Shown: in pieces, positions 1 to 64,000 of the stretch
How positions within the stretch are numbered: position 1 is the stretch's first letter
Layout of the letters: every line of letters begins with the position of its first letter
Assembly (NCBI RefSeq): GCF_026625745.1
Contig: NZ_CP113061.1
Coordinates: 2,629,501-2,693,500 of the forward strand
DNA from: Asticcacaulis sp. SL142
GTDB lineage: Bacteria; Pseudomonadota; Alphaproteobacteria; Caulobacterales; Caulobacteraceae
Direction: 5' to 3'
DNA length: 64,000 nucleotides
Made by a program: the position numbers and the translations under genes
Notes under the pieces: generated by a model
What the model was told of the DNA's origin: nothing
Database searches by the model: none
The model's input: only the letters and a program-made list of their open reading frames with translations

Positions 1-230
1 GGCGGCGGCACGTAGATGGCCGAGGCCGTGGCACCGGTACGCTCTTTGGCTTCGGCGACCGAGTCATAAACCGGCAGACCGATATGGGTCGTGCCGCCCT
101 TACCCGGCGTTACGCCACCAACAACCTTGGTGCCGTAATAGGCAATGGCCTGCTCGGAGTGGAAGGTCCCTTGCGCGCCGGTAAACCCTTGCGTGATGAT
201 CTTGGTGTCTTTGTTGATCAGGATTGACAT
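1..230 (-). CDS. sucD: Succinyl-CoA ligase alpha subunit, N-terminal part
   Basis: This is the first 76 residues of the ADP/GDP-forming succinate-CoA ligase alpha subunit, which binds CoA and carries the phospho-histidine in the TCA cycle. The visible part is the CoA-binding Rossmann domain: it starts [18 protein letters not shown], followed by [19 protein letters not shown] and the GKGG turn typical of SucD. The start at 230 lies 9 bases after the sucC stop, so the two form a sucCD operon read leftward. The rest of the gene, including the catalytic His, is beyond the window edge. Confidence 0.95.
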
Positions 231-239
231 GTCTGAACC

Positions 240-1442
240 TTAGCCCTTCACAGCTTTGACAATTTTCGCGGCCGCATCGGCCAGATCGTCGGCAGCGATG
301 ACATTCAGGCCCGACTCATTGATGATTTTCTTGCCCAGTTCGACATTGGTGCCCTCTAAGCGGACAACCAGCGGAACCTTAAGGCCGACTTCCTTCACGG
401 CGGTGATCACACCAGTCGCGATGATGTCGCACTTCATGATGCCACCAAAGATGTTGACCAGAATGCCTTTGACCTTGGGGTCGGAGGTGATGATCTTGAA
501 CGCCGCCGTGACCTTTTCAGTCGTGGCACCGCCGCCGACGTCGAGGAAGTTGGCAGGCTCAGAACCGTAAAGCTTGATGATGTCGAGCGTGGCCATGGCC
601 AGACCCGCACCGTTGACCATGCAGCCGATTTCACCGTCAAGGGCGATATAGCTGAGGTCGAACTTTGAAGCTTCGATTTCCTTGGGGTCTTCTTCGGTCA
701 GGTCACGCAGGGCCTGAACGTCCGGATGACGGAACAGGGAGTTCGAATCGAACGATACCTTGGCATCCAGAACCAGAAGCTGGTCGTCGCCGGTGATGAT
801 CAGCGGGTTGATTTCCAGCATGTCCATGTCCTTGGCGTTGAACGCCGCGTACAGTTGCTGGAGCAGCTTATAGGCTTGCTTGGACAGGTCGCCCTTGAGG
901 CCAAGCGCCGCCGACAGGGTGCGTCCGTGGGTCGGGAAGACGCCGGTCGCTGGATCGATGGTGAAGGAGTGGATCTTCTCAGGCGTCGAATGGGCGACTT
1001 CTTCGATGTCCATGCCGCCTTCGGTCGAAGCGACGATCGAAACGCGCGAGGTGACGCGATCAACCAGCAGAGACAGATAAAGCTCTTTTTTAATGTCAGC
1101 GCCTTCTTCGATGTAAAGGCGGTTGACTTGCTTGCCCGCAGGGCCGGTCTGGTGGGTCACGAGGACGCGGCCCAGCATTTCATCGGCATTGGCTTCGACT
1201 TCGGCCGGAGACTTGACGACGCGCACGCCGCCCTTGGCATCGGCGCCTAAGCCTTCAAACTTGCCCTTGCCGCGACCACCCGCGTGGATCTGCGACTTGA
1301 CCACCCACACCTTGGTGGAGTCGTCTTTCAGGTTCTTGGCGGCCTCAAGGGCCTCCTTGGGGGAAAACGCGGGATAGCCGCGCGGAACGGCAACGCCGAA
1401 CTCTTTCAGTACGGCCTTGGCTTGATGTTCGTGAATGTTCAT
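240..1442 (-). CDS. sucC: Succinyl-CoA ligase beta subunit
   Basis: This is the nucleotide-binding beta subunit of succinyl-CoA synthetase, which couples succinyl-CoA cleavage to ATP or GTP synthesis in the cytoplasmic TCA cycle. An N-terminal ATP-grasp domain starts with [17 protein letters not shown] and contains GGRGKGK. A C-terminal ligase domain contains the [11 protein letters not shown] and NIFGGI signatures. From the ATG at 1442 the product is 400 aa, the normal family size. The reading frame stays open to 1544, but that extension shows no family similarity and MNIHEHQ is the standard N-terminus. sucD follows 9 bases downstream. LacI-type palindromes lie 226-288 bases upstream. Confidence 0.97.
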
Positions 1443-1667
1443 GGAACCCGTCTGTGCTTTGCGAAAGCTTGGAAATATCTTTGGGGCGTAAGCCCCTGGC
1501 GAACGGTACTTGAGGGCGAACCTCATTGTCCGTCCCGCGACCAAGCTGCCTTATAAAGTCCCAAACACTTGTGTGCAACCGCTCAAAGGCGCTAAATTGC
1601 ATCTATTTTGCAATCTCAAAACACAAAATACGCCCATTAAATCGTATAAATTCATGCTATAAAAATA

Positions 1668-1730
1668 ATGTTAGCGCTGTCATATCTCAGGAAACGGTAT
1701 GTATAAGGTATATTATTTTAGCGCTAACAT
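1668..1730. promoter_or_regulatory. Two LacI-type operator-like palindromes
   Basis: In the 297-base gap between sucC and the next gene, two 16-base near-palindromes are centred on AGCGCT. ATGTTAGCGCTGTCAT lies at 1668-1683 and ATTTTAGCGCTAACAT at 1715-1730, with centres 47 bases apart. A central GC dyad in a 14-16 base palindrome is typical of LacI/GalR operators, and Caulobacter XylR sites are also built on AGCGCT. Both sites lie upstream of sucC on its strand and downstream of the DUF2306 gene. Two spaced sites would suit looping repression. No LacI-family gene is in the window. I see nothing else in this gap. Confidence 0.45.
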
Positions 1731-1739
1731 CGCTGATAT

Positions 1740-2270
1740 TTACCCAAAAAAGACCCGCCACATCAGCCGTCCTGGCAGGAAGGTAAAGGCACCCGCTATG
1801 ATCAGCCCGCCCATGAACAACCCTATGGCGGTCGAACGATGGCGCTTGATGTCGTGCTTACGCGCCCAGTAAATGACCATGGGGGCAACCACCACCGTCC
1901 AGCCAGACAAGGCGTGGATCAGGCTGAAATGACCCGGATTAATCGATTTGATGAAAAAGCTCGATATGGCCGTGACCAGCATAAGTCCGACCCAGACCCA
2001 TCCCAGTATCCGGTGGGGCATTTTGCCCTTGGGACCAAGAATCTGAACCAGCCCCAGAATGAAGGCCAGCAGCGCCGCCGTCAGGTGGATCTGGATAGCC
2101 GTCGGTTGCAACATCACCAGCGCCAGATTGGGCGCATGGGATCTGACATTGCCGAAAGATGCGATCATGCTGTCCTTGACGCCACTATCAATCCCGCGCA
2201 GGGCAAAGTAGATAATCGCCACCGTAATCAGGGTGGGCAGGATGAAATGCTGCAACAGTTTACGGATCAC
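1740..2270 (-). CDS. DUF2306 family integral membrane protein
   Basis: A 176-aa predicted inner-membrane protein with about five hydrophobic segments and the layout of the DUF2306/YozB-like family: a His in the second helix (QIHLTAALLAFILG), GPKGKMPHRILGWVWVG, and a late HALSGWTVV segment. The His residues inside helices recall heme-binding membrane proteins, but the function is unknown. The GTG at 2270 is chosen because AGGAG lies about 10 bases upstream and the in-frame extension to 2432 would run into the divergent LytTR gene. The 73-base divergent gap suggests a shared promoter region, so the LytTR protein is a candidate regulator. Confidence 0.75.
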   Translation of the reverse strand: MIRKLLQHFILPTLITVAIIYFALRGIDSGVKDSMIASFGNVRSHAPNLALVMLQPTAIQIHLTAALLAFILGLVQILGPKGKMPHRILGWVWVGLMLVTAISSFFIKSINPGHFSLIHALSGWTVVVAPMVIYWARKHDIKRHRSTAIGLFMGGLIIAGAFTFLPGRLMWRVFFG

Positions 2271-2343
2271 AGGTGGTTCTCCTTTGACGATGGGCAAGTG
2301 ATGGCTGTAGGTTTGCGCAAATGTTGAAAGGACGCCTGCCGCT

Positions 2344-3156
2344 ATGCGCCAATCCGCGCGTGAAATTCGTGAACTGCCGTCATCCGTCGTTCGCGCTTCG
2401 CGAATAACCGAGGCGTTGATGCCGTGGGCCAAGACCTATGGTATCGCGATTGGCATGGCCCTGTTTCTGACGGCGATTGCGGCATCAGGCACGCAGGCGC
2501 TTCCCCTGCATGTGCGGTTTTTGTACTGGACGGGTTTTATGATTGGCGGGTCGCTGATCGCGCAGGGCGTAAGCCTCATAATGGATCGTGTGATCCGCAT
2601 CCATAACCGCCCCAATGTCAGGATACTGATTCATCTGGGGCTGATCATTGTGCCGATCACCACCATGGTCTGGCTGGGTAACCACCTGATGGCCGGTTCA
2701 TCCCTGACGCTACGGCATTTGCTGTTTTTGATCGGGCCGGTGGCGCCGATCTGCGTGGCGATGACCGGACTGCATTATATGCTTAACCGCACACCGATGC
2801 AGAGCCATGCCCATGCAGTTTCAGATGAGATGGCGTCGGACGCGGGTGTTTTCCGCCAGCGCCTGCCGTTTAAATTCCGACACGCCGACATCTATGCCCT
2901 GTCGGCGGAGGATCATTATCTGCGGGTGCACACCAGTGCGGGCCAGACCCTGATCCTGATGCGGCTTTATGATGCTATTCGCGAACTTGACGGCATCGAA
3001 GGTTCCCAGACCCACAGGTCATGGTGGGTCGCCAAGGATGCCATAGACGATGTGATCAAAGACAACGGGCGCGTCACCTTCCGCCTGAAAGGTGAGGTAA
3101 GCGCGCCCGTTAGCCGCAGTTTTCAGAAAGCGCTGAAAGCCGATGGTTGGCTGTAA
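2344..3156 (+). CDS. Membrane-anchored LytTR transcriptional regulator
   Basis: A 270-aa protein with four predicted transmembrane helices in roughly residues 30-160 and a C-terminal LytTR DNA-binding domain (about 170-270). The latter shows the family pattern: an early strand with ADIYALSAEDHYLRVHT, then LMRLYDAIREL, HRSWWVAKDAI and a late VSRSFQKAL. There is no receiver domain, so the signal is probably sensed in or at the membrane. Such TM-LytTR proteins usually act with small membrane partners. Here the divergent neighbour is a DUF2306 membrane protein, which would be a natural target or partner by inference. Confidence 0.82.
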   Translation: MRQSAREIRELPSSVVRASRITEALMPWAKTYGIAIGMALFLTAIAASGTQALPLHVRFLYWTGFMIGGSLIAQGVSLIMDRVIRIHNRPNVRILIHLGLIIVPITTMVWLGNHLMAGSSLTLRHLLFLIGPVAPICVAMTGLHYMLNRTPMQSHAHAVSDEMASDAGVFRQRLPFKFRHADIYALSAEDHYLRVHTSAGQTLILMRLYDAIRELDGIEGSQTHRSWWVAKDAIDDVIKDNGRVTFRLKGEVSAPVSRSFQKALKADGWL

Positions 3157-3160
3157 GCCG

Positions 3161-3880
3161 CTAGCTCGTCGGCGTCGCACTGGCTGATGAGGTGGCAGCT
3201 TCCAGCGGCGGCCCGGTAAATTCGGCCTCCAGCATGATCTCGACCTCATCACCTACGCCCATAGTCGTGCCGGGTTCAGGGATGCCGTAGGTCATGCCAA
3301 AGTCCGAACGCTTGATCTTGCCCTTGGCCGAAAACCCAACGCGCGCCGCCGGATCATAGGGCGCAAAGCCTGCATAGCCGCCGTTGAACTTGGCCTCCAG
3401 CGTGATCGGCTTGGTCACCCCCTTAAGCGTCAGATCGCCGTCGATTTTGGCGGTATCTGGGCCTGTCATATCAACCTTGGTCGAGCGAAAACTGATCTGC
3501 GGGAACTTGGCGGTGTCAAACCAGACGGGCCCCAGAAGCGTGTTCAAAAATCCTTCGGGCGGGGTCGGGATATCCAGCGATTTGACATCGACGGTCGCAT
3601 TGACCGAGGCGGTTTCGGGCGCATTCGGGTCGAGTTTCAGGTTGGCGTCAAAGCTTTTGAACTGCGCCGTATAGTTGGAAAAGCCGGTATGGTTGACCTT
3701 GAACGTCAAGCTGGCATGGGATTTATCGAGTTTATAATCACCCGCTGGCGCTTCGGTCGAGGCGATCTGCTCGATATCCGACGGCAGGGTGGCCGGTTGC
3801 GGCGGCGGTGCATCGCCGGGCTTGGGCGAACAGGCGATCAGCGCCAAAAATCCAAACAGCATGGGACTATATTTTATCAT
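3161..3880 (-). CDS. YceI-like lipoprotein
   Basis: A 239-aa protein with a lipoprotein signal peptide (lipobox LIAC, Cys17), a Pro-rich linker, and a YceI domain from about residue 46. YceI proteins are secreted lipocalin-like beta-barrels that bind isoprenoid or amphiphilic ligands. Family hallmarks are YKLDKSHASLTFKVNH near the domain start, FSNYTAQFKSFDA, GDLTLKGVTKPITLEAKFNG and late RSDFGMTYG. It is the last gene of a leftward run of ligand-binding proteins, 16 bases after the preceding SRPBCC gene. It ends 4 bases from the convergent LytTR gene. Confidence 0.88.
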   Translation of the reverse strand: MIKYSPMLFGFLALIACSPKPGDAPPPQPATLPSDIEQIASTEAPAGDYKLDKSHASLTFKVNHTGFSNYTAQFKSFDANLKLDPNAPETASVNATVDVKSLDIPTPPEGFLNTLLGPVWFDTAKFPQISFRSTKVDMTGPDTAKIDGDLTLKGVTKPITLEAKFNGGYAGFAPYDPAARVGFSAKGKIKRSDFGMTYGIPEPGTTMGVGDEVEIMLEAEFTGPPLEAATSSASATPTS

Positions 3881-3896
3881 CAGCGTTTCCTTTTAT

Positions 3897-4367
3897 TCAG
3901 AGAGTCTTAGCTAAAGCTTCGAGTTGGTCGGCGGCAGCGCCCCAACCGTCGTGAAAGCCCATCTGTTCGTGTTGTTGCTTCTTTTCCGGTGACCAGTGGC
4001 GGGCGCGGGCGACATAAAGTGTCTTGCCACCCGGCGCGTCCTCAAAGGTCACGATGGCTGTCATGAACGGATCAGCCGAGGGCACCCAGCCGACCGAATA
4101 GGCGTCGGTCGAGACGATCTTTTCCTGATCTATGACCTCCAGAAAAACCCCGTCATTGGGCATGACCTCGCCGTCCGGGCCGTGCATGACAAAAGCCGAG
4201 CGGCCACCGGGGCGAAGGTCCCACGCGACCTGATCGATATACCAGGGCTTTGGGCAGAACCATTGAGTCAAAAGCTCCGGCTCAGTCCAGCAGCGCCAAA
4301 CCAGATGGCGTGGGGCATCAAGGGTGCGGGTCAGAACCAGTTCACGGTCGTCGGTTGCAGTGGTCAT
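3897..4367 (-). CDS. SRPBCC (AHSA1/START-like) domain protein
   Basis: A 156-aa single-domain protein of the AHSA1-like SRPBCC superfamily, which binds hydrophobic ligands in a deep helix-grip cavity. Diagnostic pieces are the opening RTLDAPRHLVWRCWTEPELLTQWF, the middle DLRPGGRSAFVMHGPDG and the closing HEQMGFHDGWGAAADQLEAL. The substrate is unknown. It belongs to the leftward cluster with two other SRPBCC proteins and an ArsR regulator, a recurrent bacterial association. Confidence 0.85.
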   Translation of the reverse strand: MTTATDDRELVLTRTLDAPRHLVWRCWTEPELLTQWFCPKPWYIDQVAWDLRPGGRSAFVMHGPDGEVMPNDGVFLEVIDQEKIVSTDAYSVGWVPSADPFMTAIVTFEDAPGGKTLYVARARHWSPEKKQQHEQMGFHDGWGAAADQLEALAKTL

Positions 4368-4496
4368 GAGATGTTTCCTTATCCTTAGAATTGTAAGATT
4401 TCAGTGCCCAAAAGCGGGCGAATTGAGGGCGCAGATCATTATTCGGCGGTCAGGCCGTTTAATTTTGCCAGTGTTTGTCAGTTGGTCTGTAAGCGT

Positions 4497-4925
4497 TTAG
4501 CCCGGCATATAGCCTTCTGGGGCCGCCGTATTGATCATCCACGGCTGATCATATTTGTCGATCAACATGCCAAACATCGGCGACCAGAAGGTCGGCGCTA
4601 GCGGCATCTGCACCATTTTGGCACCCGTAGACAGGCCGTCCCAGATGCGCGTGGCTTCCTCAACCGTATCGACCCCGATCGAGGCGCAGAACCCTTGCGG
4701 TGTGCTCGCCCACTGCGGCGGGGCATCCGCTCCCATGAAAGATGTCTCTCCCACATTGAGCGTGGCGTGCATGATACGGTCTTTGAGGGCCGGATCAGTG
4801 CCGCCAGAATCGGCAGGGGCATCTTCGTATTTGAACAGGAAAAGCTCCCCGCCCAGAATGGATTTATAGAACGCGAACGCTTCGGCGCAGTTGCCGTTGA
4901 AACTCAGGTGGACTTCGATACGCAT
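4497..4925 (-). CDS. VOC (glyoxalase/PhnB-like) family protein
   Basis: A 142-aa protein of the vicinal-oxygen-chelate fold, PhnB-like branch. It shows the paired beta-alpha-beta layout: HLSFNGNCAEAFAFYKSILGG at the N-terminus, then RIMHATLNVGETSFMGAD, and a second half with DTVEEATRIWDGLS and FWSPMFGMLIDKYDQPWMIN. Members of this branch are often annotated as demethylubiquinone methyltransferase-like, but most have no proven activity. It sits 30 bases downstream of an SRPBCC gene in the ArsR-led operon. ArsR/SRPBCC/PhnB-like gene sets recur in bacteria and may handle small hydrophobic or stress metabolites. Confidence 0.85.
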   Translation of the reverse strand: MRIEVHLSFNGNCAEAFAFYKSILGGELFLFKYEDAPADSGGTDPALKDRIMHATLNVGETSFMGADAPPQWASTPQGFCASIGVDTVEEATRIWDGLSTGAKMVQMPLAPTFWSPMFGMLIDKYDQPWMINTAAPEGYMPG

Positions 4926-4954
4926 AATGATCGCTCCTGTGTGAGGGTTCGGGG

Positions 4955-5479
4955 TTATTGCTCGCTTAAGGTTTTGAGGGATTGCAGGCCTTTTTCGAAA
5001 TCCTTGCCCACAACCTTGTCCATGTTGAAAATCAGGCCAAACAACTTCGACATATAGGGCGAGGGCCCGTACATGACCCAGCTCACGACGGTCTCATCGC
5101 CCTGCGGGGTCAGGGTAATTTCAGTGGTGTTGGTCGTGGTCATCGGCTTTACGAAATCGAGCTTGATGACCAGTTTCGAGGACGGCGAATGTTCAATGAT
5201 TTCCATACGTCCGGCCCCGGCCTTTTTGCCTTCCCAGACATAGACGGCCCCAAGTCCGGACGGTGAGCCCATATAGGTGCGCTCCAGATCGGGATCGAGG
5301 TTTTCCCACGGCGACCAGGCACGCCATTTGTGGAAATCATTGATGTGGCCATAGATGACTTCGGGCGGGGCCTTGATGGTGATGCGCCGTTCGATGCGAA
5401 AGCTGTTTGGCCGGAACGCGGCGATGACGAGCACGGCCACAATGGCCAGTCCCACAATTATGGCGATGGTTTTCAGCAT
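4955..5479 (-). CDS. Membrane-tethered SRPBCC (polyketide cyclase-like) protein
   Basis: A 174-aa protein with one N-terminal transmembrane segment (residues about 3-22, MLKTIAIIVGLAIVAVLVIAA) followed by an SRPBCC domain with ITIKAPPEVIYGHINDFHKWRAWSPW and a C-terminal NMDKVVGKDFEKGLQSLKTL helix. The Polyketide_cyc2-like fold would sit on the outer face of the inner membrane. The start at 5479 is preferred over the longer frame to 5533 because it overlaps the upstream stop as TGATG, which indicates translational coupling. The ligand is unknown. Confidence 0.85.
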   Translation of the reverse strand: MLKTIAIIVGLAIVAVLVIAAFRPNSFRIERRITIKAPPEVIYGHINDFHKWRAWSPWENLDPDLERTYMGSPSGLGAVYVWEGKKAGAGRMEIIEHSPSSKLVIKLDFVKPMTTTNTTEITLTPQGDETVVSWVMYGPSPYMSKLFGLIFNMDKVVGKDFEKGLQSLKTLSEQ

Positions 5480-6450
5480 CAGATCTCCCCCTGTTGTTTT
5501 AGTTGAGCATGATAGGCCATAAGCCGCGCGCAATTTTGGTCATTGGCCTGCGGGATGAAGGCCTTGAGAATGGCTTCATGTTCAGACGGTGCAAAATCCA
5601 TGCGCCAGATCATGTCAGTATGATCGCCATCTCCCACATATTCGATGGTCATGCGGAACTGGTGCGACGGCTGATAGTGATCAAAGACGATGCGCTCATC
5701 CGCGACGATTTCGACAAAGCGTTTGTGATTGTCATGATCGCGGCCATCCGGGCCGTGCATGATGATGCGAAATGCGCCGCCCTCAATGAACTCGAACGCG
5801 GGGATGGTGCTGGTAAAGCCCTCCGGCCCCCACCATTGTTTGAGGTGCGCCGGGTCGGCAAACAGCGCAAACAGCTCTGACGGTGTCGCCTCAAGCCGGT
5901 GGGTGGTGACAATCTCAAAGCGCGGCAATTGAGTAAGCTCATCCGCCAGCCGTTCAAAGCCCTCCGCCCACCCTTGCGCAAAGCCACCGGCAATGGCGTC
6001 TTCGCGCTGCTGGGCGCTGATCATCCGGCTATGAAGCACCAATTTCGTACCCAAGGTGCCGTCGCGCTGAGGTTCATCCTTAAAAGTAATGAAAACCGTC
6101 GCTTTCGGCGGCAGACCCGCGCCGCACGGATGCTCGATATGGGGTGCGCCTTCATAGACGATGCGCTCATCCGGCACGATGTCCTGATAGGTGCCTTCGC
6201 ACGGATATACCACGCCGTCCGGGGCGCGCATGTCGATGTGGAAGCGCCCGCCGATACGGAAATCCATCTCGACATTTATATTCACAAACCCCGCAGGCCC
6301 CCACCAGTTACGGACATGCTCAGGTTCCGACCACAGCCGGTAGACAAGTGCGCGGGGGGCGTTGAACGCGCGGGTCATGACGATTTCGATTTCAGACGGA
6401 AAGCTGACCTCAAAGCCCGACATCAGTGTCTCTTTCAGGGCTGCGCTCAT
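5479..6450 (-). CDS. Tandem two-domain SRPBCC (AHSA1-like) fusion protein
   Basis: A 323-aa protein made of two AHSA1-type SRPBCC domains in a row. Domain 1 (about 15-170) opens MTRAFNAPRALVYRLWSEPE and ends GFAQGWAEGFERLADEL. Domain 2 (about 176-320) opens TTHRLEATPSELFALFADPAHL and has the same WWGPEGF and GGAFRIIMHGPDG landmarks. The two copies are diverged, so the fusion is not a recent duplication. It overlaps the upstream ArsR gene by ATGA and the downstream SRPBCC gene by TGATG, so all three are probably co-translated. The ligand is unknown. Confidence 0.87.
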   Translation of the reverse strand: MSAALKETLMSGFEVSFPSEIEIVMTRAFNAPRALVYRLWSEPEHVRNWWGPAGFVNINVEMDFRIGGRFHIDMRAPDGVVYPCEGTYQDIVPDERIVYEGAPHIEHPCGAGLPPKATVFITFKDEPQRDGTLGTKLVLHSRMISAQQREDAIAGGFAQGWAEGFERLADELTQLPRFEIVTTHRLEATPSELFALFADPAHLKQWWGPEGFTSTIPAFEFIEGGAFRIIMHGPDGRDHDNHKRFVEIVADERIVFDHYQPSHQFRMTIEYVGDGDHTDMIWRMDFAPSEHEAILKAFIPQANDQNCARLMAYHAQLKQQGEI

Positions 6451-6851
6451 TTGATATCTCCGTCTCTATCATCTTTCGGTTTTGCCGATTGCACCGGCGT
6501 CTCTTTGGCCTGTAGTTCCTTGAGATAGGCCTCCAGCCGATCGAGGCGTTGTTCCCACATCTTGCGATAGTCCCTGAGCCACATATCGACCTCCTTCAGC
6601 GGCTCTGGCTCCAGCTTGCACGGCCGCCACTGGGCCGTGCGGCTGCGGCTGATCAGGCCCGCGCGCTCAAGCACTTTTAAGTGTTTGGAGACGGCGGGCA
6701 GGCTCATCTCGAACGGTTCCGCCAGTTCATTGACCGTGCTTTCCCCAAGCGACAGCCGCGCCAATATGGCCCGCCGCGTCGGGTCGGCCAGCGCGTTGAG
6801 AGTCAACGACAGACGATCGGGAGGTAGGGTATTCAGGGACATTACGCACAC
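6447..6851 (-). CDS. ArsR-family HTH transcriptional regulator
   Basis: A 134-aa winged-helix repressor of the ArsR class that accompanies SRPBCC genes. It has ALADPTRRAILARLSLGE, then ESTVNELAEPFEMSLPAVSKHLKVLERAGLI, and a Lys/Glu-rich C-terminal helix. No metal-binding Cys motif is visible, so the signal may be the ligand bound by the SRPBCC partners or a protein contact. It heads the leftward operon and overlaps the next gene by four bases. A second in-frame ATG at 6842 is an alternative start. The AT-rich upstream stretch around 6856-6883 has repeated GTTAA/TTAAC motifs that could form its operator. Confidence 0.88.
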   Translation of the reverse strand: MCVMSLNTLPPDRLSLTLNALADPTRRAILARLSLGESTVNELAEPFEMSLPAVSKHLKVLERAGLISRSRTAQWRPCKLEPEPLKEVDMWLRDYRKMWEQRLDRLEAYLKELQAKETPVQSAKPKDDRDGDIK

Positions 6852-6923
6852 TCATGATTAACTAAATGGTTAAATAAACCGTGTGACCAGATGAGTCAAT
6901 TCAGAAATCGGGGTTACGCGATT

Positions 6924-7385
6924 TTATTTTACCGGACGGTTAAATTCTGTGCGCCATTTAGAGCTGTCATCGCCAGTTTCCGGCCCGGCCTGATAAACTT
7001 CCCACAGATCGCCAACGGGTTCATAGCCATTATCGGCCACCCATTGATCAACCTGGCCCCACGCCTCAGCCAGACCTTCATAGGGACCGTGATAGACGGT
7101 GCGCGCGACCCTGGCGGCGGGCAAATGCGACGGGATAACCCGGCCGTTTGGCGCGATCAGTTCCGCCACCGGCACGCCGACCTCGAAATCGAATACATCC
7201 GGCGACATGCTTAAGTGGTATGAAAACAAAGCATCCTGCGGGATGATCCCCTCGGCGCCGACCACGCCCATGACTTCCTGAATGGCCGGGCCCATAACCA
7301 CCTGAATCTGATCGCGCGGTATGGTCAGATGAATAACCGCGGTCGGCTGACGGTGGGTGTGGACGATGACGGGGGTGTCGATCAT
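6924..7385 (-). CDS. GyrI-like/AraC effector-binding domain protein
   Basis: A 153-aa protein with the GyrI-like (SOUL/effector-binding) small-molecule-binding fold, without a DNA-binding domain. Landmarks are the early VIHLTIPRDQIQVVMGPAIQEV, FDFEVGVPVAEL and a late VARTVYHGPYEGLAEAWGQVDQWV followed by EVYQAGP. Free-standing members may sequester or hydrolyse toxic ligands or modulate gyrase; which applies is unknown. The start at 7385 has AGGAG 8 bases upstream. The longer frame to 7436 lacks support. Confidence 0.82.
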   Translation of the reverse strand: MIDTPVIVHTHRQPTAVIHLTIPRDQIQVVMGPAIQEVMGVVGAEGIIPQDALFSYHLSMSPDVFDFEVGVPVAELIAPNGRVIPSHLPAARVARTVYHGPYEGLAEAWGQVDQWVADNGYEPVGDLWEVYQAGPETGDDSSKWRTEFNRPVK

Positions 7386-7448
7386 GGGGCGCTCCTGTTT
7401 TGTGTTGAACGTGCGCCGGTGATCTAGCTTCGTCAATAAGGAACTCGG

Positions 7449-8006
7449 TCAGCGTTTGCGCTGCTTCCATTCGTCGCGCGTCTGGCCCCAGATATTGATG
7501 GGCTCATTGGCATAGGGATCAGGCAGTTTTCCTGCGCCCTGATTGTATGACCCCAGCGCCTTGGCCAGATTGGCGGAAGGGTGGTTTTCGGGCGCAATCG
7601 TGTGAATGACATGATCCCAGTCCAGCACATCGAACACATAGTCTATACAGGCGGTGGCAGCCTCCTTGGCGTAGCCCTTGCCTTGGGCTGATGACAAAAT
7701 ACCCCAGCCGACTTCGCGATCAGGCCAGCCGTGCGGATACAGCGGGCCAATCCGGCCGATCCACTGACCGGATGATTTTTCAATCACGCTGAACATGTGA
7801 AATCCATCCAGCGCCCACGCCCCAGCGATCATACGCATGACGCGCCAGACGATGGGCGGAGAATTGACACCGCCCAGAAATTTCATGGCGTCCGCATCGG
7901 CATGAAAGGCGCAAAAGGCGTCGAAATCCTCAAGCACGGGCGGCCGCAGGATCAGGCGCTCAGTCTCAAGCGTCGGGCCAAGCGGCGAAGTCAGGGGCAG
8001 GGTCAT
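7449..8006 (-). CDS. GNAT family N-acetyltransferase (RimJ/RimL-like)
   Basis: A 185-aa acetyl-CoA-dependent acyltransferase of the RimJ/RimL-like branch. It opens LETERLILRPPVLEDFDAFCAF, has the strand-4/5 region WIGRIGPLYPHGWPDREVGW, and the acetyl-CoA pyrophosphate-binding loop SSAQGKGYAKEAA, then HTIAPENHPSANLAKALG. The substrate cannot be told; ribosomal protein N-termini, aminoglycosides and small amines are all used by this branch. Confidence 0.88.
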   Translation of the reverse strand: MTLPLTSPLGPTLETERLILRPPVLEDFDAFCAFHADADAMKFLGGVNSPPIVWRVMRMIAGAWALDGFHMFSVIEKSSGQWIGRIGPLYPHGWPDREVGWGILSSAQGKGYAKEAATACIDYVFDVLDWDHVIHTIAPENHPSANLAKALGSYNQGAGKLPDPYANEPINIWGQTRDEWKQRKR

Positions 8007-8045
8007 GATATTGCCTGAAAACGGGAATCGTTTCTAAATACAAGT

Positions 8046-8567
8046 ATGAGCTATTGGAGCGAATGTCGGGTCAATGATGTAATTATAGATCTTTTGCATC
8101 TGGAGCCATTTGAATTTTCTTGTTTACCCAGAGATAGCGCTGAACCGGCAACGGTGAGTGTGCGCTTCAATGACCATTGTTTCACTAAGGCATTTGACCC
8201 AAGCCTGCATGTTCTGGCCGACTGTATAGCCACCACCCAATCTGCGCGTCATGAGCAGCGTGTATTTTGTGAGGTCAGGTATGAACACAGCCTTTCTCTG
8301 CCCGTGATTATTCGCGCTTTAGGTACTAAACGTGTCGCCTCCACTCGTGAAGGCAATATGGTGAGAGTCGAGACGCAATCCGGCGACGGCTACGCGGTTT
8401 TTTTCACCTTGCGGCGTCATAATGCTAGGCGGGCTGACCTGTTTGTCGTCAGCGCCTATCCGCTGAAAAAGGGTAAGCGCCCTGCGGATACGGGTGAAAT
8501 GAAGTTCGATCTGGCCTTGGCGAAAATCCTGCGCGGTGAAAAGGCTAAATTTCCGAACCGCAGGTAA
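8046..8567 (+). CDS. Hypothetical protein
   Basis: A 173-aa protein I do not recognise. It has no signal peptide or transmembrane segment. The N-terminal half is mixed alpha/beta with several Cys and His residues. The C-terminal part is basic (YPLKKGKRPADTGEMKFDLALAK, ending GEKAKFPNRR). Its base composition is more AT-rich than its neighbours, especially in the first 250 bases, which may indicate transfer. There is no clear Shine-Dalgarno before the ATG. A perfect hairpin terminator begins 3 bases after the stop. Confidence 0.55.
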   Translation: MSYWSECRVNDVIIDLLHLEPFEFSCLPRDSAEPATVSVRFNDHCFTKAFDPSLHVLADCIATTQSARHEQRVFCEVRYEHSLSLPVIIRALGTKRVASTREGNMVRVETQSGDGYAVFFTLRRHNARRADLFVVSAYPLKKGKRPADTGEMKFDLALAKILRGEKAKFPNRR

Positions 8568-8570
8568 CGA

Positions 8571-8596
8571 AAAAGGGCCTCCGAAGAGGCCCTTTT
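8571..8596. terminator. Bidirectional Rho-independent terminator with UUCG loop
   Basis: A perfect 11-base stem, AAAAGGGCCTC paired with GAGGCCCTTTT, around a 4-base loop. On the minus strand the loop reads C(TTCG)G, a very stable tetraloop, and is followed by TTTTTCG, so it best serves transcripts arriving from mdh. It can also act for the convergent hypothetical gene, with TTTT on the plus side. Confidence 0.85.
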
Positions 8597-8739
8597 AAGT
8601 ATCTGGCAACCCTTTGAATATTCCGCTTTGCACGAGAACCCGTTTATCGACCGTAGTCTTAGCGGGCGGGGGAAACTGTCACAGCCAGTCTGTTTTCCGT
8701 GTGTGCAATATGCACAATGTTGGCTAAAAAGTCAAGAAA

Positions 8740-8756
8740 AGTTCGCTCGAAGCGAA

Positions 8757-8758
<2 letters not shown>
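8740..8758 (-). terminator. mdh-proximal terminator hairpin
   Basis: An 8-base perfect stem (AGTTCGCT/AGCGAACT) with a 3-base loop, read on the minus strand right at the mdh stop codon and followed by TTTTCTT. It is a likely first terminator of mdh, backed up by the stronger hairpin at 8571-8596. Confidence 0.6.
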
Positions 8759-9800
<1,042 letters not shown>

Positions 9801-9865
9801 TCAGCTTTATAGTGATGCAAAAGGACGACAAATCTGGCACAGACGGGCGTTGAAGGAGCCCTGCC

Positions 9866-10327
9866 ATGACCGCAACCGTACCTGTTCCCTGTCTCGATTG
9901 CGACTACCGGCTTGATGACGGGTTTGTGCTTGATCTCCGCATCGAAGCGTCATCCCTTTTTATCGCGCATCTCAACCTGTGTCAGGTGCGCCTGCAAAAC
10001 GACGCGCGCTTTCCGTGGCTGGTGCTGGTGCCGACGATTGCGGATTTCAGGGAACTGACCGAGCTATCGGACGCGCAAACTATGGATGTGATGAGCGACA
10101 TCAGGGTGGCTGAAACTCTGGTGCGCTCCGCCGCCGATCATCTGGGGTTTAAGGTCGAAAAACTGAATATCGCCAATCTTGGCAATATGGTCGCGCAACT
10201 GCATATCCATGTCATAGGCCGCAATTCTACCGATCCTGCCTGGCCGGGGCCGGTATGGGGCTTTGGCCAGAGCGAGCCTTATGCACACACAGACGATATG
10301 ATTGCGGCTTTACGCAAAGCCTTATGA
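9866..10327 (+). CDS. HIT family protein
   Basis: A 153-aa histidine-triad superfamily protein. The triad region reads QLHIHVIGR, so the first His of the canonical HxHxH is Gln, as in one bacterial branch. AAGGAG precedes the ATG. HIT proteins are nucleotide hydrolases or transferases, but with the Gln variant the reaction here is uncertain. Its 3' end overlaps the convergent gene by 6 bases. Confidence 0.88.
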   Translation: MTATVPVPCLDCDYRLDDGFVLDLRIEASSLFIAHLNLCQVRLQNDARFPWLVLVPTIADFRELTELSDAQTMDVMSDIRVAETLVRSAADHLGFKVEKLNIANLGNMVAQLHIHVIGRNSTDPAWPGPVWGFGQSEPYAHTDDMIAALRKAL

Positions 10328-11629
10328 TGCCTGATCCGGCATCATGATCACCGGGGTCGCGTGTCCACTGCCATCGGTCAGGGTGCCGCGCCAGCGCCCG
10401 TCTTCGCTTTTTTGTAACTTAAGGTGCGACGGGGTGCGCGCCCCTCTTTCCATATAGCTGAGCGACAGTTCATTGCTGTCGCTTAAGGAAGCGTCAGACA
10501 CTAGCCCTGAGCGATTAAGCCCAAACCCGCCCGACAAGGCCCGCCACGCGCCATCAACCTGCCCGCCGGTTTTGCCGCGCAGCTCCAGCGACAACAGACG
10601 CTGACCGTCCTGACCGGACACCAGCCATGACCCTTCGAGGCTGCCCATTTGCCCGACCTTGGAGCCGAAGGCGCGGGCAATGCCCGCATCATATTGCAGT
10701 TCGCGGCCTGATTTCGGGCCTTCGTAGTCGCGGTTATAGGCCTCGACCTTAACGGCTTTGGCGGCGGTGGTTGGCAGGCCCGCCGGGGGCAGGACGGCCT
10801 TGGGCTGAGCCATGACCGGGGCGATATTGGAGGCCATCGGCGCACTAAGGGTTGCGGGCGGGGTGACAGCATCAGGCGTTTTGGCCGTCAGCACAGGTGT
10901 CGAAGCGACGGTTGTAGCCGGTGTTATGACCGGGGCGGGTTTAACTTCGGGTGCCACCGGAGTGGTGACCGGCAAGGGGGCAGGTTCAGGACGCTTCGTC
11001 TCAGGCTGTGCGGCTTCAGCCTTGGCGGCAGCCAGAACTTCGGGCGGCAATATATCGGCTAGGGGATTAAGCGGCGAGGTCTGGGTTTCGCTGGCCTCAG
11101 CGGGCGGGGACACGGGTGGCGTAACAGTTGCCGGGGCGACGAAGGCGGCAATCGATTGTGCAGGCTGTGACGCCGGAGTGACTGATTGAGTGGCTGGCTG
11201 AGTGCCCGACTGAGTAACTGGCGGAGTTTGAGGTGTTGCGGCCTGTACGGCAGGGGGCGTAATTAACGGTGCAGGTGCAGGTGCAGGTGCAGGTGCCTTA
11301 ACTACCTGCGTCATCTGCGGCTTGGCGCGCTGCGCGGCGATGGCTTTCTTATCCGGCATGACCCACGGGGTCTTTGCGGTTTCAACCGGTTTTGTTTTCG
11401 CGACCTCGGTCTTTGGTGCTGCTTTTTTGGCGGTCGGTTTTTTGGATGAGGTTTTCTTCTGCTCAGCCTTCTTCTTGGCCGCTTTCTGGGCCTCGGCCTT
11501 TTTGGACGAAGCTTGCAGTTTTTGCGCGGCGGAAGCAGGCGCATCTGCGCGCGTCAGCACTTCAGTGGCCAGGTCAGCGGATGGCGAGGCCGAAAGCGCC
11601 AGAGACAGATAGAAAATAGCCTGCAACAC
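10322..11629 (-). CDS. Ala/Pro/Lys-rich hypothetical exported protein
   Basis: A 435-aa protein with three zones. Residues 1-20 form a short hydrophobic, possibly signal segment. Residues about 35-290 are low-complexity: first Lys/Ala-rich and coil-like (QKAAKKKAEQKK), then Pro/Ala/Thr-rich with an APAPAPAPAP run encoded by a GGTGCA hexanucleotide repeat near 11270-11296. Residues about 295-435 form a compact domain with SLEGSWLVSGQDGQRLLSLELRGK and LKLQKSEDGRWRGTLTDG that looks like a beta-rich module. I cannot name that domain. The Lys/Pro spacer suggests a protein spanning the periplasm or cell wall. A Fur-like palindrome lies 83 bases upstream. Confidence 0.65.
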   Translation of the reverse strand: MLQAIFYLSLALSASPSADLATEVLTRADAPASAAQKLQASSKKAEAQKAAKKKAEQKKTSSKKPTAKKAAPKTEVAKTKPVETAKTPWVMPDKKAIAAQRAKPQMTQVVKAPAPAPAPAPLITPPAVQAATPQTPPVTQSGTQPATQSVTPASQPAQSIAAFVAPATVTPPVSPPAEASETQTSPLNPLADILPPEVLAAAKAEAAQPETKRPEPAPLPVTTPVAPEVKPAPVITPATTVASTPVLTAKTPDAVTPPATLSAPMASNIAPVMAQPKAVLPPAGLPTTAAKAVKVEAYNRDYEGPKSGRELQYDAGIARAFGSKVGQMGSLEGSWLVSGQDGQRLLSLELRGKTGGQVDGAWRALSGGFGLNRSGLVSDASLSDSNELSLSYMERGARTPSHLKLQKSEDGRWRGTLTDGSGHATPVIMMPDQAS

Positions 11630-11710
11630 GGTGTTTACTCATCACTGAAAGTTAACAGATGACGCCGCAAATCATGGGCGGCGAGGGCGGTCGAGCTTCG
11701 GCAACTAAAC

Positions 11711-11727
11711 TTGATAATAATTATCAA
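11711..11727. promoter_or_regulatory. Fur-type palindrome between the Ala/Pro/Lys-rich gene and sdhC
   Basis: TTGATAATAATTATCAA is a perfect 17-base palindrome whose core matches the classical 7-1-7 Fur box, TGATAAT-N-ATTATCA. It lies 83 bases upstream of the leftward gene starting at 11629 and 275 bases upstream of sdhC. Fur links iron status to Fe-S and heme enzymes such as succinate dehydrogenase in several bacteria. Which side is controlled cannot be read from sequence. The rest of the 372-base gap holds a possible promoter for sdh (TTGACA at 11904-11909, TAAAAC at 11926-11931) and no convincing gene. Confidence 0.6.
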
Positions 11728-12001
11728 AATCAATTGCTTGAATCTGCGGCGTTTGGCCACGGCTTTTAGAATTGGTTAAAGCCCATTCATCTAAAAGATG
11801 ATTAAAGACCGATAAATTTGTCAATCCAAGGGCCTTGATCGCACATTTCGTCAATAAATACCCAAATCCGGCAAAAAACCGCTTTGCAGGATGGCGCGTA
11901 TCATTGACAGATGACTTGCAAGGTCTAAAACACCGCCAAAAGTTCCACGCCGAATTGTCATACATTTCGGATAGATTTTCCTGCGACTCTAAGGCCATAC
12001 C

Positions 12002-12436
12002 ATGACGCAGCCGCCCAATGCTCCTAAAGCCGTTTACCGGCCACTTTCCCCCCATTTGCAAGTCTGGCGCTTCCACATCACCATGTTGACCTCGATCCTG
12101 CACCGGGCGACCGGGCTGGCGCTGGTCGTGGGTGCGGTTCTGGTGGCCGCATGGCTGGTGGCGATTGGCCTGACGGCGTCGGGCTGCTGCCCGCAAGCCT
12201 ACACGCTCTTTTTGTCGTTTGCCGCATCGCCCTTTGGCCTGTTCATATGGTTCGGTTTGTCGCTGGCGGGGTTCATTCACCTGACCGGTGGCATCAGGCA
12301 CCTGATCTGGGACATGGGGCTGGGCTTTGAGCTTAAGTCAGCCAATGCCTTATCGTGGTGGGGGCTGATACTGGGGATTGCGCTCACGGTCGGGTTCTGG
12401 GCGGTTCTGTTAGCGACGGGCAAGGTGGTGCTGTAA
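12002..12436 (+). CDS. sdhC: Succinate dehydrogenase cytochrome b556 subunit
   Basis: A 144-aa three-helix membrane anchor of complex II that helps bind heme b and ubiquinone. The family signatures are RPLSPHLQVWRFHITMLTSILHRATG at the first helix, with Ser and Arg near the quinone site, and HLTGGIRHLIWD, which carries the heme-ligand His, in the middle. It is the first gene of sdhCDAB; its stop overlaps the sdhD start as TAATG. Confidence 0.95.
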   Translation: MTQPPNAPKAVYRPLSPHLQVWRFHITMLTSILHRATGLALVVGAVLVAAWLVAIGLTASGCCPQAYTLFLSFAASPFGLFIWFGLSLAGFIHLTGGIRHLIWDMGLGFELKSANALSWWGLILGIALTVGFWAVLLATGKVVL

Positions 12437-12810
12437 TGGTCGATTCATATCTGCGTGAACGGTCTTCAAAGGACTGGAAGAAATCAGAAAAGCATGGGGC
12501 TGCGGAGTGGCTGGCGGAACGCTGGACATCAATCGCCCTGATCGTGCTGACCGGCTGGGCGCTGTGGAGCGCTTACGGCCTGATGGGGCAGGGCTATGAT
12601 GCCGCGCTGGCGTTCCTGAGAATGCCTTTGAATGCGGGCCTGATGGCGCTCACCTTTGTGATCACCGTCTGGCACACCTATATGGGCCTTAACGCCAACG
12701 TGCTCGATTACTTCCCTAATTCCCGGCTGATCAAGCTGGTCAGTTTTATCTTTTGCCTGCTTTTGCTGATCGCAGCACTGGGCGGCCTGTTTCTCGCTTT
12801 TAAGGTCTAA
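12436..12810 (+). CDS. sdhD: Succinate dehydrogenase hydrophobic anchor subunit
   Basis: A 124-aa second membrane anchor of complex II with three transmembrane helices. It begins with a polar MVDSYLRERSSKDWKKSEKHGAAEW segment followed by ERWTSIALIVLTGWALWSAYG. Heme and quinone-site residues appear in VITVWHTYMGLNANVLDYF. The start at 12436 overlaps the sdhC stop by one base; the upstream open frame back to 12355 lies inside sdhC. sdhA follows after 3 bases. Confidence 0.93.
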   Translation: MVDSYLRERSSKDWKKSEKHGAAEWLAERWTSIALIVLTGWALWSAYGLMGQGYDAALAFLRMPLNAGLMALTFVITVWHTYMGLNANVLDYFPNSRLIKLVSFIFCLLLLIAALGGLFLAFKV

Positions 12811-12813
12811 TCC

Positions 12814-14598
12814 ATGACGTACAAGATCATTGAACACGAATATGACGTGGTGGTCGTGGGTGCCGGTGGTGCGGGTCTTCGCGCCGCCCTTGGGGCCGGT
12901 CAGGCAGGCCTTAAGACCGCCTGTATCACTAAGGTGTTCCCAACCCGCTCGCACACGGTTGCTGCCCAGGGCGGTGTCGCCGCTTCGCTTGGCAATATGG
13001 GTGAGGACAAGTGGGAATGGCATATGTACGACACCGTTAAGGGGTCGGACTGGCTGGGCGATCAGGACGCCATCGAATATCTCGTGCGCAACGCCCCCAA
13101 GGCGGTGTATGAACTAGAACACTGGGGCGTGCCGTTCTCACGCACCGAAGACGGCAAGATTTATCAGCGCCCGTTCGGTGGTATGACCAAGAACTTCGGC
13201 GAAGGCCCGGTGCAGCGCACCTGCGCCGCGGCTGACCGTACCGGCCACGCCATGCTGCATACCCTGTATGGTCAGTCCCTGCGCGAAGACGTTGAGTTCT
13301 TTATCGAATATTTCGCGCTGGATCTCATTATGGATGACGGCGTTTGCCGGGGTGTAACCTGTCTTAAGCTTGATGACGGTACGATCCATGTCTTCCGCGC
13401 CCATCTGGTTATTCTGGCCACCGGCGGTTATGGCCGCGCCTATTTCTCGGCGACCTCAGCCCACACCTGCACCGGTGATGGCAATGCGATGGTACTGCGC
13501 GCCGGTCTGCCGCTGCAGGATCTTGAGTTCGTGCAGTTCCACCCGACCGGCATCTATGGTTCCGGCTGCCTGATTACCGAAGGCGCGCGCGGTGAAGGCG
13601 GGTATCTGACCAACTCGGCGGGTGAGCGTTTCATGGAACGCTATGCGCCGTCGGCCAAGGATCTGGCCTCACGCGATGTCGTATCGCGCTCGATGACCAT
13701 GGAAATCCGAGAAGGCCGTGGCGTGGGCCCCAATAAGGATCACATCTTCCTGCACCTGGATCACCTGCCGCCCGACCTGCTGCATAAGCGTCTGCCGGGG
13801 ATTTCAGAGTCCGCAAAGATTTTCGCGGGCGTTGATGTCACCAAGGAACCGATCCCGGTCATCCCAACCGTCCACTACAATATGGGCGGTATTCCGACCA
13901 ACTATCACGGCGAAGTGCTGAATAAGGTCAACGGCGATCCGGATTCTGTGGTTCCGGGCCTGATGGCCGTGGGCGAAGCGGCCTGCGTGTCGGTACATGG
14001 CGCCAACCGGCTGGGTTCCAACTCCTTGATCGACCTTGTCGTTTTCGGTCGCGCCTGCGGCCTGCGCGCCAAGGAAGTGGTCAAGCCCGGTGTGGCCCAC
14101 AAAGATATCGGCAAGTCGGCGGTTGATGCCCATCTGGCTCGCCTTGAGAAATTCCGTACGGCGTCGGGTTCGACCCCGGTCGCTGATCTGCGCCTTAAGA
14201 TGCAGCGCGCCATGCAGGAAGACGCCGCCGTGTTCCGTACCGGTGAAACCCTGCAGCAAGGTGTCAACCGGATGGCCGAAATCTATGCGGCCTCCAGCGA
14301 TATCGGCATCAAGGATCGCGGCCTGATCTGGAACACCGACCTGATCGAAGCGCTGGAATACGACAACCTGATCGGTCAGGCGGTGGTTACCGTTAACTCG
14401 GCCCTGAACCGGCAGGAATCGCGCGGTGCGCACGCCCGTGAGGACTTCCCGAACCGTAATGATGATGAGTGGATGAAGCACACCCTGGCGTGGCTGGATC
14501 TGTCGTCAGGCAAGGTCAATATCGATTACCGTCCGGTCCATACCTACACCATGACCAATGACATCGCTTATATCGCGCCCAAGGCGCGGGTTTATTAA
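12814..14598 (+). CDS. sdhA: Succinate dehydrogenase flavoprotein subunit
   Basis: The 594-aa catalytic flavoprotein of complex II, oxidising succinate to fumarate at the inner face of the membrane. FAD is bound by [16 protein letters not shown]. The His in [10 protein letters not shown] is the covalent FAD attachment site. [41 protein letters not shown] and [22 protein letters not shown] are family signatures lining the dicarboxylate and FAD sites. Length is standard. It lies 3 bases after sdhD and 15 bases before sdhB. Confidence 0.98.
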
Positions 14599-14613
14599 GG
14601 GGATTGCAAGACT

Positions 14614-15387
14614 ATGGTTGAATTAACCCTCCCCAAACGCTCGCAGATCAAGACCGGAAAGCGCTATAAGGCCCCGTCCGGTGCCAAGAATGTCCGCGTC
14701 TATAAGATCTATCGCTTTGATCCGGAAACCGGTGAGAACCCGCGCTGGGACAAGTACGAAGTCGATTCCAAGGCTCACGGGCCGATGCTGCTCGACAGCC
14801 TGATCTACATCAAGAACAACGTCGATTCGACCCTGTCGTTCCGCCGCTCCTGCCGCGAAGGCATTTGCGGATCGTGCGCCATGAACATCGGCGGCCGCAA
14901 CACTCTGGCCTGTACCAAGGGCCACGATGAGTTTTCCGGTGAGATTACCATCGCCCCTCTGCCGCACATGCCGGTGGTTAAGGATCTGGTGCCGGATTTG
15001 TCGGGCTTCTATGCGCAGTACGCCTCGGTTGAGCCCTATCTGCAATCGACGACGCCTGACCCTGAAAAAGAACGCCTGCAAACGCCGGCGTCGCGCGATA
15101 AGCTGGACGGGCTTTATGAGTGCATCCTGTGTGCGTGCTGTTCGACCTCGTGCCCATCCTACTGGTGGAATCAGGACAAGTACCTCGGCCCGGCAGCACT
15201 TTTGCAGGCCTATCGCTGGATCGCGGATTCGCGCGACGATAAGACCAAGCAGCGTCTGGAATCGCTCGAAGACCCGTTCAAGCTTTACCGCTGCCACACC
15301 ATCATGAACTGCGCTCAGGTCTGCCCCAAGGGTCTTAACCCCGCCAAGGCGATTGCTGAGATTAAAAAACTTATGCCGGGAAAATAG
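14614..15387 (+). CDS. sdhB: Succinate dehydrogenase iron-sulfur subunit
   Basis: The 257-aa electron-transfer subunit of complex II. An N-terminal ferredoxin fold binds [2Fe-2S] with CREGICGSC plus a later Cys. The C-terminal part binds [4Fe-4S] with [12 protein letters not shown] and [3Fe-4S] with [17 protein letters not shown]. All cluster ligands are present. It ends the sdhCDAB set; a small AT-rich orphan follows 18 bases later. Confidence 0.98.
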
Positions 15388-15405
15388 CTCGTGTAGGAGA
15401 AGGGT

Positions 15406-16009
<604 letters not shown>

Positions 16010-16188
16010 GCTGTAAGTCCCCCTAAATAAAATACGGGAATTACATAGCGGTCTTTACCACCCAGTGGTTTCAGGCGTTTTGGCCTAAGCCTTTACCTGT
16101 CAGTCATGACACACGCCTGCGCAACGTTCTCGCCTCTGGCCCAGCCGTGGGCGGTCATCGGCGGCAAAATAGCACCATATAACTTAAT

Positions 16189-16226
16189 TTGAACTATGTT
16201 CATATTTTATCTTGAACGGCGTTCAA
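16189..16226. promoter_or_regulatory. Tandem TTGAAC-N3-GTTCAA operator-like repeats
   Basis: Two 15-base inverted repeats stand upstream of creD: TTGAACTATGTTCAT at 16189-16203 and the perfect TTGAACGGCGTTCAA at 16212-16226. Their centres are 23 bases apart, about two helical turns, which suits two dimers of a TetR-like regulator on one face of the DNA. No regulator gene is adjacent, so the binding protein is unknown. The remainder of the 16010-16293 gap shows nothing else clear. Confidence 0.45.
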
Positions 16227-16293
16227 AAATGTTTTAGTTTCTGCCCGTCCGGACGGCAATCCCTGCTCGATGTCCGGTTCAGGAATATTATCC

Positions 16294-17754
16294 ATGACGG
16301 AACCCCTCGTCACCCCAACCTCCTCGCCGCCCCCGCTGCTCAGAGCGAAACCCCAGGCCATGCGCACCCGTGGCGGCAAACTGATTATTGTGTGCGTACT
16401 GGCCGTGCTTATGTCTATTCCGGCCTTTCTTGTGTTCGGTCTATTGATGGAGCGCACCAACCGGGCCGATACCGTGGCCCGTGAAATTGGCGGCCTTATG
16501 GGCGGCCGTCAGGTGTTTATGGGGCCGGTGATCGCCGTGCCCTATACGAACCCCGGAAAGGTTGCCATTGATGCCAAGGGCAACCGAACGGTTGGCGCGC
16601 CTGAATCCGGCACGTTGATCGTGTTCCCGACCACGGGGCAGGCCTCGGCCGCGACCAAAAGCGAAGTCCGTGCCCGCTCGATGTTCCGTGTGCCGGTCTA
16701 TACCTCTGATATTGCCTTCAAAGCCCATTTTGATTTGACTAAGGTTCAGACCGCCATGCCCACGGCCACGCTGAACTGGGCGGATGCGCAGGTTCTGTCA
16801 GGCGCTTCGGATAGCCGTGGTGCGCGCACCGATATCTTAGCCAGGGTCAATGGCGCGGCTTTGACGCTGGCGCCGTCCGGCTATGGCCAGCAAGGCATGG
16901 CCGGCACAGGCGACGAAGGCGGCGGATCGATGGATCTGTTTTCAACGCCGGTAGCGGGCCTGACGCCGGATCAGCCGGTCGATGTTGCGCTCAATATGAC
17001 CTTTACGGGTGCGGAAAAAATCGCCTTTCTGGCCTTCGCCAAGACGACCGAGGCCAAAATCACCGGCGACTGGAACTTCCCGTCTTTTGGGGGTGGTTTC
17101 CTGCCTGTGACCCGCAGCCTGCCGCGCAATCCGGCGGTCGCCCCTTCGCAGGGTGAACTGGTCACCAAAAAAGGCTTTGCGGCGAGCTGGTCGGTGCCGT
17201 TTGTGGCGCGGGGTATGCCTGCCGCCGTCGACATCAGCCAGTTGTCTAACCTTGGCCGTTCGGAACTGTCGGTGACGTTCGTTGAGCCGACCAACCCCTA
17301 TCAGTCGGTGGGCCGGTCACTGAAATATGCGTTGCTGTTTATCGGTCTGGTCTTTCTGACCTACTTCATGTTTGAAACCACCTCAAAGCGGGAACTGCAT
17401 CCAGCGCAATATATTCTGGTAGGACTGGCGCAGATTACCTTTTACCTGCTTCTGCTGTCGCTGGCGGAGCGGATCGGGTTTGATGCTGCGTTTGCGGTGG
17501 CGGCCGGGGCGACAGTATTGCTGATCTCAGGCTATGCCGGTCTGATTTTCTCAAGCCTGTGGCGATTTATCGGCGCACTTGGGGCGTTCAGCCTGCTCTA
17601 CGGCCTGATCTATATCCTGATGCGGATGGAAGATTATGCCCTGCTGGTCGGTGCCGTGTCGGCCTTCCTGGTCATTGCGATTGTCATGATCCTGACGCGC
17701 AACATTAACTGGTACGGGCGTGAACCGTTCGGAAAGGCAATTGAAGAGGCTTAA
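16294..17754 (+). CDS. creD: CreD-family inner membrane protein
   Basis: A 486-aa inner-membrane protein of the CreD (Cet) family, named in Escherichia coli for envelope integrity and colicin E2 tolerance. One N-terminal helix (about residues 30-50) is followed by a large periplasmic domain with VIAVPYTNPGK and ALNMTFTGAEKIAFL. About five C-terminal helices then carry the signature SLKYALLFIGLVFLTYFMFETTSKRELHPAQYILVGLAQ. The ATG at 16294 is preferred because AGGAA lies about 9 bases upstream; an ATG at 16270 lacks such a site. In other bacteria creD is induced by the CreBC system; none is seen here. Confidence 0.9.
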   Translation: MTEPLVTPTSSPPPLLRAKPQAMRTRGGKLIIVCVLAVLMSIPAFLVFGLLMERTNRADTVAREIGGLMGGRQVFMGPVIAVPYTNPGKVAIDAKGNRTVGAPESGTLIVFPTTGQASAATKSEVRARSMFRVPVYTSDIAFKAHFDLTKVQTAMPTATLNWADAQVLSGASDSRGARTDILARVNGAALTLAPSGYGQQGMAGTGDEGGGSMDLFSTPVAGLTPDQPVDVALNMTFTGAEKIAFLAFAKTTEAKITGDWNFPSFGGGFLPVTRSLPRNPAVAPSQGELVTKKGFAASWSVPFVARGMPAAVDISQLSNLGRSELSVTFVEPTNPYQSVGRSLKYALLFIGLVFLTYFMFETTSKRELHPAQYILVGLAQITFYLLLLSLAERIGFDAAFAVAAGATVLLISGYAGLIFSSLWRFIGALGAFSLLYGLIYILMRMEDYALLVGAVSAFLVIAIVMILTRNINWYGREPFGKAIEEA

Positions 17755-17772
17755 AAACTAGGGCGCGGGTGA

Positions 17773-17810
17773 GAGTATCGTCCCGATCTGACTGGATCGG
17801 GACGATACTC
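17773..17810. terminator. Strong terminator between convergent creD and divL
   Basis: A perfect 16-base stem, GAGTATCGTCCCGATC paired with its complement, has a 6-base loop and is followed on the plus strand by TAAAGTTTTTTA. It ends creD transcripts and probably also stops divL readthrough. Confidence 0.85.
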
Positions 17811-17823
17811 TAAAGTTTTTTAC

Positions 17824-17892
17824 GCGCATTTGGGTACGAAAACCGCTGCACACTTTTGGCTTCGCCGAACTTCGTTTCGTAATGCGCTTTAA
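17824..17892. repeat. Alphaproteobacterial palindromic repeat, degenerate copy 1
   Basis: It contains CGAAAACCGCTGCACACTTTTGG and a terminal GCGCTTT, as in two cleaner copies at 26106-26153 and 28944-28992, but has an extra stretch (about 17860-17883) replacing the inner TTTTCGG arm. It lies between the creD terminator and the 3' end of divL. Confidence 0.6.
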
Positions 17893-17905
17893 GCCCGCGC
17901 CTTTT

Positions 17906-20089
17906 TCACGCCACCCAGACGGTGTTATCGTCGGTATCTGCGGCATCATCCTGCGGTGCGGCTTCTGGTTTTATCGCTTCGATATCGTTCTGGTGGGGCA
18001 GGTGGATCGAGAAGGTCGCCCCTTCGGACGGCTCAGACTCTAAGGTGATCCAGCCACCGTGCAGTTCGGTCAGGGCCTTAACAAGCGCCAGCCCAAGCCC
18101 CGGCCCGCCGCGCTCTCGGCCGACATAGCGGTCAAATATATGGGCTTGTTTATCGTAAGGAATCCCGCGGCCTTTGTGGCTGACCTCAAGACGCAGGGTG
18201 TCGCCGTCGCGGTCGGTTTTGAGCACGATCGCCGTATCCGCCGCCGCATTGCGCTGGGCATTGTCGATCAGGTGATCCAGCATCTGCCCCAGCCGGCGCG
18301 GATCGACCCGGATCATGGTATCATCGCTCAGGCCCATATGCTCAAAGCGCAGATTGCGCGTGGCCAGCACACCATCCAGCCTCAGTGACAGATCATGCAG
18401 GATGGTGCCAAACGTCACGTCCGATAGGGAAATCTGCATTTCCCCGGCATCCATTTGCGCCATATCAAGTACGTCATCGATGGAGCGGGCCAGTTCACGA
18501 CCGGCGCTCTGGATGGCGGTCAGATAGTTTAGTTGTTTCTCGTTAAGGCCCGCTGACTGCGAAGTCATCAGTTCCGAATAGCCGACAATGGTGGTCATCG
18601 GCGTGCGCAGTTCATAGGACACATTGGCCACAAATTCGCGTTTCAGCCGCACCGATTCATTGAGCGCCATGTCGCGGTCTTCGATAGCCTGCTCAAGGTT
18701 ACGGGTGGCGGTAATGTCGGCAAAGGCCACCAGGGTCGCCCCATCCGGCAGAGGCTGGGCGCGCCAGCGCGCCAGCCGCCCGTCCGAAACGCGGACCTCG
18801 CCCATCTGCGGGGCGCGGGCGATCGGATCGGTATCGGTGACGCGCGCCTTAAGCTCGGCCCAGAAGCCCTTATCGTGAACCAGCGGCAGGCACAGTTCGG
18901 CCATGACGGCAAAATCCATCATGGTGACCATATCTTCAGCCGACAGGTTCCAGAAGGCATCAAAGGCGGCGTTGCGCAACCGCAACCGTCCATCCGACCC
19001 GAACACACTGACGGCATCGAGAAGCTGATCGAGCGTGGCACGCTGCACCTGAATCAGAGAATTGAACTGGGATTTGAGTTTCAGTTCGTCGGTTTTATCG
19101 ACATAAAGAGTAAGCAGTCCCCCCAGGGGATGCGGCTGACGCACGACCTTAAGGGATCGGCCGCCGGGCAGGCTCCACATCTCATCCGGGGCTATGTCCT
19201 TGAGACCATAAAACTCAAGCTCTTGCGCCTTCCACTTGGCATAGTCGCCCATCTCCGGCAGGCGGCGTTTCTGGCGCAGACGATCCAGCAACTCACCGTG
19301 GGTTGGACGTTCCGCCAGCCACGCCGGATCGAGATCCCACAGGGTCTCGAACGCCCGGTTATGGAAGGTCAGGCGCTTTTCAGGCCCAAAGATCGCCACG
19401 GCGTCTTCGAGACGGTCAAGGGTTTCATCGTGGGCCTTGGCGTGGCGTTTCAGCGCATCGCGGCTTTCCTCGGCCTCGGTGACATCCAGCGCGTAGGCGG
19501 CAAAATAGCCTTCGGACAGCGGCTCGACCGTGACGGCAAAGGCCCGTCTTTGGCCATCAAGGGTCAGCCAGCGGAAGCCTTCGCGGTGGCTGGCGGTGGC
19601 CACAGCTTCCTGCACCAGCGCGTCAGCCGAGCGATCTAGGCTAAGGTCGCGTTCGCGGGCGTCGGCAAGGCTTTCCGCTTCAACGGCTTTCAACCAGGCG
19701 CTATTGGCCCAGACCAGACGCCCGTCTTTGGAGACGATCCAGCACGGGGCGGGCAAATGCTCGGCCATCTGGGCGAACGGCCCCGACGACAGGGAGGTCT
19801 GCGCCCCGGCTATGGCTAGCCTGATCCAGGCGGTGGCACCCGACGGGCGGCCCTCGACAATCAGGGTCTTACCCGCCACGCCCACGGCCTTTTCGGCGAA
19901 TATTTCAAACCGACACGGCTTACCCGCCTCAATCAGGGCCTTGAGATCGGCTTCGGCCTGCGGGGAGCTTTGGCTCAAGGCCTCTAAGACCTGCGGTGCG
20001 CAGTCGGTAATATCACAATCACCATATGACACCCCCAGAGCCTCGGCGCAGGCTTTTAAGGTTTCATCCCCCCACACCAGCCGCACCAT
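17906..20089 (-). CDS. divL: DivL-type PAS/tyrosine-variant histidine kinase, main body
   Basis: This 727-aa frame carries the PAS and kinase body of DivL, the cell-cycle protein that in Caulobacter promotes CckA-CtrA signalling and responds to DivK. Three PAS-like modules lie at about 115-200, 215-320 and 340-440. In the dimerisation helix, FVANVSYELRTPM has Tyr492 (codon at 18614-18616) where kinases have His, the DivL hallmark. The ATPase domain is degenerate: the N box is HLIDNAQRNA and the G1 box is VSHKGRG, with no Asp. The N-terminal membrane anchor lies in a different frame (20118-20300); restoring one base would give about 797 aa, near the usual DivL size. Confidence 0.88.
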   Translation of the reverse strand: MVRLVWGDETLKACAEALGVSYGDCDITDCAPQVLEALSQSSPQAEADLKALIEAGKPCRFEIFAEKAVGVAGKTLIVEGRPSGATAWIRLAIAGAQTSLSSGPFAQMAEHLPAPCWIVSKDGRLVWANSAWLKAVEAESLADARERDLSLDRSADALVQEAVATASHREGFRWLTLDGQRRAFAVTVEPLSEGYFAAYALDVTEAEESRDALKRHAKAHDETLDRLEDAVAIFGPEKRLTFHNRAFETLWDLDPAWLAERPTHGELLDRLRQKRRLPEMGDYAKWKAQELEFYGLKDIAPDEMWSLPGGRSLKVVRQPHPLGGLLTLYVDKTDELKLKSQFNSLIQVQRATLDQLLDAVSVFGSDGRLRLRNAAFDAFWNLSAEDMVTMMDFAVMAELCLPLVHDKGFWAELKARVTDTDPIARAPQMGEVRVSDGRLARWRAQPLPDGATLVAFADITATRNLEQAIEDRDMALNESVRLKREFVANVSYELRTPMTTIVGYSELMTSQSAGLNEKQLNYLTAIQSAGRELARSIDDVLDMAQMDAGEMQISLSDVTFGTILHDLSLRLDGVLATRNLRFEHMGLSDDTMIRVDPRRLGQMLDHLIDNAQRNAAADTAIVLKTDRDGDTLRLEVSHKGRGIPYDKQAHIFDRYVGRERGGPGLGLALVKALTELHGGWITLESEPSEGATFSIHLPHQNDIEAIKPEAAPQDDAADTDDNTVWVA

Positions 20090-20117
20090 ATCATCTTCGA
20101 CTGCCAGAAACGCTTCA

Positions 20118-20300
20118 TCAAAGGCCGAGGTCGCGGCATCCAGTTCCCGACAGCATGGTCTGTTTCAGGCCAAGATCGGCTTTGAGCGCATCACGCTGCG
20201 CCCCCAGAGTGCCGCGCTGCCGCCACGACAAAAAGGTCGTCGACAAAGCCAGAGCGAGCGATCCCCCGGCAACGGCTAAGGCTATGGCGGATACGTCCAT
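20118..20300 (-). pseudogene. divL: N-terminal membrane anchor of divL, out of frame
   Basis: This frame encodes MDVSAIALAVAGGSLALA plus a second hydrophobic stretch and a coiled-coil start, then stops after 60 residues. That is the expected anchor of DivL. In the other frame, sequence just after the break reads ELDAATSAFDEAFLAVEDDM directly into the PAS body at 20089. Removing one G (from the CCC run at 20146-20148 on the plus strand) joins the two. A stop in the body frame just upstream rules out an in-frame extension. It is either a sequencing or assembly indel, a real mutation, or a recoding site. Confidence 0.7.
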
Positions 20301-20393
20301 GCGCTACATTCAGGCTTTTCAAGATGACGAAAACGAATCAGATGATTTTGTATAGTAAATCAACTTGATTCCGCCGCCTTCAACAAAATGCGA

Positions 20394-21053
20394 TTATGGT
20401 AAATTTCGGACTTTGAGCTGTCGGGCGACAAGAAAGGAATAGGCCACGCAAATAAATGCGGGGACAATGCCGCACACAAAAATGGCCATACCAGCCTGTT
20501 CCGGCGGTAGAATAAAATTCGCAATTATCATTATAGACCCCGCCATCATGAATATAATTCCTGAAAAACGGTGCGTGCGATCCCATACCGTCTCATTCTT
20601 GAGTGTCCAGGGTGTGCGGATGCCCATGATCCGGTTTTGACGCATTTTTGGCATGAAGTTGCCGAGTATGATGAAAACTACCCCCGGTGCGATCAGCATC
20701 AGACGTACATCCATATCAATGCCTAAGGCGCGGCTGACTATGAAACCGTGGGCGACGGCTAAAACTGCGACAGTTGTAATCCATACGGCGGCATATGCTG
20801 CGGACGAGCGTTCAAGTGTCTTCTGGTTCGGCATCAACCTTGGTAAAACCCATAACAAAAGGCCTATGACTAATAGTGTTCCCGGCATGATGGCCAGACC
20901 TATGTCACGGGGTTGAAAGCCATCAGCCATACCCGCAGCATTAAAGTGGGTGGCAATAGGAACATCCGGCAGGATCGAGTGGGCCCAGAGCGAAACGGCT
21001 ACCAGAGCCCCTAAAACCACCACATTAAAAAAGATCGCAAATCCCGACTTCAT
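20394..21053 (-). CDS. SdpI/DUF1648 family membrane protein
   Basis: A 219-aa protein with about six transmembrane helices. It has the DUF1648 opening (LPDVPIATHFNAAGMADGF) and the SdpI signature GNFMPKMRQNRIMGIRTPWTLKNETVWDRTHRFSG. In Bacillus, SdpI is the immunity protein and receptor for the SdpC toxin and sequesters SdpR. Here it is immediately downstream of an SdpR-like ArsR gene, whose stop abuts this start (TAAATG). No toxin gene is in the window, so an envelope-stress sensing role is as likely as immunity. Confidence 0.88.
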   Translation of the reverse strand: MKSGFAIFFNVVVLGALVAVSLWAHSILPDVPIATHFNAAGMADGFQPRDIGLAIMPGTLLVIGLLLWVLPRLMPNQKTLERSSAAYAAVWITTVAVLAVAHGFIVSRALGIDMDVRLMLIAPGVVFIILGNFMPKMRQNRIMGIRTPWTLKNETVWDRTHRFSGIIFMMAGSIMIIANFILPPEQAGMAIFVCGIVPAFICVAYSFLVARQLKVRNLP

Positions 21054-21365
21054 TTAAACCCCCGTTGTCTTTGTGATGACATTTTCCGATACAACCTCAC
21101 GCGCTTCCCCTACCTTGAATGTGGTCATCAAGGACATTATGGCCTCCTCCAGAACCGACACATTCAGCCGGTAGATTAAGGTCGTGCCGTGCCGCGTCAC
21201 ATCGATCAGCCCCGCAGTTTTGAGCACGGTGAAATGACCGGACAGGGTCGGTTTTGACACCTGAACCTGATCAGCAATGTCGCCCGCACTCATGGCCTGT
21301 TCCCGAAGGAGTTCCAAAATCCGCCTTCGGGTTGGGTCAGCCAGAGCCTTATAGATTTCAGCCAT
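21054..21365 (-). CDS. ArsR-family regulator, SdpR-like
   Basis: A 103-aa winged-helix repressor: YKALADPTRRRILELLREQ, then SAGDIADQVQVSKPTLSGHFTVLKTAGLID and a wing RHGTTLIYRLN. There is no Cys metal site. With the downstream SdpI-like membrane gene it forms an sdpRI-like pair; in Bacillus, SdpI retains SdpR at the membrane to relieve repression. A perfect inverted repeat overlapping a promoter lies immediately upstream, which supports autoregulation. Confidence 0.88.
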   Translation of the reverse strand: MAEIYKALADPTRRRILELLREQAMSAGDIADQVQVSKPTLSGHFTVLKTAGLIDVTRHGTTLIYRLNVSVLEEAIMSLMTTFKVGEAREVVSENVITKTTGV

Positions 21366-21375
21366 AGAGATACCT

Positions 21376-21419
21376 TATTTTGGTAATTCGTAAAATACCA
21401 AAATATAGAGCCGTGTCAA
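21376..21419 (-). promoter_or_regulatory. Promoter with overlapping operator of the sdpRI-like pair
   Basis: On the minus strand, TTGACA (21414-21419) and TATTTT (21392-21397) are separated by 16 bases. The -10 box lies inside a perfect 10-base inverted repeat, TATTTTGGTA (21376-21385) and TACCAAAATA (21396-21405), with centres 20 bases apart. That is the geometry of an ArsR-type operator that blocks RNA polymerase. Confidence 0.65.
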
Positions 21420-21503
21420 ATTTGTTTTTAACATACCGTCTTCACCCTTTGGAAACCTGTGGTCGCGTTATAGAGTGGCAACGGTTTTGGATAGGTTCTG
21501 ATC

Positions 21504-22121
21504 ATGGCCAGCGTGCGCTACCCCATCGCCCTACATGGCATCGATGTCCTCAATAGCTGGGCATCGAAGGGGTTTGCGCGTGCGGCCCGTGAATCTGAGG
21601 CCATGGCCGAATCCGGCAAATCCGTACAATTTGTGTCTGAAGTCGTGGGGCCGAAATTTGAGACGGAAAGTGCCGCCCTTGATTATTACGGCGCGCAATA
21701 CCCCGAACTGCTTGAGGATGCGCGGCCCGGATTAAGGTTTACACCGGATGCGGCGGATAATTTTGCCCGCCTGATGTGCCGGGCCGAGCCGGTAAAATCA
21801 GCCAAACGCACCACACCCGTTATGGCCCAGGGCCAGCGCTGGCCTGCACCGACAAAGCCAGTCACATCGGTGTGGCAGCTCAGCCTGTCCTATTGGAAGA
21901 TTATCCCCAAGCGTGTGGCGAAACCGGCGGCAGGACTTCAGCCCTATATTCAGGCGCGGGCCGTGCGTAAAAAAGCGCTCGGTCAGGCCCTCACCCCCGA
22001 AGAGGTGCAGGCCCTGGCGGCAAACCCGCTCATGTCATATCGCCCGCAAAAGGCGCTGGACATTGGTCTGTTTGAATTTATCCCGCCGGATAATCCCAAT
22101 ATCATTATCGCGGATGAGTGA
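21504..22121 (+). CDS. Conserved hypothetical protein
   Basis: A 205-aa cytoplasmic protein I cannot assign. It has no signal peptide or membrane helix. The N-terminal third (IDVLNSWASKGFARAARESEAM, then FVSEVVGPKFETESAALDYY) looks helical. The middle holds PVMAQGQRWPAPTKPVTSVWQLSLSYWKI and the end is acidic. It runs convergent to regA, ending just before the regA stop. Composition matches its neighbours, so it is probably a native gene. Confidence 0.6.
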   Translation: MASVRYPIALHGIDVLNSWASKGFARAARESEAMAESGKSVQFVSEVVGPKFETESAALDYYGAQYPELLEDARPGLRFTPDAADNFARLMCRAEPVKSAKRTTPVMAQGQRWPAPTKPVTSVWQLSLSYWKIIPKRVAKPAAGLQPYIQARAVRKKALGQALTPEEVQALAANPLMSYRPQKALDIGLFEFIPPDNPNIIIADE

Positions 22122-22682
22122 TTATTTGGGCGCGCGCTTGGCCAGTATACGTTGCAGGGTCCTGCGGTGCATGTTGAGGCGGCGGGCTGTTTCCGACACG
22201 TTCTGGCCGCACAGGGTATAGACCCGCTGAATGTGCTCCCAGCGCACCCGGTCGGCTGACATCGGATTTTCCGGCGGGGCGGGGCTGTGGTCTTCAATCG
22301 CCAGCAATGCCTTAACCACATCGTCGGCATCGGCGGGTTTTGATAAGTAATCGATCGCGCCGGATTTCACAGCCGCAACGGCGGTGGCGATATTACCATA
22401 GCCGGTCAGCATGATGGCGCGGGCATCTGGCCGCTTGGCGTTCAGGGCCTCGACGGCTTTCAAGCCATTACCGTCTTCAAGGCGCATATCCATGACACCG
22501 AACGCCGGAGGGTTGGCGGCAATAGCCGTCAGAGCCCCAGCCACGCTGTCTACGGCGGTGACCTGAAAGCCTCTCGCCTCCAGCGCGCGCGCCAGACGCT
22601 GACGGAACGGCGCGTCGTCATCGAGCAGGATCAGGGTCTTGTCCGCCAGATTGGCTATGGTTTCACTTACCGCATCGGCCAT
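22122..22682 (-). CDS. regA: Redox response regulator, RegA/ActR/PrrA family
   Basis: A 186-aa response regulator with a receiver domain (LILLDDDAPFRQRLARALEARGF, phospho-acceptor Asp in VMDMRLEDGNG, Lys in YLSKPADADD) and a short Pro-rich linker. The C-terminal Fis-type helix-turn-helix reads NVSETARRLNMHRRTLQRIL, nearly invariant in RegA/PrrA/ActR. It globally controls respiration, carbon fixation or oxidase genes in response to quinone redox state. The kinase gene ends one base upstream of its start. Confidence 0.94.
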   Translation of the reverse strand: MADAVSETIANLADKTLILLDDDAPFRQRLARALEARGFQVTAVDSVAGALTAIAANPPAFGVMDMRLEDGNGLKAVEALNAKRPDARAIMLTGYGNIATAVAAVKSGAIDYLSKPADADDVVKALLAIEDHSPAPPENPMSADRVRWEHIQRVYTLCGQNVSETARRLNMHRRTLQRILAKRAPK

Positions 22683-22683
22683 T

Positions 22684-24057
22684 TTATAGCTCCAGTCCTG
22701 AAATCTGCATCTGATCGCGCCGCCACATCGCCTTGACGAAGGCCCCGCGATCTGGGCTTGCGCGGTTGCCGAAGCTGACCACCGCGCCGGAATATTCGCA
22801 CAGGGTCTTGGCGATGAAAAACCCTAACCCCATACCACCGGGCTTATGACGCAGTTGCGCCTTAACGTCACTGTGGCGTGTTGACACATAGGGCTCACCC
22901 AGCCGGCCCAGGATTTCCGAAGAAAAGCCCGCACCGTCGTCTTCGACGCTTAAGGCCACATGGGCATCAAAAATGTCGACCCTGATCCACACCTGAGTGG
23001 CGGCAAAATCGACGGCGTTTTCGACAAAGGCCGACAGGGCATGCAGCCATTCGGGGCGGCGTTTGATGGTGATGGCGCTGCTGGTTGCGCCGTCCATAGA
23101 AATGTCGATATGGATGGTCTTGCCAAAATGCTGAAACGGTTCGGCGACCTCTTCCAGAAAGGCCCTAAGCGGCATCTGGTCATAAACCTCATCGACGGTT
23201 TCCGGCTGTTGCGACAGGGTCTTGAGAATGTCGCGGCAGCGCTTTGACTGCGACACCAGCAGGGCGGCATCTTCATGGAGCGGATCGTCCTTATCGAGCG
23301 CCAGCATCATTTCCTTAGCCACGACCTGAATGGTGCCCAGCGGCGTACCCAGTTCATGGGCGGCCGCGGCGGCAAGGCCCCCAAGCGCCGATAGGCGGTG
23401 CTCTTTTTCCATGACGGCGCGGGTGGCCTCAAGCGCTTGCTCCATGCGTTTGGCTTCCAGTGCGGCCTGCCAGGCATAGCCCGCGGTGAATACAATCCCG
23501 ATCAGAAGGGCAGCCAGAAACCCGACCCGGTACATGGGCGGCAGATATAGCGACTGACCTTCATGCCAGGGCAGGTCAAGCGACCAGAAAAACAGGCTGA
23601 CGGAGGCCGCGAGTGCCACGCCTATGACGACGATCCCCTGACGGGTCGGCAGGTTGGCGGCAGCGACTGTCGGGGGTGCTATCAGCATCAGGCAAAACGG
23701 GTTATTGAGCCCGCCGGTCACCCCCAACAGCACCGCCAGTTGCAGGGTATCAAAGCTTAACTGAACCGCCGCTTCCCAGTCCTTAAGTTGTGACCGCGAC
23801 CGCCCGCCCAGCATAAACAGGGCATTGAGCCAGACGCTAGCGGCGATGATGGCCAGACACAGACCGACATTGATTTCATAGCCAAAACCAAACGCCACCA
23901 GCAAGACCATGCCGGTCTGACCGATGATGGCCAGCCAGCGCAGGAACACCAGCGTACGAAGGCGCAGGTGATCGCGTCCGCCCAGAGGCGGGGCGGCGGT
24001 TAGATCCAGCGTCTTGAAATCAAGGCCGATCCGCTTAAAGGTTTGGCTAAAATCCAT
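22684..24057 (-). CDS. regB: Redox sensor histidine kinase, RegB/ActS/PrrB family
   Basis: A 457-aa kinase with six transmembrane helices in the N-terminal half. The quinone-sensing heptapeptide GGLNNPF is intact between helices. The H box is AAAHELGTPLGTIQVVAKEM, and the redox-active Cys of the family is present in SQSKRCRDILKTLSQQ. The ATPase domain follows (VENAVDFAATQV, DDGAGF, GGMGLGFFIAKTLC). The ATG at 24057 is chosen because the longer frame to 24123 overlaps the divergent SCO gene and lacks similarity. It is divergent from a SCO/SenC gene, the classical regB neighbour. Confidence 0.93.
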   Translation of the reverse strand: MDFSQTFKRIGLDFKTLDLTAAPPLGGRDHLRLRTLVFLRWLAIIGQTGMVLLVAFGFGYEINVGLCLAIIAASVWLNALFMLGGRSRSQLKDWEAAVQLSFDTLQLAVLLGVTGGLNNPFCLMLIAPPTVAAANLPTRQGIVVIGVALAASVSLFFWSLDLPWHEGQSLYLPPMYRVGFLAALLIGIVFTAGYAWQAALEAKRMEQALEATRAVMEKEHRLSALGGLAAAAAHELGTPLGTIQVVAKEMMLALDKDDPLHEDAALLVSQSKRCRDILKTLSQQPETVDEVYDQMPLRAFLEEVAEPFQHFGKTIHIDISMDGATSSAITIKRRPEWLHALSAFVENAVDFAATQVWIRVDIFDAHVALSVEDDGAGFSSEILGRLGEPYVSTRHSDVKAQLRHKPGGMGLGFFIAKTLCEYSGAVVSFGNRASPDRGAFVKAMWRRDQMQISGLEL

Positions 24058-24101
24058 GAATGGCCTATTGAGGCGGGAACTTATCAGAGGTGAGTAAATA
24101 G

Positions 24102-24710
24102 ATGACGAAATCGCGCCTGACAATTATCCTTATTATTTTTGTGGGATTATTCGCACTCATTGGGTCTTACTGGTACACGACGCTTAAGGCGGCACCCGGC
24201 GGCGGCACGGCTCAGGTCGATCCGTCAGTCAAGGTCGGCGGTGATTTTACCATGATCGACCAGAATGGCCGTGTGGTCACGCAAGACATTCTCAAAGGTA
24301 AGTGGTCGGCGGTGTTTTTTGGTTTTACCTATTGCCCGGATATCTGTCCGCTTACCTTGCAACACCTGTCGGCGGTGCAAAAGGAGCTGGGTGATAAGGC
24401 CAAGGATTTCCAGATCGTGTTCGTCACCGTTGACCCTGAACGCGACAGTCCGGCAGCCATGAAGTCCTATATCGAAAGCCCTGGCTTTCCCGGTGGTGTC
24501 ATTGGTCTTACCGGCACGCCTGAACAGGTGGATGGTATCGCCAAGGCTTACCGCGCCACCTATTCCAAATCGGGAGAAGGCGACGACTACACCATGAACC
24601 ACACGGCCGTGATCTATCTGATGAACCCGGAAGGACAGTTCGCCTTACCCCTTGGGCGCGAAATATCCCCCAAAGACAGCGCTGACATGATACGCAAGGA
24701 AATGCGGTGA
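24102..24710 (+). CDS. SCO1/SenC copper chaperone
   Basis: A 202-aa membrane-tethered thioredoxin-fold protein that delivers copper to the CuA site of cytochrome oxidase. One N-terminal helix is followed by the domain, with copper ligands C78 and C82 in FTYCPDICPLT and His167 in NHTAVIYL. FVTVDPERDSP is the family signature. It is divergent from regB with a 44-base gap; the senC-regBA association is typical of alphaproteobacteria and suggests redox-dependent control. Confidence 0.93.
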   Translation: MTKSRLTIILIIFVGLFALIGSYWYTTLKAAPGGGTAQVDPSVKVGGDFTMIDQNGRVVTQDILKGKWSAVFFGFTYCPDICPLTLQHLSAVQKELGDKAKDFQIVFVTVDPERDSPAAMKSYIESPGFPGGVIGLTGTPEQVDGIAKAYRATYSKSGEGDDYTMNHTAVIYLMNPEGQFALPLGREISPKDSADMIRKEMR

Positions 24711-24852
24711 CATCAGTTCAGGGCAGGTGCTTGAAAATGCTGCACCTGCTCATCACATCTTGGTTTGCGCCGCAGTAACCTATTGGCAGCTTTGCTGTGA
24801 TAGGGTTTAGTGAAGTGTCGCTCCGCGGCAGGATAAACCAAGGTAGAGTCAG

Positions 24853-26103
24853 ATGCTGTATTCGCTTCATGAGTACGCCTATTATTCGGCAGCCCCTATG
24901 CGGGCACTGGCGCAAATGACCCGTGATTTCTGGGGGTCAAAAGCTAATCTGGCCTCCGACACCGCGCTGGGGCGCACGCTTTATGCCTCGGCGGAGCTGT
25001 TTTCCAACGTCACACGCCGGTACGGTAAGCCGGACTGGCGCATCGACAGCGTGACCATCAACGATACCCCGGTGCGTGTGCAGATTGTCGAAGATTGGTC
25101 GACGCCGTGGGTAAAGCTGCTGCGCTTTCAGCGCGACAATGCCGATCTGCGCCGGGCCGGCGTCAAGAAAACCGCGCCGGCGGTGCTGATCGTAGCACCT
25201 CTGTCGGGTCACTACGCGACCCTGTTGCGGGGGACGGTGCAGGAATTTCTGCTCGATCACGATGTCTATATCACCGACTGGGTCAATGCCCGTCAGGTGC
25301 CGGTGCTGGAAGGCCGTTTTGATTTCTATAGCTACATGGACCACATCCAGCAGATGCTGGAGTTCATCGGCTCACGCATCCATGTGGTCGGGGTCTGCCA
25401 GCCGGGGCCGCCGGTTCTGGCTACGGCCTGCCTGATGGCGGAGGATAATCATCCCAACCGTCCGGCCTCCATGACCTTTATGGGCTCACCGATTGATGCG
25501 CGTTTCAACCCGACGGTCACCAATAATCTGGCCGAAGAACGCCCGTTCGCCTGGTTTAAATCGAACATGGTTCACAATGTCCCGCCGCCTTATCCGGGGG
25601 TCGGGCGCCGGGTCTATCCGGGCTTTGTGCAACTCTATAGCTTCATGAGCATGAACGAAGAGCGGCATATGGATGCGCTCAAAAGCTATTTCAGCAATCT
25701 GGTCGAAGATGATGGCGACGGCGTGGAAAAGCACCTGGAGTTCTATGACGAATATCTGTCGGTGCTTGACTTAACCGAAGAGTTTTACCTGCAAACTATC
25801 GATCTGGTCTTCCAGAAACATGCCTTGCCGAAGGGTGAGTTGGTCCACAACGGCCGTACTGTGAAGCCGCAAGCCATTACCGATATAGCCCTGATGACGG
25901 TCGAGGGTGAAAAAGACGATATTTCCGGCGTGGGTCAGACTCAGGCTGCTCATGAAATTTGTCCCAATATTCCCGCCGATATGAAAGAGCTTTATGTGCA
26001 GGCGGGGGCCGGACACTACGGCGTATTTAACGGTCGCCGTTTCCGCGAAAGCATCTATCCGAAAATCCGCGACTTCATTGCGAAAACGGATGCGAATCTT
26101 TAA
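24853..26103 (+). CDS. phaZ: Intracellular polyhydroxyalkanoate depolymerase
   Basis: A 416-aa alpha/beta-hydrolase of the PhaZ (PHB_depo_C) family that degrades native polyhydroxybutyrate granules. The N-terminus MLYSLHEYAYYSAAPMRALAQM is characteristic. The nucleophile elbow reads VVGVCQPGPPVLA, with Cys in place of the usual Ser, as in intracellular PHB depolymerases. Other signatures are TDWVNARQVPV, MGSPIDARFNPT, EGEKDDISGVGQT and the late GAGHYGVFNGRRFRE with the catalytic His. No phaC or phasin gene is in the window. Confidence 0.94.
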   Translation: MLYSLHEYAYYSAAPMRALAQMTRDFWGSKANLASDTALGRTLYASAELFSNVTRRYGKPDWRIDSVTINDTPVRVQIVEDWSTPWVKLLRFQRDNADLRRAGVKKTAPAVLIVAPLSGHYATLLRGTVQEFLLDHDVYITDWVNARQVPVLEGRFDFYSYMDHIQQMLEFIGSRIHVVGVCQPGPPVLATACLMAEDNHPNRPASMTFMGSPIDARFNPTVTNNLAEERPFAWFKSNMVHNVPPPYPGVGRRVYPGFVQLYSFMSMNEERHMDALKSYFSNLVEDDGDGVEKHLEFYDEYLSVLDLTEEFYLQTIDLVFQKHALPKGELVHNGRTVKPQAITDIALMTVEGEKDDISGVGQTQAAHEICPNIPADMKELYVQAGAGHYGVFNGRRFRESIYPKIRDFIAKTDANL

Positions 26104-26105
26104 GT

Positions 26106-26153
26106 CGCGCTTTTGGTTCCGAAAACCGCTGACACTTTTCGGAAAGCGCTTTA
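26106..26153. repeat. Alphaproteobacterial palindromic repeat, copy 2
   Basis: Outer arms CGCGCTTT and AAAGCGC and inner arms CCGAAAA and TTTTCGG can fold into one imperfect hairpin around CCGCTGACAC. It closely matches copy 3 at 28944-28992 and the degenerate copy at 17824. Similar elements are widespread between genes in Rhizobiales and Caulobacterales. It sits just after phaZ. Confidence 0.75.
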
Positions 26154-26163
26154 AATTAGGTTC

Positions 26164-26907
26164 ATGCTATGGAAACGTGAGTCGCCAGAATTTAAAGGCT
26201 TAACGCACGGCGATGTCGTGACCTTGGACGACGTCTCGTTGCGCCTTAAAATTAATGGCCGCGCCCGACGTATCTCCCTGCGCATCGACAATAAATCCGG
26301 CGAAGCGATCTTAAGCGTGCCGCATGTGCGTGAGATTACGCAGGCGATTGACTTTGCGCGCACCCGCCTTGATTGGGTCCGCAAATTCAGCGCCAAAAAA
26401 CCTAAAGTCGCCATGTTTGCGCCGGATATGGACATTCCTTACCGGGGTGGCACTCTGGCGCTTAAATCTTCGGGCAATATGGCGGCGGCCCGGTTTCTGA
26501 AAACCGATGATGGGCTTACCTTAACCGCAGGCGGGCAGGAAGACGCCTATGCCCGACGGGTGGGACGCTATCTGTCAAAGCAGGCGCTGGAGTTCGCCCA
26601 AACCTATACAGAAGACTATGCGCAAGGCCTTGGCTATAGCGGCGTGAAAGTGGCCATTTTCGACCCCAAGGGCCGGTGGGGATCATGCACCCCGTCGCGT
26701 CAAGCCATTCGCTATTCGTGGCGGCTGATCATGGCTCCGGAGCCGGTGTTTGCCTATGTCTGCGCGCACGAAGTGGCCCACCTGAAACATCCGCATCATC
26801 AGCCGCCGTTCTGGGCCGAGGTTGAGCGCATATATGGCGACTACAAACCGGCCCGGCAATGGCTGAAAACCCACGGCCACAGCCTGTTTGCCTTTGGTGC
26901 CGGTTAG
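26164..26907 (+). CDS. YgjP-like (DUF45) zinc metallopeptidase
   Basis: A 247-aa protein of the YgjP/DUF45 family, related to WLM/SprT metallopeptidases. The zinc site is in VCAHEVAHLKHPHHQPPFW (HExxH plus a third His). Upstream motifs are RARRISLRIDNKSGEAILSVP and FDPKGRWGSCTPSRQAIRYSWRLIMAP. The substrate is unknown. Palindromic repeat copy 2 lies just upstream. It converges on the penicillin-binding protein gene, with stops 3 bases apart. Confidence 0.9.
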   Translation: MLWKRESPEFKGLTHGDVVTLDDVSLRLKINGRARRISLRIDNKSGEAILSVPHVREITQAIDFARTRLDWVRKFSAKKPKVAMFAPDMDIPYRGGTLALKSSGNMAAARFLKTDDGLTLTAGGQEDAYARRVGRYLSKQALEFAQTYTEDYAQGLGYSGVKVAIFDPKGRWGSCTPSRQAIRYSWRLIMAPEPVFAYVCAHEVAHLKHPHHQPPFWAEVERIYGDYKPARQWLKTHGHSLFAFGAG

Positions 26908-26910
26908 CGC

Positions 26911-28902
26911 TTACTGATTGCGCCTTTGGGCCTCGGAGAAAATGTCGTCCGCATCGGTCGGTGCTGGTTGCTGATCTTCAGGGTTTGGGATCGGCTCCAT
27001 AGTCACCATCGGCGGTACGGCATTATCATTGGCCGCAGGGCTTGAGTTCAGCAATTCATCGACCGCCGCGCTGGCGGCCTCATCCATTTCGCTGACCGGG
27101 CCGGTGGGGATGGCGCTGGTCTTGATGCGGGTCAGGGCCGAAGCCATAAAATCGCGCCAGATCGCCGCGGGGGTGCCGCCGCCGGTCACGCGGGCCATAG
27201 GGGTATTGTTGTCGCGGCCGACCCACACCGCGGTGGTGAAACCGCCAGTATAGCCGACGAACCAGGCATCGCGGTAGTCGCTGGTCGTGCCGGTCTTACC
27301 AGCCAGATCATAGTTGCCGGGGATCTTGATGCCATTGCCTGTGCCGGATATCACCACCTGACGCATCATCTGGTTCATATAGGCCAGCGGCGTGTTGGCG
27401 ATGACCTGAGTGCGGACATCTTCGCGGTACTGATAAAGGATTTTACCCGACGTGGTGCGGATGCGGATGATGCCGTGGGGCGCGACCTTATAGCCGCCGT
27501 TGGAGAACGGCACATAGGCGCGCGCCATCTCAAGCGGGGTCAGGCTGGCTGTGCCCAGCGCCATAGCCGGATCGGTATTGATCTTGGAATCGATGCCTAA
27601 GCGGCGGGCGGTGCGGGCGACATTTTCGCGGCCAACATCATTGGCGACGCGGGCGGCCACGGTGTTGATCGACTGGGCCAGTGCGGTTTGCAAATCCATC
27701 GGGCCTAAGAACTTTTTGGTGTAGTTCTCCGGCGACCAGCCACCGATTTCAAACGGTTCATCGACCACGGGTGTCAGCGGGTTGTAACCGGCTTCCATAG
27801 CCGTCAGATAGACAAACGGCTTGAACGACGATCCCGCCTGACGATGGGCTTCGATGGCGCGGTTAAACTGACTGTCGGCATAGGAAACCCCGCCGATCAG
27901 GGCGCGCACCCGGCCTTCGCCATCAATGGCAACAAGGGCGGTTTGTTCGACCTTTTTCTTGGCATCGCGTTCCATAATGCGCTGCACGGCACGTTCGGCG
28001 TCAGTCTGGATGGCCAGATCAAGCGTCGTCTCAACGATCAGATCTTCCTTGGCAGAAGCTGCGATTGGCTGGACTTCGCTGCTTAGCCAGTCGATGAAAT
28101 AGAGCGCGTGGGCGGTGGCCAGAGTCTTGGTGACTTTCAGCGGTTTAGACACGGCCTCATTGCGTTGTTCCGGCGTAATCACGCGGGCTTCGACCATTTC
28201 GTTGAGCACGATATCGGCACGTTTCTGGGCGCGTTCGCTGTCGGATAAGGGTGAATAGCGTGACGGCCCCTTCATCATGCCGGCAAGCAAAGCCGACTCG
28301 GCAATGGTCAGTTCCTTGGCCGGTTTATTGAAATAACGCTGCGAGGCGGCTTCGATTCCGTAGGCACCGGCACCGAAATAGACGCGGTTGAGATAGAGCG
28401 CCAGAATTTCCTTTTTGGTGAATTTCAGCTCCAGCTTGACCGCCATGATCAGTTCCTGAATCTTGCGCTTCATATTCTGATCAGACGACAGGAACAGATT
28501 TCGGGCCAACTGCTGGGTAATGGTCGAGCCACCGGCCAGATTGCCACCCTTTTTGGTCGCATTGCGCATGGCAGCGCGCAGGATGCCGACCGGATCAAAG
28601 CCGGGGTGGTGATAAAATCGGCGATCCTCAACCGCCAGAAACGCCGCGGGCACATAGGGCGGCAATTCATCGAGATTAACCGGCGGTGCCGACTGCGACC
28701 CCTGCACGGCGATCAGGGCACCTGAGCGATCCAGATAGGTGATGGCGGGCTGTTTTTCGACCTTATCGATATCGTCGATCGACGGCAGGCCAAACGAAAA
28801 CACCGCTATAAAGGCGGTGACAAAGATGATCGCCCACACCCCAAGCACTGTGGCCCAATAGATGAACGCCTTCAGCGGGGGTCGTTTAAATTGCAGGGCC
28901 AT
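26911..28902 (-). CDS. Class A penicillin-binding protein (PBP1A family)
   Basis: A 663-aa bifunctional peptidoglycan glycosyltransferase/transpeptidase. A cytoplasmic tail and one helix (about 12-36) precede the GT51 domain with VEDRRFYHHPGFDP (catalytic Glu) and GGSTITQQLARNLF. The transpeptidase domain has GSSFKPF (SxxK), a Ser-Ile-Asn SxN box in AQSINTVAARV, and KTGTTSDYRDAWFVGY (KTG). The start at 28902 gives MALQFKRPP; the longer frame to 28929 is unsupported. The C-terminal tail is Pro/Asp-rich. Which of the several Caulobacterales class A enzymes it corresponds to cannot be told. Confidence 0.94.
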   Translation of the reverse strand: MALQFKRPPLKAFIYWATVLGVWAIIFVTAFIAVFSFGLPSIDDIDKVEKQPAITYLDRSGALIAVQGSQSAPPVNLDELPPYVPAAFLAVEDRRFYHHPGFDPVGILRAAMRNATKKGGNLAGGSTITQQLARNLFLSSDQNMKRKIQELIMAVKLELKFTKKEILALYLNRVYFGAGAYGIEAASQRYFNKPAKELTIAESALLAGMMKGPSRYSPLSDSERAQKRADIVLNEMVEARVITPEQRNEAVSKPLKVTKTLATAHALYFIDWLSSEVQPIAASAKEDLIVETTLDLAIQTDAERAVQRIMERDAKKKVEQTALVAIDGEGRVRALIGGVSYADSQFNRAIEAHRQAGSSFKPFVYLTAMEAGYNPLTPVVDEPFEIGGWSPENYTKKFLGPMDLQTALAQSINTVAARVANDVGRENVARTARRLGIDSKINTDPAMALGTASLTPLEMARAYVPFSNGGYKVAPHGIIRIRTTSGKILYQYREDVRTQVIANTPLAYMNQMMRQVVISGTGNGIKIPGNYDLAGKTGTTSDYRDAWFVGYTGGFTTAVWVGRDNNTPMARVTGGGTPAAIWRDFMASALTRIKTSAIPTGPVSEMDEAASAAVDELLNSSPAANDNAVPPMVTMEPIPNPEDQQPAPTDADDIFSEAQRRNQ

Positions 28903-28943
28903 GCACGTCCTCTGGTCACCAAAAATCAATAATTTCAGACTGT

Positions 28944-28992
28944 CGCGCTTTTGTATCCGAAAACCGCATTACACTTTTCGGAAAGCGCTTTA
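28944..28992. repeat. Alphaproteobacterial palindromic repeat, copy 3
   Basis: It has the same architecture as copy 2: CGCGCTTTTG, TATCCGAAAACCGC, ACACTTTTCGG, AAAGCGCTTTAG. It lies in the divergent gap (28903-29123) between the penicillin-binding protein and recQ, so it could overlap promoter or 5'-leader sequences of either gene. Confidence 0.75.
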
Positions 28993-29123
28993 GTTTCAGG
29001 GTTAATTTCGTCAAAATTATGCGCGCGTTTTAAAGCAGCGTCACGCCTGTTTTTGAACTGTGAAAGGCCCCCCGAATAGGCTTATAGCTCATAGGATATA
29101 TAGAATCACATGAAAAGTGCTTA

Positions 29124-30698
29124 ATGAGTCAGGCCTTACGGCAATTATCAGACGCATCCGCGCCCGCTGATATGGCGGCGGCGGTAAAGTGCCTGCGTGA
29201 TACCTTTGGCTATGAGCGCTTTCGTGGCCAGCAGGCCCCGGTCATTGAGGCGATTTTGCGCGGCGATGATGTGCTGGCCATTCTGCCGACCGGTGGCGGG
29301 AAAAGTTTGTGCTATCAGATCCCCGCCCTGATCCGGCCAGGGTTTGGTCTGGTGATTTCGCCGCTGATTGCCCTGATGAGCGATCAGGTGCAGGCCCTTG
29401 AGGCCAAGGGTGTGCGCGCCGCACGCATGGATTCGTCGCTGAATTCGGCTGAGCGCGCCCGCCTGTGGGATGCCGCCCGCGACGGCGATCTTGATCTGTT
29501 GTATCTGTCACCCGAAGGACTGGTGCAGCCCTATGTGCTTGACCGGCTGGCGCAGCTTGACGTTAATCTGATTGCAATCGACGAAGCCCACTGCGTGTCC
29601 CAGTGGGGCCATGATTTCCGGCCTGAATACCGTGCTCTGGGGCAACTGAAGGGACTGTTTCCCAATGTGCCAACCCTGGCGCTGACTGCCACCGCCGATG
29701 CCCATACCCGTCAGGACATAAAAGCCGCGCTGCGCATTGGCCACGCTACTGAGGTTATAGGCAGCTTTGACCGGCCCAATCTGTCGTTGCGCTTCGTGCG
29801 CCGCAAGGGGCCGGTGATCAAGCACATTCTGGAGGTGCTGAAAAAACAGCCCAAGGCCGGGGGTATCATCTATTCAGGCTCACGCGACGGCACCGAAAAG
29901 CTGGCGCGGCAACTCATAGATCAGGGCTACCGCGCCGAAGCCTATCATGCCGGGTTGTCGGCGGTGGAGCGCGAAGACCGGCTGACACGGTTTTTAAGCG
30001 GTTATACTCCGATCATGGTGGCGACGATCGCCTTTGGCATGGGCATCGATAAGGCCGATGTGCGCTTTGTGATCCATGCCGATCCGCCGGCCTCACTGGA
30101 GGCCTATTGGCAGGAAGTCGGTCGGGCTGGGCGCGACGGCAAACCGGCGGCGGGGGTGTGCTTCTATACCTCGACCGATCTCGGCTGGGCGCTACGCCGT
30201 CAGAACCTGCGCGATCGTGAGGGTGTGCCGGCCCAAAGCCACACACAGGAAAAGGCCCTCAGCTTTCACCGCTTCATGATGGAACCCGGCTGCCGTCAGG
30301 ACATGGTGCGGCAATATTTCGGTGAAGGGGCGGGCAAGCCGTGCGGCCATTGTGATAACTGCCTGTCGCGCACGAAACCGACTGATCTGACCGAGGCGGC
30401 GCAGATGCTGATGTCGGCGCTCTATCGCTTCAATGGCCCGCGCGGGCGCAAAAAGCTGATTGACCATGTGCTGGGCAAAGAGTCCGGCCCCAAGGATTTC
30501 AGCACGCGCATGAAAACCTTTGGCGTGGCTAAGGGTTACGACGCCGATGAACTGGCGCTGGTGCTGGATTACTGCGAAGCGCTCGGCATCGCGGCCGAGG
30601 AAATGTTCGACGGCAATAAGCCGATCATCGGGCTAAAAGACGCCGATCTGCTCAAGCAATTGTTCCGCGGCGAAATCCGGGTCGAACTGCGCGCCTAA
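29124..30698 (+). CDS. recQ: ATP-dependent DNA helicase, RecQ family
   Basis: A 524-aa superfamily II 3'-5' helicase. The motifs are [13 protein letters not shown] (Q motif/motif 0), [14 protein letters not shown] (Walker A), [18 protein letters not shown] (DEAH and aromatic-rich loop), LALTATAD (III), [19 protein letters not shown] (V) and [12 protein letters not shown] (VI). The RQC zinc site follows with C-x-HCDNCLS and upstream Cys residues. It lacks a C-terminal HRDC domain and is shorter than Escherichia coli RecQ. No clear Shine-Dalgarno precedes the ATG. Confidence 0.93.
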
Positions 30699-30819
30699 AA
30701 CCCTGCCACAATCCCGACGTTAAAAGACAAATATCGCGCCATGATTGCGCCGTGTATGCGCCTTTATCCACGCGCAGCCTCAGTCTCAGGATCATTGTGA
30801 TCCGCACGGGGAATGAAAG

Positions 30820-31575
30820 ATGCGCAAGCTGCTTTTGGCCGCTATGGCCCTCACAGTATCATTAAGCGTTGCGTCCAATGTTCAGGCTGATATTCGCCAA
30901 AAGCCTGCCGATCTCAATACCTATATTCTGCTCGACCGTACCGGTTCCATGTCGTCGATGTGGGCGGAGGCCTTAAGTTCGGTCAACGCCTATGCTGAAA
31001 ATGTGGGTAAGTCCGATCCCTCAAAACCCTTTGACCGGCATCTGAACACGCGGGTCACTTTGGCGGTGTTTGATGCGCAGGACGGCCTGCAATTCAATGT
31101 TCTGCGTGATAAGGTGGCACCGCTGAACTGGCAGGATCTCACCAATGCCGAAGCCTCACCGCGCGGCATGACACCGCTTTATGATGCGATCGGCCAGATT
31201 ATCGCCACCGCCTCTAAGGATAATCCCAAAAAAGCCGTCATCGTCATCATGACCGACGGGCAGGAAAATGCCTCACGCGAAATGACCCAGAAAAGTACTA
31301 AAGACGCCCTCGATGCCGCCAAAAAGCGCGGTTGGGAAGTGGTGTTCCTGGGCGCTGATTTCTCAAACTTTTCCGATGCCGATGGCGTGGGGATTGAACG
31401 CACCAAATCCATGGCCGTTGATAAATCAGCTCTGCGCGAGACCATGCAACGCCTGGCTAAAAAGAGCCGTGACTACGGCGTGGCCGCCCCTGCCGCCCCG
31501 GCACCGGTGACCTTTGATGCCGAAGACCGCGCCGCCGCCAAGGAAGAGGCCGTCAAACAAAAGCAGGGGCAGTAG
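30820..31575 (+). CDS. Secreted von Willebrand factor A-domain protein
   Basis: A 251-aa protein with a cleavable signal peptide (MRKLLLAAMALTVSLSVASNVQA) and a single VWA domain. The MIDAS residues are visible as DRTGSMSS (residues 40-47), MTPLYDAIG and MTDGQEN. A basic/Ala-rich tail ends KEEAVKQKQGQ. It is probably periplasmic, where VWA domains bind a protein partner through a divalent metal. The gene is followed by a small lipoprotein gene. The function is unknown. Confidence 0.88.
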   Translation: MRKLLLAAMALTVSLSVASNVQADIRQKPADLNTYILLDRTGSMSSMWAEALSSVNAYAENVGKSDPSKPFDRHLNTRVTLAVFDAQDGLQFNVLRDKVAPLNWQDLTNAEASPRGMTPLYDAIGQIIATASKDNPKKAVIVIMTDGQENASREMTQKSTKDALDAAKKRGWEVVFLGADFSNFSDADGVGIERTKSMAVDKSALRETMQRLAKKSRDYGVAAPAAPAPVTFDAEDRAAAKEEAVKQKQGQ

Positions 31576-31641
31576 CCTTTTCGGGTTCTCAGCTTGCAGC
31601 CCTCATGGCATAAGGCCGTGAGGGATGTTTTCGGGGGTGTC

Positions 31642-32133
31642 ATGCGCATTTTCAAAGGTATGGTGTTAACGGCGCTGCTGGCTTTGAGCGGTTGCGTCAC
31701 CAATGATCCGGTGGGCCTCAACGATGCCGGTCGAAAAATTGCTATGGGCTATGTTGAAAGGGCTCTGACCGATCCCATGCCGGTGTTGCGTCAAAAGGCC
31801 GAGACCGGCGGGCCTTATGCCGAACTGACCCTGGGGCTGGCGTTGATTAGCGGACGTGGCTCGCTGGCTGAGCAATTGACCGGCATGGACTATGTTCGCA
31901 AAGCCTCATTGGCATCCACGTCGCGCAACGTTAGCCTCTACCAGCCGCCGGTGCGTCAGGGCTTATCGGGGTCGGTGCAAAGTGTCCAGGTTCATGATCC
32001 GGTGATCGCGGGCGATATAGTTTCTGCCGCGGTGGCCTGCGCGCAGGCTTTGGGTGCCAAGGCATCGATTGCCGATGGCGGTGCGGTCTGTGGCGGTGAG
32101 GCACAGTATCAGCGGTTTCTGGAGTTGTTTTAG
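31642..32133 (+). CDS. Hypothetical lipoprotein
   Basis: A 163-aa predicted lipoprotein: MRIFKGMVLTALLALSGC gives a lipobox with Cys18. The mature part is Ala/Gly-rich and includes AETGGPYAELTLGLALISGRG, which resembles a single Sel1/TPR-like helical hairpin, and two late Cys residues that could pair. The start at 31642 is chosen for the signal peptide and a GGGGG stretch just upstream; the open frame begins at 31594. It overlaps the convergent xerC by four bases. I cannot assign a function. Confidence 0.7.
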   Translation: MRIFKGMVLTALLALSGCVTNDPVGLNDAGRKIAMGYVERALTDPMPVLRQKAETGGPYAELTLGLALISGRGSLAEQLTGMDYVRKASLASTSRNVSLYQPPVRQGLSGSVQSVQVHDPVIAGDIVSAAVACAQALGAKASIADGGAVCGGEAQYQRFLELF

Positions 32134-33047
32134 CCCTTCGGATGGGCGGCGGCATAGGCATTCAGCAGGCGTTCCGTATCGACCTGAGTATATTTTTGGG
32201 TAGTTGAGAGCGATGCGTGGCCCAGCAATTCCTGAATGGAACGCAGATCGGCCCCTGCCCCCAACAAGTGAGTGGCAAAGGAATGGCGCAGGGCATGGGG
32301 GGTGGCGCGATCGGTCAGCCCTAATCGTCCGCGCATATGGGCCATGCTGGTCTGCACCTGACGGGCGGACAGGTCTCCGCCCCGTTTAGCACGGAACAGT
32401 TTGTCAGCAGGTTTCAGGCTAAACGGTTGTTGGGCTTTGTAGGCGTCAATGGCGGCGCGCACTTCATCCAGCACCGGCACAATGCGCATCTTGTTGCCCT
32501 TACCCATCATGCGCAGGGTATCGGACAGCGGCGTGTCCTTGACCGTCAGCGACAGCGCCTCAGAAATGCGCAGCCCGCAGCCATACAGCAGCATAAACAC
32601 CGCCCGGTCGCGCGCGGCTTCCCACGGTTCAAGGTCGTCGCGCATCAGAGTGTCCTGCATCAGACCGATGGCCTGATCCTGATTGAGCGGGCGGGGCAAT
32701 GTGGTTTTCAGGCGCGGCCCACGCATCAGAGCGACATGGGTGTTGGCGATCCCCAGATGCAGATCAAGATAGCTGTGGAACGATTTTATCGCCGACAGAT
32801 GCTGGGCCAGCGACCGCGGCGACAGGGGCAGGTCTTTGGCGCGCAAATGGGCCATCCAGCCGCGGATATCGGCGGACGTCAGCTCAGACAGATCAGTCAG
32901 ATTCAGATTATCGCCAATCGCTCCGCGCAGATGCCCGAAATAGAGCGCGGTCGCATGGGCATAGGCCTCAAGCGTCTTGGGCGCCACGCGCCGCTGAGCC
33001 TTGAGGTACAGTAACCACTGATGGCGGGCCTCATCAATCGGGATCAT
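32130..33047 (-). CDS. xerC: Tyrosine recombinase XerC
   Basis: A 305-aa tyrosine recombinase that, with XerD, resolves chromosome dimers at dif. The N-terminal SAM-like DNA-binding domain spans about residues 5-90 and the catalytic domain about 110-300. The catalytic set is complete: Arg in YGCGLRISEALSL, Lys in GKGNKMRIVP, HALRHSFATHLL, the second His in LLGHASLSTTQ, and the Tyr nucleophile in KYTQVD. An upstream DUF484 gene in the same direction is the common arrangement. No dif site was recognised in the window. Confidence 0.93.
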   Translation of the reverse strand: MIPIDEARHQWLLYLKAQRRVAPKTLEAYAHATALYFGHLRGAIGDNLNLTDLSELTSADIRGWMAHLRAKDLPLSPRSLAQHLSAIKSFHSYLDLHLGIANTHVALMRGPRLKTTLPRPLNQDQAIGLMQDTLMRDDLEPWEAARDRAVFMLLYGCGLRISEALSLTVKDTPLSDTLRMMGKGNKMRIVPVLDEVRAAIDAYKAQQPFSLKPADKLFRAKRGGDLSARQVQTSMAHMRGRLGLTDRATPHALRHSFATHLLGAGADLRSIQELLGHASLSTTQKYTQVDTERLLNAYAAAHPKG

Positions 33048-33136
33048 GGTAACAAGCTAGGGCTCAATCGTAAGGATTTGTTTACGATACTTCCAAAGAA
33101 AACGTATTTTGCCTTCAGGCCAAACTTTTTTGCGAT

Positions 33137-33832
33137 TTACAAAACCGGCCACCGGTCCGCTACCCGTTCGACCACGCGGGCCACAAAGGCGACCAGTTCT
33201 GCGCCCATGTCTGGCGTAAAGCCGTCGAAATCGGCCGACCCGAATGACACCAGCCCCGGCCGGCCTTCACGCCACAGAGAAATGCGCAGGGCGGCCGCAC
33301 TTTTGATGCGCTTAACGTCCTCATCAAACAGAACCCGCGCCACGGCATCGGGCCCCAGCAGCGACAGGGCCTCTTCGCCGATGATGTAATCGACGCCGCC
33401 GTAATCAAGCGTCTTCCACCCCAGCGGCACCGGCCCGGTATCCTCTAAGGCGATGGTGGCGGCCATAAGCCCAAAGCGGTGCTTGACCTCCTCGTTCAGG
33501 CGGCGGGCCAGATCGGAGTGGTTGCGCGCCTCCATCAGGTTCAGTACCATGCCGTGAGTCTGGTTTTGGGCATCGAAATTGGCTCGCGCTGTGGCTTCCA
33601 TCTGGCGGCGAACATCGATATCTTTCAGGGCCTTAGCCTCAAGCCGCGCCAGCGCCGCCGGGCCGAAATCAATCAGATTACGTGAGGCCGGTTTCAGGCC
33701 CAGACTATCCAGCAAGGGCCGGTCGGCCTTGAGCTTATCGGCAAATTGCGGCAGGCGCGCGCGCACATCAGCCCAGTCGTCATGGACGCCAGAAGGGGCC
33801 GCGTTTTCGCTATCGCTGATTTCGGTCGCCAT
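33137..33832 (-). CDS. DUF484 family protein
   Basis: A 231-aa cytoplasmic protein of the DUF484 family, a GAF-like fold of unknown function that is encoded next to xerC in many proteobacteria. Visible traits are the acidic N-terminus, DFGPAALARLEAKALKDIDVRRQMEATARANFDAQNQTH and the C-terminal LRISLWREGRPGLVSFGSADFDGF. It lies 89 bases upstream of xerC in the same direction and is divergent from priA with a 78-base gap. Confidence 0.88.
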   Translation of the reverse strand: MATEISDSENAAPSGVHDDWADVRARLPQFADKLKADRPLLDSLGLKPASRNLIDFGPAALARLEAKALKDIDVRRQMEATARANFDAQNQTHGMVLNLMEARNHSDLARRLNEEVKHRFGLMAATIALEDTGPVPLGWKTLDYGGVDYIIGEEALSLLGPDAVARVLFDEDVKRIKSAAALRISLWREGRPGLVSFGSADFDGFTPDMGAELVAFVARVVERVADRWPVL

Positions 33833-33910
33833 ATGCCCTTAAGCCCCAACAGGCGGATTAACCGTAACGGTCTTGATAACCCGCGTAAAACCTATATCTC
33901 ACTTTAGATT

Positions 33911-36130
33911 ATGAGCCCGTCCGATATCAACCCCACCCTGTTAGATTTTGATCTGCCGTCTCAGGTGGTGGCAAAGGTTGCGGTTTTAGCGCCGATGGCC
34001 GAGGTGCTGGACTATGCGGTGCTGGACGGGATGACGCTTGAGGTTGGCGATCATGTCATGGTGCCGTTGGCCCACCATAAGGTGCGCGGGGTGGTGGCGT
34101 CGGTTGAGGCGACGCAGGCGACCCATTTCAAACTCAAAGCCGTCGTGGCGAAAATCGACGATCCGCCAGTGCCGCGCGCCAGTCTTGAGTTCTGGTTGTG
34201 GGCGGCGGGCTGGACCCTGACCCCGCCGGGGGTGTTCCTGAATGGCTGCATTGGTGCACTTAAAACCCCGAAGGCGCACATAAAACAGGCCTATGTCCTG
34301 ACGGGCGCACAACCGGCGAAACTGACCAAGGCCCGGGAACGGGTCATGGAGCAGGCCGTCCACCCGCTCAGTCTGACCGAGTTGTCTTTGGCGGCAGGCG
34401 TATCGTCGTCCGTCATCAAGGGGCTGGAAACTGAGAGCGTACTGGCGCGGGTTGAGGTCGAGGCTGAAGCATTCGCCGCCCCAAATCCACAGTTTAAGAC
34501 TCCGGCACTTAATCCCTCTCAGGCCGCCGCCGACGAACTGCTGCGTCAAAAACAGGCCGTGGGCGGGTTTTGTGCGGTGCTGCTGGATGGGGTGACCGGA
34601 TCGGGCAAGACCGAGGTTTATCTGGAATCGGTCGCCCGCGCATTGTTGCGCAACTTAGAGGCGCAGGTTCTGATCCTGCTGCCGGAAATTGCCCTAACCC
34701 AAGCCGTTATGGCGCGGTTAAAGGCGCGGTTTGGGGCCGATCCCGTCCCCTGGCATTCGGCTCTCACGCCCTCACAGCGGCGCAAAATCTGGGAAGGGGT
34801 GGCCTCCGGTGAGGTGCGGCTGGTGGTCGGGGCCCGTTCAGCGCTGTTTTTGCCGTACCGTAAACTTGATCTGATCGTGGTCGACGAGGAACATGACGGC
34901 TCCTACAAGCAGGAAGAGGGTGTGCGTTATCAGGCCCGCGATCTGGCGGTGGTGCGCGCTCACCGTGACAAGTTCATGATCATTCTGGCCTCGGCGACCC
35001 CGTCGCTGGAAAGCCTGAGCAATGCCCAAAAGGGCCGTTATGCGTGGATACGCCTAACGGAGCGCCACGGTACAGCGCAACTGCCGGATATCCACCTGAT
35101 CGACATGAAGGCCCATCCGCCGGGCAAGACCGAGATGGGCGATCCGCTATGGCTGTCGGCCCCGCTGGTGGCTGAGATTGAGCGCACTCTGGCGCGCAAG
35201 GAGCAGGTGCTGTTGTTCCTGAACCGGCGCGGCTATGCGCCGCTGGTGCTGTGTCGGGCGTGCGGAGAGCGCATGACCGCGCCGAATACCGATAGCTGGC
35301 TGGTGGAACACCGGGCAACCGGGCGGCTGGTCTGCCACCTGACCGGGTTTTCGATGAAAAAACCGGATCGCTGCCCACACTGCGGGGCGCTCGACAGTCT
35401 GGCGGCGATCGGGCCGGGGGTGGAGCGTATTCTGGAGGAAGTGCGGTCGCGCTTTCCGGCGGCACGGGCTGAGATTTTCTCCTCCGATACCACGCCCGAT
35501 GCGGCCTCATCCGAAGCCCTGATCAAACGGGTGCAGGACCATGACACCGATATACTGGTCGCCACTCAGGCAGCGGCCAAGGGTCATAACTTTTTGAATC
35601 TGACGCTGGTCGGGATTGTCGATGCTGATCTGGGTCTTAAGGGCGGGGATTTACGGGCGGCGGAGCGGACGTTTCAGTTGCTGGCTCAGGCGACCGGGCG
35701 GGCGGGTCGCGCGCACAAGGCGGGTATGGCTCTGCTGCAAACCTACAGCCCTGAACATCCGGTGATGCAGGCGCTTAAGGCCCAGGACCGTGAGGCCTTT
35801 TACGCCTATGAGCAGATGACGCGCGAACTGGCCAAGTTTCCGCCGTTCGGGCGGCTGGCGGCGGTGATCATGTCGTCAAAGGATCAGGCTGAGCTTAACC
35901 GGTTTTCACGCGAACTCGCCCTGACCATTCCCAATACTGATGGGGTCGAGGTTTACGGGCCAGCCGATGCGCCGTTAAGTCTGGTACGCGGGCAGTGGCG
36001 CAAACGCTTTTTAGTGCGCGCTGACCGTAACCGCGACCTTCAGGCCTTTATGGCGGCGTGGTTGAGAACCGTGAAAAAGCCCAATATTATTCGCGTAGTC
36101 ACCGATATCGACCCGTATAGTTTTCTATAA
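33911..36130 (+). CDS. priA: Primosomal protein N' (PriA helicase)
   Basis: A 739-aa replication-restart helicase that recognises stalled forks and loads the primosome. The N-terminal 3'-end-binding domain spans about 10-110. Walker A is DGVTGSGKTEVYLE, Walker B is VVDEEHDGSYKQ, and LASATPSLESL is motif III. Two zinc-binding clusters are visible in CRACGERM and CHLTGFSMKKPDRCPHCG. The C-terminal helicase motifs include ATQAAAKGHNF and QATGRAGRAHKAG. Length is standard. The 3' end overlaps the convergent SRAP gene by 6 bases. Confidence 0.96.
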   Translation: MSPSDINPTLLDFDLPSQVVAKVAVLAPMAEVLDYAVLDGMTLEVGDHVMVPLAHHKVRGVVASVEATQATHFKLKAVVAKIDDPPVPRASLEFWLWAAGWTLTPPGVFLNGCIGALKTPKAHIKQAYVLTGAQPAKLTKARERVMEQAVHPLSLTELSLAAGVSSSVIKGLETESVLARVEVEAEAFAAPNPQFKTPALNPSQAAADELLRQKQAVGGFCAVLLDGVTGSGKTEVYLESVARALLRNLEAQVLILLPEIALTQAVMARLKARFGADPVPWHSALTPSQRRKIWEGVASGEVRLVVGARSALFLPYRKLDLIVVDEEHDGSYKQEEGVRYQARDLAVVRAHRDKFMIILASATPSLESLSNAQKGRYAWIRLTERHGTAQLPDIHLIDMKAHPPGKTEMGDPLWLSAPLVAEIERTLARKEQVLLFLNRRGYAPLVLCRACGERMTAPNTDSWLVEHRATGRLVCHLTGFSMKKPDRCPHCGALDSLAAIGPGVERILEEVRSRFPAARAEIFSSDTTPDAASSEALIKRVQDHDTDILVATQAAAKGHNFLNLTLVGIVDADLGLKGGDLRAAERTFQLLAQATGRAGRAHKAGMALLQTYSPEHPVMQALKAQDREAFYAYEQMTRELAKFPPFGRLAAVIMSSKDQAELNRFSRELALTIPNTDGVEVYGPADAPLSLVRGQWRKRFLVRADRNRDLQAFMAAWLRTVKKPNIIRVVTDIDPYSFL

Positions 36131-36748
36131 CAATGAACCGCTGGTGGTTACCGTCAGAGCGCGAACGGTGCCGACAGGTGCCGGTTGAGACAGATCGGCG
36201 ATAGATGCGAGGTCGAGCCAGTCCCGCCATTGGTCTGGATGCAGAATGACCGGCTCGCGGGTATGGATGGGGGCCATGTCTTCACCGGCCGGACGGGTAA
36301 GTATCGTTAAGCTGGTGACGGGGCCATCGGCGGTTTCGGCGCGGTCCCACAACCCCGCAAACATCAGCGGATGATTGTCGGCGCGGGTGATCTGCCATTT
36401 TTGCTTGTGGCCCTTGTCGCCCGACCATTCCCAAAAGGCGTCAGCGGACACCAGGCAATGGCGCTTGCGCCACGGCGTTGCAAACACGTTTGATGTGGCG
36501 GCGGTCTCGATGCGGGCATTAAAGGTTGTCAGTTTAAACGCTTTGACCGGCCCAACGTGGCTGCGCGGGATCAGGCTCCAGCGGGCGGACTTTACGGCGT
36601 AACCCTCCGGGCGCGCGCCGATAATCGGATAAAGGTCGGTCGGGCGTATCTCATCATCGCCACTAATGTCCGGGGCTGGCGCCGTCATGCTGAGAATCTC
36701 AAAGATGCAATCCCAGAATTTACTGTGGCGTTTAAAGCGTCCGCACAT
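36125..36748 (-). CDS. SRAP (YedK/HMCES-like) abasic-site shielding protein
   Basis: A 207-aa protein of the SOS-response-associated peptidase family, which crosslinks to abasic sites in single-stranded DNA through its N-terminal Cys. It begins MCGRFKRH, so Cys2 becomes N-terminal after Met removal. Other family motifs are FNARIETAATSNVFATPWRKRHCLVSADAFWEW, with the Asn and Glu of the active site, and the late HTREPVIL His. Usual size. No LexA box was identified upstream. Confidence 0.92.
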   Translation of the reverse strand: MCGRFKRHSKFWDCIFEILSMTAPAPDISGDDEIRPTDLYPIIGARPEGYAVKSARWSLIPRSHVGPVKAFKLTTFNARIETAATSNVFATPWRKRHCLVSADAFWEWSGDKGHKQKWQITRADNHPLMFAGLWDRAETADGPVTSLTILTRPAGEDMAPIHTREPVILHPDQWRDWLDLASIADLSQPAPVGTVRALTVTTSGSLL

Positions 36749-36765
36749 CTGTCCCTCTCATAAAA

Positions 36766-36791
36766 ACGCCCCCGTTTGATGACGGGGGCGT
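36766..36791 (-). terminator. Terminator of the terC gene
   Basis: A perfect GC-rich 10-base stem (ACGCCCCCGT/ACGGGGGCGT) with a 6-base loop, followed on the minus strand by TTTTT. It sits 24 bases after the terC stop and upstream of the SRAP gene. Confidence 0.85.
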
Positions 36792-36815
36792 AAAACTCAG
36801 GCTGGTTTGCGTATT

Positions 36816-37562
36816 TTAATGCGCCGTGCCGGATTTCTTTCGCCGGAACATCTGCAGGAACTCGACAAAGGCCGAGAAACCCATGGCCGCATAGATATAG
36901 CCTTTTTCGATGTGAGCGCCGAAGCCTTCGGCAATCAGCACCATACCGATCATCAGCAGGAAGCCGAGCGCCAGCATGACAATCGACGGATGCTTGGCTA
37001 TGAAGTTGGCGATAGGGCCAGAGGCCACGAACATCACAAACACCGCGAACATCACGGCGATGACCATGATGGGCAGGTGATCGGTCATGCCGACGGCGGT
37101 CAGGATCGAATCGATTGAAAACACCAGATCGAGCAGCAGAATCTGAGCGATGGCGGCGGCGATGTTGCTGGTTACCGGCGGCTTTTCGTGGGTCTCAAGT
37201 TCGCCGTCCTTAACATGGGTTTCGGTGGCATGATTGATTTCCTTGGTGGCCTTATAGACCAGGAACAGGCCGCCCACGATCAGGATAATGTCGCGCCAGG
37301 AAAAGCCTTTATCCATCAGCGTGATCACAGGCTCCTTCAACGCCACGATCCACGACAGGGTGAACAGCAGAAGGATACGCATAACCAAGGCGCCGCCGAT
37401 ACCGATGGCGCGGGCTCGGGCGCGCTGGGCTTCGGGCAGTTTATTGGTCAGGATGGAAATGAAGATGAGATTGTCGATCCCAAGGACGACTTCCATGACA
37501 ATAAGTGTAACGAGCGCCGCCCAAACGGCGGGATCAGCAAACAGGGCCAGAATCTGGTCCAT
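36816..37562 (-). CDS. TerC-family integral membrane protein
   Basis: A 248-aa seven-helix membrane protein of the TerC family. It carries the acidic, metal-transport-type motifs of the family: [15 protein letters not shown] in helix 1-2 and [18 protein letters not shown] later, each with the paired Asp. Family members export manganese or assist membrane-protein metalation; tellurite resistance is the historical name. AGGGGAG lies upstream of the start. No manganese riboswitch was recognised in the upstream 300 bases. Confidence 0.92.
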
Positions 37563-37864
37563 TAGAATTTATCTCCCCTTGCATCGCACCGGATGCCATG
37601 AATAAAGAACTGTGCCGGTTGCGGTAAACGCTGTCATGCCGTGCGCAACCGGGCATAAGATTCTTAGATAGGGCAATTATACTATAGCGCAATGCACTCT
37701 GTGCGGTTTTGTTTGCGAATTGTGTCAAGATTTTTTCAGGCAATGCGGTTTTGCTTGGTTGCGATGCGCAAAGTCACATGCTAATAGGCCGCGATCCACG
37801 CCATGAGAACGCCATCCGTGTAGCGGTGTCCGTGTGCTTTATAATTAAATCTTTTGGATGAGCT
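37563..37864. other. Intergenic promoter region between terC and atpH
   Basis: A 302-base divergent gap with no gene. It holds a 9-base inverted repeat (CCGGTTGCG at 37615-37623 and CGCAACCGG at 37644-37652) and an AT-rich stretch at about 37660-37740. It should contain the promoters of terC and of the atp operon, but I cannot place either with confidence. Confidence 0.4.
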
Positions 37865-39957
<2,093 letters not shown>

Positions 39958-39960
39958 ACC

Positions 39961-40027
39961 CAAGACCTGAGCCAGCTCAGGTCTTGTCTAACAAGATAAA
40001 CCCATTCGAAAACTTGTTTTTCGAATG
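39961..40027 (+). other. Twin intercistronic hairpins between atpA and atpG
   Basis: Hairpin 1 (39961-39986) pairs CAAGACCTGAG with CTCAGGTCTTG around CCAG. Hairpin 2 (40003-40027) pairs CATTCGAAAA with TTTTCGAATG around CTTGT and ends directly at the atpG ribosome-binding site GAGAGGAG. Neither has a proper T-run, so they are more likely mRNA stabilisers, processing sites or translation modulators than terminators. Confidence 0.7.
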
Positions 40028-40039
40028 AGAGGAGTTCCA

Positions 40040-40918
40040 ATGGCAAGTCTTAAGGACATGCGCAACCAGATCGCCAGCGTGAAAGCCACGCAGAAGATCA
40101 CCAAAGCCATGCAGATGGTGGCGGCGGCGAAGCTTAAGCGCGCTCAAGATGCGGCGGAAAATGCCCGTCCCTATGCCGCGCGTATGGCCTCTGTCATCGC
40201 CAATCTGGCTAAGGGCGTGTCCGGTGACGGCGCGCCTGTGTTGCTGGGTGGCAATGGCTCTACGCAAAATCATCTGGTGATCGTATCGACCTCTGATCGC
40301 GGTTTGTGCGGCGGCTTTAACTCCCAGATCGTGCGCGCGGCCCGCGAGTACATCAACGGCCTGATCGCTGAGGGCAAGGGTGTCAAGATCATCACCGTTG
40401 GCCGTAAGGGTAATGACCAGCTTAAGCGCCAATATGCTGACCGTATCATCGCAACTTTTGATATGTCGGCGCACAAAGTCCTGACGCTGGACGCCGTGCA
40501 ACCGATCGCCGATGCGGCGGTCGCTGAATTTAACGATGGCCGCGCCGATGTCGTGACCCTGTTCTATTCGCGCTTTAAGTCGGTCATCTCGCAGGTGCCG
40601 ACGCCCAAGCAACTGATCCCGGCCCAGATTGATGCTGCCGAAGAGCCCTCTAGCGGGTCGGACGCGGTTTACCAGTATGAGCCGTCGGAAGAAGAGATTC
40701 TGGAAACCCTGCTGCCGCGCAATCTGACGGTGCAGATCCTGTCCAGCCTGCTGGAAAACACCGCCGGCTTCTACGCCGCCCAGATGAGCGCGATGGATAA
40801 CGCCACGCGCAACGCGGGCGAAATGATCAAAGCGATGAACTTGAAATATAACCGTAAACGCCAGGCCCAGATCACGACCGAACTGATCGAGATCATCGCT
40901 GGCGCTGAAGCCATCTAA
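40040..40918 (+). CDS. atpG: ATP synthase F1 gamma subunit
   Basis: The 292-aa rotor shaft of F1. The N-terminus [36 protein letters not shown] and the C-terminal [52 protein letters not shown] coiled coils are diagnostic. The ATG at 40040 is preceded by GAGAGGAG; an in-frame ATG at 40025 lies inside the upstream hairpin. A central insertion-prone loop holds [20 protein letters not shown]. Confidence 0.97.
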
Positions 40919-40923
40919 ACGAC

Positions 40924-40970
40924 TCTAAGGAAAAGTCCTTCGCTTACGCTTAAGTGTACTTTTCCTTAGA
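40924..40970 (+). repeat. Conserved-loop hairpin, copy A (atpG-atpD gap)
   Basis: A perfect 13-base stem, TCTAAGGAAAAGT (40924-40936) paired with ACTTTTCCTTAGA (40958-40970), encloses CCTTCGCTTACGCTTAAGTGT. The same loop pattern, CCTTCGC...GCT..GTGT closed by AAGT/ACTT, recurs at 41059-41099 (inverted), 42568-42612 and 58661-58704 with different outer stems. Confidence 0.75.
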
Positions 40971-40993
40971 AAAATGAGTAATGTAAACAACTT

Positions 40994-41044
40994 CAAATTC
41001 TGGTGCCAGACTGCCCAAACATGGCCGCCCCAAACCAGAATTTG
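40994..41044. repeat. Perfect inverted repeat in the atpG-atpD gap
   Basis: CAAATTCTGGT (40994-41004) pairs with ACCAGAATTTG (41034-41044) across a 29-base GC-rich loop. It stands between conserved-loop hairpin copies A and B, so the 194-base gap contains three hairpins. There is no T-run. Confidence 0.65.
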
Positions 41045-41058
41045 GCCTTAACGCAACC

Positions 41059-41099
41059 CACTTGAAAGTACACCGAGCACCGCGAGGGACTTTCAAGTG
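41059..41099 (-). repeat. Conserved-loop hairpin, copy B (inverted, before atpD)
   Basis: CACTTGAAAGT (41059-41069) pairs with ACTTTCAAGTG (41089-41099), an 11-base perfect stem. Read on the minus strand the loop is CCCTCGCGGTGCTCGGTGT, matching copies A, C and D. It ends 13 bases before the atpD start codon, so as RNA it would flank the ribosome-binding site. Confidence 0.72.
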
Positions 41100-41100
41100 A

Positions 41101-42561
<1,461 letters not shown>

Positions 42562-42567
42562 GAACTT

Positions 42568-42612
42568 CGGACTAAAGTCCTTCGCGCGTTGCGCTCAGTG
42601 TACTTTAGCCCG
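42568..42612 (+). repeat. Conserved-loop hairpin, copy C (atpD-atpC gap)
   Basis: CTAAAGT (42572-42578) pairs with ACTTTAG (42602-42608), extended by CGG/CCG across one mismatch. The loop is CCTTCGCGCGTTGCGCTCAGTGT. It begins 7 bases after the atpD stop. Confidence 0.72.
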
Positions 42613-42624
42613 GTTCAGCATCGT

Positions 42625-42672
42625 GAAACATTCCCTAGGGGCGGCCCGTCGGGAATGTTTCGCATTTTTGTT
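42625..42672 (+). terminator. Terminator-like hairpin between atpD and atpC
   Basis: A perfect 11-base stem, GAAACATTCCC (42625-42635) and GGGAATGTTTC (42651-42661), is followed by GCATTTTTGTTTG. With its T-rich tail it could partly terminate transcription inside the operon and lower epsilon-subunit expression. A smaller hairpin, GGTTTGC/GCAAACC (42676-42694), follows before the atpC ribosome-binding site. Confidence 0.55.
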
Positions 42673-42714
42673 TGAGGTTTGCCGTTAGCAAACCGCAGGA
42701 GCAGGGAAGCCAAC

Positions 42715-42990
42715 ATGGCTGACAAACTTCACGTTTCGCTGGTGACCCCGGAAAAGGAACTTTTTTCCGGTGATGTCGATCAGGTTATCGCCCCCGGCAC
42801 CGAAGGCGAATTTGGTGTGCTGGCTAACCACGCACCGTTCATGACGACGCTGGCGGAAGGGTCAGTTGTGATCCTTGATGGCGATAAGCGCCGGGTGTTC
42901 AACGTCCGTGGCGGCTTTGCCGATGTCAACGCATCGGGTATGACCATTCTGGCCGAACACGCCGACGAATATATTGAGACCGTGCACTAA
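42715..42990 (+). CDS. atpC: ATP synthase F1 epsilon subunit, short form
   Basis: A 91-aa epsilon subunit with only the N-terminal beta-sandwich: MADKLHVSLVTPEKELFSGDVDQVIAPGTEGEFGVLANHAPFMTTL, then GDKRRVFNVRGGFADVNASGMTILAEHADE. The two-helix C-terminal domain of longer homologues (about 130 aa) is absent. In alphaproteobacteria the zeta subunit takes over ATPase inhibition, so the short form is expected rather than truncated. The ATG at 42715 has GGAGCAGGGAAG upstream; the open frame from 42679 is longer but unsupported. Confidence 0.94.
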   Translation: MADKLHVSLVTPEKELFSGDVDQVIAPGTEGEFGVLANHAPFMTTLAEGSVVILDGDKRRVFNVRGGFADVNASGMTILAEHADEYIETVH

Positions 42991-43014
42991 TTCTGTCGGC
43001 AAACGCATAAGATC

Positions 43015-43043
43015 AAAGCCTCGCTTCCGGCGGGGCTTTTTTT
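43015..43043 (+). terminator. Rho-independent terminator of the atp operon
   Basis: AAAGCCTCGC pairs with GCGGGGCTTT (one T-G wobble) around TTCCG, followed by a run of T to 43043. It lies 25 bases after the atpC stop. Confidence 0.9.
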
Positions 43044-43086
43044 ATGGCAGGTTGGGTGCGGGTATAATCTGCACAAGGCCCTGAAC

Positions 43087-44343
43087 ATGAAACCGATCAA
43101 GACCCTGCTGTGCGCTTTGCTGGTCGCCGCTGCTGTCCCGGCCTGGGCCGAAACCTTGACCCCGTTGCGGGCGCAGGACGTGCGCGACTCGATAGGTATA
43201 AATACCCATATCAACTACACTGACGGATCATATCGCGCGCCCGATGAGGTCTATAAGGCGCTGGATTACCTCGGCATCAAGCTGATCCGCGACTCCTCGC
43301 CGTTTCCTTGGGTCGGCGGCAGCACCGGTGTGAACACCTATACCAACCTGATGAAAAAGGGCGTGAAGTTCAATATTCTGGTCTTTGGGCAAGGGCCGGG
43401 GGCTAACTACGATCCAAAGATTCCTGTTGATCTGATCGATAATCTCGAATGGGCCTATCCCGGCGGGATTGTGGCTATCGAAGGCTTTAACGAAATCGAC
43501 CATGCGCCGGTGACCTATGGCGATGAACGGACCGAGGCGTCATCGATTGCGGCGCATCTGGAAACCGTTCGCCTGATCCGTGAGCGTAAGCGCCTGAAAT
43601 CCCTGCCGATCTATGACCTGACAGGTGCGGATGCGCCGCAGGCCTTGGGGCCGCGCGGGGACTATGCCAACAAGCACGTCTATGCCCAGAACGGCAATCC
43701 GCCGCGCCCGCATTTCGAGGGGGCGCATAAGGGCCTGAATGGTCTTAAGCCATGGGTAGTCACTGAATTTGGCTATGCGACCTATCCCGAAATCGACTGG
43801 CTGGTCATCGGGGTCGATGAACGCACCCAGGCCAAGGGCATACTGATGGGCCTTTTTGATGCCTACCATCTGGGGGCGTCGAGCATATATCTCTATGAAC
43901 TTCTGGATCAGAAGCTGGAGCCGCATCGTGAGATGCACTTTGGGCTGTTTGATTACCACTATAAGCCCAAACCGGCGGCGACGGCTGTGCGCAACCTGAT
44001 CCGCATCATTGAGGACAAGGCTGGCGGCGCTAAGGACTTCACGCCGCGTCCGCTTGAGGTCCGCCTGAGCTTGCCGGAAGGAACCTTCGCGCTGGCGCTC
44101 GATAAGGCGAATGGGGTGACGCAACTGGTGATCTGGCGCGAAACCCAGATCTGGGTCCGTGAGGCGGGGAAGCGCAAGGATAATCCAACGGTGCCCTTGG
44201 CGGTCAAGCTGCCCGATGGGGCCAAGGCCCGCGCGCTCTATGATCCGCTGATTAGCGACGAACCGGTCAAAACCTATGGCGGTGAAGGGCAGGTGACTGT
44301 CGATCTGCCTGATTATCCGGTCATACTCGAATTTAGCCGGTAA
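43087..44343 (+). CDS. Secreted glycoside hydrolase-like (clan GH-A type) protein
   Basis: A 418-aa protein with a signal peptide (MKPIKTLLCALLVAAAVPAWA) and an apparent (beta/alpha)8 barrel. The pattern resembles clan A glycosidases: Asn135-Glu136 in EGFNEID as a candidate acid/base and Glu227 in VVTEFGY as a candidate nucleophile. Strands IKLIRDSS and KFNILVFGQG precede them. A C-terminal beta domain (about 320-418) with VRLSLPEGTFALALDKANG follows. The substrate is unknown; a beta-glycan or polysaccharide role is inferred. It ends by overlapping the convergent rppH by 11 bases. Confidence 0.75.
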   Translation: MKPIKTLLCALLVAAAVPAWAETLTPLRAQDVRDSIGINTHINYTDGSYRAPDEVYKALDYLGIKLIRDSSPFPWVGGSTGVNTYTNLMKKGVKFNILVFGQGPGANYDPKIPVDLIDNLEWAYPGGIVAIEGFNEIDHAPVTYGDERTEASSIAAHLETVRLIRERKRLKSLPIYDLTGADAPQALGPRGDYANKHVYAQNGNPPRPHFEGAHKGLNGLKPWVVTEFGYATYPEIDWLVIGVDERTQAKGILMGLFDAYHLGASSIYLYELLDQKLEPHREMHFGLFDYHYKPKPAATAVRNLIRIIEDKAGGAKDFTPRPLEVRLSLPEGTFALALDKANGVTQLVIWRETQIWVREAGKRKDNPTVPLAVKLPDGAKARALYDPLISDEPVKTYGGEGQVTVDLPDYPVILEFSR

Positions 44344-44818
44344 TCAGCGGTTTGAACGTATCGATCACCGCGCGATAGGACTCGCGCTTGAACGACACGA
44401 CCCGGTCCATGACTTTATCGAGATCACACCATTCCCAGGCCTCAAACTCCTGCTCACCGTGGGCTTGCAGGTTTACCTCAGAATCGTCGCCCAAAAAGCG
44501 GTAGGCGAACCATATCTGCTTCTGGCCCCTGAAATTGCGACCGATCTTTTTCTGTGCCAGCACTTCGGGCGGGAAATCATAGATGACCCAATCCTGTGTG
44601 CGGCCGATCAGTTCGACCGAGGTCATGCCGGTCTCTTCATAAAGCTCGCGCTTGGCGGCGGGCTCCAGTTCTTCGCCGTCATCGACCCCGCCTTGCGGAA
44701 ACTGCCAGACATAGGCCCCGGTCATGCCAAAGCGATGGCCCAGCCATACCTTGCCGTCACGATTGACCACCACAATGCCGACATTGGGGCGGTAAGCTTT
44801 CAGATGATCTTCGTTCAT
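44333..44818 (-). CDS. rppH: RNA pyrophosphohydrolase
   Basis: A 161-aa Nudix hydrolase that removes pyrophosphate from 5'-triphosphate mRNA to trigger decay, or hydrolyses dinucleoside polyphosphates. It starts MNEDHLKAYRPNVGIVVVN, has WQFPQGGVDDGEE leading into the Nudix box (REL-x-EETG), and RNFRGQKQIWFAYRF typical of RppH. The ATG at 44818 overlaps the upstream stop as ATGA. It is the last gene of the long leftward cluster. Confidence 0.93.
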   Translation of the reverse strand: MNEDHLKAYRPNVGIVVVNRDGKVWLGHRFGMTGAYVWQFPQGGVDDGEELEPAAKRELYEETGMTSVELIGRTQDWVIYDFPPEVLAQKKIGRNFRGQKQIWFAYRFLGDDSEVNLQAHGEQEFEAWEWCDLDKVMDRVVSFKRESYRAVIDTFKPLITG

Positions 44819-46059
44819 CGGCGCGTTATAGCCGAAGCTGGGGCCAGTTGCAGCCCTTTTTGATTGAGCGTTTGCGTCCACTTAATCGCCGCCGCGACCG
44901 TCACCGGATAGGCAAAGCCGGTACCCAGCGCCTGCCCACGGCTTTTGGCGGCGGTCTCTAACCCTGCTAGTTGCGCCTGAATGGCGGCGGCGGTCAGGGA
45001 CTGATCGATGATGCGGTCGGCACTGGCGCGCGGCATGTTGGCAGCGGCACCGTCAATAGCGCGGCCCTGACCATCATCAATGAAGGCAAGGCCCCGCGCC
45101 CGCAGGCTGCCGGTCAGAGCGCCGACACCGGTGCGATCTTTCAGGAAGGCGCTGCCCTGATAGTTGGTGACGCCGAAATAGCCGGTAGCGCGGCCCAAAA
45201 CCCGGTTTAGGCGCAGATTAAGGTCATCAGCGCGGGTATTGATCAAAAGGGTGTCCGGGCCGGTGTCATTATCGGGGTAGTTGACCGGCTGCATCGGGAT
45301 TTCGATCAGAACTTCGTGGCCCTGAGCGCGCGCCAGATCAATCCAGGTCTGCAGATTATCGGCATAGGGCACAAAGCTTAAGGTCACATCGGCGGGTAAT
45401 TGCTCAATCGCGGCCTTGGTGGTGGCGGGATTGATGCCTAAGCCGCCAACAATCAGGGCGACCATCGGGCGACCATCACTGCGGAATGGGCGGGCATAGG
45501 CCTGCGCCGGGGTCTGGCCATTCGGCCCGATGGCTGGCAGCGGGCCTTGGGGTGACGGTTGTGATAAACCTGAAATGGGCGCGGGCGGCAGAGGCTGGGC
45601 GCTCAGTTTCGGCGCATTGGCCGTGCTGCCATCACCGCCGGGCAGGGTAATGACCGCTCGATTATCAACCGGCTGACCATTGGCGTCCAGCATGCCTACG
45701 GGGGCATCGGCAAACAGACCCAGAGAGTCGATGGTAAAGGCATCGGCCCCGGATGGGGCTACGGGTACATCCGTCGTAACCGCTGCGGTGGCTGGTTTTT
45801 CTTTCGACATTTTAACGCGGATGCTGGGGGAACCGGCGTCCGGATCGGAGGACAGGGCGATAAAGGTGGCACCCAACCCCAGAAACACCACAAGCGCCAG
45901 ACTTGGGGCCACATAGGGTTTACTGAGGGTGGCCAGAACGGGAGCCAGCCTGGTCTTAAGGTCAAGGCCGGGTTTGGCCGGTGTCTTACCAAACACCGAT
46001 CCTGCCGCTGCGCTTGTGGCCTTAAATTTAGCGAACATCTGACGTACCCGAAAGCGCAT
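44815..46059 (-). CDS. Divergent polysaccharide deacetylase (YibQ/DUF610) family protein
   Basis: A 414-aa single-pass membrane protein. A helix at about 50-72 (PSLALVVFLGLGATFIAL) is followed by a Pro/Ala-rich linker and a C-terminal YibQ-like NodB-fold domain (about 195-410) with PMVALIVGGLGINPATTKAAIEQLPADVTLSFVPYA, GHEVLIEIPMQP and GVTNYQGSAFL. Members usually follow ctpA/envC and are thought to act on the envelope, but activity is unproven. An alternative start is Met8 (46038). Confidence 0.88.
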   Translation of the reverse strand: MRFRVRQMFAKFKATSAAAGSVFGKTPAKPGLDLKTRLAPVLATLSKPYVAPSLALVVFLGLGATFIALSSDPDAGSPSIRVKMSKEKPATAAVTTDVPVAPSGADAFTIDSLGLFADAPVGMLDANGQPVDNRAVITLPGGDGSTANAPKLSAQPLPPAPISGLSQPSPQGPLPAIGPNGQTPAQAYARPFRSDGRPMVALIVGGLGINPATTKAAIEQLPADVTLSFVPYADNLQTWIDLARAQGHEVLIEIPMQPVNYPDNDTGPDTLLINTRADDLNLRLNRVLGRATGYFGVTNYQGSAFLKDRTGVGALTGSLRARGLAFIDDGQGRAIDGAAANMPRASADRIIDQSLTAAAIQAQLAGLETAAKSRGQALGTGFAYPVTVAAAIKWTQTLNQKGLQLAPASAITRR

Positions 46060-46071
46060 CGTAAAAATAAA

Positions 46072-46104
46072 CGCGCATATTAGATCATTGACCTAATATG
46101 CGCG
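46072..46104 (-). terminator. Hairpin terminator downstream of ctpA
   Basis: A perfect 12-base stem, CGCGCATATTAG paired with CTAATATGCGCG around a 9-base loop, followed on the minus strand by TTTATTTTTA. It separates ctpA from the YibQ-like gene, so the two may be only partly co-transcribed. Confidence 0.7.
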
Positions 46105-46141
46105 ACTCACAGTTAACAAAGACTAACGAAAGTTAAATTTG

Positions 46142-47626
46142 TCAGGGTTTCGGCGTGGCGGGTTTCGCCGGTTCAGCGGGTGTTTCCGGTGGCTTGGCCG
46201 GGGCTGCTGGCGTTGCAGGCGTGGTCTTCACCGGATCTTTGGCAGCGGCGGCCTTGGCTTGCATCTTCTTTTCAAAGCGCGAACCGGGCTTGGCGTCTGC
46301 GGCGGCGGCGTAGGCCTTACCGCGCGGGTGGGCTGCGGCCATTTTGACATCGCCATTATAGCCCAGAACATCAAGGGCGCGCGCCAGTTGGAAGTCACCG
46401 GCTTTGGTATCATAATCCTCTGGCGGCACCTCGGAGACCTCGTGCTTTTCACGGCGGGCCTTGCCTTCGTCGGCATCGAGCGCGTTTTTATAGGCGGCTT
46501 CCGAATACTGGAAGGCCGAAGAGGCGATAATCTTGGCCTGCTCCTTGGTTTGGGCTACCTCAAGATCCGGCTCTATGCCGGTTTTCTGGATCGACCGGCC
46601 AGACGGCGTGAAATAGCGGGCGATAGTCAGTTTGACGGCACGGCCTTCGCCCAGATCCATCACGCTCTGGACCGAGCCCTTACCAAAGGTCGTAAGACCG
46701 ACGATCGAGGCGCGCTTTTGATCCTGCAAGGCACCGGCAACGATTTCCGCCGCTGAGGCCGAGCCCGGATTAGTCAGCACGACGATGGGCAGGCCCTTCA
46801 TCATGTCGCCCTTTTTGGCGTGATAACGCACGATATCGGAGGTGTCGCGCCCACGTTGGGAGACGACTTCGCCGCCTTCCAGGAACATATCGGCCACGCC
46901 TACGGATTGATCAAGCAGACCGCCCGGATTGTTGCGCAGGTCGAGCACCAGACCTTTGAGCTTATGTTTGGCCTTAAGCTCGGTCAGGGCGTCGCGGGCT
47001 TCCTTGGCGGTGTTTTCGTTGAACGAAGAAATACGCAGGTAGCCGAAATCGCCTTCCATGCGCGCCTTGACCGATTTGACGTTGATGATCTCGCGCGTCA
47101 GGGTGACATCAAACGGCTCATCGCGGCCTTCGCGGACGATGGTGATGGTGATGTCGGTCTTGGGCTCGCCCTTCATCTGGGAGACGGCGTCATTGAGCCG
47201 CTGCCCCAGGATCGAGGTGCCGTTGATGGCCGTGATATAGTCGCCGGACATGATCCCGGCCTTGCTCGCCGGGGTGTCGTCCATAGGGGTGACGACCTTG
47301 ACCGCGCCGTCTTCGGACTGCACCTCAAGGCCAAGACCGCCGTAGGAGCCGCGCGTTTTTTCCTTAAGATCAGTAAAATCTTCGGCGGGCAGATAATTTG
47401 AGTGGGGGTCGAGGGACGACAGCATGCCCTCAAGGGCGGCTTCGATCAGTTTTTTGTCGTCGGTTTCGACCACATAGTTCTGCTGAACGAGGGCGAGGAC
47501 GTCACCAAACAGCTCCAGCATCTCATAGGTGTCGGATTTTGGCGAGAATACCGGCTGGTTGGCATAGGCCATAGCACCAACCCCCAAGGCCAGTGCCGCA
47601 ACGCCACCCGTCAAAAACTTCTTCAT
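46142..47626 (-). CDS. ctpA: Carboxy-terminal processing protease (S41)
   Basis: A 494-aa periplasmic serine protease. A signal/anchor segment (MKKFLTGGVAALALGVGAMAYA) precedes a PDZ domain (about 95-180, GGLGLEVQSEDGAVKVVTPM and AGIMSGDYITAING). In the S41 core, VLTNPGSASAAEIVAGALQDQ has the Ser nucleophile and GLTTFGKGSVQ the Lys. The C-terminal tail is Ala/Pro/Lys-rich. It trims peptidoglycan hydrolases or exported proteins in other bacteria. The ATG at 47626 gives the signal peptide; the frame is open to 47671. Confidence 0.94.
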   Translation of the reverse strand: MKKFLTGGVAALALGVGAMAYANQPVFSPKSDTYEMLELFGDVLALVQQNYVVETDDKKLIEAALEGMLSSLDPHSNYLPAEDFTDLKEKTRGSYGGLGLEVQSEDGAVKVVTPMDDTPASKAGIMSGDYITAINGTSILGQRLNDAVSQMKGEPKTDITITIVREGRDEPFDVTLTREIINVKSVKARMEGDFGYLRISSFNENTAKEARDALTELKAKHKLKGLVLDLRNNPGGLLDQSVGVADMFLEGGEVVSQRGRDTSDIVRYHAKKGDMMKGLPIVVLTNPGSASAAEIVAGALQDQKRASIVGLTTFGKGSVQSVMDLGEGRAVKLTIARYFTPSGRSIQKTGIEPDLEVAQTKEQAKIIASSAFQYSEAAYKNALDADEGKARREKHEVSEVPPEDYDTKAGDFQLARALDVLGYNGDVKMAAAHPRGKAYAAAADAKPGSRFEKKMQAKAAAAKDPVKTTPATPAAPAKPPETPAEPAKPATPKP

Positions 47627-47775
47627 AAACGCTGTCCAAACAAAGATATGCCGCAACTGGCCTAACATCATAGGTTACGAGCCTTGCCATAATTTACAAG
47701 GGGGCGAGGCGGGTGACCGTAAAATTATCCAGACATGCAACTATGGCGTAACAGAGGCAAACAGGCGGTTAACGC

Positions 47776-48909
47776 TCAAGATGCCGCCAGATCAAAGCGC
47801 GCATTGGGGTTTACCGGCGTCTCACCCCGGCGCAGCTCCAGATAAAGTTCGGTCTTTTTTGACGACAGGTTGGGCATGCGCCCGACCGGCTCACCGGCGA
47901 TCACGGTCTGGCCCGCATCGACATAGACCCGCCCAAGGCCGGTCAGGACGATCCGTTCATCCGCGCCGGTGCGCACGATCACGACCTGCCCATAGGTATC
48001 GAGTGGCCCGGCATATTCGACCGTGCCGCCACCGGGGGCTGTCACCTGCGCGCCGGGGGCCGATTCCAGCGTCAGGCCGCGACTGCCGTCCACGCCGAAA
48101 TCACCGACCTTGCGACCCAGCAGAGGGGCTTTGAGGCGGGTATCTTTTGTGGCCCCCAACAGTCCCTTAAGCGGCAGATTACCGCGCAGCCGGTCGGACT
48201 GGCTTTTCAGCAACAGGGCCTGACGTTCCGCCGCATCGGCTTCGCGCAAAAGCTGGTCTTCCAGACCGTATTTTTCCGCGATCAGAGCTTCGATTTTGGC
48301 CTGCTGTTCCGACACGTCGCTCTCAGACACGAACAGGGCTTCCGATTGCAGGGCGGCGGCGCGGCGGACATTGATCAGGGTTTTGTTCTGTTCGGACAGT
48401 TTGGCGGCGCGCAGTTTCAGCTCCGGCGTAATTTCCTTCATGATGATGGCGGCAACCACGGCGTCATTGGCGCGGCGTGACGACACAAAAATCGCCGGTG
48501 GCGGATTGCGCGAATAGAGTTGCAGGGCCGACAGCAGCCGCGACTGCTTGGCCCGTACCGCCCCCAGCCTGCGGGTCAGGTCGGCTTCCATCTGATTGAG
48601 GGTCTCAAGCTTGGCGCGGTAGATGGCGCTGCGTTTTTCGGAAGCGCCCTGCTGGCGTGAGATCGCGACGATCTGCTCACGCAACTTTTCGATCTCGGAG
48701 GCAATCTGGCGGGCCGACGCGCGGCGGGTTTCGGTCGTGCGTTCAGCCGCTTTCAGGCGGGCATCGATGGCGTCAAGTTCGGCCTGCGCCTGTTTGGACA
48801 GCGGGGGTTTCGATTGGCTCATCACAGGGACAGCCACCAGCACGACCGCGCTCATGGCTGCTGCCGCCAGACCGGTAAACCTTATGACCCTGTTTGACCG
48901 CCAAATCAT
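47776..48909 (-). CDS. envC: EnvC-like murein hydrolase activator (degenerate LytM)
   Basis: A 377-aa exported protein. A hydrophobic segment (VIRFTGLAAAAMSAVVLVAVPVMS) is followed by long coiled coils (about 35-230) and a C-terminal M23/LytM fold. The zinc ligands are missing: where peptidases have HNGID there is SRGLTLES, and the HxH strand reads IVLTGLGRV. So it is probably a non-catalytic regulator of amidases, like Escherichia coli EnvC, at the division site. The ATG at 48909 is chosen for the hydrophobic N-terminus; the frame remains open to 49044. It sits between rlmH and ctpA in the conserved order. Confidence 0.88.
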   Translation of the reverse strand: MIWRSNRVIRFTGLAAAAMSAVVLVAVPVMSQSKPPLSKQAQAELDAIDARLKAAERTTETRRASARQIASEIEKLREQIVAISRQQGASEKRSAIYRAKLETLNQMEADLTRRLGAVRAKQSRLLSALQLYSRNPPPAIFVSSRRANDAVVAAIIMKEITPELKLRAAKLSEQNKTLINVRRAAALQSEALFVSESDVSEQQAKIEALIAEKYGLEDQLLREADAAERQALLLKSQSDRLRGNLPLKGLLGATKDTRLKAPLLGRKVGDFGVDGSRGLTLESAPGAQVTAPGGGTVEYAGPLDTYGQVVIVRTGADERIVLTGLGRVYVDAGQTVIAGEPVGRMPNLSSKKTELYLELRRGETPVNPNARFDLAAS

Positions 48910-48940
48910 GACGCAGAGATACCGCGGAACGGCGGCGCGC

Positions 48941-49420
48941 TCAATCCCGATGATAGGGTGACCCGGCAAGGATGGTGGTGGCGCGGTACATCTGTTCGGC
49001 CAGCATAAGACGAACCAGAGCATGGGGCCAGGTCTGAGGGCCAAAGGCCAGCGAAAAGGCGGAGGTCTTCACCAGTTCCGGATCAAGACCATCGGCCCCG
49101 CCAATCACAAACGCCATCTTGCGCTCACCGCGATCCTTGAACTTATCGATACGGGTGGCGATCTGGCGTGAGGTCAGAAGCTCCCCGCGTTCGTCGCAGG
49201 TGACGATGGCCACACCCTCGCCGAGGGCGGCCAGAATGGCTTCGGCTTCCTGAGCTTTCGTGGGGGCCTTATTGGTTTTCTTAGTCTCGATTTCGAGCAG
49301 TTCAGCAGGCCCCAAACCTAAAGCGCGCCCCGTATTGGAGGCGCGCTGAAGGTAGTCACGGGCAAGGGCATTTTCAGGGGTCGAACCTAAGCGCCCGACC
49401 GCCGCCAATATTAGCTTCAT
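48941..49420 (-). CDS. rlmH: 23S rRNA pseudouridine-1915 N3-methyltransferase
   Basis: A 159-aa SPOUT methyltransferase that modifies pseudouridine 1915 in helix 69 of 23S rRNA. The trefoil-knot C-terminus has KMAFVIGGADGLDPELV and LMLAEQMYRATTILAGSPYHRD, the RlmH signature. Usual length. It lies 12 bases after rsfS, the common pairing. Confidence 0.96.
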   Translation of the reverse strand: MKLILAAVGRLGSTPENALARDYLQRASNTGRALGLGPAELLEIETKKTNKAPTKAQEAEAILAALGEGVAIVTCDERGELLTSRQIATRIDKFKDRGERKMAFVIGGADGLDPELVKTSAFSLAFGPQTWPHALVRLMLAEQMYRATTILAGSPYHRD

Positions 49421-49432
49421 ATGAGCGGGCGA

Positions 49433-49885
49433 TTAGTTGGTAGAAACCGTATGGCCAGTGCCGGTCGCGGAAACCGACCAGATTTTCTCAATGTTGTAGA
49501 AGGCGCGCACTTCCGGGCGGAACAGGTGTACGACCACATCACCCACATCGATCAATACCCAGTCGCACGCCGGAAGGCCTTCGATCTTGGCCTTACCGTG
49601 TCCGGAGTCCTTAAGCGCGCGCAGCACATGGTCAGCCAGAGCGCCGACGTGGCGATGCGAACGGCCCGACGCGATGATCAGGGTATCGGCCATGGACGAT
49701 TTACCGCGCAGGTCAATGCAGACGATATCCTGCGCCTTATCGTCATCCAGACGGTTGAGGATGAGGGTTTCAAGCGCCAGATCTTCGCCGTCCGCCGGGG
49801 ACAGGCTACTGAGATCAATGGCAGAGTCGCCGGTATCAGCGAGGGTGGACGGGGCCGTTTCGGCCGGTTGACGAGACAGTGTCAT
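49433..49885 (-). CDS. rsfS: Ribosomal silencing factor
   Basis: A 150-aa RsfS/Iojap protein that binds L14 on the 50S subunit and blocks subunit joining under starvation. After a 40-residue poorly conserved lead, the domain shows DDKAQDIVCIDLRGKSSMADTLIIASGRSHRHVGALADHV and DWVLIDVGDVVVHLFRPEVRAFYNIEKIW. The N-terminal extension may be partly non-coding. It precedes rlmH. Confidence 0.95.
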   Translation of the reverse strand: MTLSRQPAETAPSTLADTGDSAIDLSSLSPADGEDLALETLILNRLDDDKAQDIVCIDLRGKSSMADTLIIASGRSHRHVGALADHVLRALKDSGHGKAKIEGLPACDWVLIDVGDVVVHLFRPEVRAFYNIEKIWSVSATGTGHTVSTN

Positions 49886-49972
49886 GGTTCCTTAGATTAC
49901 AGATAGTGCGCAGACCTTAGCACATTAAATCGCCAAGGTCATCCGCGTTGGTTAGGGCTGTGGGTAATTTTA

Positions 49973-50017
49973 GAGCGTTTTCCCATCAAATGGTATCATT
50001 TGATGGATACGAAAGAG
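49973..50017. repeat. Intergenic palindromic repeat between nadD and rsfS
   Basis: CCATCAAATG (49983-49992) pairs with CATTTGATGG (49997-50006) around GTAT, flanked by GAGCGTTTTC on the left and GAAAGAGCG on the right. Elements of this form are common between genes in alphaproteobacteria. The function is unknown. It lies downstream of nadD on the transcribed strand. Confidence 0.55.
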
Positions 50018-50026
50018 CGACCACCT

Positions 50027-50599
50027 CTATGTGACCGCTTTACGCCGTAAATTACGTAATGCCGTCGATGAGGCGGTATGGAGCGGGCCGGTCAGATAGG
50101 TCCAGGCTGGAACCTTTTGACGGGCAAGGGTTTTGGCCGCGGTTTGCGGGTGGCGGGCATGGGCAAAACGGCGTGCGGTCGGTGAGAAACGGCTGTTCAT
50201 CAAGGCACCCGGCCGCGACACTATGGCCATCGGGATCATATGGGCGATCTGCGTCCAGCCGCGCCAGCGATGGAATGAGGCCAGACTGTCGCCGCCCATG
50301 ATCCAGACAAACCTGACGCCGGGATAGCGGGCTTTGAGGGCGCGTAGGGTGTCGAGCGTATAGTTCGCCTTAATGCGGGTTTCAAAATCAGATATTATGT
50401 CACGCGGCCCGATGAAGGGGCGAATGGCGTCGATGCGGTCGGACAGAGGTGCAGTTTCATGGTTTGATTTCAAAGGGTTCTGCGGAGATACCAGCCAGAT
50501 GATCTTATCCAGCCCCAAGGCGATGCGCGCGGTATTGGCGACATGGGCATGGCCTTCATGGGCTGGATTAAATGAGCCGCCGAACAGCCCGATGGTCAT
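50027..50599 (-). CDS. nadD: Nicotinate-nucleotide adenylyltransferase
   Basis: A 190-aa enzyme of NAD synthesis that adenylylates nicotinate mononucleotide. The nucleotidyl-transferase loop is FGGSFNPAHEGHAHVA. SPQNPLKSNHE, FVWIMGGDSLASFHRW and the late SSTALRNLRR are family motifs. The ATG at 50599 has GGAG 7 bases upstream and starts directly at the conserved strand; the frame is open to 50680, so a 27-residue longer form is possible. It follows obgE in the same direction. Confidence 0.94.
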   Translation of the reverse strand: MTIGLFGGSFNPAHEGHAHVANTARIALGLDKIIWLVSPQNPLKSNHETAPLSDRIDAIRPFIGPRDIISDFETRIKANYTLDTLRALKARYPGVRFVWIMGGDSLASFHRWRGWTQIAHMIPMAIVSRPGALMNSRFSPTARRFAHARHPQTAAKTLARQKVPAWTYLTGPLHTASSTALRNLRRKAVT

Positions 50600-50690
50600 G
50601 CCGCGCTCCAGATGCAGGCCGGTACGCAACGCACCGGGCCGCACAGAATGATAAAGAGGGGCGGGACCGGCGAACCACATGATGTCTGAT

Positions 50691-51819
<1,129 letters not shown>

Positions 51820-52410
51820 TTAGAGGATTTTGATCAGGTGCAGGGCGGTGTGCGGGCCATGACGCATCAGGGAGGATTCCTGCGTGCGCCGCCCGGTATA
51901 GAGAAAGCCCGTACGGATCAGAACCTGAGCCGATGCGGCATTATCGGCAAAGTGCGCCGCATGAACGACTTTTGAGCTGCCATGTGTACGCAGCCAGCCA
52001 AGTGCGGCGGTTACGGCCTCAGTCCCATAACCGTGGTTCTGGTACGGGTGGGCAATGAACAGGCTTAACTGCGGGCCAAAGCTGTCCTGACCTACGGTTT
52101 CGGAAAACAGCAGGACGCCAATCAGCTTGTCTCCCAACCGCACGCCCCACTTAGGGAAGCGGCGCGAATGTTGGGTCATGGCCATGCTTAAAAAGCCAAA
52201 CGCATCCTCTAACGTGAACGGATGCGGGATGTCATGGGTCATGCGCGCGGTTTCCGCCGAAGCGAACACCTGCGTCAGCGCGGTGACATCAGAGAACGTC
52301 AGCAGGCTTAACACCAGGCGGTCGGTTTCAATCCGTGTCGCTGTGGGCGGCGTGTGTAATCTGGGGGGCGTTAAACTTAAGTCTCTGCCCCCGAAATCTT
52401 TCGATATCAT
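51820..52410 (-). CDS. GNAT family N-acetyltransferase
   Basis: A 196-aa RimJ/RimL-like acetyltransferase. After a 25-residue lead it shows TRIETDRLVLSLLTFSDVTALTQVFAS, the central KWGVRLGDKLIGVLLFSETV, and the acetyl-CoA loop HPYQNHGYGTEAVTAALGWL, then HFADNAASAQVLIRTGF. It is shorter on conserved residues than the GNAT at 7449 and not its paralogue in detail. The substrate is unknown. Confidence 0.87.
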   Translation of the reverse strand: MISKDFGGRDLSLTPPRLHTPPTATRIETDRLVLSLLTFSDVTALTQVFASAETARMTHDIPHPFTLEDAFGFLSMAMTQHSRRFPKWGVRLGDKLIGVLLFSETVGQDSFGPQLSLFIAHPYQNHGYGTEAVTAALGWLRTHGSSKVVHAAHFADNAASAQVLIRTGFLYTGRRTQESSLMRHGPHTALHLIKIL

Positions 52411-52452
52411 CGGAGTGTGTCCTTAGAAAACTGAACGCGGGGCAAAGAAAAA

Positions 52453-52479
52453 GGGGAGCCGGTATGATCCGAACTCCCC
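52453..52479 (-). terminator. Terminator of the rplU-rpmA operon
   Basis: On the minus strand GGGGAG pairs with CTCCCC, with an inner CGG/CCG, and is followed by TTTTTCTTT. A second hairpin, TTCAGATCG/CGATCTGAA with inner GCTTAA/TTAAGC (52494-52528), lies between it and the rpmA stop. Confidence 0.75.
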
Positions 52480-52545
52480 GCTTATCGCTTTAGTTCAGAT
52501 CGGGCTTAAGGGTTAAGCACGATCTGAAACATGTCTTAGATCGGC

Positions 52546-52815
52546 TTATTCGGCAGCAATAGCAGCCGGAATGATCGACACATAACAGCGGTTATCGCGC
52601 TTGGTAGTGAACTTCACCTGGCCGTGAGCCGTGGCGAACAGGGTGTGATCGCGGCCCATGCCGACATTTTCACCCGCGAAGAACTTGGTGCCGCGTTGAC
52701 GGACAATGATGTTGCCGGAAAGGACGTTTTCAGAGCCGTACTTCTTGACGCCAAGGCGCTTGGATTCTGAATCGCGACCGTTACGCGACGAACCGCCAGA
52801 TTTTTTGTGAGCCAT
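52546..52815 (-). CDS. rpmA: 50S ribosomal protein L27
   Basis: An 89-aa ribosomal protein near the peptidyl-transferase centre. [29 protein letters not shown] and [28 protein letters not shown] are the conserved parts. It follows rplU in the usual order, with a 28-base gap. Confidence 0.98.
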
Positions 52816-52843
52816 GGTGGCCTCCTAATAAAATGGTTGTCGC

Positions 52844-53353
52844 TTAAGCTTCGGTGTCCGAAGCGTCGGCTTTCTTTTTGGCCGGAGCCTTTTTCGCGGG
52901 CTTTTCAGCCACAGCCACGTCAGCAACCGAAGGGGTCTCGACAGCAGCCGCAACATCACGAGGCGCGAGGTTACGGGCGCGGGCATTAAGCTCGGCCTTA
53001 GTGGTCAGCGAGACCGTGCCATCCCATGTGCCGGACTTACCTGCACCATCGATGCCGGTGACGCGGATCACGGTTTCATGCTGGCGATGGCCGCGGGTAC
53101 GGCGATAGCCCTGACGACGGGTCTTCTTGAAGATCTTAACCTTGTCGCCCTTACGGGTTTCGACCAGAGTGCCAACGACGGCAGCGCCATCAACCAGCGG
53201 AGCGCCGACGACGGCACCGGCTTCGTCGCCGATCATCAGGATTTCTTCAAAACGGACTTGTGCGCCCGCTTCGCCTTCAAGCTTTTCAACGACCAGAAGG
53301 TCGCCGGCTGAAACGCGGTATTGCTTACCGCCAGTTTTAATGACCGCGTACAT
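52844..53353 (-). CDS. rplU: 50S ribosomal protein L21 with C-terminal extension
   Basis: A 169-aa L21. The standard L21 domain is residues 1-100 (MYAVIKTGGKQYRVSAGDLLVVEKL, then VKIFKKTRRQGYRRTRGHRQHETVIRVTGI). It is followed by about 65 extra residues ending in an Ala/Lys tail (KPAKKAPAKKKADASDTEA), a form known in alphaproteobacteria. The ATG at 53353 is the conserved start; the upstream frame to 53422 is not. The 311-base gap upstream should hold the operon promoter, but I see no clear boxes or gene in it. Confidence 0.97.
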   Translation of the reverse strand: MYAVIKTGGKQYRVSAGDLLVVEKLEGEAGAQVRFEEILMIGDEAGAVVGAPLVDGAAVVGTLVETRKGDKVKIFKKTRRQGYRRTRGHRQHETVIRVTGIDGAGKSGTWDGTVSLTTKAELNARARNLAPRDVAAAVETPSVADVAVAEKPAKKAPAKKKADASDTEA

Positions 53354-53664
53354 GGTCAAGCGCCTCTTATCTATATAGACTAATGCGCAGACCCTGAAAT
53401 TAACCGAATTAGGTGACTTCAAGCCCGCGCCATAAACGGGTAACCCGACAGACGAAAAAGCCTGCCCGGCGTGAGGGGCGGACTTATACAGACGATTATT
53501 GTTGAGTCAATCGCAAAGCCGCCGCAAATCTGCATTATTGGCCGGGGTATGACCAAAAAATATCGCAAGGCACGATCAGGGCAGCGTTTGCCGCTTGATT
53601 TCAGACTTAAAAAGCATACTTAAAGCCCAACTTCTGTCCTGTATATTATCGCGAAGGCGCATTT

Positions 53665-54795
53665 ATGGCCGATACTGCATCCGTATCCACTAAGACCCCT
53701 GTAACGGTTCTGACCGGCTATTTGGGGGCGGGCAAGACGACGCTGCTCAATCGTATTCTGTCGGAAAACCACGGTCAGAAATACGCAGTCATCGTCAATG
53801 AATTTGGCGAAATCGGTATCGACAATGACCTGATTGTGGGTGCCGACGAAGAAGTGTTTGAGATGAATAACGGCTGCGTCTGCTGCACGGTGCGCGGCGA
53901 CCTGATCCGTATCCTGCAAGGGTTGATGCGCCGCAAAGGCCAGTTTGACGCCATTATCGTCGAGACCACAGGTCTGGCCGATCCGGGGCCGGTGGCGCAG
54001 ACCTTTTTTGTCGATGAAGACGTTAAGGCCAGAACCTATCTGGATAGTGTGACCGCCCTTGTGGACGCCAAGCACTTTAAATCGGCGTTGGACGCCGATC
54101 GGGTGGTTAAGGAACAGATCGCGTTTGCCGATCAGGTTATCCTCAACAAGACCGATCTGGTGACGCCGGAGGAGCTTAATGAAGTTGAAGCCCGTATCCG
54201 CGGCCTGAACCCGCTGGCGACCATTCTGCGGGCTGAGCGTTCAGGTGTCGATATCAAAAGCCTGCTGAACCAGCACCGCTTTGACCTGTCGAAGATGGAT
54301 GGCATCGCTAATCATGGCGACCACGGCCCGGACTGTGCCGATGATTGCGGCCATGATCATGATCACTCTCACGGGCACCACCACCATAATCCGGCCCACG
54401 GTGAGGCGGGCCATGTCCATGACGAACACTGCGGTCACGACCATCACCATCATGGTCACGCTCATGATCATGGGCATCTGAACCCGATCCATGACCATGA
54501 AATCCGCTCGGTATCTCTGTCGTCGGATAAGCCTCTGGACGGGGTGCGTTTCACCAAATGGATTGACCAGCTTCTGGCGACCAAAGGCCCGGATATTCTG
54601 CGCGCCAAGGGCATTATCGATGTGGCGGGCGAAGACAAGCGTCTGGTGTTTCAGGCAGTCCACATGATCCTTGAAGGCGAACTGCAAGCGCCGTGGAAAG
54701 ACAGCGAAAACCGCTTCTCGCGCGCAGTATTTATCGGTCGCCATCTCGATGACGCGGCTCTGCGCGCCGGTTTTGAAGCCTGTATCAAGGCTTAA
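53665..54795 (+). CDS. CobW/G3E-family GTPase with His-rich metal-binding loop
   Basis: A 376-aa G3E GTPase. The P-loop GYLGAGKTTLLNRIL, the metal-binding CVCC in NNGCVCCTVRGDL, the switch ETTGLADPGPV and LNKTDLV are canonical. Residues about 222-275 form a remarkable His/Asp segment (more than 20 His, in HDHDHSHGHHHH and HDHHHHGHAHDHGH). The C-terminal CobW_C domain ends FIGRHLDDAALRAGFEAC. Proteins of this type deliver zinc or other metals to client enzymes. A beta-propeller gene follows. No Zur box was recognised upstream. Confidence 0.92.
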   Translation: MADTASVSTKTPVTVLTGYLGAGKTTLLNRILSENHGQKYAVIVNEFGEIGIDNDLIVGADEEVFEMNNGCVCCTVRGDLIRILQGLMRRKGQFDAIIVETTGLADPGPVAQTFFVDEDVKARTYLDSVTALVDAKHFKSALDADRVVKEQIAFADQVILNKTDLVTPEELNEVEARIRGLNPLATILRAERSGVDIKSLLNQHRFDLSKMDGIANHGDHGPDCADDCGHDHDHSHGHHHHNPAHGEAGHVHDEHCGHDHHHHGHAHDHGHLNPIHDHEIRSVSLSSDKPLDGVRFTKWIDQLLATKGPDILRAKGIIDVAGEDKRLVFQAVHMILEGELQAPWKDSENRFSRAVFIGRHLDDAALRAGFEACIKA

Positions 54796-54806
54796 AGCTC
54801 GCAATG

Positions 54807-54940
54807 CCTCCGCCCCCGCTTGCGAGGGAGGTGGATTTTTGCTTTAGCAAAAAGACGGAGGGGGCAATACGGAGGACGGTGTTGCCCCCTCCGTTGTCTC
54901 AGGCTTTCGACAACACCTCCCCCGCACGCCGGGGAGGAGG
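54807..54940. repeat. Head-to-head pair of a bipartite hairpin repeat
   Basis: Copy 1 (54807-54867) reads CCTCCGCCCCCGCTTGCGAG, GGAGGTGGA, a hairpin TTTTTGC/GCAAAAA, then ACGGAGGGGGCAA. Copy 2 (54882-54940) is inverted: on the minus strand it reads CCTCCTCCCCGGCGTGCGG, GGAGGTG, a different hairpin TTGTC/GACAA, then ACGGAGGGGGCAA. The shared ends (54855-54867 and 54882-54894) form a 13-base stem between them. The pair fills the gap between the CobW and beta-propeller genes and ends close to the latter's ribosome-binding site. Confidence 0.75.
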
Positions 54941-54949
54941 AATATAAAA

Positions 54950-55942
54950 ATGACCTTTGCTGTTCAAAACAACTACGGCGCCTATGTCGTTAGCGCCCTG
55001 TTTGATGCCGCCGATGAGGCGATTGTCGCCTTGTCCGATGGGCGGGTGGTGTTTGTCGATGTCGATATGAGTTTCGACGCCCACCCCAATGCCGGGATTT
55101 TATGCGCGGTCATGCACCCGACCGGCGTCGGCGTGGTTACTGGCGGTGATGACGGGCGCGTGGTGTGGACGACCAAGGATTCTCAGCCCATAGAGCTTTT
55201 GAACATCAAGGGTGCGTGGTTTGATTCTGTGGCCGTGAATGCCGAGGCCATGCTTCTGGCGGCGGCATCGGGCAAAAAGGTCTATATCTATGACCTGGCA
55301 AAAAAAACTGAACCCAAAATTTTCGAGCACCCGAACAGCGTCTCAGGGCTGGTGTTCGACCCGAAGGGCCGTAAGTTATACTGCGCCTCTTATAATGGGG
55401 CCTATGTCTGGTTTTCGCGCATCCACCCGCAAAAGCCGCAACTGCTGAAATGGGCCGGATCGCACACCGGCATTGCCATCTCCCCTGATGGTAAGTTTGT
55501 GGTTACCTCAATGCAGGAAAACGCCCTGCACGGCTGGCGGTTATCCGACTCCAAAGATATGCGCATGGGTGGCTATCCGACCAAGATCAAGTCGATCGAC
55601 TTCTTTGCAAAGGGCAAGCTTTTGGCCACTTCCGGGGCCAATGGTGCGGTGGTTTGGCCGTTTCTGAAGGCTAACGGGCCGATGGGCGAAGAGGCGTCTG
55701 AGATCAATGCCGATGAGTCGTCTATGATCACGGTTGTGGCTGGCGCACCAGATGATACAGTGCTGGCCGCAGGTCTGGACGATGGCCGGGTCTGGGTGGC
55801 TGAGCTGCAATCGACGGGTATTGAATACATCCAGCGCGAAAAAGGCTCACCCATCTCTGCGCTGGCGGTATCAGGGGATGCGGCCCGCATCCTGTTCGGC
55901 AACGAAGACGGCCATGTCTGGCTGTTTGAATCGACCCATTAA
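54950..55942 (+). CDS. WD40-like beta-propeller protein
   Basis: A 330-aa cytoplasmic protein made of about seven repeats of the WD40/quinoprotein kind, each with a turn like DGRVVFVDV, DDGRVVWTT, GKKVYIYDL, NGAYVWFS, ENALHGWRL, NGAVVWPF, DDGRVWVAEL and DGHVWLFE. There is no signal peptide. It follows the His-rich CobW GTPase in the same direction, separated by a repeat pair. A scaffold role in the same metal-delivery process is inferred from context only. Confidence 0.85.
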   Translation: MTFAVQNNYGAYVVSALFDAADEAIVALSDGRVVFVDVDMSFDAHPNAGILCAVMHPTGVGVVTGGDDGRVVWTTKDSQPIELLNIKGAWFDSVAVNAEAMLLAAASGKKVYIYDLAKKTEPKIFEHPNSVSGLVFDPKGRKLYCASYNGAYVWFSRIHPQKPQLLKWAGSHTGIAISPDGKFVVTSMQENALHGWRLSDSKDMRMGGYPTKIKSIDFFAKGKLLATSGANGAVVWPFLKANGPMGEEASEINADESSMITVVAGAPDDTVLAAGLDDGRVWVAELQSTGIEYIQREKGSPISALAVSGDAARILFGNEDGHVWLFESTH

Positions 55943-55988
55943 TCTTTATCAGCTATAGTTTCCAGGGCAAGGTTATTCAGGGCGTTTG

Positions 55989-56693
55989 ATGTCGGGGTTG
56001 TTCGCAAAGCTTAAATCCGTCAAGTGGGGACGGGTTTTGTTAGGGCTGGTGCTTGGGTTTTTTGTCTTCAGTGTGGCCTCAGTCCTGATCCACCGCTTTG
56101 TGCCGGTGCCGGTGACCTTCCTGATGGTCCAGCGCCTGTTTGAAGGCGAAGGCTATGATCATCGCTGGGTGTCGATGAAAAACATCAGCCCTCACCTGCA
56201 AACCGCCGTGATTGGCGCCGAGGATGCCCGCTTTTGTAGCCATGACGGCTTTGATTTTGAAGCCATCGAAAAAGCCCAGAAATATAATGCCCGCCATACT
56301 AAGAAAAAGCGCGGGGCCTCGACCATATCTCAGCAAACCGCCAAGAACGTCTTCCTGTGGCCCGCGCGGTCGTGGGTGCGCAAAGGGGCCGAGGTCTATT
56401 ATACCGTCCTGATTGAGACCCTGTGGCCGAAAAAGCGGATCATGGAAGTCTATCTTAATAGTGTCGAATGGGGCCCTGGGGTTTATGGGGCCGAGTCCGC
56501 GTCACGCTACTGGTTCAAAAAAAGCGCGTCTGATCTGACCCGTGCCGAAGCCTCACGCCTTGCGGCCATACTGCCGAGCCCGCGTAAGTGGCGGGCGGCC
56601 AAGCCGGGTAAATATGTCGCCAAACGCTCCGGCCGCATCCGCGCCAATGCCTCATCTATCAAGGCGACCGGCGACATGGCGTGCCTGAATTAG
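55989..56693 (+). CDS. mtgA: Monofunctional peptidoglycan glycosyltransferase
   Basis: A 234-aa inner-membrane GT51 enzyme that polymerises lipid II without a transpeptidase domain. One helix (about 17-37) precedes AVIGAEDARFCSHDGFDFEAI (catalytic Glu), RGASTISQQTAKNVFLWPARSW and the late EVYLNSVEWGPGVYGAESASRYWF. The ATG at 55989 is used; a TTG lies one codon earlier. Confidence 0.95.
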   Translation: MSGLFAKLKSVKWGRVLLGLVLGFFVFSVASVLIHRFVPVPVTFLMVQRLFEGEGYDHRWVSMKNISPHLQTAVIGAEDARFCSHDGFDFEAIEKAQKYNARHTKKKRGASTISQQTAKNVFLWPARSWVRKGAEVYYTVLIETLWPKKRIMEVYLNSVEWGPGVYGAESASRYWFKKSASDLTRAEASRLAAILPSPRKWRAAKPGKYVAKRSGRIRANASSIKATGDMACLN

Positions 56694-56783
56694 TTAATAG
56701 CTAATATCCCGCGCAACTATTGGGTTGACGATTAAGCTCAAATGCCTTTCCCTGTGGCCGTTCTGTTTCAGGGAGAGGGTTTC

Positions 56784-58655
56784 ATGATCATCAAGCGTTT
56801 GATGCTGTCCGCCGCTATGGTCGCTATCTTAAGCGGCTGCGCCACCACGTCATCGGTAGAGCCCACCGCGCCACCGATGGCCACGGCCCCCGAAGCGCCC
56901 GTGATGGCGACGAAACCCACACCGGCTGAGGCCAAGGCTTTTGTCGATGCGGCCGAGACAAAACTGTCGGAAATGAGCGAATATGCCGCGCGGGTGCAGT
57001 GGCTGCGGGCAACCTATATCAATTTCGACAGCATGTGGCTGGAATCCAAGGTCAACGGCGAATTCACTGAGCAGACAGTTAAATATGCCATGGAAGCCGC
57101 CAAATATGACGGCGTTGATGTCGATCCAGTCACGGCGCGTAAACTCAAGCTTTTGAAACTGGCCCTGTCTCTGCCCGCCGCCGACCGTCCGGGGGCCGCC
57201 GATGAACTAGCCAAGCTGTCAACCAAGCTGGACTCGGTCTATTCGACCGGCAAATTCACCTATAACGCCAAGACCTACACGCTGAATGACGCCTCAGAAG
57301 TGATGGCCAGATCGCGCAATCCGGCCGAGCTGCGGGCCATGTTTGAAGGCTGGCGCACCGTCTCTCCGGCCATGAAGGCCGACTATACCAAGCTGATCGA
57401 ACTGTCGAACGAAGGCGCCAAGGGCTTAGGCTTTACGGATGCTGGCGCCATGTGGCGCTCAGGCTATGACATGGAACCCGATGCCTTTGCCGCGGAAACT
57501 GACCGTCTGTGGGCGCAGGTTGAGCCGTTCTATGAGAACCTGCACTGCTATGTCCGTAACAAGCTCAATGAAAAATACGGCGATGCGGTGCAGCCGAAAA
57601 ACGGGCCGATTCGCGCGGATCTGCTCGGCAATATGTGGGCGCAGGACTGGGCCAATATCTATGATATCGCGGCCCCCAAGACCGGCAATTATAAGCCCGC
57701 CTATAACCTTGATGCCCTGCTGAAATCGAAGAAGTACGATGAGATTAAGATGGTCAAGACCGGTGAGGGTTTCTATACCTCGCTCGGACTGGCACCTCTG
57801 CCGCAAACTTTCTGGGAACGCTCGATGATCGTGCGCCCGCGCGACCGCGAAGTCGTCTGCCACGCCTCGGCTTGGGATCTGGATAATGCCGACGATATCC
57901 GCATAAAGATGTGTACTCTGGTCAATGGCGAAGACCTCTATACGGTTCACCACGAACTGGGTCACAACTACTATCAGCGCGCCTATAAGAACCAGCCGTT
58001 CCTGTTTAAGAACGGCGCTAACGATGGTTTCCACGAAGCGATCGGTGATTTCGTAGGTCTGTCGTCGGTCACGCCGACCTATCTCAACCAGATCGGTCTG
58101 CTGGATAAGGTGCCGGCGCAAACCGACGAAGATATTCCGTATCTGCTGAAAATGGCGATGCAGAAGATCGCTTTCATGCCCTTTGGTCTGCTGGTCGATC
58201 GCTGGCGTTGGGAAGTCTATTCTGGCCAGATCACACCGGCGCAATATAATGACCGCTGGTGGGCGCTGGTCAAAAAATATCAGGGCCTGACCCCGCCGGG
58301 GGCACGTCCCGTCGCCGCCTTCGATCCGGGTTCAAAGTACCATGTGGCAGCGTCCGTGCCCTATACGCGCTACTTCCTGGCCCACGTCTATCAGTTCCAG
58401 TTCCAGAAAGCCGCCTGCGATCAGATCGGCTTTAAGGGGCCGCTTTATCGCTGCTCGATCTACGGGGAAAAGGCGGTCGGTGAAAAGTTCAACAAGATGA
58501 TGGAGATGGGCCAGTCTAAGCCGTGGCCGGATGCGCTCGAAGCGTTCACCGGCACGCGCCAGACCGATGCCTCGGCGGTGACGGAATATTTCGCGCCGCT
58601 CAACACCTGGCTGATCCAGCAGAACAAGGGTCAGAAGTGCGGTTGGGAGGCCTAG
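56784..58655 (+). CDS. M2 (ACE-like) peptidyl-dipeptidase lipoprotein
   Basis: A 623-aa zinc peptidase of family M2, homologous to angiotensin-converting enzyme. The lipobox LSGC (Cys19) anchors it to a membrane. The zinc motif is HHELGHNYY with the downstream Glu in DGFHEAIGDFVGLS. The region PFGLLVDRWRWEVYSG and the later PYTRYFLAHVYQFQFQKAAC are typical ACE landmarks with chloride/substrate residues. It removes C-terminal dipeptides; physiological substrates are unknown. GGGAGAGG precedes the ATG at 56784; the frame is open from 56742. Confidence 0.94.
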   Translation: MIIKRLMLSAAMVAILSGCATTSSVEPTAPPMATAPEAPVMATKPTPAEAKAFVDAAETKLSEMSEYAARVQWLRATYINFDSMWLESKVNGEFTEQTVKYAMEAAKYDGVDVDPVTARKLKLLKLALSLPAADRPGAADELAKLSTKLDSVYSTGKFTYNAKTYTLNDASEVMARSRNPAELRAMFEGWRTVSPAMKADYTKLIELSNEGAKGLGFTDAGAMWRSGYDMEPDAFAAETDRLWAQVEPFYENLHCYVRNKLNEKYGDAVQPKNGPIRADLLGNMWAQDWANIYDIAAPKTGNYKPAYNLDALLKSKKYDEIKMVKTGEGFYTSLGLAPLPQTFWERSMIVRPRDREVVCHASAWDLDNADDIRIKMCTLVNGEDLYTVHHELGHNYYQRAYKNQPFLFKNGANDGFHEAIGDFVGLSSVTPTYLNQIGLLDKVPAQTDEDIPYLLKMAMQKIAFMPFGLLVDRWRWEVYSGQITPAQYNDRWWALVKKYQGLTPPGARPVAAFDPGSKYHVAASVPYTRYFLAHVYQFQFQKAACDQIGFKGPLYRCSIYGEKAVGEKFNKMMEMGQSKPWPDALEAFTGTRQTDASAVTEYFAPLNTWLIQQNKGQKCGWEA

Positions 58656-58660
58656 TCGCT

Positions 58661-58704
58661 CACCTCTAAAGTCCTTCGCTGACGCTCAGTGTACTTTAGA
58701 GGTG
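58661..58704 (+). repeat. Conserved-loop hairpin, copy D
   Basis: CACCTCTAAAGT (58661-58672) pairs with ACTTTAGAGGTG (58693-58704), 12 perfect bases, around CCTTCGCTGACGCTCAGTGT. The loop matches the three copies in the atp operon. It starts 6 bases after the M2 peptidase stop and is followed by TAAAAAATC, so here it may also terminate transcription. Confidence 0.75.
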
Positions 58705-58712
58705 TAAAAAAT

Positions 58713-58791
58713 CTCCTCCCTGTGCCGCCGGCATGGGGAGCGGGGCGGCCCGTGCCGTGGATCGGCGCGTAAGCGACGAGACGGAGGGGGG
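58713..58791. repeat. Bipartite hairpin repeat, third copy
   Basis: It has the layout of the pair at 54807-54940: a CTCCTCCC...GGGGAG arm, then GTGGATCGGCGCGTAAGCGACGAG, whose internal hairpin CGGCGC/GCGACG replaces the arms seen at 54836, then ACGGAGGGGGG. The 5' part is longer (an extra CGGGGCGGCCCGTGCC). It sits between the M2 peptidase and the convergent oxygenase gene. Confidence 0.65.
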
Positions 58792-58792
58792 C

Positions 58793-59761
58793 CTAGGTCA
58801 GCTTAATTTCGCGCAGACGTTGCTGGAGGAAGTCCTCGGCAGTGATGGGGTCGGGGAACTGGTTGGGGCGGTCTGCGGTGATGCAGTTCGGCAGCGTTTC
58901 GATCACATAGGGCGGCTCGAAATGCAGGAAAAACGGCGTCGAATAGCGTGAAAAGTCCTTACGGCCTTTGGCGGGATTGACGACGCGGTGGATGGTCGAG
59001 GGCAAAACGCCATTGGTCAGGCGCGACAGCATATCGCCTATATTTATGACGATGCAGCCCTCCGGCGGGGTGATCGGCAGCCATGTGCCGTCACGATCTT
59101 GAAGCTGCAGGCCCGGTTCTTCGGCTCCCATCAGCAGGGTAATGACATTGATATCGCCGTGGGCACCGGCGCGCACACTTTCACCCGCAGCGGTCACGGG
59201 CGGATAGTGGAGCAAGCGCAGCACCGAATTGCCTTCGCGCACGGTCGGGGTGAAAAATTCCGGATCGAGTTTCAGATAGAGGGCAATGGCTTTCAGCACC
59301 CGTTTGCCGAGGAAATCGAGCGCGGTATAAAGCTCCGAAACGTGATCTCTAAAGCCGCTGACTTCGCCCGGCCAGACGTTTTCCGGCCAGACGTTTTCCG
59401 GCATGTAGTCGCGGTAGGGGTGGCCGTCGGGCAAATCGCGTCCGGTATGCCAGAATTCCTTAAGGTCGTGGTGGCTGGCGCCCTTGGCCGTCTCGATCCC
59501 AAACGGGGTATAGCCGCGCTGCCCGCCGACGCCGACCTTATATTGCATCTTGGTTTCAGCGGGGAGGGCGAAAAACGCCTTGGTATCATCAAGCGCCTGA
59601 TCGACCAAAGTCTTATCCAGCCCCGCCCCGTCCTTATCGAACAGGCCCGATAGTACCGCGAAACCATAACGCTCAAACGACGCCCCCAGACTTTGGGCAA
59701 AGGCGTCGATATCCTCGGCATAAAGGCTGATCGGCACGGGGGTGATAGCGGAAGCGGTCAT
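58793..59761 (-). CDS. 2-oxoglutarate/Fe(II) oxygenase, isopenicillin N synthase family
   Basis: A 322-aa cupin-fold iron oxygenase. The N-terminal DIOX_N part has ASFERYGFAVLSG. Iron ligands are His and Asp in AGAHGDINVITLLM and His in LPSTIHRVVNPAKG; the co-substrate Arg is in SRYSTPFFLHF. The plant-like IPNS family in bacteria includes ethylene-forming and pesticide-degrading enzymes, but the substrate is unknown here. A 15-base tandem duplication (59370-59399) repeats PENVW in the middle. Confidence 0.9.
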   Translation of the reverse strand: MTASAITPVPISLYAEDIDAFAQSLGASFERYGFAVLSGLFDKDGAGLDKTLVDQALDDTKAFFALPAETKMQYKVGVGGQRGYTPFGIETAKGASHHDLKEFWHTGRDLPDGHPYRDYMPENVWPENVWPGEVSGFRDHVSELYTALDFLGKRVLKAIALYLKLDPEFFTPTVREGNSVLRLLHYPPVTAAGESVRAGAHGDINVITLLMGAEEPGLQLQDRDGTWLPITPPEGCIVINIGDMLSRLTNGVLPSTIHRVVNPAKGRKDFSRYSTPFFLHFEPPYVIETLPNCITADRPNQFPDPITAEDFLQQRLREIKLT

Positions 59762-59998
59762 GGGGAAAACCTGTCACAATAGATACGTGTTGGGTGGCTA
59801 TTGCTCTAATCTGGACGCGGCGGGCGCGCAAGGGATCAAATGCCGCACTTGTGGAGCCACACTAACCCGCGTAATTCTATCACAGTCGCCCAAAACTTCG
59901 GCGGTTGAGGAAATTTTAATTGCGGGGCGGCTTTAACCATTGTTCATATCGGTTTAAAGTCACAAAGTTTGGAATCGAAAGAGCCATTGCGCATAGCC

Positions 59999-61804
59999 AT
60001 GAGATTGTGGGCTCACAAACCCTTAGCAGCGTCAAATATCCGCGGCCTTAGCGCCGGGGCGCTTTTGTGCGCCTTGTGGTTATCGCTGATGGCCCTGCCT
60101 GCCGTAGCCACACCTGCGGTAACGGAGGCGCCCGCCTCGGCCTCGACGGATCAGGTTCTGGCCGAAATGGTCGACCCGAAATTCCAGCCGATCAATTCGA
60201 CCAAGGCGCTCAAATCATCTGAGCAGTCGGTGGTGCGGGTGCTGGTGGTTTATCGTGGTTTTGGCGGCGTGCCGCTCGATGCGGTCGGCATGGGCTCCGG
60301 CTTTGTGGTCGCCCCCGGTTATATCGTCACCAATTTCCATGTGGTCGAAGCCCCGCCCGAAGCGTCATCGGCGGAAATCTATATCGTGCCGCATAAGGAC
60401 ACCGGCGCGGGCTATCAGCAGGTCGAACTGGTTAAGTCGTGGACCGAAGGTGATCTGGCGCTGTTGAAAGCGCCATCGCTCAAAGTAGCACCGCTAAAGC
60501 TTTATTTGACCCCGCAAAAGAACCAGCGCATCATCGCCATGGGCTATCCCGGCGTGACGGATCGTTTGCTGAAACGCGGTGGGACGGAGCTTTTGGTGCC
60601 GGCGGATGCCTATGTCACTCAGGGCTCGATTGCGCTGTTTGCGTCGACCAACCCTGATGGCGGACGGGTCGATACGCTGTTTCATACAGCCCCTGTCAAT
60701 CCGGGCAATTCCGGCGGCCCGCTGCTCGATGAATGTGGTCAGGTGGTCGGCGTCAATACCTGGAGCGCGGCCTCATCCTTGTCGGACAGCGGTGATTTCG
60801 ATGTCCCGGCCGGACAATATGTAGCCACCCATGTATCGGCGCTTAATACCTTTTTGAGTTCGGCGGGCATTACCCCGCAGATTCAGGGTGAGGCCTGCTA
60901 CGCCAAGTCTGAGGATGAAATCTCGAAAGACGATGCCCTGACCAAGGCGCTGGCGGCGGCGGCCGAAGCCCAGCGCCAACGGCTGGAGCAGGCCAAAAAG
61001 GCCGAAGCCGCCTCGGCTCTGATGGATCAGTTGCAACTGGCGGCCCTCGTCGTACTGTCGGTTCTGGTTCTGGTGCTGATTGTCGTCCATATTCGTCGTG
61101 AGCGTGAACATAAGGAAAAGGCGGCACCGACGGCCTATGCGCCAGAGCCCGATACGACGCCTGAAACGGCGGATGCCAGGCCCCTGCACCTGAAAACGAC
61201 ACCGGCCAAGGTGCGTATCAAGCACCCCTTCCCGTGGGGCTGGACCCTACTTGGGGTGCTGGTGGTCATACTGGCCATGGTGTTTGTGGTGCGCGATTCC
61301 GGCCTGTGGGAACGCCATGCGGCCAAGAAAGCCGCCGCTGAGACCGCGCCCGAAGGACTGGTGCGGCTGGCCTGTGAGGTCGATAAATCCGCATCGCCGC
61401 GTCCGCTGAGCGGGGCGGGCCCGACCGAATTTGAGTTTGAGGCCTCGCGCGCCTGCGTCAATAATCGCACCCCTTATGAGCGTCAGGCGGATGGGTCATT
61501 ACTGCGCTTTACGGTCAGCGACTCTGAGCCGTTTGCGGCAAAGCTTGAACTATCTAAGGATGGTCTGCGGTTTAAACGCAGCGATTACCGCCTGTCAGCA
61601 GAAGCTCATCAGGCCTATGTGTCTCAGCGAACGGCGCTCGGCACCTTGCGCTGTGCGTCACCGGATAATGCCGGTCAGCAGGCAGCGTTGAAAGACAATT
61701 TGCAAAAGGTGCGCACTCTGGCGCAGTCTTACCTGACGGCGGCACCGGAAACCCAGACCGTATGGCGTTGTCATAAAACTGAGGCCGTCAAGGCCATAAA
61801 ATAA
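59999..61804 (+). CDS. Membrane S1C (trypsin-like) serine protease
   Basis: A 601-aa protein with an N-terminal hydrophobic signal (LLCALWLSLMALPAVA), then a chymotrypsin-fold domain (about 75-290) with the triad His in VTNFHVV, Asp in EGDLALLK and Ser in NPGNSGGPLL. A coiled coil (about 310-335) leads to a helix (LAALVVLSVLVLVLIVVHI), a second helix near 410-430 (WTLLGVLVVILAMVFVV) and a Cys-containing C-terminal domain. There is no PDZ domain, so it is not DegP. ATG 59999 is chosen; the frame is open from a TTG at 59969. Confidence 0.85.
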   Translation: MRLWAHKPLAASNIRGLSAGALLCALWLSLMALPAVATPAVTEAPASASTDQVLAEMVDPKFQPINSTKALKSSEQSVVRVLVVYRGFGGVPLDAVGMGSGFVVAPGYIVTNFHVVEAPPEASSAEIYIVPHKDTGAGYQQVELVKSWTEGDLALLKAPSLKVAPLKLYLTPQKNQRIIAMGYPGVTDRLLKRGGTELLVPADAYVTQGSIALFASTNPDGGRVDTLFHTAPVNPGNSGGPLLDECGQVVGVNTWSAASSLSDSGDFDVPAGQYVATHVSALNTFLSSAGITPQIQGEACYAKSEDEISKDDALTKALAAAAEAQRQRLEQAKKAEAASALMDQLQLAALVVLSVLVLVLIVVHIRREREHKEKAAPTAYAPEPDTTPETADARPLHLKTTPAKVRIKHPFPWGWTLLGVLVVILAMVFVVRDSGLWERHAAKKAAAETAPEGLVRLACEVDKSASPRPLSGAGPTEFEFEASRACVNNRTPYERQADGSLLRFTVSDSEPFAAKLELSKDGLRFKRSDYRLSAEAHQAYVSQRTALGTLRCASPDNAGQQAALKDNLQKVRTLAQSYLTAAPETQTVWRCHKTEAVKAIK

Positions 61805-61978
61805 CAATCCTCATCGCCTTTTGATGGCAGGCTTATGGCTCCCTTATTTTTGGATGGGTCATCGGCATTGGTTGTTTGCGACGTTCATTCTAGGTTCAGC
61901 AAAACTGGAATAGTTTCAGCTCATATCCGCTTCAACCCATGAATGGCGGAAGGTCTGAGCTTAAGGGAGAGTTTAAGC

Positions 61979-62644
61979 ATGAAAAAAGTTCTGTTAGGTT
62001 TCGCCGCCACCGGTATTTTGCTGGCGGGCTGTACGACCACCGACCCAAATACAGGTCAGGTGGTGCGTGATAACACCAAAACCAATGCCATCATTGGCGC
62101 TGCGGTCGGGGCTGCGGCGGGTTATGCCACCAACACCAATAAGGGTGAGCAGGGCCGCAAAAACGCGATCATCGGTGCCGGTATCGGTGCGCTCGGTGGC
62201 GCGGCGGTTGGCAACTATATGGATAAGCAGCAGGCTGAACTGCGTAAAAAGCTGGCTAATACCGGCGTGACGGTCGATCGTAATGGCAATGTCATTACCC
62301 TGAACATGCCGTCCGACGTGACCTTCCCGGTCAATGGCGATCAGGTTGATACCCGTTTCTACAAGGTTCTGGACGATGTTTCGGGTGTGCTGAAGGATTA
62401 TCCGTCGACCTATATCGATGTGATCGGTCACGCCGATTCGACCGGCGCTGATGATTACAATCAGGCCCTGTCGGAGCGTCGCGCCAATTCAGTGGCCAAC
62501 TATATGTCGAGCCGCGGCGTAGCTTATCAGCGTATCTATGTGGCCGGTGCCGGTGAAACCCGTCCGATCGCCTCAAACGATACCGAATCGGGTCGCGCCC
62601 AGAACCGTCGCGTCGAAGTGACCCTGCGTCCGGTTGAGCAGTAA
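61979..62644 (+). CDS. OmpA-family lipoprotein with glycine zipper
   Basis: A 221-aa outer-membrane lipoprotein. The lipobox is LAGC (Cys18). Residues about 40-90 form glycine-zipper repeats (IIGAAVGAAAGYATN, IIGAGIGALGGAAVGNYMD). The C-terminal OmpA-like domain binds peptidoglycan (YIDVIGHADSTGADDYNQALSERRANSVANYM, then RPIASNDTESGRAQNRRVEV). This YiaD-like layout anchors the outer membrane to the wall. AAGGGAGAG precedes the ATG at 61979; the frame opens at 61943. Confidence 0.93.
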   Translation: MKKVLLGFAATGILLAGCTTTDPNTGQVVRDNTKTNAIIGAAVGAAAGYATNTNKGEQGRKNAIIGAGIGALGGAAVGNYMDKQQAELRKKLANTGVTVDRNGNVITLNMPSDVTFPVNGDQVDTRFYKVLDDVSGVLKDYPSTYIDVIGHADSTGADDYNQALSERRANSVANYMSSRGVAYQRIYVAGAGETRPIASNDTESGRAQNRRVEVTLRPVEQ

Positions 62645-62676
62645 TTTCTAAATACCTCTGATCTATAACAGGCGGC

Positions 62677-63516
62677 ATGACATCCTCATGCCGCCTGTCT
62701 TTACTTGGAGCCGAAGTTGACGTTCTCACCCCCGATGAGGTGATGTCGGCCATTGCGCAGTCGGTGACCGCAAAACGCCGGATGGTGATCGCCAATCACA
62801 ATCTGCACAGTCTTTATCTATTTCATCGCCGCTCAGACATGCGCGCCTTTTACGCTAAGGCCGACCTGATCGAGATCGATTCTACGCCGATGATCCTGTG
62901 GGGGCGGTTGCTTGGCAGGTGCGTATCGCGGGCCCATCGCTGCACCTATCTCGATTTTCGCGAAAGCTTCTGGGCGCGGGCGCAAAGTGAGGGCTGGCGG
63001 GTCTGCCATGTCGGCGGAGCGCCGGAGCATAACCCGTTATCGAAGGCGGCGATTTTGAACCGCTACCCTGATGTGCATCTCGATATGCACACCGGTTATT
63101 TTGATGTGACGGGCGCTGATAATGAGCGGCTTTTGGCCGAGCTGGCGGCCCATAAGCCCGATGTTTTGCTGGTCGGCATGGGGATGCCGCGTCAGGAACT
63201 GTGGATTCTCAATAATCTGGAGCGACTGCCGGAGTGCGCAATCATGCCGATCGGGGCGGCCTTCGATTATGAAGCGGGCGTCATGTATACGCCGCCGCGC
63301 TGGACCGGGCAGATCGGCATCGAATGGCTTGTGCGCTTTTTCCATGAACCGAAGCGTTTGTTCAGTCGCTACTTCCTTGAGTCCTGGGTGCTTATCCCCC
63401 ATGCTATGAGGGATGTTTTTACGCGCTCAGAGGCCGCGCAGGCTCGCCGCATTAGCGGCGGCGGGCGGTCGCCCTTGCCGAAGCGTAAAACGCTTCGGAA
63501 GCGAAAGCCGCGTTAA
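62677..63516 (+). CDS. WecG/TagA/CpsF family glycosyltransferase
   Basis: A 279-aa GT26 enzyme that transfers a sugar such as ManNAc or Glc to a lipid-linked intermediate. Signatures are MVIANHNLHSLYLFHRRSDMRAFYAKADLIEIDSTPMILWGRLLG, HVGGAPEHNPLSKAAIL, LLVGMGMPRQELWI and MPIGAAFDYEAGVMYTPPRWTGQIGIEWLVRFFHEPKRLFSRY. The basic C-terminal tail (LPKRKTLRKRKPR) may contact the membrane. It begins a polysaccharide block with pseB. Confidence 0.92.
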   Translation: MTSSCRLSLLGAEVDVLTPDEVMSAIAQSVTAKRRMVIANHNLHSLYLFHRRSDMRAFYAKADLIEIDSTPMILWGRLLGRCVSRAHRCTYLDFRESFWARAQSEGWRVCHVGGAPEHNPLSKAAILNRYPDVHLDMHTGYFDVTGADNERLLAELAAHKPDVLLVGMGMPRQELWILNNLERLPECAIMPIGAAFDYEAGVMYTPPRWTGQIGIEWLVRFFHEPKRLFSRYFLESWVLIPHAMRDVFTRSEAAQARRISGGGRSPLPKRKTLRKRKPR

Positions 63517-63570
63517 CTACGCCTTAAGCGCACCACCGCATCATGCGCACATGTAACTGGAGTTTCGACC

Positions 63571-64000
63571 ATGTCCGCACCGTTATACCGTGATTTTGCC
63601 CCTCAGATGGACCCCGTTCAGGGCAAGGTGGTTCTCATCACAGGCGCCACCGGATCATTCGGGCGTAAGATGGTCATGACGCTGCTGCGCGACTATGACC
63701 CGAAGAAGGTCATCATTTTTTCGCGCGATGAGCTTAAACAATATGAAATGCGCGCCGAATTGGAAGAGATGTTTCCCAAGGAAAAAATATCACGCCTGCG
63801 TTTTTTCTTAGGGGATGTGCGTGATCGTTTGCGACTGGTTACAGCCTTTCGCGGGGTCGATGTTGTCATCCATGCCGCCGCGCTGAAACAGGTGCCGGCG
63901 GCGGAATATAACCCGTCCGAATGTATTGCCACCAACGTCAATGGGGCGGAAAATGTCGTCTCGGCCTGCCTTCAAACCGGTGTGCATCGGGTGGTCGCAC
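63571..64000 (+). CDS. pseB: UDP-N-acetylglucosamine 4,6-dehydratase (inverting), partial
   Basis: The first 143 residues of a PseB/FlmA-like short-chain dehydrogenase. The NAD-binding loop is ITGATGSFGRKMV. It continues IIFSRDELKQYEMRAELEE, FFLGDVRDRLRL and VVIHAAALKQVPAAEYNPSECIATNVNGAENVV, which fit this family. It is the first step of pseudaminic acid or related sugar synthesis, used for flagellin glycosylation in Caulobacterales. The window ends inside the gene. Confidence 0.92.
   Translation, partial: MSAPLYRDFAPQMDPVQGKVVLITGATGSFGRKMVMTLLRDYDPKKVIIFSRDELKQYEMRAELEEMFPKEKISRLRFFLGDVRDRLRLVTAFRGVDVVIHAAALKQVPAAEYNPSECIATNVNGAENVVSACLQTGVHRVVA

Follow-up and report, generated by a model that had tools for sequence, protein, structure and literature searches.

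The divL gene of this Asticcacaulis genome is printed in the assembly as two separate reading frames. Judged against its relatives, it is very probably intact in the cell, a single base inserted during sequencing or assembly having cut off the membrane anchor on paper. Such an error is likely because the relatives have divL whole and because other genes of this assembly are interrupted by one-base changes of a similar kind. One spurious base at a GGG on the minus strand would break the frame of an ordinary divL, and the cell would most likely produce a single membrane-anchored DivL of about 797 residues. A short transmembrane helix is predicted at the N-terminus of this protein, ahead of PAS domains and of a pseudokinase core with Tyr; by analogy with Caulobacter, the core would sense DivK~P in the CckA-CtrA pathway.

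Identity and layout of the split gene

The stretch of DNA analysed, referred to as the window, is 64 kb long; its features are collected in Table 1. An earlier note on this DNA, made from the letters alone, had named the gene DivL and had placed the membrane anchor and the kinase body in different frames. The difference in frame is confirmed, and the name is borne out by the domains, by the best structural match and by the motif at the phospho-acceptor site. The body ORF contains PAS_4 (residues 110-207), PAS_7 (353-466), HisKA (483-549) and HATPase_c (596-700), that is, the order of PAS, HisKA and HATPase_c expected of DivL. Its top match among solved structures was 4q20, "Sensor protein DivL", which we take to be the DivL of Caulobacter, with an E value of 1.4e-72, the runner-up having 8.9e-28. 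In the motif SYELRTP (body-ORF residues 491-497) Tyr replaces the phospho-acceptor His that ordinary kinases have at this position of HisKA, and YELRTP was shared by all 29 divL loci examined. On these features, the split gene is divL.

The DivL of Caulobacter binds DivK~P and controls CckA, acting in the DivK-CckA-CtrA pathway. It has been described as a pseudokinase bearing this Tyr (Y550), and a predicted transmembrane helix plus a coiled coil have been assigned to its residues 1-53 (PMC4211667). The gene studied here has in common with Caulobacter crescentus DivL the PAS domains, a HisKA domain with Tyr for His, the HATPase_c domain and, going by the same description (PMC4211667), a predicted transmembrane helix at the N-terminus. 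Unlike C. crescentus DivL, it has anchor and body in separate frames in this assembly.

As assembled, the predicted N-terminal helix, for which the 19-residue Kyte-Doolittle mean is 1.88, does not lie in the same protein as the DivL body. The ATG at 20089, with which the body ORF begins, is 28 bases past the stop codon of the anchor ORF. Upstream of this ATG the body frame runs on through ELDAATSAFDEAFLAVEDD and six further codons to a stop, and ATG, GTG and TTG were sought in the body frame between the two without any being found. The label DivL belongs to the gene and not to the frame as printed, the missing in-frame anchor being judged a fault of the assembly.

Table 1. Features of the divL locus and positions of one-base breaks elsewhere
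Feature	Sequence	Position	Strand	Remarks
Window	Contig of 3,706,221 bases	2629501-2693500		Part of one contig
Anchor ORF, 60 codons	Window	20118-20300	minus	N-terminal DivL membrane anchor; first 51 codons match relatives, final 9 codons out of frame
Hydrophobic stretch, anchor residues 6-24	Window	20229-20285	minus	Predicted transmembrane helix, from hydropathy only
Frame-change point, GGG (CCC on the plus strand)	Window	20146-20148	minus	One base more than in all four close relatives
19 start-less body-frame codons, ELDAATSAFDEAFLAVEDD	Window	20090-20146	minus	Protein-conserved in relatives
DivL body ORF, 727 aa	Window	17906-20089	minus	PAS domains, HisKA, HATPase_c
Tyr codon, body-ORF residue 492	Window	18614-18616	minus	In HisKA motif SYELRTP
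CTT TGA closing the anchor ORF	Window	20118-20123	minus	Resembles the prfB +1 shift site
Clean one-base insertions besides divL	This genome (G000:C1)	1891106, 1899596, 1909609, 2000099, 2121604, 2153608, 2274630, 2440643		
Private one-base indels at GANTC	G013:C1	890914, 987604, 1150597, 1216837		In conserved genes; last site by eye

A 249-aa ORF antisense to divL (window 19530-20279, plus strand) spans the break; it is probably a shadow of codon usage on the opposite strand.

Relatives carry anchor and body in one frame

A search for divL in 61 genomes, this one included, gave a match in all 61. Four of them are close relatives, G002, G004, G009 and G013, the first three being apparently A. 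endophyticus, UBA2476 and A. machinosus, and their proteins are 97-98% identical to ours across the full 727-residue body. Anchor and body are both genuine protein. Anchor residues 1-51 are 98-100% identical to single proteins of G013, G009 and G002, and the body, from residue 52 to the end, is 97-98% identical to the same single proteins. The earlier suggestion that the two frames belong to a single protein of about 797 aa holds. In all four close relatives the divL frame is open over 798-802 codons, with anchor and body in the same frame. The CCC on the plus strand at which the frames had been proposed to join is confirmed as the joining point, since all four relatives have one base fewer there, GG being found in three and AG in G009. 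Two bases in relatives where this genome has three was also the outcome that the earlier note had tied to a sequencing error.

The nearest relatives are other species, with 89-90% DNA identity across about 390 bases, which counts somewhat against reading the extra base as an error. Of 24 other genomes of the genus, all but G022 show the body in a single open frame, whose length from stop to stop is 798-863 codons. Within the window, comparisons with single relatives gave 4, 3 and 5 splits, and divL was the only split common to the comparisons with G013, G009 and G002. On these comparisons, the split is far beyond chance, yet of the assemblies seen only this one has it. The N-terminus was read at 29 divL loci (L003-L031) drawn from the 60 other genomes. 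Because at all 29 the frame starts 70 residues or more before the aligned body, with a hydrophobic stretch near the N-terminus in every case (19-residue means 1.21-2.45), homologues do not naturally begin at the PAS body, a possibility that would have removed the anomaly.

A codon-by-codon comparison with the four relatives shows recent selection on both sides of the break. Over the 51 codons of the anchor there were 3-12 synonymous differences and 0-1 non-synonymous ones. In the 19 codons that separate the break from ATG 20089, each relative differed by 4-7 synonymous changes and by no non-synonymous change, and thus the body frame upstream of ATG 20089 was in use until very recently. By this measure, selection has acted on the 19 start-less codons as protein up to the very recent past, or acts on them even now, in agreement with the earlier remark that they are protein-like and have no start.

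Other one-base breaks in the same assembly

A single contiguous part of this genome, 863.5 kb or about 23% of the whole, was set against the collinear 860 kb in G002, the queries being ORFs of at least 100 aa. Fifteen of the 620 conserved ORFs (222,217 aa) were split in this genome. Splits were called clean if both parts were at least 30 aa long, at least 85% identical and adjacent, which held for 10 of the 15. Nine of these ten were one-base insertions, and the tenth was a two-base insertion close to an ORF start. Under even odds of insertion and deletion, nine insertions out of nine have a two-sided p of 0.004. In the reverse direction, with G002 as the target, 12 of 623 ORFs were split, one of them cleanly. 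Since G013 agrees with G002 at this single clean split, G002 does not appear to be damaged there.

The nine genes with clean one-base insertions, whose families were scanned on the intact G002 copies, are divL, yidC, ubiE and those for an S9 peptidase, a DUF885 protein, a DUF6445 protein, a weakly GH19-like protein, a family 2 glycosyltransferase and a 2Fe-2S subunit. In this genome yidC has no second match in its family, and ubiE alone exceeds the cut-off of its own family. As the break in yidC falls just beyond the conserved domain and that in ubiE just ahead of the core, neither is proven lethal and lethality is not claimed. The five splits outside the limits for clean ones (2203400, 2253325, 2419292, 2540967 and 2682952) were left out of the count of nine. 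Two of them run against the insertion-only pattern, with deletions of one base at 2203400 and of two bases at 2419292, and at 2682952 the sequence of G013 agrees with this genome, G002 being the odd one.

The break in divL is therefore private and accompanied by similar indels elsewhere in the assembly, as expected of an assembly indel. We infer from sequence comparison that this particular base of the GGG is an error, although GGG is a short run and not a classical error-prone homopolymer. Like indel errors of long-read assemblies, the breaks are private one-base indels that interrupt conserved genes where an assembly has few contigs. A pattern of insertions only is not typical of either Nanopore or PacBio, because Nanopore homopolymer errors are described as often being deletions and because, in one PacBio assembly described in the same source, deletions were the sole differences outside a misassembled region (PMC11649196).

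Less likely readings: a real frameshift or recoding

If the extra base were real and recent, the cell would produce a soluble DivL of at most 727 aa from ATG 20089, together with a free anchor peptide. The body frame is open from this ATG and holds the pseudokinase core and all PAS domains detected; moreover, residues 1-53 were missing from the Caulobacter DivL constructs described for in vitro work, and binding of DivK~P by DivL was seen in vitro (PMC4211667). However, ATG 20089 is unlike a conserved start, as the frame is at least 70 residues longer at 29 of 29 loci and the aligned part starts no earlier than residue 2 in many genomes, and the 19 codons upstream of it are selected as protein. 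The eight further clean one-base insertions among the 620 conserved ORFs of the same assembly also speak against a real frameshift, as does the essentiality of divL reported for C. crescentus; the same paper deduces essentiality for Sinorhizobium meliloti as well (PMC11500502). We consider a real and recent base unlikely. That it is moreover fixed in the natural strain and did not arise during culture, with the tether lost very recently and DivL either soluble or rescued by low-level slippage at CTT TGA, seems quite improbable. If the base were real, the strain would show, as an experiment of nature, whether the DivL pseudokinase works untethered or needs its anchor.

Alternatively, the base could be real and the ribosome could return to the frame through +1 recoding, one candidate site being the CTT TGA that ends the anchor ORF, from which a +1 shift leads into the body frame. 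The organism itself has such a sequence in the prfB region (L184:1497-1512; G000:C1:428131-429150), where AGGAGG CGT CTT TGA C places AGGAGG three bases before CTT and a 370-aa ORF (L184, 1450-2562) crosses the site in the post-shift frame; this is presumably the known programmed +1 frameshift element. The divL anchor ORF likewise closes its zero frame with CTT TGA. Unlike prfB, divL has no Shine-Dalgarno-like element ahead of CTT TGA, as judged by inspection, and the close relatives, with the frame intact in four of four, need no shift. Furthermore, CTT TGA is common, since it precedes 150 of 5475 comparable stops of the frame entered by an insertion, a count over 463.5 kb that took in ORFs of 300 aa or more, antisense ones among them. 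The missing Shine-Dalgarno element, the intact relatives and this background led us to reject programmed +1 frameshifting at CTT TGA, and recoding of a real base must be regarded as highly improbable. The consequence drawn earlier, that the regulator would lose its membrane tether or need recoding, is unsupported in view of the other one-base insertions and of the lack of a good sign of recoding.

GANTC sites and breaks in other assemblies

GANTC has been named as a motif of cell-cycle methylation in many Alphaproteobacteria (PMC12710330), and errors near GANTC have been reported in Nanopore assemblies (PMC12710330, PMC12392509), one of these reports describing methylated motifs as mostly causing no error (PMC12392509). 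GANTC was found within 8 bases of the gap at none of the 10 clean sites in this assembly, and a methylation-linked Nanopore error at GANTC was rejected on this count as the cause of the divL break. Because none of the clean breaks is at GANTC, the breaks in this assembly, if errors, would be of another kind; they differ from GANTC-linked Nanopore errors in being insertions and in lying away from the motif.

The genome G013 is, we infer, that of ZE23SCel15, which was assembled from Nanopore reads with no further correction (PMC10586169). GANTC was present at three of the five distinct clean break sites in G013, which were drawn from 6 splits with G002 as the query and 9 splits with this genome (G000) as the query, and a random 17-mer of G013 would contain the motif with a probability of about 0.014. 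The two clean sites lacking the motif, 1014636 and 1324222, are close to ORF starts and may be non-coding.

Some Asticcacaulis assemblies of one or few contigs have one-base breaks in core genes, and without the reads such assemblies are no safe ground for claiming gene loss or recoding. The divL gene itself is broken in two Asticcacaulis assemblies, this one and G022. In G022 (L027 near 1499) the frame is broken by one extra base at GAATC, a GANTC site, near body residue 523, as judged against a relative that is 94.6% identical.
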